Assembly (NCBI GenBank): GCA_026989655.1
Contig: JALSIX010000007.1
Location: 1-33,540, forward strand
Length of the DNA: 33,540 nucleotides
Direction: 5' to 3'
From: Caldilineaceae bacterium
GTDB taxonomy: Bacteria > Chloroflexota > Anaerolineae > Caldilineales > Caldilineaceae
The position numbers and the translations under genes are program-made. This document shows positions 1-33,540 of the stretch, in pieces (positions within the stretch are counted from its first letter, which is position 1; each line of letters opens with the position of its first letter). The notes under the pieces were generated by a model that saw nothing but the letters and a program-made list of their open reading frames with translations, had not been told where the DNA came from and searched no databases.

Positions 1-32
1 TCCGGGACAGCCCCAGCCCCTCTTCCCTCCCC

Positions 33-413
33 TCACTCCCTCATCCAGGCCATCAGCACCCGGTCTGGCACGGCCTTGGCCATGCAGCCGTCCGCGCCCG
101 CGGTCTCCGCCTGGGCCTGGAGATCAGGCTCGTCCTCGCTGCTCAACACCAGGATCCGCACCCGGGGCCGCGCGGCCCGGATCGCGGCCACCAGCTCCAG
201 GCTCTTCTGCCCGGGCAGGTGGTAGTCCAGGAGCACCACCGCGGGCGCCAGGTGCTGGACCTGGGCCACCACGTCGTCGCTGCCGTCGGATTCCATCACC
301 CACGCCACCGTGGGGATGCGCTCCAGCAGGCGACGCAGGCCCCGCCGATAGACGGGGTTGTCGTCCACGATGAGGACACCTTTGGCCTGGGTCGACGACG
401 GTGAGGCTGCCAT
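33..413 (-). CDS. Stand-alone response-regulator receiver protein
   Basis: A 126-residue CheY-like receiver with no output domain. The acidic pair of the Mg site lies in LIVDDNP near residue 15, the phospho-acceptor Asp in VVLLDYHLPG in the middle, and the conserved Lys in CMAKAVP near the C-terminus. It probably relays phosphate or acts by protein contact. The open frame runs 61 codons further upstream, but that extension reads as non-coding. ATG at 413 is preferred because a TACAAC box lies five bases upstream and there is no Shine-Dalgarno site, which suggests a leaderless message. It lies downstream of, and in the same direction as, the LuxR-type regulator and kinase, so it may belong to the same signalling circuit. 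The family call is secure; the partner kinase is inferred. Confidence 0.85.
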   Translation of the reverse strand: MAASPSSTQAKGVLIVDDNPVYRRGLRRLLERIPTVAWVMESDGSDDVVAQVQHLAPAVVLLDYHLPGQKSLELVAAIRAARPRVRILVLSSEDEPDLQAQAETAGADGCMAKAVPDRVLMAWMRE

Positions 414-424
414 GGTTCGTTGTA
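414..424 (-). promoter_or_regulatory. Putative leaderless -10 element of the receiver gene
   Basis: On the minus strand TACAAC is followed by five bases (GAACC) and then the ATG at 413. No SD-like sequence is present. The spacing matches the elements in front of comEC and mutS in this window. No convincing -35 box is seen. Confidence 0.45.
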
Positions 425-564
425 CCGGAGATCCAGGGTTCCATGGACGGTTCGGGGGAGTCCCTCCATGGAGGAAACGGATCGGGGCCCGGGAACACCG
501 CTTCGATTTTCGTTGGCGAAACGAGAAGGCTGCACGGGGAAGGACGGCCGGGGCTTCACGTACA

Positions 565-576
565 GTACCATGGTAC
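565..576. promoter_or_regulatory. Perfect 12-bp palindrome GTACCATGGTAC
   Basis: The 292-bp gap between the two response-regulator genes contains no convincing gene. It holds this perfect palindrome, a possible dimeric-regulator site about 150 bp upstream of the receiver gene, and the hairpin at 601-634. Function is inferred from symmetry only. Confidence 0.3.
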
Positions 577-600
577 GGGATCCCCCGGCCGGGCACAAGG

Positions 601-634
601 GGAAAATTCCTAAGATCGGCCTTGGGAATTTTCC
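601..634 (-). terminator. 14-bp hairpin downstream of the kinase/regulator operon
   Basis: Arms at 601-614 (GGAAAATTCCTAAG) and 621-634 (CTTGGGAATTTTCC) pair over 14 bp with one G-T wobble around a 6-base loop. The element lies about 70 bp past the stop of the LuxR-type regulator, where a terminator is expected. No clear T-run follows, so an operator or processing site is also possible. Confidence 0.5.
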
Positions 635-705
635 GAAGATGGGGCAGGAGGGAGAGGGCCGGGCGCCCCCCGAGGCGGCCTGCTGCGGGGGGGGCGGGGG
701 CAGGA

Positions 706-1401
706 TCAGAGCCGGCTGCCGTCGTCTGGGGGCAGGAGGCCCAGCCGACGCGCGCGGAGCACGGCCTCGAACCGGTTGCGGGCCTGGAGCTTGCTCCGGA
801 TGCTCTCCAGGTGTTTGCCCACCGTGCCCGGGCGAATGCCCAGCTGCCGCGCGATCTCCTGGTCCTGGAGCCCGGCGGCCACCAGTTCCAGGATCTCCTC
901 CTCCCGGGCGGTCAGGCGCGCGGCCTCGGCCCGCTGGAGCCACGATAGCTGCTGCGCGGTCCACACCGGAAGGCCCTGGGCCACCCGATGGATGGCCGCC
1001 CGGACCGCGTGGGGCGGGTCGTCCTTGTCCAGGAGGCCATAGGCCCCGGCCGTTGCGGCCCGGCGCACCCAGGCCGGCCCCCCGTATTGGCTGAGGAGGA
1101 TGGCCCGGGTGGGGGGGAGGCAGCGGATCTCCCGTACGAGCTCCAGCCCCACCTCTGGAGCGGATTCCCGGACCCCCTCGTCGGCCCGCAGGCGCAGGTC
1201 CACCAGGGCCACCGTGGGGCGGAGCCGCCGGATCTGCCGGAGGCCCTGGGCCGCGTTCGTCGCGGCGTCCAGGAGGCGAATGGCCGGATCCTGGGCCAGC
1301 TCCTGCTCGATCCCCCGGCGGAAGAAAGGGGAGTCCTCCACCAGCACCACCGTGATGGGCGCCGGGGGCAACGGAGATGTTCGCGGCGGCTCCGACATCA
1401 T
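706..1401 (-). CDS. NarL/LuxR-family response regulator
   Basis: A 231-residue two-domain regulator. The receiver spans about residues 15-145, with VEDSP for the acidic pocket, Asp68 in VALVDLR as probable phospho-acceptor and Lys126 in GLLDKDD. A LuxR/GerE helix-turn-helix follows at about 162-222, starting LTAREEEILELVAAG and with recognition helix PGTVGKHLESIRSKL. The start is one of two adjacent ATGs (1401 or 1398), preceded by GGAGGAGG. It begins 19 bp after the stop of the membrane kinase at 1421-3250, so the two form an operon and very probably a cognate pair (HisKA_3 kinases usually partner LuxR-type regulators). It is the same class as Bacillus ComA. Target genes are unknown. Confidence 0.92.
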   Translation of the reverse strand: MMSEPPRTSPLPPAPITVVLVEDSPFFRRGIEQELAQDPAIRLLDAATNAAQGLRQIRRLRPTVALVDLRLRADEGVRESAPEVGLELVREIRCLPPTRAILLSQYGGPAWVRRAATAGAYGLLDKDDPPHAVRAAIHRVAQGLPVWTAQQLSWLQRAEAARLTAREEEILELVAAGLQDQEIARQLGIRPGTVGKHLESIRSKLQARNRFEAVLRARRLGLLPPDDGSRL

Positions 1402-1420
1402 GGCTGCCTCCTCCACACGC

Positions 1421-3250
1421 TCATGGGCCCGTCGGCAGGGTCCATGGGGCCTCGGTCCGACGGGGAACACACAGGCGGATCCGGGCCCCTGTACCGGGCT
1501 GGCTGTGGATCGCCAGGTTGCCGCCGACCTCCTGGGCATGGGCCTGCATGATCTCCAGGCCCATGTGGCGGCGCCGCTGTCCCAGCCCGGACACGTTCGC
1601 GGGATCGAATCCCTGTCCGTTGTCCTCCACCTCCAGGCAGGAGGTGCCCCGGTGGACGGCCAGACGGATCGTCACCCGGTCGGCCTGGCCGTGGATCAGC
1701 GCGTTGTTCAGCGCGGCCAGGAGCACCCGGTAGAGGGCCTCCTTCACCCGGGGCGGATCCGCCTCGTCGTACTCCGAGCAGTCCAGCTCGATCCGGGCCC
1801 GGGGGTAGAACTGTTCCATCCGTCGTGCCACCCAGGGCAGCACCTCGCCCAGGCTCTGCTGGGACCAGTCCATGGGCTTGGTGGTGTCCAGGATGGCCCG
1901 CATCTCCTCCACCAGGCGGTGCAGCGCGCGGGCCGCCTGGTCCCGGTCCTGTTGAGCCTGCGGATCGTCCAGGGGAAGGCTTTCCACCAGCATGCGCACC
2001 CCCTGGAGGTCGGACAGCACCCGATCGTGGAGCCGATCCGCGATCCGATGCAGCATCTGTTCCCGGCTGCGGCGCAGGGCCTCGGCCTCCCGGGCCTTCC
2101 GTTCCGTCTCCCGGAGGAGCTCGCCGTTGCCCAGCGCGTAGACCAGGCCCAGGGGAAAGACCACGCCCATCGCGATGAGGACCTCGTAGGGCACCAGGGG
2201 CCAGCCCGTGAACAGGAAGGGGAGCCACCACAGGCCCAGGAGCCCTCCCACCAGGATGCCCACGATCAGGAGCAGGGCGTGGGTGGCCTTCCGCTCGGTG
2301 GGACTCCACCGACGCCGTATCTCCGGCCATGTCCGCAGCACCAGCCCGCTTCCCAGGGCCATGCCCAGGATGCCGTAGAGGAAGGATCCCTGGAGCATGG
2401 CCAGGAAGATGGGGCGGGCCGGGGGGCCGTTCGGGACGGCCAGGAAGCTGGTCATGCCCATGGCCAGGGGAGGCAGGTAGAGCCCGACCAGCAGCCGTAG
2501 ACGGCGCCCTGTCAGAGTGTGGGGGCGCGCGTACACCCACATGCTGTGGAGCACCATCACCCCGCTGAGCCCCGGCACGGGCAGGACCACCAGCGAGAAC
2601 AGATAGGAGCTGGGAATGGGGGGGCCGTCGAAGCTGTCCATGGCCCACAGGAAGTGGACCATGGCCACGGCTGCCAGGATGGTCATCCAGCCCAGGACGC
2701 GACGGTGGGTGCGCCGGCCGGTGTGGACCAGGACCCGGCCGGCCCACAGGGTGGTGAGGATCATGGCATAGGGCAGCCCGAAGACCACGGCGAAGACGTC
2801 CCCGCTGAAGATCCGAGCCGGCTCCAGGATCTCCAGAACCCGGTCCCCCCGTTCCACCACGTAGCGGACCGGCGTGCCCGGGGCCAGGGTCCTGTAGATC
2901 TGGGGGTACCGGTCTGGGGCCTCCCCCTGGATGGCGAGCAGGTGGTCCAGCGCGTGGAGCTGAAAGGGCGCGGACCCGGTGACCCGCCAGGGGAAGAAGC
3001 TCACATAGTAGGGCGGATCCATGGTCAGGTCGTGGATCCAGAAGAACCCCCCATAGGTCTGGCCGATGTGCCGGGCCACGCCGACCAACAGCCCCGTACC
3101 CCACACCAGGAGCACCAGGGCAGCCAGGTCGAACAGGCGCGGGGTCGGATCCTGGCGCCACCCTTGCCACAGACGAGACGAGCCCAGAACACGGGACAGA
3201 GGACCCATGGAACCGAACCGACAAGGTACCGACCCAGAGGGCACGGCCAT
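1421..3250 (-). CDS. Membrane sensor histidine kinase, HisKA_3 (NarX/ComP) class
   Basis: A 609-residue kinase if it starts at ATG 3250; ATG 3208 (595 residues) is an alternative and neither has a good SD. One TM segment at about 40-60 is followed by an extracytoplasmic loop of about 90 residues, whose end (APGTPVRYVVERGDRVLEI) resembles the last strands of a PDZ-like domain. Further TM segments fall at about 150-370. The dimerisation helix carries the phospho-acceptor His408 in DRLHDRVLSDLQ, and the ATPase domain has NNALIHG (N box) and EDNGQGFD (G1). It phosphorylates itself and very probably the regulator at 706-1401. The loop-in-PDZ arrangement recurs in the kinase at 14495-17050. The ligand is unknown. 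Confidence 0.9.
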   Translation of the reverse strand: MAVPSGSVPCRFGSMGPLSRVLGSSRLWQGWRQDPTPRLFDLAALVLLVWGTGLLVGVARHIGQTYGGFFWIHDLTMDPPYYVSFFPWRVTGSAPFQLHALDHLLAIQGEAPDRYPQIYRTLAPGTPVRYVVERGDRVLEILEPARIFSGDVFAVVFGLPYAMILTTLWAGRVLVHTGRRTHRRVLGWMTILAAVAMVHFLWAMDSFDGPPIPSSYLFSLVVLPVPGLSGVMVLHSMWVYARPHTLTGRRLRLLVGLYLPPLAMGMTSFLAVPNGPPARPIFLAMLQGSFLYGILGMALGSGLVLRTWPEIRRRWSPTERKATHALLLIVGILVGGLLGLWWLPFLFTGWPLVPYEVLIAMGVVFPLGLVYALGNGELLRETERKAREAEALRRSREQMLHRIADRLHDRVLSDLQGVRMLVESLPLDDPQAQQDRDQAARALHRLVEEMRAILDTTKPMDWSQQSLGEVLPWVARRMEQFYPRARIELDCSEYDEADPPRVKEALYRVLLAALNNALIHGQADRVTIRLAVHRGTSCLEVEDNGQGFDPANVSGLGQRRRHMGLEIMQAHAQEVGGNLAIHSQPGTGARIRLCVPRRTEAPWTLPTGP

Positions 3251-3273
3251 CCGGGTGCCACAGCGGAGCGGTG

Positions 3274-3315
3274 CATATCATTTCGCAGAGAGCAGTCTTC
3301 CTGACATCATATCAT
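3274..3315. repeat. Spaced direct repeat CATATCAT
   Basis: CATATCAT occurs at 3274-3281 and again at 3308-3315, 34 bp apart (about three helical turns), in an AT-richer patch just upstream of the kinase gene. It may be an operator or part of the kinase promoter; no clear -35/-10 pair could be fixed. Confidence 0.3.
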
Positions 3316-3430
3316 GCGTCCTCCGAGGCGACCAGGGCATTGGTTGGAAAAAAGCTGTACAGAGCCTACCCTGTGCCTACCCCGGTGGACTTCTCGGGGA
3401 TCGGCCTGGCCCCTTCCGGCCCTTCCACGC

Positions 3431-3465
3431 GCAGGCGGGCAGGGAACGCTTCCCTGCCCGCCTGC
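3431..3465 (-). terminator. Perfect 16-bp hairpin after the secreted-protein gene
   Basis: Arms at 3431-3446 (GCAGGCGGGCAGGGAA) and 3450-3465 pair perfectly with a 3-base loop. The hairpin lies about 60 bp beyond the stop of the gene at 3528-5471 and ahead of the kinase gene. No T-run follows on the minus strand, so it is a factor-dependent or weak intrinsic terminator. Confidence 0.6.
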
Positions 3466-3527
3466 GGGGTCGAGGAACCCCCGGGTCGTGGGTTCCGATG
3501 GCCTGTTCCGCTATGCCCGGCCGGGGC

Positions 3528-5471
3528 TCACGGCCGGATCCGCCAGAACATCTCGCCCTGGAGCGTCGCGTCCTCCGCCGCGTCCACCAGTTCGCCCTCG
3601 CAGTCATAGGCCATCAGGTCGTAGTGGCCCGCGGTCAGCTCCAGGACCACCGTGTCCCCGGGCTCCAGGGGTTCCTCCAGCCGGTTGGTGGGCTCCTCCG
3701 TGCTTTCCGTGGGGGTCACGTACACCGTGCAGACGGGCGCTTCGCTCTCGTTGGTCACGTCCAGGGAGACCTGCACCAGCTCCTGGGGGGTCTCCACCCG
3801 GGAGATCAGGGTGAAGCGGCTGGGGGCATCGCCGTAGGAGGTCACCTGGACCGTGTAGCGGCCGGCCGGGGCATCCGCCTGGCCCACCAGCTCGTTGGCG
3901 CTCAAGGTGGTGCTGGATTGGTAGATCGGGCTCTCCCCCCGTTCGTCCACCAGCTCCAGGGTCAGGTCCAGGTCCGCGGTGCCGTCCCCCACCAGGAAGA
4001 CGGACACGAACGCGCCCTCGGTCTCCACGGGGAACAGGAAGAACGCGGTCTCCCCAGGGGCCACCTCACCGGTGCGCACGTCGTTGGCCTCCAACACCGG
4101 CGGCGTCCCCTCGTCCAGATACCCCACCTGGAAGGGCACCGGGGCCCCCTCGTTGTACACGGCCACGTAGTAGGTGCCCTCCACGGGGGTCACGAACACC
4201 GCCTCGGCCACCGCTTCCAGGAACAGGCTGCTGGAGGCCAGGTTCCCGAGCCGGGGGCGCAGACCCACGTCGAAACCGAGGGCCGCGTCCTCGTCATCGC
4301 TGGCCAGCGCCACCCGGATCAGGCGACCGGCCGGGGCCTCGAACCGATAGTAGCGTGTCTCCCCTTCGCGGATCTCCCCCTCCAGGAAGGTGCCCTCCTC
4401 CAGGGGGGTGGGCGGGGTTCCCTCCTGGCCGGTGATCTCCAGGGTGAAGGGCACCTCCATGTCCTCCATCGACGCCCGGTTCACGGTGATCAGGTAGCGG
4501 CCCGGGAGCACCCCGGCCAGGGAGACCTCCTCCAGGGGGACATCCACCCCCAGGCTGGAGCCTTCGACCAGGGGGGACACCAGGGCGTCGGCCACGGTCA
4601 GGTCCAGGTCGATGTCCTCGTCCTCCCAGGTGAGCGTCACCGTCAGCTCCTCGTAGAAGCTATCCAGCTCCAGGACGTAGATCCAGCGATCGATGCCCTC
4701 CACCAGGGAGTCCTCGATGACGTCGCCCACCTGGTAGATCTCCGGCGAGGGGCCCAGGAGCACCATCGCGATGACCGCGGCCTCCGTGTCCCAGGGTTCC
4801 ATGGTCACCGTGAACTGGCCGCCATCGGTCCAGAAGAGGGCCATGGCCAGATCGGTGGGGTCGGCGACGTTGCTGCCGAAGACCTCCACGTTGTCGTCTC
4901 CCTCCACGGTGATCCCCACGGGCTGTTCGCCCTCTTCCGGCGCCGCGACGACGAAGACCGGCATGGGGTAGGGGAACTCCGGGATCTCCAGCGTCCCGTA
5001 GCGGGGGGAGCGCATGGAGCTCAGGAGCACGGCCCCGCCCAGGTGCAGCAGACCCGGTTCGTCGGCCTGTCGCCCCATAGAGCCGATCATCCCCATCAGG
5101 GCAAACCGCACCTCCCCGTCCTCCTCCGCGGCGACGGTGAGTCGATAGGTGCCCTCGGTCAGGTCGATGGGCGCGCTGTCCAGGGCCTCCAAGGTGTCCT
5201 CCGCGATGATCTCCCCCTGGTCGTCCGTCAAGGTGGCCCGGAACCCCGTGGGATCCCCTTCGAAGACCGAGAGGAAATAGAGGCCGTCGATGGCCACCGC
5301 GAACCGGTACGTCGCGGCCTCGCCCGCGTCCAGCTCCACAGAGGTCATCTGGCCCAGCAGCAGCGGGGCCTCCTCCTGGGCCTGCGCCGGCGCGGCCACG
5401 AGGCCGACCACCCACGCCAGCAACAGCACCCATGCCAGCACCGAGGTCAGGGATGGGTTTCGACGGTCCAT
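3528..5471 (-). CDS. Secreted multi-domain beta-sandwich (PPC-like) protein
   Basis: A 647-residue exported protein. Residues 1-32 form a signal peptide: basic start, hydrophobic core VLAWVLLLAWVVGLV, and AQA cleavage site before QEE. The mature part is acidic and built from repeated beta-sandwich modules ending in Gly-x-Tyr strands (EGTYRLTV, PGRYLITV, EGTYYVAV, AGRYTVQV), typical of pre-peptidase C-terminal (PPC) domains. The last about 90 residues are a different module with two Cys, VYVTP and GHYDLMAYDCEG, a style common at the ends of secreted Chloroflexota proteins. No catalytic motif is seen, so an adhesive or binding role at the cell surface is the most that can be inferred. The start is supported by GGAGGTG eight bases before the ATG. 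Confidence 0.85.
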   Translation of the reverse strand: MDRRNPSLTSVLAWVLLLAWVVGLVAAPAQAQEEAPLLLGQMTSVELDAGEAATYRFAVAIDGLYFLSVFEGDPTGFRATLTDDQGEIIAEDTLEALDSAPIDLTEGTYRLTVAAEEDGEVRFALMGMIGSMGRQADEPGLLHLGGAVLLSSMRSPRYGTLEIPEFPYPMPVFVVAAPEEGEQPVGITVEGDDNVEVFGSNVADPTDLAMALFWTDGGQFTVTMEPWDTEAAVIAMVLLGPSPEIYQVGDVIEDSLVEGIDRWIYVLELDSFYEELTVTLTWEDEDIDLDLTVADALVSPLVEGSSLGVDVPLEEVSLAGVLPGRYLITVNRASMEDMEVPFTLEITGQEGTPPTPLEEGTFLEGEIREGETRYYRFEAPAGRLIRVALASDDEDAALGFDVGLRPRLGNLASSSLFLEAVAEAVFVTPVEGTYYVAVYNEGAPVPFQVGYLDEGTPPVLEANDVRTGEVAPGETAFFLFPVETEGAFVSVFLVGDGTADLDLTLELVDERGESPIYQSSTTLSANELVGQADAPAGRYTVQVTSYGDAPSRFTLISRVETPQELVQVSLDVTNESEAPVCTVYVTPTESTEEPTNRLEEPLEPGDTVVLELTAGHYDLMAYDCEGELVDAAEDATLQGEMFWRIRP

Positions 5472-5593
5472 GGTTCACACCTCCACCAAGTCTGGATCCA
5501 GCGCGAAGGAGCGTTCACCGAAGCCCACCTCCGGTGGTGTCCGCACCACGCGGCTTCCGGAGGGGCTGGTCTCCAATGTAGGTCCGGCCTGTC

Positions 5594-7192
5594 TCAAGGA
5601 TCTCTCGTCGCCGGGGCAGGGCTTCCGTCGGGCCCGGCCTGCAGGTGGATCTCCACCTCGTGGCCGCACACGTCCACCACCCGCACGGCCACCCTCCTTC
5701 CCGGCACCAGCGGGTACTGCCCCGACACCTGCGCCACCTTCCCCCGGGGGGCGTCCACCAGTCGGGCCCGAAAGCACCGCCCGTCGTGGTCTGGGTCCAC
5801 GAACACCGCCTGCACGGCCTCTCGCCAGTCCCCGGGTCCGGCCTCTCCGCGGCGGGCCAGCAGCTCGGCCAGGTGGGGGCAGAAGAAGCCGTTGACCTCC
5901 AGGCGGGGGCCGTCCTCCTCGGCTCGCAGGCCCAGCCGGACCGTGGGCTTGCCGCCCGGTGTGGGCGACGCGCCCTCCATCCGGTGGACCTCCACCCGGA
6001 GGGGACCTTTTACCCGGGCCAGACGGCAGAGGGCGGTGCGGATGGCCGTCCAGTTGCCGTCACAGCCCACCCAGGGGCGCCCCAGCTCCTGGGCCACCAC
6101 TGCGGCGGTGCCCGAGCCCAGGAATCCGTCCAACACCGGGTGGCCGGGCTCCGTGGCCGTCTCCAGGATGCGGCGCAGCAGGTGTGTGGACTTCTGGGTG
6201 GGGTAGTTCGCGTCCTCGCCCGGCACGGTCCCCAGCCCCGGCACGTCGTCCCAGATGTTGTCCACGGCCCGGGTCACCACATAGCGGTCCGGCCCACAGG
6301 CCTCCAGGTAGTATTTTATCCCGATGTTCCCGCCGTTGGAGGCGTAGATTCGGCGGGTCTTCTTGTCCACCACGATCTCTCCGCCGTAAGGCGCGTAGAG
6401 CCGTCCCTCCCGGTGCAGGGCCAGCAGGCGCTCGAAGCTGTAGGTGCCCGGATCCGAGGTGCGGAAGAAGCCCCGCTCGTCCTCCATGAAGCGGGCCGCG
6501 GCCTGGGCTCGGGTCAGGAGGATCCGCTTCCGAGGCGGGTGCCACACCGGACGGGCATTGGGGCGGCGGGCAACGATGTGGATGCTGTGGGCGCTGTAGG
6601 GGAAGTAGCGGGCATGGACCTTCGCGCCTCGGGCCGTCTGGCTGCGCCAGGTGACGGTGTTCAGGAGGCACTCCGGCCCGAAGATCTCCTCCAGCAGCAG
6701 CCGGAGCCGCGCGCCGCTGCGGTGGTCGCAGTGGAGCCACAGGGTGCCGTCGGGGTGCATCAGCTCCCGGAAGAGGAGGAGCCGTTCGGCCATGAACTGG
6801 AGGTACTCGGCCTCGTCCCAGGTGTCCGGGTACTGGAGCTGGGCGGCCAGTTTCGGGCTGTGCCGCCGCCGCAGGCGGATCCACCGGGTGTGGTCCCGGC
6901 CGGAGTTGTAGGGCGGATCCAGGTAGATCAGCCGGAAGTGGCCGGCATATCCCTGGCTCAGCAGCCAGGCCGCGGCGTCCCGGTTGTCGCCGTGGAGGAG
7001 GAGGCCCGAGGGGGCGGCCGGGGGCGCGTTCCCCAGCTCCAGGCGCTCCACCAGGGCGGCCTGGGGAGCGGTCACTTCCACGGCCAGGCATTTGCCCGGC
7101 CACTCCAGCCGGACCGCTCCCGGCGGTGGGGTGGCCTGGAAGCGGAACGAGGTCTTGGAGCAGGGTTCTGGCCGGTCGGGGGGCTCGCACAT
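5594..7192 (-). CDS. Site-specific DNA methyltransferase (beta class, Mod-like)
   Basis: A 532-residue SAM-dependent amino-methyltransferase. The catalytic motif LDPPYNSG (residues 91-98) precedes the SAM-binding motif DGFLGSGTAAV (355-365), the order of the beta class that includes type III Mod subunits. Between them lies a target-recognition region (about 175-320) with GGNIGIKYY and NYPTQKS, the latter typical of Mod proteins. Residues about 395-532 form an extra C-terminal domain of unknown role, with VFVDPDHDGRCFRARL and VAVRVVDVCGHEVEI. Most likely product N6-methyladenine; N4-methylcytosine cannot be excluded. No restriction endonuclease or helicase is adjacent, so it looks like an orphan methyltransferase. 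ATG 7192 is chosen because AGGAG lies about eight bases upstream; the frame stays open further but reads as non-coding. Confidence 0.9.
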   Translation of the reverse strand: MCEPPDRPEPCSKTSFRFQATPPPGAVRLEWPGKCLAVEVTAPQAALVERLELGNAPPAAPSGLLLHGDNRDAAAWLLSQGYAGHFRLIYLDPPYNSGRDHTRWIRLRRRHSPKLAAQLQYPDTWDEAEYLQFMAERLLLFRELMHPDGTLWLHCDHRSGARLRLLLEEIFGPECLLNTVTWRSQTARGAKVHARYFPYSAHSIHIVARRPNARPVWHPPRKRILLTRAQAAARFMEDERGFFRTSDPGTYSFERLLALHREGRLYAPYGGEIVVDKKTRRIYASNGGNIGIKYYLEACGPDRYVVTRAVDNIWDDVPGLGTVPGEDANYPTQKSTHLLRRILETATEPGHPVLDGFLGSGTAAVVAQELGRPWVGCDGNWTAIRTALCRLARVKGPLRVEVHRMEGASPTPGGKPTVRLGLRAEEDGPRLEVNGFFCPHLAELLARRGEAGPGDWREAVQAVFVDPDHDGRCFRARLVDAPRGKVAQVSGQYPLVPGRRVAVRVVDVCGHEVEIHLQAGPDGSPAPATRDP

Positions 7193-7252
7193 GTTGCCGG
7201 CTCCTGGCTCTGGGAGCGGGTAGGACGGTGTCGGGGCGCGCTCCCCGCCAAT

Positions 7253-7301
7253 GCCAGAGACCCGGCAGGCCGAGGGAGGTCGGCGCGGCCGGGTCTCTGG
7301 C
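7253..7301 (-). terminator. 14-bp hairpin ending the molybdenum hydroxylase operon
   Basis: GCCAGAGACCCGGC (7253-7266) pairs perfectly with GCCGGGTCTCTGGC (7288-7301) around a 21-base loop. It lies between the stop of the MoaD-like gene and the methyltransferase start, so it probably separates the two transcription units. No T-run is present. Confidence 0.55.
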
Positions 7302-7341
7302 CGTTCGGGGAAATGGCGGAGGAGTTCGCCGGGGCAATGGG

Positions 7342-7620
7342 TCAGCCCAAGGCCGACTCCCCGCCGCTCATGGCGGGCACGATGTGGACCTCGCTGTCCG
7401 CTCGCACCCGTTCTCGGACGCCCTTGGGGCTCACCACGCCGTCCACGGCCACGCTGAGCCCGGGCTTCAGCTCGCCGTCCTGGAGCACCCGGGCCGCGAA
7501 GCCCGGGTAGCGGCCGTCGATGGCCTGGATCAGCGCCAGCACCGTCTCTCCAGGGACCTCCACCTTCTCCTGGCCCTGGGTGAGGGAGCGCATCAGGGGG
7601 GGAATCCAGACCGTGGCCAT
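7342..7620 (-). CDS. MoaD/ThiS-family ubiquitin-like protein
   Basis: A 92-residue beta-grasp protein. It has the family pattern: hydrophobic start (MATVWIPP), VPGETVLALIQAIDGRYPG in the helix region, VAVDGVV, and SEVHIVPAMSGG near the end. MoaD-type proteins carry sulfur as a C-terminal Gly-Gly thiocarboxylate for molybdopterin synthesis. Here Gly86-Gly87 is followed by five more residues (ESALG), so it cannot act directly unless trimmed. It starts three bases after the stop of the Moco-binding subunit, so it is the last gene of the hydroxylase operon and probably serves cofactor supply or maturation of that enzyme. Family call is good; whether it is an active sulfur carrier is open. Confidence 0.82.
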   Translation of the reverse strand: MATVWIPPLMRSLTQGQEKVEVPGETVLALIQAIDGRYPGFAARVLQDGELKPGLSVAVDGVVSPKGVRERVRADSEVHIVPAMSGGESALG

Positions 7621-7623
7621 GGC

Positions 7624-9963
7624 TCACGCAGGCTGGGTGCTCTCCTGGGCCTGTTTGGCCAGGATGGCCTCCAGCAGCCGGGCCGGGTTCATGGGCAGCT
7701 CGGTCATGCGGACGCCGATGGCATCGTAGATGGCGTTGGCCAGGGCCGCGGCCGGCGGCACGATGTTCACCTCCCCCACTCCTCGGACCCCATAGGGGTG
7801 GCCGGGGTTGGGCACCTCTACGATGAGGGTCTCGATCATGGGCAGGTCCAGGGCAGTGGGCATCCGGTAGTCCAGCAGGCTGGCGTTGAGCAGGTGGCCC
7901 TCCCGGTCGTAGACGTACTCCTCGTTCAGGGCCCAGCCCACGCCCTGGGCCACGCCCCCCTGCATCTGCCCTTCCACATAGGCCGGGTGGATGGCCTTCC
8001 CCGCGTCCTGGGCAATGGTGTAGCGCAGGATGGTCACCTTGCCCGTCTCCACGTCCACCTCCACGTCCACACACTGGGTGGAGAAGGCCGGGCCGTACTT
8101 CTTGCCGTAGACCTCTGCCTCCACCATCACCGGGGTGCTCCGGCGTTCGATGAGCTTGGCGGCCTCGTCGAAGGTCACCCGGTTCTCCCCCGCGGAGAAG
8201 ACCATCTCCTCGTACACCACCTCCTCCGGGGAGACCCCCCAGATGTCCGCCAGGCGCTGGATCATGGCGGCCTTCATCTTCTGGCCCAGCTCGTACGCGG
8301 CCAGGCCGGTGCCGAAGGTGGTGCGGCTGCCTCCGGTGACGTCGTTGTAGGAGACACAGTCCGTGTCCACCACCCGGATCTTCACCTTCTCGTAGGGGAT
8401 GCCCAGGGACTCGGCGAACTGCATGGCGATGGAGGCCCGGGTGCCGCCGATGTCCGTGGAGGCCTCGTTCAGGGTCACGGTGCCGTCCGCGTTCAGGACC
8501 GCGGTGGCGCTGGACTTGCCGCCCCAGTTGCCCCAGTAGCCGGAGGCCACCCCCCGGCCTCGGCCCCGGCCTCGGCCCTCCAGCGGCGCGTTGTAGTGTT
8601 CCGAGTTGCGGATGGCCTCCACCGTCTCCAGGTAGCCGATCTTGGGGTGGGGGAGGCCGTTGGCCATCCGATCCCCCTCCTTGGCACCGTTCTTGAGCCG
8701 GAACTCCAGGGGATCCAGCCCCAGCTTCCGGGCCAGCTCGTCCACCACCGATTCGGACGCGAAGGCCGCGTTGGTGCCCCCGGGGGCCCGGTACGCGGAG
8801 GCCCGGGGGCGGTTGACCACCACATCGTAGCCGTCGATGCGCACGTTGGGGATGTTGTAAGGGGCCAGCAGCACCACCGCGCCGGAGCCCACCGGGGAGC
8901 CGGGGAACGCGCCGGCCTCGTAGACCAGCTCTGCCTCCGCGGCCACGATCCGGCCGTCCCGGGTGGCCCCCATCTTCATCCGGATCCGGGAGCCCGAGGT
9001 GGGCCCTGTGGCCATGAGCACCTCGGCCCGGGACATGACCAGCTTCACCGGCCGGTAGCCGGCCTTCCGGCTCAGGAGCACGGCCACCGGCTCCAGGTAG
9101 ACGGTGATCTTGCCCCCGAAGCCGCCGCCGATCTCCATGGGCACCACCCGGATCCGGGAGACCGGGATCTGGAGGATCTCCGCGACCTGGCTGCGGACGC
9201 TGAAGGAGCCCTGGGTGCTGGTCCAGATGGTGATCTGGCCGTCCTGGTCGTAGAGTGCGGTGGCCATCTGGGGCTCGATGTAGCCCTGGTGGACCGTCTG
9301 GGTGCGGAACTCCCGCTCCACCACCAGATCCGCCTGGGCAAACCCCTCCTCCACGTTGCCCAGCTCGTAGCGGAAGTGGGCGGCCACGTTGGTGGGGCGG
9401 TTGCCCCGCTCGCCCATCTCGTCCGTCCGCAGCTCCTCCAACAGGATGGGCGCGTCCTCGGCCATGGCCTCCTCCAGGGTCATCACCGGAGGCAGGACCT
9501 CGTAGTCCACCTGGATGAGGGAGAGGGCCTCCTCCGCGATGTGGGGGCTGACCGCGGCCACCGCGGCCACGGGATGGCCATGGTAGAGGACCCGACCGTG
9601 GGCCAGGACGTTCTCGCTCAGGTAGCGCAGGTTGATCCCGCCCTCCCCCAGATCCTCGAACCGGTCCTCGGCGGTGGGCAGGTCTGCGCCGGTGACCACG
9701 GCCTTCACCCCGGGCAGGGCCTCGGCCTGGCTGGTGTCGATGGAGCGGATGCGGGCCCGGGCGTGGGGGCTGCGCAGCACCTTGCCGTGGAGCAGATCCG
9801 GGAAGCGCACGTCCGCGCCGTAGAGGGCCCGTCCCGTCACCTTGTCCACGCCGTCCGGGCGGATGGGCCGGGTGCCGATGACCTTGTACGAGGGCTGGGG
9901 CCGAGAGCCGTTGCCCGAGCCCTCACCGCGGATGGGGTCCAACTTGGGGTTCGCGCCCATCAT
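7624..9963 (-). CDS. Xanthine dehydrogenase-family Moco-binding (large) subunit
   Basis: A 779-residue molybdopterin-cytosine-dinucleotide type subunit of the xanthine oxidase family. Visible family features: DKVTGRALYGADV (residues 40-52), EIGGGFGGK (277-285) in the Moco-binding region, AYRAPGGTNAAFASE (390-404), and GVRGVGEVNIVPP (725-737), where Glu731 is the expected catalytic base. The AYRCSFR loop of form-I CO dehydrogenase is absent, so this is not a true CoxL; it hydroxylates some organic substrate (purine, aldehyde or aromatic) that cannot be told from sequence. A GRGRGRGRG stretch (463-471) is an unusual low-complexity insert. The ATG at 9963 overlaps the stop of the [2Fe-2S] subunit as ATGA, with GGAGG upstream, so the two are translationally coupled. 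Confidence 0.93.
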   Translation of the reverse strand: MMGANPKLDPIRGEGSGNGSRPQPSYKVIGTRPIRPDGVDKVTGRALYGADVRFPDLLHGKVLRSPHARARIRSIDTSQAEALPGVKAVVTGADLPTAEDRFEDLGEGGINLRYLSENVLAHGRVLYHGHPVAAVAAVSPHIAEEALSLIQVDYEVLPPVMTLEEAMAEDAPILLEELRTDEMGERGNRPTNVAAHFRYELGNVEEGFAQADLVVEREFRTQTVHQGYIEPQMATALYDQDGQITIWTSTQGSFSVRSQVAEILQIPVSRIRVVPMEIGGGFGGKITVYLEPVAVLLSRKAGYRPVKLVMSRAEVLMATGPTSGSRIRMKMGATRDGRIVAAEAELVYEAGAFPGSPVGSGAVVLLAPYNIPNVRIDGYDVVVNRPRASAYRAPGGTNAAFASESVVDELARKLGLDPLEFRLKNGAKEGDRMANGLPHPKIGYLETVEAIRNSEHYNAPLEGRGRGRGRGVASGYWGNWGGKSSATAVLNADGTVTLNEASTDIGGTRASIAMQFAESLGIPYEKVKIRVVDTDCVSYNDVTGGSRTTFGTGLAAYELGQKMKAAMIQRLADIWGVSPEEVVYEEMVFSAGENRVTFDEAAKLIERRSTPVMVEAEVYGKKYGPAFSTQCVDVEVDVETGKVTILRYTIAQDAGKAIHPAYVEGQMQGGVAQGVGWALNEEYVYDREGHLLNASLLDYRMPTALDLPMIETLIVEVPNPGHPYGVRGVGEVNIVPPAAALANAIYDAIGVRMTELPMNPARLLEAILAKQAQESTQPA

Positions 9964-10469
9964 GCCACCTCCGTGGGAGTCGTCTGCGCGGCCTGGAGCG
10001 CGGCCGCGGTGTCCAACACGGCCCGCACGATCTTGTCGTAGCCGGTGCAGCGGCAGAGGTTCCCGGCCAGCCACAGGCGCACATCGTGCTCGGTGGGGCT
10101 CGGGTTCTCGTCCAGGAGGGCCTTGGCCGCGACGATGAACCCGGGGGTGCAGATGCCACACTGGAGCGCGGCGTGCTCCAGGAACTTCTGCTGCAGCAGG
10201 GTGAGCTCGCCTCCGGGGGCAATGCCCTCGATGGTCACGAGCTCCCGCCCTTCCACCTCCGGCGCCAGGACCAGGCAGGCGTTGACCAACACGCCGTCCA
10301 ACAGCACGTTGCACGCGCCGCAGTTCCCGTTGCCGCAGCCCTCCTTGCTCCCGGTCAGCCCCAGCTCGTCCCGCAGGACCTCCAGGAGGGTCTGGCGGGG
10401 TTCACAGAGGAAGGTGATCTCCTCCCCGTTGATGGTGGTGGTGATCATTCGTTTCTTGCGCTCAGGCAT
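9960..10469 (-). CDS. Molybdenum hydroxylase [2Fe-2S] small subunit
   Basis: A 169-residue electron-transfer subunit. The N-terminal plant-type ferredoxin domain has Cys45, Cys50, Cys53 and Cys65 (EGCGNGNCGACNV). The C-terminal helical domain binds a second cluster through Cys104, Cys107, Cys139 and Cys141 (CGIC and CRC). It passes electrons from the Moco subunit to the FAD subunit. All eight ligands are present and length is normal for the family. The ATG at 10469 overlaps the last eight bases of the FAD subunit gene and has GGAGG ten bases upstream; ATG at 10448 is a less likely start. Confidence 0.95.
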   Translation of the reverse strand: MPERKKRMITTTINGEEITFLCEPRQTLLEVLRDELGLTGSKEGCGNGNCGACNVLLDGVLVNACLVLAPEVEGRELVTIEGIAPGGELTLLQQKFLEHAALQCGICTPGFIVAAKALLDENPSPTEHDVRLWLAGNLCRCTGYDKIVRAVLDTAAALQAAQTTPTEVA

Positions 10470-11376
10470 GGCCGTTCAACCTCCCCAGTGAGTCCACGGT
10501 CTTGGTGCCCCGGGCCCGGTCGATGGCGATGCGCAGGGCCCGGGCGGTGAGCACGCCGGCCAGGTGTTTCCGCTGCGCCACGGTGCCCCGCATGTCGGTG
10601 ATGGGCCGGGCCGCATCCCGGGCGATCTGCGCGGCCCGAGCGATGCTCTCCTCCGTGACCGGCTGGCCCACCAGGGCCTGGCCGGCTTCGGGCACGTAGA
10701 GGGGGGTGGGGGCCACCGCGCCCAACGCGATCCGGGCGGCCTGGACGGTCTGGCCGTCCGGGCTCAACACCACGGACGCGCCCGCGCCCACCACCGCGAT
10801 GTCCATCTCGTTCCGGGGGATGAAACGCAGGTAGGCCGCGCCGAAATGGGCTGGCGGCACGGGCAGACGGAACCCCACCAGGAACTCGCCCGGCCGGAGG
10901 ACCGTCTGGCCGGGGCCCACGAAGAAGGCCTCCAAGGGGATGGTCCGGGTACCCTGGGGCCCGGCCACGTGGCACGTGGCCGAGTGGGCGATCAGGTTGG
11001 GGACCGAGTCCGCCGCGGGAGAGGCGTTGCACACGTTGCCCCCCAGGCTGGCCCGCCCCTGGATCTGGATGCCCCCGATCAGGGTGGTGGAGTCCAGCAG
11101 CGCGGGATAGTGGCGGCGGACCACCTGGGAGCGGCTGATGCGGTGGCAGGGCACCGCGCCGCCGATCCACAGGCCCGCCGCAGGGTCGTAGCTCAGCTCC
11201 ATGAGCTCCGGGATGGGCTTCACATCCACGATCAGGTCGATGGACCGGTGGCCCTCCTTGAGCTGGGCGATCAGGTCGGTTCCCCCGGCCAGGGGAGCGG
11301 CCCGGTCGCCGTGCTCCGCCAGGACGGCCACGGCCTCCTCCACGCTCCTCACCGGGACGTAGTCGACGGCCCGCAA
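10462..11376 (-). CDS. Molybdenum hydroxylase FAD-binding (medium) subunit
   Basis: A 304-residue member of the FAD_binding_5 / CO-dehydrogenase flavoprotein family. FAD-contacting motifs are PLAGGTDLIAQLK (28-40) and TLIGG with ASLGGNVCNASPAADS (98-124). It takes electrons from the iron-sulfur subunit and passes them to the external acceptor. The start is a TTG at 11376: AAAGGAGGT sits six bases upstream, and homology begins there (RAVDYVPVRSVEEAV), although the frame is open for about 160 more codons. It is the first gene of the operon FAD, [2Fe-2S], Moco, MoaD-like, with overlaps or near-overlaps throughout. Confidence 0.93.
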   Translation of the reverse strand: MRAVDYVPVRSVEEAVAVLAEHGDRAAPLAGGTDLIAQLKEGHRSIDLIVDVKPIPELMELSYDPAAGLWIGGAVPCHRISRSQVVRRHYPALLDSTTLIGGIQIQGRASLGGNVCNASPAADSVPNLIAHSATCHVAGPQGTRTIPLEAFFVGPGQTVLRPGEFLVGFRLPVPPAHFGAAYLRFIPRNEMDIAVVGAGASVVLSPDGQTVQAARIALGAVAPTPLYVPEAGQALVGQPVTEESIARAAQIARDAARPITDMRGTVAQRKHLAGVLTARALRIAIDRARGTKTVDSLGRLNGHA

Positions 11377-11433
11377 GGCAACACCTCCTTTTTCCAGAGA
11401 GACGACGATGGCTCGCGGTGAGCCAGGTTGACC

Positions 11434-11443
11434 AAACCGGTTT
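11434..11443. promoter_or_regulatory. Palindrome AAACCGGTTT upstream of the hydroxylase operon
   Basis: A perfect 10-bp palindrome about 60 bp upstream of the TTG start and downstream of the candidate promoter, a position suited to a repressor operator. Function is inferred only from symmetry and place. Confidence 0.3.
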
Positions 11444-11546
11444 ACTCCCCCAAGGCAACGCAGGGGTATGGATCCTCGGATCCGGAGAGGGGCGTCTGGG
11501 CCTGGGTCGGTGATCTCCCGCAGACGAGGTCGAGCGCCTCGGCCCA

Positions 11547-11576
11547 ATGATACCACAAGGCCGGGAGGCCGGGAAA
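11547..11576 (-). promoter_or_regulatory. Candidate promoter of the molybdenum hydroxylase operon
   Basis: On the minus strand TTTCCC is followed after 18 bases by TATCAT. This would give a leader of about 160 bases to the FAD subunit gene. The -10 is reasonable, the -35 weak. Confidence 0.35.
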
Positions 11577-11866
11577 ATCGCCGTGGGATCCTGGACGAGC
11601 CCTCCCGTCCTATCCCGGAGCGCTCTGGGATCTCCGGTGGGTTCGCCTTCCCAGGGCCGAGAAGGGGGGTGGGCGTCTCCGGGAAGCGGGTCTGCGTCCG
11701 GGGCGGAGGGGCCGATCGCCGATGCGCCCTCGGTGGATGTGGCGCATTGGCCCCCGGGGTGACCAGGAGCCCCATGTCCGGTTCCCTCCTCGGTGCGGGG
11801 AGGGGATCCCCCCTTACCGATGATGCTGAAACACCCAGCCTCGGCCTGGCCAGGAAGCCCACAAGG

Positions 11867-11880
11867 TGCTATACTGGCAG
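11867..11880 (+). promoter_or_regulatory. Extended -10 element of comEC, probably leaderless
   Basis: TGCTATACT (extended -10) ends five bases (GGCAG) before the ATG at 11881, so transcription would start at or next to the start codon. No SD site exists. A nearly identical TGCTATACTGCCAG is found at 25397. Confidence 0.5.
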
Positions 11881-14556
11881 ATGGCTTACCCCGAGCTTTC
11901 CCCGTGTGGCCTGCACCGGGCCTGGGGCTGGGAACCCGTTGCCCGGTGTGGCGTTGCCCTGCCCCGACGAGGGATCCTGGTGCGGCTGGTCTACCTCGGT
12001 CTGGCCTATGCTCTGGGAGTGGCCTTGGGCCACGGTCTCTGGCAGGCGGGCCTCCTGGGCTGCGGTCCGCCTGCTGCCAGCTGGCTTCTGCCCCTGGTCG
12101 GGATCCTGCCGCTCCTCTTCTGGCAGGGGAGGGGCCCGTCTCGCTCGGTGCCTCCCCTGCGTTGGCCCCGGGCCGCGGGCTTCGAGCCGCCCACCCCCGG
12201 CCCAGGATGGGGCGTGGTCCTGGCCTGTGGGTTGGCCCTCCTGGCCGGCGTCCTTCGCTACGGAACCCGCCCTCTCTTTCCCTGTCGCCTTCCGGGCGAT
12301 CTGGCCGCCTACAACGCCGTCGGCCAGGAGAGCACCCGGGTTCCCCCGGTGCGCCTTCAGGGCTATGTGGACCGCTACCCCCTGCACCGGGAGGGGCGCT
12401 GGGAGCTGGTGCTCCAGGTCGAACGTCTGGCCTGGGGAGAGGGGGAGCGGGCGGTGGCCGGCCGAGTCCGGCTGTTGACCCGCTCTCCCGGGCCTTTCGA
12501 GTACGGCCAACCGGTCCAGGCCACCGGGATCCTGGTGGAGCCCCCGCGCTTTCCCGACTTCGACTACCGCTCCTACCTGGCCCAGCGTGGCATCCACAGC
12601 CTGCTCCAACGGGCCCGGGTGGTGCCTCTCGCGGGGCCGCCTCGGGGCTCGGGATGGCTTCGGGGGCTCTACGCCGCGCGGCGTCGGGGCGAGGCGGTGC
12701 TCCAGGGGCTGTTGCCCGAGCCCCATGCCGCGCTGGCCAATGGCATGTTGTTGGGCGTGGAGGCCGGGATCCCGGCCGGGCTGTACGAGCAGTTCAACCG
12801 GACCGGCGCCAGCCATGTGATCGTCATCTCCGGGAGCAACGTGGCGGTGGTGGCCGGTGTGCTCATGGCCCTGGCCGCTCGCATCCTCGGCCGAGGTCGG
12901 GCCCTGTTGCCCACCCTGGCCGGCATCGGGATCTACGCGCTCGCGGTGGGCGGCGATGCCGCGGTGGTCCGGGCGGGCCTCATGGGCGGTCTCTTCGTCT
13001 TGGCCACCGGCCTGGGGCGGCGCTCCACGGCCCTGGTGAGTCTGGTGGTGGCCTGCGGCACCATGCTCCTCCTGGATCCCCGGACTTTGTGGGACGTGGG
13101 CTTTCAGCTCAGCGCCGCGGCCACCGGGGGCCTGATCCTCTTCGGCCCCCGGTTGGACCGGGCCGTGGGGCTTCTGGGGCATCGGCTGGGCGGGTTGTGG
13201 AGAGCCCGCGGCCGGGGCAGCGAGCCCGACCCGACCGCGGGCATGGGGGTGGCGTTCCCCTCCCTGTTCGGGGTGCTCCGGGAGGGGGTCCTCCTCACCC
13301 TGGCCGCGAACCTGACCACCCTGCCCCTCATCCTCCACCATTTCGGCCGCCTGAGCCTGGTCAGCCCGTTGACGAACCTCCTCATCGCGCCGGTGCAGCC
13401 CCTCATCATGCTCTGGGGGGGCGGGGGGATCCTGCTGGGCCTCCTGGGGCTGGAGCCCCTGGCCCAGGTCCTCCTCTGGGTGCCCTATCTCTGCCTGGCG
13501 TGGACGGTGTTCTGGGTCCAGTGGACCGCGGCGCTGCCGGCTGCGGCCCTGGACGTGCCCCGCCTGGGCTGGCCCGGGCTCCTCCTGGCCTATGGGGGGA
13601 TCGGGATGCTCCTGTGGCGGCCCCGGGGGTGGAGAGGGCGCCCGCGCCTTCCCGGGCGTTGGCTCCAGGGAGCGGGCCTGGCGGTGGGAGGGGCTGCTGC
13701 AGCCCTGCTCTGGATGGCCGTGGCCCAGGGCCCCGACGGCCGTCTCCATGTGATCTTCCTGGACGTGGGCCAGGGGGATGGGATCCTGATCGTGACCCCC
13801 AGCGGGCGTCAGGTGCTGGTGGACGGTGGCAGCGATCTGGATCGCCTGTCCCGGGAGCTGGGGGCGGTGATGCCTTTCTGGGATCGTTCGCTGGATCTGG
13901 TCATCGCGACCCACCCGGACCAGGACCACACCGCTGCCCAGGAGGGGCTGCCGGCCCGCTACCGGATCGACCGGGCCGTCCAGAGCCAGGCCCTGGTCCA
14001 CCATCCGGACAGCCAGGCCTGGCAGGCCGCGATGGCCGGCGCGGGGGTCCCTGTCGCGGCCCAGGGCTTGGGGGGGTGGATGGACCTGGGGGATGGGGTG
14101 GCCCTGTGGGTCCTGTGGCCGCCTCCGGAGCTTCCGGAGGCCTTCGACGCGGAGGAGAAGAACGACCGGTCCCTGGTGATGGTGTTGGTCTACGGGGCCT
14201 TTCGCCTGCTCTTGACCGGGGACGCGGAGGTCCCCACGGAGCGGGCCCTGTTGGCCCGGGGGCTGCCGGTGGGCGCCACGGTGCTCAAGGTGGGGCACCA
14301 CGGCAGCCGGACCAGCTCGTCGCCGGCGTTTCTCCGGGCGGTGGGGGCTCCGCTGGCCGTGATCCAGGTGGGGGTCAACCGGTACGGCCACCCTCATCCC
14401 CAGGTGTTGGAGGCCCTGGCCGGCCGGGCGGTCCTGCGCACGGATCGGGATGGCCGCATCCATCTGATCACGGACGGCCAGGCCCTGGGGGTCCTCACTC
14501 CGGGGGGGGCGTGGTCTCCTCGCTCCGGAGATCGTAGCGGGGCAGGGCCACCGTGA
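11881..14556 (+). CDS. comEC: ComEC/Rec2 competence DNA-uptake channel
   Basis: An 891-residue membrane protein with the full ComEC layout: N-terminal TM segments, an OB-fold-like region (about residues 150-250, VRLQGYVDRYPL), the Competence domain with many TM helices and the signature TGASHVIVISGSN, then a C-terminal metallo-beta-lactamase domain with ATHPDQDH (His678 region) and VGHHGSRTSS (His806-807). ComEC carries single-stranded DNA across the inner membrane in natural transformation; the C-terminal domain is thought to act as nuclease. ATG 11881 is chosen because a -10 element lies five bases upstream. The 3' end overlaps the convergent kinase gene by 62 bp. No other com genes are adjacent. 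Confidence 0.93.
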   Translation: MAYPELSPCGLHRAWGWEPVARCGVALPRRGILVRLVYLGLAYALGVALGHGLWQAGLLGCGPPAASWLLPLVGILPLLFWQGRGPSRSVPPLRWPRAAGFEPPTPGPGWGVVLACGLALLAGVLRYGTRPLFPCRLPGDLAAYNAVGQESTRVPPVRLQGYVDRYPLHREGRWELVLQVERLAWGEGERAVAGRVRLLTRSPGPFEYGQPVQATGILVEPPRFPDFDYRSYLAQRGIHSLLQRARVVPLAGPPRGSGWLRGLYAARRRGEAVLQGLLPEPHAALANGMLLGVEAGIPAGLYEQFNRTGASHVIVISGSNVAVVAGVLMALAARILGRGRALLPTLAGIGIYALAVGGDAAVVRAGLMGGLFVLATGLGRRSTALVSLVVACGTMLLLDPRTLWDVGFQLSAAATGGLILFGPRLDRAVGLLGHRLGGLWRARGRGSEPDPTAGMGVAFPSLFGVLREGVLLTLAANLTTLPLILHHFGRLSLVSPLTNLLIAPVQPLIMLWGGGGILLGLLGLEPLAQVLLWVPYLCLAWTVFWVQWTAALPAAALDVPRLGWPGLLLAYGGIGMLLWRPRGWRGRPRLPGRWLQGAGLAVGGAAAALLWMAVAQGPDGRLHVIFLDVGQGDGILIVTPSGRQVLVDGGSDLDRLSRELGAVMPFWDRSLDLVIATHPDQDHTAAQEGLPARYRIDRAVQSQALVHHPDSQAWQAAMAGAGVPVAAQGLGGWMDLGDGVALWVLWPPPELPEAFDAEEKNDRSLVMVLVYGAFRLLLTGDAEVPTERALLARGLPVGATVLKVGHHGSRTSSSPAFLRAVGAPLAVIQVGVNRYGHPHPQVLEALAGRAVLRTDRDGRIHLITDGQALGVLTPGGAWSPRSGDRSGAGPP

Positions 14557-17050
14557 AGGTGGTTCCCCGGCCGACCTGGCTCTCCACCCAGACCACGCCG
14601 TGGTAGCTCTCCACGATCTGTTTGACCACCGAGAGCCCCAGCCCGGCTCCGCCGAAACGCCGGGTCGCGGAGCCGTCGATCTGGTAGAACTCCATCCAGA
14701 TGTTCTCCTGCTCCTCGGGGGGGATGCCCACGCCCTGGTCGCTGACTGCGATGAAGACCGCGGAGGGCTCGGCCACCTGGGCCTGGATCCCGGGATGCTC
14801 GCCCAGCCACACGCGGATGCGGATGGGGCCTCCGTGGGGGCTGAACTTGATGGCGTTCTGCACCAGGTTCTCGATGGCCTGGGCCAGCCGGCCCGGGTCG
14901 GCCCAGACCAACGGGGCCGGCCCGTCGGGGGCCGGGTCCGGACATTCCAGGACCAAGGGGTGGGTCTCTGGGGTCCCCATGCCCTCCTGGAAGGCCAGGT
15001 CCTGGGCAGCCTGGGCGCCGGCCCGGACCGCGGCCACCACGTCCACGGGCTGGCCCTCGTGGCGCTGGAGCTGTCGTCTCTGGAGGGCCAGGATGTCGTT
15101 GATCCGTCGTGTCAGCTCCTGGGCCCGGGTGGCCACGATCTGGAGCAGCTCCTTCTGCTCGGGGCGCATCTCCCCGGCGTCGCCGGCCAGGAGCAGGTCG
15201 GTGTAACCGGTGATGATGGTCAAGGGCGTGCGGAGCTCGTGGGACATGTTGCGGATCATGTCGCCCTTGATCCGGTCCGCCTGCTGGAGCCGGTGGTAGG
15301 CTGCGGCCAGCTCCTCGGCCCGTCGGCGTTCCAGGGCGAACAGGTGCATGGTCTCCAGGGCCACAGCCACCTGATTGGCCAGGGTCTGGAGCAGTTCCAC
15401 GTCCGACTGGGGATAGAAGTCGTCGGGGTCCCGGCGGCCGAAGAGCCAATAGCCCAGGATCCGGTCGTCCAGCTTCAGGGCGATCACCAGCCGCACCCAC
15501 TGGAAAGGGGCGGGGAGCCGGTCCTCCTCCAACAGGTAGAGGCCCGCGTGGCGCTCCAAGCGGGACCGGGTGGCCGGGTCCAGGGGCACGGGCAGCCGTC
15601 CGGAAACGGCCTGGGTGTAGAGCCATTCGGCCCGTTCGTCCGTCTGGCGGTAGAGCGCGGACTGGCGGACCAGGAGGCTGGGCAGGAGCTGGGCCTGGAG
15701 GAGGTGGGCCAACTTCTCCGGGCGCAGGGCCCGTGGGATCTCGTTCGCGAACTGCTGGACGATCCGCTCCGGCTCGTAGCGGGTTCCATAGGCCACCCAG
15801 CGGACGGCCCGCATGAAGGGCTTCTGGACCAACAGGGCCAGGACCAGGAAGAAGGCCGAGACCCCCAGGGCCAGCCCCAGGGAGCGGGAATCCAGGTCCA
15901 CCCATTCGTTGATGATCAGGAAGAAGAGGACGAAGGCCGTCCCGTAGAGGATGAGGAAGCTGTACAGGGCCAGGGCCTGGTTGGCCCGGACCTCGATGTT
16001 GCCCAGGCGATGTTTGTAGATGGCGTAGATGTAGACGAAGGGCAGGGCGGAGATGGAGAGGGTCACCAGCCCGGTCACCACCACCCGGGGCGGTTCCGCG
16101 CCCAGGAATGTGGGCACGATCCAGAAGAGGGAGGCCGGCAGGAGGGCCAACATGGCGCCGGAGAGCATGAAGATCACGCCGGTCCGACTTTCCCGGGGAC
16201 GGGGGCGGACGAACCGATAGAGGAGGAGGCAGAGCCCGCCCAGGATCCCCAGGAGGAAGCCCAGGAAGCTGTAGGGCCCTGTGATCCCCCGGGCCACGCT
16301 GAAGCCGGTCAACACCAGGGTCAGGACGTACAGGACTCCGAACCAATGGCGGTGGCGGCGCTCCCATCCGGGGAAGACCAAGGAGGTGTGCAGGTGGAGG
16401 TAGACGGGCATCAGGAGCCAGGAGAGGAGGGTGGTCATGTAGACCGAGCCCAGGGCCTGGCTGGCCGAGAGGTTGCCGGTGGCCAGCCACATCCCGGTGA
16501 GGTAGTTCATGGCCACCAGGAGCTGCCAGCGTAGATCCCGGGGTCGGAAGAAGAGCAGGACCACGGTGCCGGCCATCCAGAAGGCCAGGAAGGGGATGAA
16601 CCCGGCCAACCGCCGCACCCGAGCACCGGGTGGGGGCTCGGGCAGCGGCCAGTCCACGGTGAGCACCTGGTCGCCTCGCTGGATGGTCAGTCGGGCCACG
16701 TCGCCGGGCCGGAACCGGCCAAAGGGCACGTAGCCCAGGTCTCGGTTGTAGTCCTCCAGGGTGCGGGGAGCCGTGCCGTCGGCCCGGGCAATGGCCAGGA
16801 TCCGATCGTTGGGTTGGAGCAGCCCTTGGGTGGCCTGGCACCACGTCTGATAGCTCGAGTCCTGAGCCCCGGGGCACCCCTCCCGGACGTCCACGATCTG
16901 CCACTGGCTGTTGTAGTCGAGCCCTGGGTAGGGAACCAGGAGGATGTGGCCCAGGCTGTAGATCAGGCCCAGGGCCAGGATCACCGTGGCCAGGAGAAAT
17001 TCCAGCCCCCGGAAGTGTCGCTGGAATAGAGGTCGAGACGTAGGCGCCAT
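14495..17050 (-). CDS. Multi-TM sensor histidine kinase with PDZ-like loop and GAF-like domain (ComP-like N-terminus)
   Basis: An 851-residue kinase. TM1 (about 17-38) is followed by an extracytoplasmic loop (about 40-145) that looks PDZ-like: GLLQPNDRILAI and PGDVARLTIQRGDQVLTVDW. About eight more TM segments run to residue 410 and end in YKHRLGNIEVRANQAL and VAYGTRYEPERIV, a junction seen in ComP-type sensors. A GAF-like region (about 430-570) precedes a class I HisKA domain (His604 in MSHELRTPL) and an ATPase domain with VQNAIKFS, SDQGVGIP and GAGLGLSVV. ComP itself has a HisKA_3 core, so only the sensor half is ComP-like. It starts 34 bp after the isoprenyl-synthase homologue, in the same operon, and no response regulator is adjacent. 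AAAGG precedes ATG 17050. Confidence 0.9.
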   Translation of the reverse strand: MAPTSRPLFQRHFRGLEFLLATVILALGLIYSLGHILLVPYPGLDYNSQWQIVDVREGCPGAQDSSYQTWCQATQGLLQPNDRILAIARADGTAPRTLEDYNRDLGYVPFGRFRPGDVARLTIQRGDQVLTVDWPLPEPPPGARVRRLAGFIPFLAFWMAGTVVLLFFRPRDLRWQLLVAMNYLTGMWLATGNLSASQALGSVYMTTLLSWLLMPVYLHLHTSLVFPGWERRHRHWFGVLYVLTLVLTGFSVARGITGPYSFLGFLLGILGGLCLLLYRFVRPRPRESRTGVIFMLSGAMLALLPASLFWIVPTFLGAEPPRVVVTGLVTLSISALPFVYIYAIYKHRLGNIEVRANQALALYSFLILYGTAFVLFFLIINEWVDLDSRSLGLALGVSAFFLVLALLVQKPFMRAVRWVAYGTRYEPERIVQQFANEIPRALRPEKLAHLLQAQLLPSLLVRQSALYRQTDERAEWLYTQAVSGRLPVPLDPATRSRLERHAGLYLLEEDRLPAPFQWVRLVIALKLDDRILGYWLFGRRDPDDFYPQSDVELLQTLANQVAVALETMHLFALERRRAEELAAAYHRLQQADRIKGDMIRNMSHELRTPLTIITGYTDLLLAGDAGEMRPEQKELLQIVATRAQELTRRINDILALQRRQLQRHEGQPVDVVAAVRAGAQAAQDLAFQEGMGTPETHPLVLECPDPAPDGPAPLVWADPGRLAQAIENLVQNAIKFSPHGGPIRIRVWLGEHPGIQAQVAEPSAVFIAVSDQGVGIPPEEQENIWMEFYQIDGSATRRFGGAGLGLSVVKQIVESYHGVVWVESQVGRGTTFTVALPRYDLRSEETTPPPE

Positions 17051-17084
17051 AGGGGCCTTTCGGTTTGGGCGGCGATGGGCTGTC

Positions 17085-18065
17085 TCAGGATGGGACCCCG
17101 GCCATGGCCATGAACTGCTCGGCCAGGGAGGGGGCCAGGCGTTCCAGGAAGGTGAGGAACGGGCGGAGTTGGCTGGCCAGCAGATCCTCCAACGCCTCTG
17201 GGTGGGGGAGGGCGAGCTCGGCCAGCAGGTCGTGGATGCGACGATGGCGTACGCCCAGCTGATAGGCGCAGTAGGCCAGGGCCCCGCAGCGGACGAGGAT
17301 CTCCTGGGCCGCGGCCAGGGAGTCCGGATCCGCCTCGGCCCGAGCCCTCAGCGCCAGGAAGCGCTCCTTCTCCGGATAGTCCGCGGTGAGGGCGTAGAGC
17401 AGGACCAGGTTGTTGCGCCCCTGGGCCCAGTCGGAGTTGGCCGGGGCCTGGAACGCGTCCTCCAGGTCGTCGAAGACCTGGATGGCCTCTCCCAACAGTT
17501 GCCCCACTCGATACAGGGCTTGGCTCACCTGGGCCGAGGCCCCGCCCAGGAGAGCGCCGATCTCCAGCCCCGCGCCGTAGAAGGGGGTGCTCTTGGCCTG
17601 GACCACGGCCCAGTAGGCCTCCTCCCCCTGGAGGTTGCGCACGTCCAGCTCCTGGCCTGCGGCCGTGGCCAGGGACATACGGGCCAGGGCCTGGGTGGCC
17701 GCGGCACGGCGGGAGGCGGGCACGGGACACCGGTCCATCAGCAGGTGGGCCGCGGCCTGGAGGGCCAGGGCCAGGTTGGCCGTCCGTCCCGGCCCCATGG
17801 TCACGTGGGCCCCTTCCGGCTCCTGGTCCAGCATGTCGTCCACCAGGATGATGTTGATCTGGGTGCAGGCCAGCGCGGCCATGGCCGGGTGGGTGTCCTC
17901 CATCCGGCCACCCACCGCGCGGGCCCCGATGCCGGGCAGGAGCCAGTCCAGCTTCCGCACGGGGCCCTCCTCGGGGAAGAGGATGTCCACCTCGGGCCAG
18001 GTGGCCATCTCGGGCAGGGCCAGGATCTGCTCACGGATGATGCGGTTGTCCAGTGTCGACGACAT
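17085..18065 (-). CDS. Class 1 isoprenyl-diphosphate-synthase homologue, divergent (ComQ-like)
   Basis: A 326-residue trans-prenyltransferase-fold protein. The first Asp-rich motif is DDMLD (76-80), the second DDLED (199-203), and GQELDVRNL (137-145) and AKST (157-160) match other family motifs. Unlike chain-elongating synthases it has no GGKRxRP motif near the N-terminus and no Arg-Arg-Gly after the first DDxxD; QEPEGAHVTMGPGRT stands there. Loss of that segment is also a feature of ComQ, which prenylates the ComX pheromone on Trp. It sits upstream of a ComP-like sensor kinase and downstream of a small Trp-ended peptide gene, so a peptide-modifying role is plausible. A standard GGPP-type synthase remains the alternative. 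Start at ATG 18065; TACAAT lies about 65 bp upstream. Confidence 0.8.
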   Translation of the reverse strand: MSSTLDNRIIREQILALPEMATWPEVDILFPEEGPVRKLDWLLPGIGARAVGGRMEDTHPAMAALACTQINIILVDDMLDQEPEGAHVTMGPGRTANLALALQAAAHLLMDRCPVPASRRAAATQALARMSLATAAGQELDVRNLQGEEAYWAVVQAKSTPFYGAGLEIGALLGGASAQVSQALYRVGQLLGEAIQVFDDLEDAFQAPANSDWAQGRNNLVLLYALTADYPEKERFLALRARAEADPDSLAAAQEILVRCGALAYCAYQLGVRHRRIHDLLAELALPHPEALEDLLASQLRPFLTFLERLAPSLAEQFMAMAGVPS

Positions 18066-18130
18066 GGATCGAGGTCTCCGGAAGGGAACGGGGCGGTGGC
18101 TGGGCACAGGGTTCGCGGGCTTCTGGCGCT

Positions 18131-18160
18131 ATTGTACCCCAGGGCGGCTGTAAGGAGCAA
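18131..18160 (-). promoter_or_regulatory. Promoter of the isoprenyl-synthase/kinase operon
   Basis: On the minus strand TTGCTC (18160-18155) is followed after 18 bases by TACAAT (18136-18131). This predicts a start near 18124 and a leader of about 60 bases. Confidence 0.5.
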
Positions 18161-18258
18161 ACCGCTATTTGCCAGAAATTTCGCGAAAACGTCAAGTGGA
18201 GAGCCGGGGCCGTAAGGCAAAAGGGCCCAAAAATTCAGGTTCCCTTCTGGGGCGCGCG

Positions 18259-18295
18259 AAAAGGAACACCCCCGTGGCCTGGACGGGGGTGTTCC
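18259..18295 (-). terminator. Intrinsic terminator of the small peptide gene
   Basis: GGAACACCCCCGT and its perfect complement (18263-18275 and 18283-18295) form a 13-bp stem with a 7-base loop, followed on the minus strand by TTTT (18262-18259). It lies about 30 bp beyond the stop of the 57-residue gene, so that gene is mainly transcribed alone. Confidence 0.8.
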
Positions 18296-18322
18296 GAGGG
18301 GTGGAGTCGAGAGGCGGATGGG

Positions 18323-18496
18323 CTACACGCGCCAGCCCACCCAGTTGGTTCCGGGCTCCAGTTGGGTCATCTCCACGGCCACACGGATGTCCTCCGGCGA
18401 GGCCTCCTGCCCCAGGCGGCGGAGCATGGCGCTGGTCTCGTCCTGGCCCTCGTGGAGCATCTGCTGGAACTCTCGGATGGACAGGGTGTTCTTCAT
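18323..18496 (-). CDS. 57-residue peptide, candidate ComX-like pre-pheromone
   Basis: A short gene with an excellent ribosome site (AGGAGGTGACCC directly before ATG 18496), a promoter-like pair upstream and an intrinsic terminator downstream, so expression is well supported. The peptide starts MKNTLSIREFQQMLHEGQDE, has a central ASPEDIRVAVEMTQ helix and ends GTNWVGWRV, with Trp at positions 52 and 55; Trp55 is third from the end. It has no signal peptide, TM segment or Cys. Size, helix-rich N-terminal part, an S/T-x-E-E/D-type second helix and a Trp near the C-terminus resemble ComX of Bacillus (about 55 residues, prenylated Trp third from the end). The next gene encodes a ComQ-like isoprenyl synthase, then a ComP-like kinase. 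A small protein of unrelated function remains possible; no clear homologue can be named. Confidence 0.75.
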   Translation of the reverse strand: MKNTLSIREFQQMLHEGQDETSAMLRRLGQEASPEDIRVAVEMTQLEPGTNWVGWRV

Positions 18497-18552
18497 GGGT
18501 CACCTCCTGGGTAGTGGACGTTCACACCGCGCATCCATCAGGTCTCGGCCCT

Positions 18553-18581
18553 ATTCTATGCCGGCGACACGGGCCTGGGAA
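18553..18581 (-). promoter_or_regulatory. Promoter of the small peptide gene
   Basis: TTCCCA (18581-18576) and TAGAAT (18558-18553) are 17 bases apart on the minus strand, about 57 bp upstream of the ATG. This is a fair housekeeping-type promoter, separate from mutS. Confidence 0.5.
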
Positions 18582-18618
18582 TAGGCACTCGTACCCAATG
18601 TGGGCGGCCGGGAGCGGA

Positions 18619-18637
18619 CCCGGGGGTACTCCCCGGG
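18619..18637 (-). terminator. GC-rich hairpin after mutS
   Basis: CCCGGGG (18619-18625) and CCCCGGG (18631-18637) pair with a 5-base loop, about 27 bp past the mutS stop. There is no T-run, so termination is a guess from position. Confidence 0.35.
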
Positions 18638-18663
18638 GGAGGCGGCGGTCGGCGGTACCGGGT

Positions 18664-21333
18664 TCAGCCGGGCTCCTGGCCGTCGTCCAGGAGGCGTTGG
18701 AGCTCGTAGAGGCGGTTGAGGGCTTCCAGGGGGGTCAGGTTGTCGATGTCCAGCCGGCGCAGGGCCTGGACCGCGGGATGGACCTCCGCGAAGAGGCTCA
18801 CCTGGACCGCGGCCACCTTGCCTGGGGGGGCCTCGTCCAGGACCAGGTCGCTCAGGCGGCGGGGGCCGGCCATGCCGGAGCGCTCCAGCTCTGCCAGGAT
18901 CTCCTGGGCCCGTTGGATCACGGCCCGGGGCAGGCCGGCCATCTGGGCCACGTGGACCCCGTAGGAGCGGTCCGATTTGCCGGGCAGGATCCGGTGGAGG
19001 AAGACCACCTGGTCGCCGGTGTCGTCCACGGCCACGTGGTAGTTGATCACGTGGGGGAGCCGTTCGGCCAGATCCGTGAGCTCGTGGTAGTGGGTGGCGA
19101 AGAGGGTCTTGGCCCGCAGCCCTGGGTGGTTGTGGATGTACTCCACCACGGCCCAGGCGATGGCCAGGCCGTCGTAGGTGCTGGTGCCCCGTCCGATCTC
19201 GTCCAGCACGATCAGGCTGCGGTGGGTGGCGTGGTGGAGGATGTTGGCGGTCTCCACCATCTCCACCATGAAGGTGGACTGGCCTCGGTGGATCTCGTCG
19301 CTGGCGCCGATCCGGGTGAAGATCCGATCCACCAGGCCGATGCGGGCCGACTCCGCGGGCACGAAGGAGCCGATCTGGGCCATCAGGGTGATGAGGGCCA
19401 CCTGGCGGAGATAGGTGGATTTCCCGGACATGTTGGGGCCGGTGAGGATGTGGATGGCCTCCCGGGGCGTCAGGCGGGTGTCGTTGGGCACGAAGGGGAT
19501 GTCCCGGGCCACGGCCTCCACCACCGGGTGGCGGCCGGCCACGATCTCGATATCCAGGCCCGGGTCCACCTGGGGGCGGACGTAGCGGCGGGCCAGGGCC
19601 ACCTGGGCCAGCCCGGCGAAGACATCCAGCCGGGCCAGGACCTGGGCCAGTCCCAACAGGCGTTCGGCGTTCTGGGTCACCTGGGCGCAGAGTTCCCGGA
19701 AGAGCTGCTGTTCCAGCTCCAGACGTCGTTCGTCCGCGTGGAGGACCTGGGATTCGTACTCCTTGAGCTCGGGGGTGATGTAGCGCTCCGCGTTGGTCAG
19801 GGTCTGTTTGCGGATGTACTCGGGGGGGACCTTGTCCCGGTGGGCGTGGGTGATCTCGATGTAGTAGCCGAAGACCTTGTTGTAGCCCACCTTGAGGCTC
19901 TTGATCCCCAGCCGTTCCCGCTCGCTCTGTTCCAGATCTGCGATCCAGTTCTTGGCATGGCGGCTCTGGGCCACCAGGGCGTCCAGCTCGGGGCTGTAGC
20001 CCGGCCGGATGAAGCCGGGGACGTTCAGGGTGGCCGGCGGGTCCTCGGCCAGGGCCGCCTCCAGGGTCTCGGCCAGGGGTCCACATGGATCCAGGGCCTC
20101 GGCCAATGTCTGCACCGCGGCCCTCTGGGGCTCGGAGGTCGGGGGGAGGGCGGCCAGGCCTTCCTCCAGGAGGGCCCGGAGCTGGGGGATGCGGCGCAGG
20201 ACCTGGCGGATGCCCACCAGATCCCGGGGCAGGCCGTTGCCCAGCGCGACCCGATGGGTCCAGCGCTCCAGGTCACCCAGCCCCCGGAGCTGCTCCCGCA
20301 GGTGCAGCCGAGCCTGGGTCTGGTCCACGAAGAACTCCACCGCGTCCAGCCGGGCCTGGATGGCCGGGGCGTCCACCAGGGGCTGGCCCAGCCAACGCCG
20401 GAGCAGCCGCCCCCCCATGGGGGTCAGGGTCTCATCCAGGACGCCCAGGAGGCTGCCGTGGACCTGGCCTCCCCGGAGGGTCTCGGTGAGTTCCAGGTTC
20501 CGCCGGGTGAACTCATCCAGGACCATGAACTCGCCCAGGGTGTAGCTGTGCAGGCGGCGCATCTGCTCTGCCGCGGCCGGCTGCATCTCCCGCAGATAGA
20601 CCAGGACCGCGGCCGCTGCCCGGATGGCCTGAGGCCATTCCTGCAGGCCGAAGCCATCCAGGGTGGCTACCTGGAAGTGGCGGCGCAGGGTCTCCGCCGC
20701 GGTCTCCAGCTCCACCTGCCAGGGCTCCACCTGGGAGACCTGGATCTCCAGGGCCTGGACCAGGCTCTGGAGGTGGGTGCCCTCCAGGGTTCCGTCGGCC
20801 AGGATGAGCTCGCTGGGCTGCAGGCGACTCAGCTCCTCGCCCACCCGACGCTCCACGGCCCGGGGTTCTGGGTCCTGGACCTGGGTGGCCGCGAACTCGC
20901 CGGTGGTGATGTCGCAGTACGCGATGCCGGCCGCGGTGCCCCGGGGATGGAAGGCCAGGGCCACCAGGTAGTTGTTCCGATCCTCCTCCAGCAGGGCCGG
21001 TTCGGTGACCGTGCCCTTGGAGACCACCCGCACCACCTGCCGATCCACCAGGCCCTTGCCCGGTTCGCTGACCTGTTCCGCAATGGCCACCTTGTACCCC
21101 GCCTGGATCAGTTTGGCCAGGTAGGTCTCCACGCTGTGATAGGGGACACCGGCCAGGGGAACCCGCTGGTTATGGCCCACGGGACGGCTGGTCAGCGCGA
21201 TGTCGCATACCTCCGCCACGATCTTGGCGTCCTCGTCGAAGGTCTCGTAGAAGTCGCCCAGGCGGAAGAGGAGGATGCAGTCGGGGTACTGTTGTTTCAG
21301 GGCCAGATACTGGCGGCGCATGGGTGTGGCCAT
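18664..21333 (-). CDS. mutS: DNA mismatch repair ATPase MutS
   Basis: An 889-residue, full-length MutS. The mismatch-recognition domain begins at once with LLFRLGDFYETFDEDA, holding the Phe-x-Glu wedge (FYE). The connector, core and clamp domains follow, then the ATPase domain with Walker A GPNMSGKST, the signature GQSTFMVEM, Walker B LDEIGRGTSTYDG and FATHYHELT. It binds mismatches after replication and recruits downstream repair factors; it also limits recombination between diverged DNA, relevant next to a comEC gene. The start is set at ATG 21333 because TACAAT lies six bases upstream, making 21369 (also in frame) unlikely. ATG 21321 is a third possibility. Confidence 0.96.
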   Translation of the reverse strand: MATPMRRQYLALKQQYPDCILLFRLGDFYETFDEDAKIVAEVCDIALTSRPVGHNQRVPLAGVPYHSVETYLAKLIQAGYKVAIAEQVSEPGKGLVDRQVVRVVSKGTVTEPALLEEDRNNYLVALAFHPRGTAAGIAYCDITTGEFAATQVQDPEPRAVERRVGEELSRLQPSELILADGTLEGTHLQSLVQALEIQVSQVEPWQVELETAAETLRRHFQVATLDGFGLQEWPQAIRAAAAVLVYLREMQPAAAEQMRRLHSYTLGEFMVLDEFTRRNLELTETLRGGQVHGSLLGVLDETLTPMGGRLLRRWLGQPLVDAPAIQARLDAVEFFVDQTQARLHLREQLRGLGDLERWTHRVALGNGLPRDLVGIRQVLRRIPQLRALLEEGLAALPPTSEPQRAAVQTLAEALDPCGPLAETLEAALAEDPPATLNVPGFIRPGYSPELDALVAQSRHAKNWIADLEQSERERLGIKSLKVGYNKVFGYYIEITHAHRDKVPPEYIRKQTLTNAERYITPELKEYESQVLHADERRLELEQQLFRELCAQVTQNAERLLGLAQVLARLDVFAGLAQVALARRYVRPQVDPGLDIEIVAGRHPVVEAVARDIPFVPNDTRLTPREAIHILTGPNMSGKSTYLRQVALITLMAQIGSFVPAESARIGLVDRIFTRIGASDEIHRGQSTFMVEMVETANILHHATHRSLIVLDEIGRGTSTYDGLAIAWAVVEYIHNHPGLRAKTLFATHYHELTDLAERLPHVINYHVAVDDTGDQVVFLHRILPGKSDRSYGVHVAQMAGLPRAVIQRAQEILAELERSGMAGPRRLSDLVLDEAPPGKVAAVQVSLFAEVHPAVQALRRLDIDNLTPLEALNRLYELQRLLDDGQEPG

Positions 21334-21369
21334 GGCTGTATTGTAGCCAGGAGGGAGAACGAAGGGCAA
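21334..21369 (-). promoter_or_regulatory. Leaderless-type promoter of mutS
   Basis: TTGCCC (21369-21364), an 18-base spacer and TACAAT (21345-21340), then six bases (ACAGCC) to ATG 21333. There is no SD site, so the transcript probably starts at the start codon. Confidence 0.55.
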
Positions 21370-21447
21370 ATCGCCACGACCGCTTCGGTGGGGTCGGTGG
21401 GGGGCAGCGATGGCCCCTGCTGCCGTCCGGTCCGGCCGAGGGGGCGT

Positions 21448-23499
21448 TCAGGGGGCAGCGCCCACAAACCGGACCCGGGCATTGGGATCGCCGTAGAGGG
21501 TGTAGGCCAGCCAGGTGGGGTTGGCGGGCTGCCGTCGGCGCACGGCCATGCGGGCCTGGTGGAAGGCCCGGCCCAGGGGCTGTCCGGCCCACAGGGCCTG
21601 GTAGAAGCTCCGCGCGAAGAGCGGGGCCAGCTCGTCGCTGATCTCCCACAGGCTGCCGACAAAGCCGGTGACGGCCACCTGGTCGATGAGCTGCTCGGCC
21701 CAGCCGCCCAGCCCGGTGAGGGTGAAGCCCAGCCGCCCGCTGTGGCACGTGTTGAAGAAGATCAGGGGGTGCTCCTGTCGGAGCCCCCGAGCCGTCAGGG
21801 GATTCAGATCCCGGGGCATCAAGGGGCCGTCCTCCAACAGGATCGGGGATTCCTGGGCGTTCTCCGGCGCGAAGTGGCCGTGGGTGGCCACGTGGATGAG
21901 CTGGACGCCGCCCTCCCGGGCCAGGGCCAGGACCTGGGTCCGCCGCCGCAGGGGTTCCGGCACATGGATGCGCCGGCGGGCCAGCTCCTGGAAGTAGGCC
22001 TGTTCCTGCTCCACGAAGGCCAGGTCCATCTCCGGCGCGATCAGGCGAGCCGCCCGGATGGCCAGCTCGGGCCGCAGCCCCTCCCCGGCCAGCCAGCGGG
22101 TGACCTGGAAGGCACCGGCCAGGAAGTCGCTCTCCTGTCCGGTGTCCGGATCCATGGGATAGCACAGCTCCCAGGGGATCCAGGGTTCATCGCTGGTGAT
22201 GAGCAGGCTCAAGGGCCGGCCCTCCTGCTCCTGGGTGGCCTGGGCCAGCTCCCAGATCCGCCAGTACTCCTGCTTCAAGGCCTCTGGGAAGAGCGCGTCG
22301 TAGAGCTCCCATCCCAGGCCCTTCAGTTCGGTCAGCCACATGTCCTCCTCTTCCGGGGAGTGGCCGTCCGCCGGGCGGCGGGCCCGTTGGTTGAGGGCCT
22401 CCACCAGGGAGGCAAAGTAGCCGGCCGGGTCCGCCAGTTCGGGCAGTTCGACCGAGCCCACGTCCTCCCAGTGGTAGCCCAGGCGGGCGTAGGGCGCATG
22501 GAGGATGTAACGGAGGGTGCGCCCGTCCCGGCTGCGGACCACCCGCAGCTCCACGTCCGTGGGCGGGGGCGGTGTGTGGGGAAGCGCGATCTCGGTGGGG
22601 CCTCGGACCATCCGGGCGGTGGGCCGCGCCGGGGCGGATGCCGTGCGGGTGGATGGGGGAGCCGACGAGAGCACCCGGGTCTCCACGATGAAGGTGCCCA
22701 CGTTTCGCCCCCGGTGGTAGAGGTCCACGGTGAGGCGGCGGGGCCCGGCCCCTGGGCGGCTCAGGCGGAGCAGGAAGATGGCCGGCTGGGAGTCTGCCTG
22801 CGCGTAGACCGCGATGGTGCGGCTCCAGATGCCGGTACGCTCCACGAAGTCCGGCGTGATCAGGCGGACCTCCACCATCTCCGGCTCGGCGGGGTCTGGG
22901 AAGTGTACGGTCACCCGTCCCGACACCCGGCTGGTCGCCTGGGGGGCTTGGGTGAGCTGGACCAGGAGCAGGTGCTCCTGGGCAGGGTCGTCGGGGATGG
23001 TCTCGGGAAAGTCGACGTGGGTGTGGAGCGGGATGGCCCGGGCCTTCTCCTCCCGCTCCTGGGGTGTGGAGGCCTCCTCCGGGGGGCGGGCCTCCTCTTC
23101 CCGGAGGGCTGCCCGGGGAACGAGCTCATCCGGGGGGCCTTCGGCCAGCTCGGCCAGCCGGAGGGCCTCGTCCGCGGACAGGGTCACCACCGGACGGGAG
23201 GCCTCCGGGGCCATGTGCTGGACCCACAGGGGGTAGATCCAGGGCACCACCGGGTCCAGCTCCAGCAAGGCCTCCAGGAAGCGGAGGACTGCCCGCCCTC
23301 GGGTCAGGGCGTCGGGGGCCGAGCGCAGAGCGGCGGCCAGCCGGTGGCGCAGACGGTCGAGCTGTTCCCGGGCCTCGGGCGGGAGCTCGTTCCAACGGGT
23401 GTAGAGCTCCAGGAGCACGCCGGCCAGGAGGGGCTCCAGCTCCTCGGGCACCGGGTGCAGGGCCCGTAGCTCCGCGCGCATCTCCGGGAGGGTGGACAC
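21448..23499 (-). CDS. CHAT-domain caspase-like protease
   Basis: A 683-residue protein with a C-terminal CHAT (separase/caspase-clan) peptidase at about 425-680. The catalytic dyad is His540 in IHVATHGHF and Cys585 in FFNTCHSGRLGF; DEPWIPWELCYP (437-448) is the usual entry segment. Residues 1-125 are helical and unrecognised, 126-175 an acidic linker, and 176-280 a probable beta-sandwich (SGRVTVHFPDP, RLTVDLYHRGRNVGTFIVETRV), the kind of module placed between adaptor and protease parts in CHAT conflict proteins. No signal peptide is seen, so it is probably cytoplasmic. Translation starts at GTG 23499, two bases after the stop of the C11 peptidase gene, with GGAGG inside that gene's end, so the two are translationally coupled. 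Substrate and trigger are unknown. Confidence 0.88.
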   Translation of the reverse strand: MSTLPEMRAELRALHPVPEELEPLLAGVLLELYTRWNELPPEAREQLDRLRHRLAAALRSAPDALTRGRAVLRFLEALLELDPVVPWIYPLWVQHMAPEASRPVVTLSADEALRLAELAEGPPDELVPRAALREEEARPPEEASTPQEREEKARAIPLHTHVDFPETIPDDPAQEHLLLVQLTQAPQATSRVSGRVTVHFPDPAEPEMVEVRLITPDFVERTGIWSRTIAVYAQADSQPAIFLLRLSRPGAGPRRLTVDLYHRGRNVGTFIVETRVLSSAPPSTRTASAPARPTARMVRGPTEIALPHTPPPPTDVELRVVRSRDGRTLRYILHAPYARLGYHWEDVGSVELPELADPAGYFASLVEALNQRARRPADGHSPEEEDMWLTELKGLGWELYDALFPEALKQEYWRIWELAQATQEQEGRPLSLLITSDEPWIPWELCYPMDPDTGQESDFLAGAFQVTRWLAGEGLRPELAIRAARLIAPEMDLAFVEQEQAYFQELARRRIHVPEPLRRRTQVLALAREGGVQLIHVATHGHFAPENAQESPILLEDGPLMPRDLNPLTARGLRQEHPLIFFNTCHSGRLGFTLTGLGGWAEQLIDQVAVTGFVGSLWEISDELAPLFARSFYQALWAGQPLGRAFHQARMAVRRRQPANPTWLAYTLYGDPNARVRFVGAAP

Positions 23500-23501
23500 G
23501 G

Positions 23502-24971
23502 CTATGCCTCCGTCAACATCCGGACCAGATCCGGCCAACGGCTCACCCGAAAGTCCAGCCTGTCGTAGGCGGGGCTCACGGGCCGCCCTCGAGGGGGCAG
23601 GTAGATGGCCAGCCCATGGGCACGCATGTGGTCGGTGACCGGGTCCTGGAAGCGGCGGCCCTGGGCCACGTTGGCCACGATGGGCGAGAGCCCGGGGGTG
23701 GTCAGTTGGGCCAACACCCGGTCCACGGCCTCGGTCACCGCGTCCAGGGCCTGGGGCGAGCGGGCCTGGCCCCGCAGGGTCTGGAGGGCCCGCTGGGCCT
23801 GTTCGAAGAAGTCCTGCAGGTCGCGGTAGTCCGGGTCGCTGAAGGCCAGGGTGTAGGTGGCTGCCTGGAGGAGGGCGCGGCCCACCATGGGCTCGTCTCC
23901 GTGGGCGTCCACCGTGTCCACGAAGGCCCGGAGACGCTGGGCCAGGGGTTCCATCATGCCCAGGGCCAGCGCGGACTGGGTGATGGTCTGGCCCGACTCC
24001 GCGTAGCTGTATCCGTAGAGCTCCACCAGCAGCTGGGCCAGCTCCCGGGGAGTGCGGTCTGGGCGGTTGTTCAGTTCGTTGAGGATGAGGGTGTACTGCC
24101 AGCCGGGCATGGGTTCCACCTCTTCGCTGGCCACCAGGTAGTTGGCCGCCCGGCGGAGCTGATACGCGACCGAGGCCATGGCCATCAGGCAGGCGTCCAT
24201 GCCGATGATGTCCACCGGTTGGCCGGTGAGGGCCTCTGCCTCCCGGAAGGCCTGGGCCAGCTCCGCGTTGTCCAGGAAGTCCTTGCTGGTGTCGTCCGCA
24301 GCGATCCAGCGTCGCTGCACCTCGGGGGACGCGCTGCGGACCTCGTTCACCAGCCGGTGGACGGTGGCCCGGAAGAGCGCGGGGCGCCTCCCCCGGGCTC
24401 CCAGGCTCCGCACCCCGGCGTAGATGTCCTCCTCCTTCCAGCCCCCGCCGTGGTTCCAGAGGACCACCAGGTAGTGGTCCGCGGGGTAGTTCTGCTGGCC
24501 CCAGACGATGAAGTCCCGGAGGGTGTCCGGATCGCCGGTGTTGGTCTCCGGGATGGTGTGGACCGTGGGGGCCTCTCCTCTGCCCTGGATGACGATCCGG
24601 TAGCTGCGATCCTGTTCGCTCACCGTGTCGAACTGCACCAGGGCCTGGACCCGATCGGTGCTCCCCGCGGTGCGCATCTCGGTGATGTCCGTGTACCCGG
24701 CGCTGGTCATCTCCGCCAGGATCTGGGTCCATCCGCTCTCGGTGGGGAAGCGCAGGCCGTTGTCCCCGGCCATGTAGACCATCAGGGTCCAGCGTCGTCC
24801 ACGGACCTGGATCCCGTCGGAGGGCGGCTCCACCGGCCCTTCGTCCCGGGGAGGTTCCGGCGGAGCCGGGGACGACTCGTCCGGGGACGTCGGGGCCGGC
24901 TCCTGGGAAGGGCTTTCCCACAGGCGCAGGAGATCGTGGATGAGCCGGGACAGGCGGGCCAGTAGGGACAT
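23502..24971 (-). CDS. C11 (clostripain-like) cysteine peptidase
   Basis: A 489-residue caspase-clan peptidase. The domain starts with WTLMVYMAGDN (61-71); the dyad is His174 in VLWNHGGGW and Cys261 in IIGMDACLMAM. Such enzymes usually cut after Arg or Lys and are often self-activated. Residues 1-18 (MSLLARLSRLIHDLLRLW) form an amphipathic helix without a cleavage site, followed by a Pro/Glu/Ser-rich linker (20-53). It is thus not a classical secreted clostripain and may sit at the inner face of the membrane or bind a partner. It is the first gene of an operon with the CHAT protease. ATG 24971 is preferred; the frame is open further upstream, but a -10 box lies inside that stretch. Confidence 0.9.
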   Translation of the reverse strand: MSLLARLSRLIHDLLRLWESPSQEPAPTSPDESSPAPPEPPRDEGPVEPPSDGIQVRGRRWTLMVYMAGDNGLRFPTESGWTQILAEMTSAGYTDITEMRTAGSTDRVQALVQFDTVSEQDRSYRIVIQGRGEAPTVHTIPETNTGDPDTLRDFIVWGQQNYPADHYLVVLWNHGGGWKEEDIYAGVRSLGARGRRPALFRATVHRLVNEVRSASPEVQRRWIAADDTSKDFLDNAELAQAFREAEALTGQPVDIIGMDACLMAMASVAYQLRRAANYLVASEEVEPMPGWQYTLILNELNNRPDRTPRELAQLLVELYGYSYAESGQTITQSALALGMMEPLAQRLRAFVDTVDAHGDEPMVGRALLQAATYTLAFSDPDYRDLQDFFEQAQRALQTLRGQARSPQALDAVTEAVDRVLAQLTTPGLSPIVANVAQGRRFQDPVTDHMRAHGLAIYLPPRGRPVSPAYDRLDFRVSRWPDLVRMLTEA

Positions 24972-25056
24972 GACGCGGGCTCCCGAATGGAATCGGCCCG
25001 GTTCCGTGGACCGGTGGGCGGGTGAACGGGCCAGGGGGTGGATCCGGCACGCGTCC

Positions 25057-25086
25057 ATTGTACACCATCCAGGCAGGCCGGCGAAA
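25057..25086 (-). promoter_or_regulatory. Promoter of the C11-CHAT protease operon
   Basis: TTTCGC (25086-25081) and TACAAT (25062-25057) with an 18-base spacer on the minus strand. Predicted leader about 80 bases. The rest of the 296-bp gap to the tRNA holds only the divergent tRNA promoter and no recognisable gene. Confidence 0.45.
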
Positions 25087-25205
25087 CCGGTTCCCGGGGC
25101 CAGGAAGGCGAGCTCCTCCGTGTCCTCTCCGGCGGTGGGGGTGTGCATCCGCAGCGGCGCGCGGGCGGTGGCTCCACGTGTATTTCTATTTCAGCGCCAC
25201 CGAAT

Positions 25206-25234
25206 TTGACACCGCCTTCGGGATGGATTATACT
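25206..25234 (+). promoter_or_regulatory. Promoter of tRNA-Glu
   Basis: TTGACA (25206-25211), a 17-base spacer and TATACT (25229-25234): a near-consensus housekeeping promoter, the strongest in the window. Transcription should start near 25241, about 27 bp before the tRNA. Confidence 0.85.
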
Positions 25235-25267
25235 TTGCCCGCATGTGCTCTGTGCCTACTTGGACAT

Positions 25268-25340
25268 GGCGCATTCGTCTAGGGGCCTAGGATACCGCCC
25301 TCTCAAGGCGGAGACACGGGTTCAAATCCCGTATGCGCCA
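25268..25340 (+). tRNA. tRNA-Glu (anticodon CUC)
   Basis: A 73-nt tRNA. The acceptor stem GGCGCAT pairs with ATGCGCC, followed by discriminator A. The anticodon arm is CCGCC-CTCTCAA-GGCGG, giving anticodon CUC (reads GAG, glutamate). The T-arm is ACGGG-TTCAAAT-CCCGT. The 3' CCA is not encoded (ACCC follows), so it must be added by CCA-adding enzyme. Confidence 0.97.
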
Positions 25341-25345
25341 CCCAC

Positions 25346-25379
25346 CAGAGCCTCCGGAGCGATCGATCCGGAGGCTCTG
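25346..25379 (+). terminator. Terminator hairpin after tRNA-Glu
   Basis: CAGAGCCTCCGGA (25346-25358) pairs perfectly with 25367-25379 around an 8-base loop, starting five bases after the tRNA. Only TTT in CGCGTTTGG follows, so the T-run is weak. Confidence 0.7.
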
Positions 25380-25396
25380 CGCGTTTGGAGGGCCTG

Positions 25397-25405
25397 TGCT
25401 ATACT
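25397..25405 (+). promoter_or_regulatory. Extended -10 promoter of the M1 peptidase gene
   Basis: TGCTATACT, an extended -10 box identical to that of comEC, lies just after the tRNA terminator and about 80 bp before ATG 25486. No clear -35. Confidence 0.45.
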
Positions 25406-25485
25406 GCCAGGGCAACCGTCTCGGTGGAGGTGTCCGGGCCGCCTCCATCCGCCAACCGTCCCAGCCATCGGACCGTGCCGCCGCC

Positions 25486-27069
25486 ATGTCTGATCTGGAT
25501 CCCACCCGAACGGGCCGGCCCCATCCCCTCTCCCGGACGTCGCGCCCATGGGCCGGCATGTGTGGCCTCTCCGTGGGCCTGGCCTGGATGCTCTGGTTGC
25601 TCCTGGCCGGATGTGCCTGGAGCGAGCCACCGCCCACGCCCGATCCCGGGGAGCCTTTCCGTCCCGGCCTCCGTGCCCAGGATCGGTCCACGGCCCTGGC
25701 CTGGGAGACCTTTCCCCGCTACGATCTGGATATCCGCCTGGCCGACGACCGCAGACTGCTCACCGGGACGGGGCAGATCCGGGTGCCCAACCCGGGCCCC
25801 GATCCCTGGACCTCCCTGGTCTTTCGCCTCTATCCAAACCTGGACCACTATGGCGGGCTCCTCCAGGTGCAGAGCGTGGCCGTGGACGGCCATCCGGTGA
25901 ACTTCCTCTACCAGGCCGCGGACACGGCCATCCGGATCGAGCTCCCCCAGGTCCTCTTGCCCGGGGAACAGACCACGGTCCAGATCGGCTGGTCTCTGGC
26001 TATCCCGGAATGGGCCGACGACACGCCAGCCGCCTATCGCCTCTTCGGCATCAGCCAGGGCATGACCAGCCTGCCCCTGTTCTACCCCTCCCTGGCCGTG
26101 TACGCCTCGGCCGAGGCGGATCCGGCACGTCCCGGATGGTGGATGGACGTGGGCACCGTGCGTGGGGACGCGGCGTTCAACCGGGCCTCGCTGTTCGTGG
26201 TCACCGCCACCCTGCCCTCCCTCCAGGTCCCGGTGGCGAGCGGCCGGGAGCTGGCCCGGACCCCGGTGGACGGCTACCGCACCCGATACGTCTGGGCCAC
26301 CGGCCCCACCCGGGAGTTCCTGCTGCACCTGGGCAAGGACTTCCGCAGCCAGTCCGTGGAGGCCTACGGCACCCAGGTCACCAGCTACTGGCTGCCGGGC
26401 CAGGAGAGCGCGGGACGGGCCGCGCTCCAGTACGCGGCCGGAGCGCTCCGGGCGCTGAGCGACCGCTTTGGGCCCTATCCCTACTCGGAGCTCAGGGTGG
26501 CTGTGGCCCCCCTGAGCTTCCGGGGCATGGAGTATCCCCAGGTGTTGCTCCTGGGCACCCAGCTCTACGACACGGCCTTGGACGAGCTGGAGCTGCGGAC
26601 GGCCCACGAAGTGGCCCACCAGTGGTGGTACCTGCTGGTCCACAACGACCCGGTGAACCATCCCTGGATCGACGAGGGACTGGCCGAATACGCCAGCGGC
26701 ATCTACCTGGAGGTCGTCCACGGCCGCTCCGAGGCCGAGATGCTCCGGCGGCGCCGGTGGGAGGCCGTGGTGGAGCGGCTGGTGGCCGAGGGCGCGGACG
26801 CTCCCCTGGACCTGCCGGTGGACGAGTATGCCAGCGGAGCCCAGTACGAGGCCGTGGTCTACGGCAAGGGCGCCCTGTTCTACCACGCCATCCGCAGGGC
26901 CCTGGGGGAAGAGACCTTCTTTGCCTTTCTGCGGGAGTACGCGGAGACCTATCGCTACGCCATTGTGGAGCCGTCGGATCTCCTGGAGATGATGCGGAGG
27001 TACGATCCCGGGGCCGCGGATGCCCTCTGGCGGGAGTGGATCGGGGGGAGGGACGGCCCTATTCGGTGA
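25486..27069 (+). CDS. M1-family metallopeptidase-like lipoprotein
   Basis: A 527-residue zinc peptidase of the gluzincin clan. The zinc site is complete: HEVAH (374-378), then 18 residues, then Glu397 in WIDEGLAEY. Tyr459 in VVYGKGALFY fits the transition-state Tyr. The aminopeptidase exopeptidase motif GxMEN is altered to RGMEYP (346-351), as in many distant M1 members, so free N-terminus specificity is not assured. The N-terminus carries a TM segment ending in a lipobox, WLLLAGC (Cys43), so the mature enzyme is probably lipid-anchored outside the membrane; a long basic stretch precedes it. The 3' end overlaps the convergent tadG-like gene by 11 bp. Confidence 0.88.
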   Translation: MSDLDPTRTGRPHPLSRTSRPWAGMCGLSVGLAWMLWLLLAGCAWSEPPPTPDPGEPFRPGLRAQDRSTALAWETFPRYDLDIRLADDRRLLTGTGQIRVPNPGPDPWTSLVFRLYPNLDHYGGLLQVQSVAVDGHPVNFLYQAADTAIRIELPQVLLPGEQTTVQIGWSLAIPEWADDTPAAYRLFGISQGMTSLPLFYPSLAVYASAEADPARPGWWMDVGTVRGDAAFNRASLFVVTATLPSLQVPVASGRELARTPVDGYRTRYVWATGPTREFLLHLGKDFRSQSVEAYGTQVTSYWLPGQESAGRAALQYAAGALRALSDRFGPYPYSELRVAVAPLSFRGMEYPQVLLLGTQLYDTALDELELRTAHEVAHQWWYLLVHNDPVNHPWIDEGLAEYASGIYLEVVHGRSEAEMLRRRRWEAVVERLVAEGADAPLDLPVDEYASGAQYEAVVYGKGALFYHAIRRALGEETFFAFLREYAETYRYAIVEPSDLLEMMRRYDPGAADALWREWIGGRDGPIR

Positions 27070-27952
27070 AGCCGATGGCCACGGCGCTGCCCAGCAGCAG
27101 GGGGCCGGGGGTTCCGCCCAGCTTGATGTACTCCTGGAAGATCCCGCGGATCTCGCTGTTGCTGCCCAGGGAGTAGACGCCCGTGATGCGGAAGCGGGCG
27201 AATCCGGCCACCCGATATTGGAGGTTCGCACCGCTGCCCACCACCTCCCCGGGGTCGTAGAGGATCACCGTCACGTCCTCGCCGATCCAGGCCTCCAGGT
27301 TGCTCCGGACCGCGCCGAAGGAGACCCCTGGATGGCCGGCCACATAGTCCCCGATGCTGACCACGTCGCTCTCCTCCGGGTGGTCGATGTTGTAGCGCAG
27401 CACAGGGGTGCTGGGGGTCTGCCCCTCCCAGCGGATCCAGCCGAAGTTCCCAGGCCCCCCGCTTCCATCCCAGAGGACCACGGTGGTCCCCAACTGCCAT
27501 AGGTCCCTCTCCACCACGAAGGGCATCAGCCCCCCCGAGCTCATCAGCTCGCCGACCATGGCCTTGGCCTCGGCACCGACCGGAATGGTCGCCAGGCCCA
27601 CGCTCCCGCTGAAGAAGGTGGGGGCGTCCTGCCGGGCCACCACATGGACCTCGGCCCCGTCCACTACCAGCATGGTGGAGTTCCCGGGGTCCGCGCCGTT
27701 CTGGGCCAGGACCTGGGCCACCCGTGCCAGGGCCGCGGCCTCATCGTTCCCCAGGGCCAGCTCGTAGGCCCCGGCCAGGGCCGCCGCGTCCGCGGCCACC
27801 TGCATCTGCCGTTGCCGGGCCATGGCATTCCCCAGATCGATGACCACCCCCAGCATCAGCACGAACACGGGCATCAACAGGGCCAGGAGGACCAGCGACT
27901 GGCCCTCCGTGTTCCGCCGCTCCTCGGATCTTCTGCGCACATCTGTCTCCAT
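27059..27952 (-). CDS. tadG: TadG-like pilus assembly protein
   Basis: A 297-residue protein with the TadE/G N-terminus: a polar start, GQSLVLLALLMPVFVLMLGVV as a single TM helix (about 18-40), then DLGNAMARQRQMQVAADAAALAGA, the usual TadG signature. The rest is extracytoplasmic and beta-rich, without the von Willebrand domain of long TadG proteins. Tad minor pseudopilins help assemble Flp pili in the envelope. It follows the TadE-like gene by 38 bp in an operon divergent from the flp genes. No strong SD precedes ATG 27952. Confidence 0.85.
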   Translation of the reverse strand: METDVRRRSEERRNTEGQSLVLLALLMPVFVLMLGVVIDLGNAMARQRQMQVAADAAALAGAYELALGNDEAAALARVAQVLAQNGADPGNSTMLVVDGAEVHVVARQDAPTFFSGSVGLATIPVGAEAKAMVGELMSSGGLMPFVVERDLWQLGTTVVLWDGSGGPGNFGWIRWEGQTPSTPVLRYNIDHPEESDVVSIGDYVAGHPGVSFGAVRSNLEAWIGEDVTVILYDPGEVVGSGANLQYRVAGFARFRITGVYSLGSNSEIRGIFQEYIKLGGTPGPLLLGSAVAIGFTE

Positions 27953-27990
27953 GGCTCGCGTTCAAAGGGTTCGTGTTCAACGCTTCGGGC

Positions 27991-28428
27991 TCACTCCGTG
28001 GGGACCATCATGACCGCGGCGGCCTGGGTGGAGACGGTCACATCCACCAGTGTCAGGGGCAACAGCAGCGGCAGGGTGTAGCTCGCCTCCACCACCACCG
28101 TGGGGCGGGGCGGCGTCCCGGACGGCTCCACCTGGATGTTGACCTGGGCGCTCTCGTCGGCGAGCCCACCTCGGCCCAGCTCGTCCTGGAAGATGGCCGC
28201 CGCGAGGCTCAGCCCGTTGGGGGTGCTGGCCGCGACGAAGGCCGCCTCCCGGGCCGCCTGGACCAGGACCGTGTACGCGTGCAGGGCTCGGCCCAGGTCC
28301 AGGACGCCGATGATCAGGTAGAGCATGAGGACCATGGCGATCATCAGCTCCACCAGGCTCTGGCCCTGCTCCTCGGAGGCCGGAGCCCTGTCGGGCAGGG
28401 CATTGGGTTGGGTCTGCCGTTCCACCAT
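27991..28428 (-). CDS. tadE: TadE-like minor pseudopilin
   Basis: A 145-residue protein. Residues 19-45 hold EEQGQSLVELMIAMVLMLYL, a class III prepilin-like motif (Gly followed by Gln-Ser-Leu-Val-Glu and a hydrophobic helix), then LDLGRALHAYTVLVQAAREAA, typical of TadE. The remaining part is a small extracytoplasmic domain. It is probably cut after Gly22 by the A24 peptidase encoded at 31716. ATG 28428 is chosen as the last start before the motif; upstream SD is weak. First gene of the tadE-tadG operon. Confidence 0.85.
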   Translation of the reverse strand: MVERQTQPNALPDRAPASEEQGQSLVELMIAMVLMLYLIIGVLDLGRALHAYTVLVQAAREAAFVAASTPNGLSLAAAIFQDELGRGGLADESAQVNIQVEPSGTPPRPTVVVEASYTLPLLLPLTLVDVTVSTQAAAVMMVPTE

Positions 28429-28627
28429 GGACGCTTGCTCCCCCGCTCCGGTCTGGCGCCTTCTGCTCCCCGGCCCTGGGCCGGTGGCCTTTCCGGGCCG
28501 GGCGGTCACTGCCCCAGAGTTGTTGTCCTCTGCGGCGTTTCTTCCTCTACGATCTTCTACGATCTTCTCCGCTCCGGCGTTTTCCGCCGCAGAGCTTCTC
28601 CTCGGCGGCTATGGGATCTCTGCGGTT

Positions 28628-28633
28628 ATTGTA
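28628..28633 (-). promoter_or_regulatory. -10 box for the tadE-tadG operon
   Basis: TACAAT on the minus strand, same hexamer as before mutS, the C11 gene and the isoprenyl synthase gene. The -35 region is poor; the leader would be about 190 bases. Confidence 0.35.
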
Positions 28634-28734
28634 ATGGCCTTTACCGAAGATCGATCTCCGCCGAGGGTACCAGCTGATACATCTGGGCATGGTCCTGGCG
28701 TCCCATTGCGCGGATTGTGTACATGGATAATCTG

Positions 28735-28762
28735 AAGGTGCGTGGACGATACGACACACCTT
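28735..28762 (+). promoter_or_regulatory. Inverted repeat in the pilin upstream region
   Basis: AAGGTGCGT (28735-28743) and ACACACCTT (28754-28762) pair at 8 of 9 positions with a 10-base spacer. It could be an operator or a leader stem-loop preceding the SD at 28774. Confidence 0.35.
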
Positions 28763-28773
28763 GGAGGCGCACG

Positions 28774-28793
28774 AAAGGAGGCTGGCCATGTGA
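28774..28793 (+). promoter_or_regulatory. Strong SD followed by ATGTGA start-stop pair
   Basis: AAAGGAGG lies six bases before ATGTGA, a start codon followed at once by a stop. The overlapping GTG (28790) is in frame with the first flp pilin and would add 48 residues. It is either a leader start-stop element affecting pilin expression, an alternative start, or a remnant. Confidence 0.35.
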
Positions 28794-28862
28794 CTGCGAA
28801 CCCGTGTGGGTGTGTTCCGTTCGGGATCCCCATCCAGGGCGTTCCTGGACATCCGGCAATCC

Positions 28863-28891
28863 TTGACATCTCGGCGAAACATCTATGTACG
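28863..28891 (+). promoter_or_regulatory. Candidate promoter of the flp pilin genes
   Basis: TTGACA at 28863-28868 is a perfect -35; 17 bases later stands TGTACG, a poor -10 (TATGTA, two bases earlier, is an alternative). If used, the leader is about 35-40 bases. Confidence 0.35.
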
Positions 28892-28933
28892 CGTTCCTTC
28901 GGGGACGCACCAATCCGTACTGGAGGTCGGAAC

Positions 28934-29134
28934 ATGAACCAGTGGATGCTGTACTACCTCAAGCTGCGCAACGGTCTCTCGTTGCCGGGCCTGGAGGACG
29001 AAGAGGGCCAGAGCCTGGCCGAGTACGGCCTGATCCTGGCCCTGGTGGCGGTGGTGGCCATCGCGGCGGTGACCACTCTGGGCTCCACCATCAGCGACTA
29101 TCTGAACCAGGTGGCCGCCGGTTTCGGCAGCTAG
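28934..29134 (+). CDS. flp: Flp-type pilin 1
   Basis: A 66-residue Flp/class IVb prepilin. A leader of about 25 residues ends in EDEEG, and processing is expected before QSLAEYGLILALVAVVAIAA, which has the conserved Glu at +5 and Tyr at +6 and a long hydrophobic helix. The mature pilin is about 41 residues and forms the Tad pilus shaft. GGAGG lies eight bases before ATG 28934. An in-frame GTG at 28790 with a stronger SD could give a 114-residue form, but the extra sequence looks non-coding. Confidence 0.9.
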   Translation: MNQWMLYYLKLRNGLSLPGLEDEEGQSLAEYGLILALVAVVAIAAVTTLGSTISDYLNQVAAGFGS

Positions 29135-29203
29135 AGGCCGGGGCCCTGTGGCCCGCGCTGCGGACTCCGCTGGCCAGGCCCCAGCAGGTCAAGGAGCGAA
29201 CGC

Positions 29204-29407
29204 ATGGCATCTCTGGAAAAAATGCGGCATCGCCGGCCGTTCTCCCGGCTCCGTGGCTGGCTGCGCCAGGAGCAAGGCCAAGGGTTGGTGGAGTATGGCC
29301 TCCTCATGATGCTCATCGTGATCGCGGCCATTGCCAGCGTCACCCTGCTGGGCAGCACCATCTACGAGGCCTTCTGGGAGACGGGCCTGGCCAACCTGGG
29401 GTCCTGA
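29204..29407 (+). CDS. flp: Flp-type pilin 2
   Basis: A 67-residue second Flp prepilin with the same layout: basic leader (MASLEKMRHRRPFSRLRGWL), then EQGQ, cleavage before GLVEYGLLMMLIVIAAIASV or one residue earlier, and LLGSTIYEAF. Its mature part is close in type to pilin 1 (both have LGSTI after the helix), so a gene duplication is likely. AAGGAGCG lies before the ATG. It follows pilin 1 by 69 bp and is followed by an intrinsic terminator, so both pilins may be made in excess over the assembly proteins. Confidence 0.9.
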   Translation: MASLEKMRHRRPFSRLRGWLRQEQGQGLVEYGLLMMLIVIAAIASVTLLGSTIYEAFWETGLANLGS

Positions 29408-29463
29408 CGGCGCTCCAGCGCTCGCCATCCATCCTTCGGCGAAGGAAACGACCCTTACCGGAA

Positions 29464-29499
29464 CGAACTGGACCGAATCGACCGAACTGGACCGAATCG
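29464..29499 (+). repeat. Tandem 19-bp-period repeat after the pilin genes
   Basis: CGAACTGGACCGAATCG occurs at 29464-29480 and 29483-29499. It lies in the untranslated gap just before the terminator. Function unknown. Confidence 0.6.
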
Positions 29500-29503
29500 T
29501 GAG

Positions 29504-29536
29504 GAGAGGGAGGGTGGAAAGCCCTCCCTCTCTTTT
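29504..29536 (+). terminator. Intrinsic terminator between flp genes and cpaB
   Basis: GAGAGGGAGGG (29504-29514) and CCCTCCCTCTC (29522-29532) form a perfect 11-bp stem with a 7-base loop, followed by TTTT. It should stop most pilin transcripts; read-through or another start would supply cpaB and the later genes. Confidence 0.8.
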
Positions 29537-29557
29537 GCCCTGCAGGAGAGGGAGACC

Positions 29558-30337
29558 ATGAAGGAACGACGCGGTTGGCTCTGGATCAGTGCCGGGGTGC
29601 TGTTGGCCATTCTGGCGGGTCTCCTGACCTTCCAGCTCACCAGCCAGCTCCAGGTCTCGGCCCAGACGCGGGAGGAGCGGGACGTGCCCACCACCCCGGT
29701 GGTCGTGGCCGCGGTGGACATCCCCGCCTTCGCCCAGATCGACAACACCCAGGTGACCCTCCAGGAGATCCCGGTCCACCTGGCGCCCAAGGACGCTCTG
29801 GACAGCGTGGAGGACGCGGTGGATCGGCTCAGCCTGGCCCCGGTCTCCGCGGGCGAGATCCTGGTGAAGGCCCGTCTGGCGGATCCCACCGACGACGACG
29901 CGCCCATCCCCTACACCATGGCGGAGGACCGGGTGCTCATGGCGGTGCCGGCCACCAGCCTCATGGGGCGGCTGGACATGCTCTCGGTGGGCGACCGGAT
30001 CGACCTGGCCTACAGCCAGGAACTCTCCCGAAACCCGGGGACGGAGCCCACGGTGACCACCTTCCTCACCCTCCAGAACCTGGAGGTCAAGGGCGTTCTC
30101 TACCGGGCCAAGGCCCAGGGAGGTGTGAAGAAGGAGCCCGAGGCCCTGCTGGTCGCGGTGTCCCCCCAGGAGGCCCTCATCGTCAAATACCTGATCGACC
30201 GAGGCGCTCCCATGGACATCCTCGTCCGCGCGCCGAGCAACACGGCCCTGGTGGAGGTCACCCCCGTGGACGAGCAGTTCCTGATCGACTACTTCCAGCT
30301 GGATATCCCCGCCGATCTGACCAGATCTCGTCCCTAA
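29558..30337 (+). CDS. cpaB: CpaB/RcpC-like Tad pilus assembly protein
   Basis: A 259-residue protein with one N-terminal TM helix (about 7-28) and an extracytoplasmic SAF-type domain starting VVVAAVDIPAFAQIDNTQVT and ending its first half in SAGEILVKARL. Later, GRLDMLSVGDRIDLAY matches the RcpC/CpaB C-terminal part. CpaB proteins guide assembly of the Flp pilus in the cell envelope. GGAGAGGGAGA precedes ATG 29558. It is the first gene after the pilin terminator, in line with cpaE. Confidence 0.9.
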   Translation: MKERRGWLWISAGVLLAILAGLLTFQLTSQLQVSAQTREERDVPTTPVVVAAVDIPAFAQIDNTQVTLQEIPVHLAPKDALDSVEDAVDRLSLAPVSAGEILVKARLADPTDDDAPIPYTMAEDRVLMAVPATSLMGRLDMLSVGDRIDLAYSQELSRNPGTEPTVTTFLTLQNLEVKGVLYRAKAQGGVKKEPEALLVAVSPQEALIVKYLIDRGAPMDILVRAPSNTALVEVTPVDEQFLIDYFQLDIPADLTRSRP

Positions 30338-30438
30338 AGGCGGCTCCCCGTCCGGCCGATACCCAGATCGGACAGCCAGCGGTTCCTGTCGTCTGGGGAC
30401 AGCCGGCCGGACACCTGGGCGCGACCCGACATCTTTTT

Positions 30439-30462
30439 TGTATCGAATTTTCTGTATCGAAT
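30439..30462 (+). promoter_or_regulatory. Direct repeat TGTATCGAAT just before cpaE
   Basis: TGTATCGAAT occurs at 30439-30448 and 30453-30462 (14-bp period) in an AT-rich patch ending three bases before the cpaE ATG. There is no SD here. It may be an operator, a leaderless promoter, or both. Confidence 0.4.
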
Positions 30463-30465
30463 CCC

Positions 30466-31701
30466 ATGCCCTACCTGTTCACCGTCACCGCCGACCCCTA
30501 TACGGGCGACCAACTCCAGCGGATCTTCGCGTTGGAGCGGGAGTACGTGTTCGTCTTTGTCCAGGACGGCCAGTCGGCCCTGCAGCATGTGGGCCGGGAG
30601 GCCGAACGGATCGATCTCATCCTGGTGGACGACCGGGTCCAGGGGCTCACCCCCCTGGAGCTCACCCGGAAGCTGGCCATCCTGGCTCCCCAGATCCCTA
30701 TCCTGGTGTTGGCCGACGAGAGCAACGTGGAGTACGTGCGGGAGGCCCTGTTGGCCGGGGCCCGGGCCTTCATCATGAAGCCCCTGCGGGATGCCGATGT
30801 GGTGGCCACGGTCCAGCAGATCCTCCTCCTGGAGGAAGCCCGTCGGGGACGGCAGCAGGCCAATGGCTCGGGGCCCAGGGGCCGGGTGATCACCGTGGCC
30901 AGCCCCAAGGGCGGTACCGGGAAGACCATGGTGGCGGCCAATCTGGCCGTGGCCCTGCGGGAGCGGACCCAGCAGTCGGTGATCCTGGTGGACGGCCAGG
31001 CCAGCCTGGGCGACCTGGACGTGGCCCTGAACCTCCAGGTCAAGTACACCTGTGCCGATATCCTTCCCCGTGCCCACGCCCTGGACGGGGAGCTGTTGGG
31101 AGAGGTCCTGACCGAGCACGTGAGCGGGGTCCAGGTGCTGGCCAGCAGCCCGGATGTGGAGGACATCGACCGGATGAGTCCGGAGCTCTTCGAGAACCTC
31201 CTTCGGGGGCTTCAGTCCCAGGCCGACTTCCTGATCGTGGACGCGGGGGCCCTGTCCGACCCCGTCACAGCCGTGGCCCTGGAGGCGGCCGAGCAGGTGC
31301 TCCTGGTGCTCACCCCCGAGGTGCCCTGCCTGCGCCGCCTGGTGCTCTTCCTGGCCGCGGCCGAGCGCAACCACTTCCCCACCGAGAGACTCCACTTCGT
31401 CCTCAACCGGGAGGGCATGGCCGGGGGGCTCTACACCGACGACGTGCGGGAGTACGTGAAGGGGCCTCTGCGCAGTACCCTGCCCGACGATCCGGCCCTG
31501 GTGACCTACTCCCTGAACCGAGGCATTCCCCTGGTGACCAGCAGCCCCCGGAGCGTGCTGGCCCGCCGGATCCGGGAGCTGGCCGCGAGCTACGCGGAGG
31601 ACGGGGGGACCGAGGGTGCCGTCGAGGCCCGGGGAGGCAGCCTGTTGAAACGCCTGGCCACCATCTGGGCGAACGGCGAGTCCCGGCGTGTCGCGGGTTG
31701 A
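30466..31701 (+). CDS. cpaE: CpaE-like MinD/ParA-type ATPase with receiver domain
   Basis: A 411-residue protein. Residues 1-125 form a receiver-like domain (LILVDDRVQG with the Asp position, FIMKPL with the Lys). The ATPase domain from 140 has a deviant Walker A ASPKGGTGKT (145-154) with the signature Lys, ILVDGQASLGDLDVALNL (173-190) and FLIVDAGALSDP as Walker B. CpaE/TadZ proteins place the Tad machine in the cell. The switch region reads VDGQASLGD rather than the common LDLDLQFGD. No SD precedes ATG 30466; a direct repeat lies there instead. It follows cpaB by 128 bp. Confidence 0.92.
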   Translation: MPYLFTVTADPYTGDQLQRIFALEREYVFVFVQDGQSALQHVGREAERIDLILVDDRVQGLTPLELTRKLAILAPQIPILVLADESNVEYVREALLAGARAFIMKPLRDADVVATVQQILLLEEARRGRQQANGSGPRGRVITVASPKGGTGKTMVAANLAVALRERTQQSVILVDGQASLGDLDVALNLQVKYTCADILPRAHALDGELLGEVLTEHVSGVQVLASSPDVEDIDRMSPELFENLLRGLQSQADFLIVDAGALSDPVTAVALEAAEQVLLVLTPEVPCLRRLVLFLAAAERNHFPTERLHFVLNREGMAGGLYTDDVREYVKGPLRSTLPDDPALVTYSLNRGIPLVTSSPRSVLARRIRELAASYAEDGGTEGAVEARGGSLLKRLATIWANGESRRVAG

Positions 31702-31715
31702 GGGGACAGAGGACC

Positions 31716-32381
31716 ATGGCACTTGCCCTGTACAGCCCCGAGGGGCTCGGAGCCATCCTGGTGGGTTCGGCCCTGGGCGCCACCGCGAACTGGCTGGCCC
31801 AATGGCTTCCCGGCCGTCTGGGCTATGTCCGTCCGGGCCGGGGCTCCGGACACCGGCGGCGTTGGATCGGGGTCTGGGTGGCCAGCACCGTGTTCGCCTT
31901 TCTGGCATGGGCCGGTGTGGGGGAAGGTCCCGGCCGTTTCCTGGGGGGCCGAGGGCTGGTCCTGGTGTACGGGATGTTGTTGATCGCGATCGCGGCCATC
32001 GACAGCGAGTACCGCCGCGTTCCCAACAAACTCCTGGGCGTGCTGGCCCTTCTGGCCCTGGCCGCGGCCGGCCTGCGTGGCCAGTATGGGGCCACCCTGG
32101 TGGGGGGGCTGGTGGGGTGGTCGCTGCTGTACGGGGCGTCTCGGGTGCGTCCTGGCGCCCTGGGGCAGGGGGATGTGAAGCTGGCCGGTACTCTGGGGCT
32201 GATCCTGGGCTATCCCGACGTGTTCCGCGCCCTGAGCATCGGCATCATCGCGGGGGGCGTCGCGGCCCTGGTCCTGGTGATGGCCCGCCGGGCCACCCTG
32301 AAGAGCACCATGGCCTATGCGCCCTACCTGGTGCTGGGGGGGCTGGTGGTTCTGTTGCAGCAGTTGGAGGCATTGGGATGA
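31716..32381 (+). CDS. A24-family prepilin peptidase (TadV/CpaA-like)
   Basis: A 221-residue polytopic membrane aspartic peptidase. The two catalytic Asp are Asp96 in AIDSEYRRVPN and Asp153 in GALGQGDVKLAG. The N-terminal part lacks the CxxC methylase domain of PilD enzymes, as expected for the short CpaA/TadV type, though two extra N-terminal helices are present. It should cut the leaders of both Flp pilins and the TadE-like protein. It starts 14 bp after cpaE and its stop overlaps the tadB start (ATGA), so cpaE, this gene and tadB form one operon. Confidence 0.9.
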   Translation: MALALYSPEGLGAILVGSALGATANWLAQWLPGRLGYVRPGRGSGHRRRWIGVWVASTVFAFLAWAGVGEGPGRFLGGRGLVLVYGMLLIAIAAIDSEYRRVPNKLLGVLALLALAAAGLRGQYGATLVGGLVGWSLLYGASRVRPGALGQGDVKLAGTLGLILGYPDVFRALSIGIIAGGVAALVLVMARRATLKSTMAYAPYLVLGGLVVLLQQLEALG

Positions 32382-33313
32382 TCCCCCTCGTCGCGACCCT
32401 GAGCATCGTGGGCGGCGTGTTTGCCCTCTTCTTCGGCATCTATCTGCTCATCGGCCCCGATGTGGAGGTGGAGGAACGGCTGGGCGTGGCGTCGGTGCGA
32501 CGGGAGCGGGCCTTCCCCTCCCCGGACAGGGCTCTGGGCGAGCACCTGGGCCGTTACCTGGCCCCGGCCGGCCTGGCCGACCGAGTCGCCCGAGAGCTGA
32601 TCCAGGCCGGCCTCCAGATGACCGCGGGCGAGTTCCTGGGCCTCTCCTTGGCCTTGGCCGTGGCCGCGGGGCTCCTGGGCTTTCTCCTCGGGGGCAACCC
32701 GGTCTCGGGCCTGGTCCTGGGCCTGGTGGTCGCCTATCTGCCCCGGATGTGGCTCCGGCGGCAGATCGCCAAGCGGCGGGCCGCGTTCCAGGACCAGTTG
32801 CCCGACGTGTTGAACCTGATCGTGGGCAGCCTCCGCGCGGGGTATGGCCTGTTGCAGGCCATGAACCTGGTGGCCCAGGAGATGCCTTCGCCCAGCAAGG
32901 AGGAGTATTCTCGGGTGGTGCACGAGGTCTCCCTGGGCTACTCCCTGCCCGAGGCCCTGCAACGGCTGGTGGAACGGATGCAGAGCAACGACCTCTACAT
33001 GGTGGTCACGGCCATGGCCATCCAGAGCGAGGTGGGGGGAAACCTGGGCAACATCCTGGAGAGCATCGCGGAGACCATCCGGGATCGGGTGAAGCTCCAG
33101 GGGGAGATCCGGGCCATGACCAGCATGCAGCGCATGACCGGCTACATGTTGGCGGCCATGCCCTTTTTCGTGGCCGTGATCCTGTTGGTGTTGAACCCAG
33201 ACTACCTGATGCAGTTGGCCGTCTTCCCTTGGTTCATCATCCCCATCATGGCCACCATCAACATGGTCATCGGCCTGGCGCTGATGAACAAGATCACCCA
33301 TATCGATTTCTGA
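32378..33313 (+). CDS. tadB: TadB-like type II secretion F-domain protein
   Basis: A 311-residue inner-membrane platform protein. TM1 is near the N-terminus (3-26), a TM pair follows at about 88-130, the T2SSF domain runs about 140-265 with FQDQLPDVLNLIVGSLRAGYGLLQAM and QSEVGGNLGNILESIAETIRDR, and TM helices close the protein. It forms the base on which the TadA ATPase drives pilus assembly. ATG 32378 overlaps the stop of the peptidase gene, with GGAGG seven bases upstream. TadA (ATPase) and TadC are not in the window; an IS630-type element begins within about 20 bp of the stop. Confidence 0.92.
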   Translation: MIPLVATLSIVGGVFALFFGIYLLIGPDVEVEERLGVASVRRERAFPSPDRALGEHLGRYLAPAGLADRVARELIQAGLQMTAGEFLGLSLALAVAAGLLGFLLGGNPVSGLVLGLVVAYLPRMWLRRQIAKRRAAFQDQLPDVLNLIVGSLRAGYGLLQAMNLVAQEMPSPSKEEYSRVVHEVSLGYSLPEALQRLVERMQSNDLYMVVTAMAIQSEVGGNLGNILESIAETIRDRVKLQGEIRAMTSMQRMTGYMLAAMPFFVAVILLVLNPDYLMQLAVFPWFIIPIMATINMVIGLALMNKITHIDF

Positions 33314-33332
33314 GGTCCTCGCTAGTACTCAG

Positions 33333-33540
33333 TCAAGTGTCGAATGATGGATAAAGCCGCTTGAGTTTTATACGAGCGTCATCGGTCGTAAACTGCCAAT
33401 CGATGGTGGCCCTAGCATGGTTTCGCTCATGTTCCCAGGCGGTGACTGCTCGCACTAAGGTTTCCTGATCCGGTATCCGGTCGGCCAAGGCCTGGCGGGA
33501 AAGGACACTCAACTCGATCTCCGCCATGTTGAGCCAACTA
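33333..33540 (-). mobile_element. IS630-family transposase, C-terminal part (cut by window edge)
   Basis: The minus-strand frame is open to the window edge and gives SWLNMAEIELSVLSRQAL, then TIDWQFTTDDARIKLKRLYP before a stop at 33333. This is the characteristic C-terminus of IS630-type DDE transposases; the Glu after WLN is expected to be the third catalytic residue. The rest lies beyond the edge, so an intact or broken state cannot be judged. Base composition is clearly less GC-rich than the tad genes, which suggests recent arrival. The element end must lie between 33314 and 33333; a TA (IS630 target) is present in GCTAGTAC at 33321-33328. Confidence 0.85.

Follow-up and report, generated by a model that had tools for sequence, protein, structure and literature searches.

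Three neighbouring genes of a Caldilineaceae bacterium, encoding a small Trp-containing peptide, a homologue of isoprenyl diphosphate synthases and a sensor histidine kinase, probably act together in peptide signalling in the manner of ComQXPA: the enzyme would prenylate a Trp of the peptide and the kinase would sense the mature product. They lie in a stretch of 33,540 nucleotides, the whole of which was analysed and is called the window here. The sequences show that the gene set is kept together in relatives, the enzyme has lost motifs, the peptide is under selection, the sensor half of the kinase resembles that of ComP, and the kinase core was exchanged. By membership rules this Chloroflexota module is not ComQ, ComX or ComQXPA; our best reading is that it works like them and represents a new lineage in which the kinase core was exchanged.

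In 2014 a census that covered 9,590 genomes, all sequenced by the end of 2013, had found comQXPA-like loci only in Firmicutes (PMC4008528); for Chloroflexi, a subsequent KEGG survey listed the kinase-regulator pair alone (PMC8895600). Our own search of the literature, which covered mostly open-access journal papers, returned no description of such a system in Chloroflexota. With at least 28 conserved loci, the family would bring lipidated-peptide signalling to a phylum that is largely uncultured. It would also offer new candidates for Trp prenyltransferases, together with acceptor peptides that differ by nature, and would show a natural re-wiring of a pheromone sensor from one kinase class to another.

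The gene module and its neighbourhood

The window holds three genes in the order X-Q-P (Table 1), where ComQXPA has four adjacent genes on one strand. No regulator adjoins the kinase gene in the window, as the preliminary description had already noted. The LuxR-type regulator that it had pointed out elsewhere in the window was confirmed; the HisKA_3 domain that it had assigned to the kinase next to this regulator was matched just below the cut-off.

The peptide gene is followed by a stable hairpin (−26.4 kcal/mol, z −2.4) and a short T run, so that it may be expressed apart from the synthase-kinase pair. A stricter scan for terminator patterns, for which at least five T were needed, did not list this hairpin. 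For the putative promoter match upstream, shuffled sequences gave an average of 0.1. The synthase and kinase genes abut or overlap in several relatives, which suggests coupled expression of these two.

Table 1. Features of the module and of its surroundings in the window
Feature	Position	Strand	Basis and remarks
Peptide gene (X)	18323..18496	-	ATG ORF, 57 aa; strong AGGAGG ribosome site; homologues adjoin synthase in relatives
Trans-isoprenyl-diphosphate-synthase-like gene (Q), proposed Trp prenyltransferase	17085..18065	-	Pfam PF00348; clade and motifs; AF2 model
Sensor histidine kinase gene (P)	14495..17050	-	Pfam; relatives; N-terminal half aligned with ComP
Shine-Dalgarno AGGAGG of peptide gene	18503..18508	-	read from sequence
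Sigma-70-like promoter match 5' of peptide gene, TTCCCA-17-TAGAAT, 9/12	18553..18581	-	putative, weak
13-bp perfect stem, 7-nt loop, then TTTT	18263..18295	-	probable terminator of peptide gene
First Asp-rich motif (FARM) DDMLD, residues 76-80	17826..17840	-	without following Arg-Arg
Second Asp-rich motif (SARM) DDLED, residues 199-203	17457..17471	-	invariant Gln196 precedes
PDZ-like loop after TM1, residues 40-143, about 100 residues	16622..16933	-	structure matches, hydropathy
HisKA class I dimerisation/phosphoacceptor domain, SHELRTPL	15071..15268	-	Pfam
HATPase_c domain	14537..14899	-	Pfam
mutS, flanking gene	18664..21369	-
comEC, flanking gene	11866..14556	+
LuxR-type regulator gene	706..1539		GerE E 2e-15
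Kinase gene adjoining this regulator	1421..3250		HisKA_3 E 4e-4, just below cut-off

The module lies between mutS and comEC and converges on the latter, as first described. One relative (G024) has mutS next to comEC with no module between them; the position beside comEC is therefore probably a matter of inherited synteny, and we dropped a functional link to comEC as unsupported. Throughout the family of the window the module is set in this conserved mutS-comEC synteny. Outside this family, the linkage is kept at loci that lack the mutS/comEC context (L047, L056, L091-L107), and the orientation of the genes differs among relatives.

The grouping of the genes, proposed from the window alone, was borne out in related genomes. 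Among 100 of them, 13 have the synthase, and the sensor half of the kinase was detected in 12 of these; it was detected in none of the remaining 87 (Fisher p 1e-14, uncorrected for phylogeny; 7e-8 at genus level). In the one exception (G008) the contig stops within the synthase gene. One of the twelve (G010) carries a broken synthase, and in another genome (G068) synthase and kinase are found at the ends of different contigs. At one locus (L094 in G137) peptide and synthase are present and this type of kinase is not nearby.

The peptide and the synthase-like enzyme

The peptide of the window, MKNTLSIREFQQMLHEGQDETSAMLRRLGQEASPEDIRVAVEMTQLEPGTNWVGWRV, ends in ...GTNWVGWRV, with Trp as the sixth and the third residue from the end, and is built of a conserved leader, a variable linker and a C-terminal Trp core. 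As in ComX, the short precursor has a Trp among its last 5-10 residues. The preliminary description had singled out this 57-residue product with a Trp third from its C-terminus, and open reading frame, ribosome site, homologues and coding signature all agreed with it. Used as the sole query in a search of 100 related genomes, the peptide retrieved homologues with E values from 2e-7 to 8e-3, which in nine genomes of the same family were situated a few hundred bases from a synthase orthologue; a few weaker matches in other genomes were not near one.

With synthase orthologues as bait, we read the 28 loci of the synthase clade that have sequence upstream of the synthase, from nine families. A small ORF of 48-68 aa with Trp in its C-terminal part was found directly upstream on the same strand in all 28, separated from the synthase by 17-404 bp and preceded by a good ribosome site at nearly all of them. 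A synthase kept without any such peptide gene, which had been named as evidence against the system, was thus not seen. One of the 28 (L101) is doubtful, since its ORF continues past the Trp and the end was set by hand; its kinase is split as well. The Trp residues are mostly arranged as WxxW (WVGW, WAGW, WMGW, WQGW, WTDW, WSVW, WSAW, WVMW, WYVW, WEIW, WLIW), the remaining peptides having WGW, WRW or a single Trp. At four loci the last Trp is 10-14 residues from the end.

Six congeneric relatives were compared for signs of selection. Over the whole peptide gene pN/pS was 0.32, and it fell to 0.05 in the last five residues; pN was 0.10 in the leader, 0.374 in the linker and 0.028 in the last five residues, and half of the changes were at third codon positions. 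The gene is under purifying selection, its last five residues being nearly fixed and its linker variable, and a fixed leader followed by a free linker and a fixed core is the pattern of a precursor. This coding signature, together with homologues that adjoin synthase orthologues in relatives, argues against a chance ORF. The Pfam ComX profile (PF05952) matched neither this peptide nor those of four relatives and found nothing above cut-off in the bacterium's own genome; among the controls, three of four annotated ComX passed the cut-off and the fourth fell just short.

The enzyme belongs to the Pfam family polyprenyl_synt (E 5e-17), and its AF2 model (pLDDT 81) adopts the trans-IDS fold. AF2 models were made for the window and for L047. 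Fold searches with this model matched the same fold, which does not tell the acceptor. Our reading of the motifs confirmed what had been seen before, namely DDMLD and DDLED with no Arg-Arg-Gly, and GKRxRP is absent as well; the conserved Lys between the two Asp-rich motifs is kept. About six residues are missing just after the SARM when compared with canonical enzymes, a deletion common to the clade and ComQ. The IPP-binding motifs GKRxRP and RRxRP (after the FARM) were present in 13 of 13 canonical Chloroflexota paralogues and missing in the aligned clade members, as in ComQ. Judged by its sequences, the clade no longer carries the elongation motifs. Like ComQ it keeps the FARM; the DDxxD of the SARM is kept in the clade and degenerate in ComQ. 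A Gln before the SARM has been tied to Trp recognition in a review (PMC13290415), and we dropped it as a marker of Trp transferases because canonical enzymes have it too.

In the tree, the 28 members form one clade (100/100), apart from both the 13 canonical Chloroflexota paralogues (100/100) and four ComQ (100/100); for every comparison with ComQ, annotated records from plasmids were taken. Hence the enzyme did not group with GGPP/polyprenyl synthases; such a grouping had been named in advance as an argument against the system. A search of plasmids for the synthase at 1e-5 gave no match. Profile-profile comparison, which had been proposed as a check, did not favor ComQ: the clade scored 207 against canonical synthases and 119 against ComQ, and ComQ scored 166 against canonical synthases. 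As both profiles are nearer to canonical synthases than to each other, the motif losses common to clade and ComQ may be convergent, and the scores make it equally likely that the two arose separately within the canonical family or that they share an ancestor. The sequence does not place the window enzyme inside the ComQ family, so that the earlier ComQXPA-like reading is supported in the sense of a system that works like ComQXPA, not of one that is ComQXPA.

The sensor kinase and its two types of output

The kinase consists of TM1, a PDZ-like loop, a multi-TM part, a GAF-like part, HisKA (E 1e-15) and HATPase_c (E 1e-28). The preliminary description had counted about nine TM helices and a PDZ-like loop and had assigned a class I HisKA core with GAF. 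A hydropathy scan gave 8 helices in this kinase and 7-10 in its relatives, the class I core was confirmed, and the GAF match reached only values below the Pfam cut-off. We counted the layout of ComP (TM1, PDZ-like loop, about nine further TM helices before the core) as present; the HisKA_3-type core of ComP was not found.

The N-terminal half aligned with the N-terminus of ComP over 354 columns (Prob 96, E 1e-9). Among the controls, reversed ComP and further polytopic proteins did not exceed a Prob of 1.3, and the second kinase of the window reached a Prob of 24. With the PDZ loop alone, hhalign against ComP gave nothing significant, so that it is the longer alignment and the fold matches that speak for a likeness of the loop to that of ComP. 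The fold matches were dominated by PDZ domains (best Z 6.8, with a low-confidence model; mean pLDDT of the whole kinase 50) and support a PDZ-like fold at modest confidence. The PDZ entries matched in the PDB include CtpB, DegS and 4FGM, all of which were reported for Bacillus ComP as well (PMC9620489). The loop is also the fastest-evolving part of the kinase, with an identity of 0.32 compared to 0.51-0.57 in the multi-TM, GAF, HisKA and HATPase parts, as expected for a pheromone sensor.

Among 20 kinases whose H-box was read, 14, that of the window included, have a class I HisKA core, which in one case (L102) is fused to a receiver domain. The other six (L059, L091, L097, L099, L103, L104) have the LHDxxL core of the ComP type, and two of five scanned relatives of this type gave HisKA_3 matches below the cut-off. 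Between the two types, loop, TM and GAF parts are 26-32% identical, and HisKA and HATPase only 12-18%: the output module was exchanged and the sensor kept. A REC-LuxR regulator adjoins the module in seven loci (L059, L091, L097, L099, L100, L103, L104). In the first of these the synthase is broken. The other six hold all four parts, X-Q-P-A, on mixed strands, and make up one clade in the synthase tree. With an adjacent LuxR-type regulator in relatives that have a ComP-type core, the fourth part does exist in the family.

Proposed mechanism, alternatives and relation to known systems

What we infer from these data concerns prenylation itself, the Trp used, the chain length, export, sensing and the genes regulated. 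The 57-aa precursor would be recognized by the synthase-like enzyme, probably via the conserved leader. This enzyme, no longer elongating isoprenoids, would transfer an allylic prenyl group, geranyl or farnesyl by class, to one Trp of the C-terminal W-V-G-W, with the last Trp as the likeliest acceptor. Removal of the leader and export would yield a short lipidated peptide outside the cell, which the sensor half of the kinase, PDZ-like loop and multi-TM part, may detect at or in the membrane and thereby control autophosphorylation. The window kinase would then signal via its class I HisKA core to an unlinked regulator; related systems keep the ComP-type core and the adjacent LuxR-type regulator. 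A bolder extension, which we consider less likely than not, is that Chloroflexota evolved prenyl-Trp signalling on their own, without descent from Bacillus ComQ, by pairing a local isoprenyl synthase with a ComP-like sensor, that the two-Trp WxxW core has a chemistry of its own (two lipid tails or a longer donor, for example), and that the kinase output was exchanged later while the sensor was kept.

The product might instead be a prenylated RiPP with antimicrobial or envelope activity, sensed by the kinase for immunity or control of production and not for quorum sensing. Trp-prenylated PalQ products do have membrane and antimicrobial activity (PMC13290415), PalX has been presented as a RiPP encoded beside a kinase (PMC10853753), and two loci (L103, L104) adjoin PKS/NRPS-like genes. 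We nevertheless consider this unlikely: in the loci inspected, no transporter, immunity gene or dedicated protease consistently accompanies the module, the sensor half aligns with ComP, and minimal X-Q-P(-A) sets suit signalling better. A good deal less probable still is an enzyme whose acceptor is a small molecule such as free Trp or indole, or whose product is a small isoprenoid that signals to the kinase, with the peptide serving this enzyme as regulator or cofactor. Ord1 (PDB 9v4g-9v4j), a farnesyltransferase of free tryptophan, was among the best sequence and structure matches of the window synthase in the PDB and has the trans-IDS fold, by itself silent on the acceptor, and a conserved Gln before the SARM in common with it. 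Ord1, however, retains the Arg-Arg after the FARM, lost in the window clade, and most of the post-SARM loop. Moreover, the C-terminus is the most constrained part of the peptide (pN 0.028 compared to 0.374 in the linker) and a Trp motif occurs in 28 of 28 peptides, both as expected of an acceptor. That inherited synteny happened to leave a chain-elongating synthase of ordinary isoprenoid biosynthesis beside a kinase and a small ORF is hardly credible. Fold and Pfam family are those of GGPP/polyprenyl synthases, which also gave the best profile-profile score, and in the window family the block does lie within conserved synteny. Tree and motifs led us to rule out a housekeeping synthase: the IPP-site motifs and the post-SARM loop are lost across a separate clade, the same genome has a separate paralogue with canonical motifs (G000:C56), and the linkage holds at loci that lie outside a mutS/comEC context and have their genes in other orientations.

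The proposed Trp-prenylated signal thus remains our preferred reading, and its closest parallel is ComQXPA of Bacillus subtilis and relatives in Bacillota (PMC4008528, PMC9620489). Both have a small precursor with a Trp near its C-terminus, a divergent trans-IDS-like enzyme without elongation motifs, a kinase with a TM1-PDZ-multi-TM sensor and a LuxR-type regulator, though the last only in part of the Chloroflexota family. They differ in gene order, which is X-Q-P(-A) in Chloroflexota and Q-X-P-A in ComQXPA, in phylum, in the peptide that Pfam ComX does not match, in the retained DDxxD and separate clade of the enzyme, and, for the lineage of the window, in the class I core and the lack of an adjacent regulator.

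PalX-PalQ-PalP of Paenibacillus alvei (PMC10853753) likewise clusters a precursor, a trans-IDS-like Trp prenyltransferase and a histidine kinase. PalQ prefers a Gly before the acceptor Trp (PMC13290415), which the ...VGW of the window peptide matches. PalX carries a leader of the NHLP type and ends in a Trp, and residues after this Trp abolish the activity of PalQ, whereas in Chloroflexota peptides at least one residue usually follows the last Trp. The window peptide itself gave no NHLP match.

Four further gene sets (L114-L117) contain a related but distinct enzyme group together with a REC-LuxR regulator. A phylum-wide search with this second enzyme set gave matches in 265 of 400 genomes and did not set it apart from canonical synthases. 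In three of the four sets there is a kinase that matches PDZ, and only in L114 does this match exceed the Pfam cut-off; the kinase of L115 is cut off by the contig end. The genes are arranged as X-Q-P-A on one strand in L114 and L116. The L114 peptide ends in ...GKWG and scores above the cut-off of NCBIfam for RiPP precursors of the NHLP clan, much as in the PalX-PalQ-PalP cluster (PMC10853753). With these sets alongside the module of the window type, combinations of Trp peptide, enzyme and kinase seem to occur more than once in Chloroflexota.

Complete and incomplete relatives

Two full quartets (peptide, synthase, ComP-type kinase and LuxR-type regulator) adjoin genes that are PKS/NRPS-like by eye, judged from ketosynthase-like starts and a carrier-like 82-aa protein, an arrangement that recalls surfactin under ComA control. 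G010 has a possibly decayed system, in which the synthase is split over two frames and its neighbours, a ComP-type kinase and regulator, are intact. No synthase or peptide gene was recognised near the second sensor kinase of G018.

A second set of ComQ-like enzymes

ComQ-like enzymes of a separate set adjoin small peptide genes and LuxR-type regulators; PDZ-type kinases adjoin them as well, except at L117, where none was seen. At L114, the precursor belongs to the NHLP-clan RiPP peptides, like that of the PalX-PalQ-PalP cluster of Paenibacillus alvei (PMC10853753).

Other genes of the window

The window's other kinase matched the sensor half of the module kinase weakly (Prob 24, P 8e-4), and all non-ComP controls scored below it. 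A CHAT-like protein (by eye) lies upstream of mutS and is conserved in that position in several relatives.

Coordinates of the features discussed
Feature	Location	Remark
Full quartets adjoining PKS/NRPS-like genes	L103:483-4944; L104:8510-13001	
Broken synthase, kinase, regulator	L059:4038-7450	G010
Second sensor kinase, adjoining regulator	L112:3985-7204	G018
Second-set gene groups	L114:3387-7691; L115:1-2873; L116:1612-5934; L117:1200-3273	
Other kinase	window 1421-3250	
CHAT-like protein	window 21448-23600	by eye (HVATHGHF)
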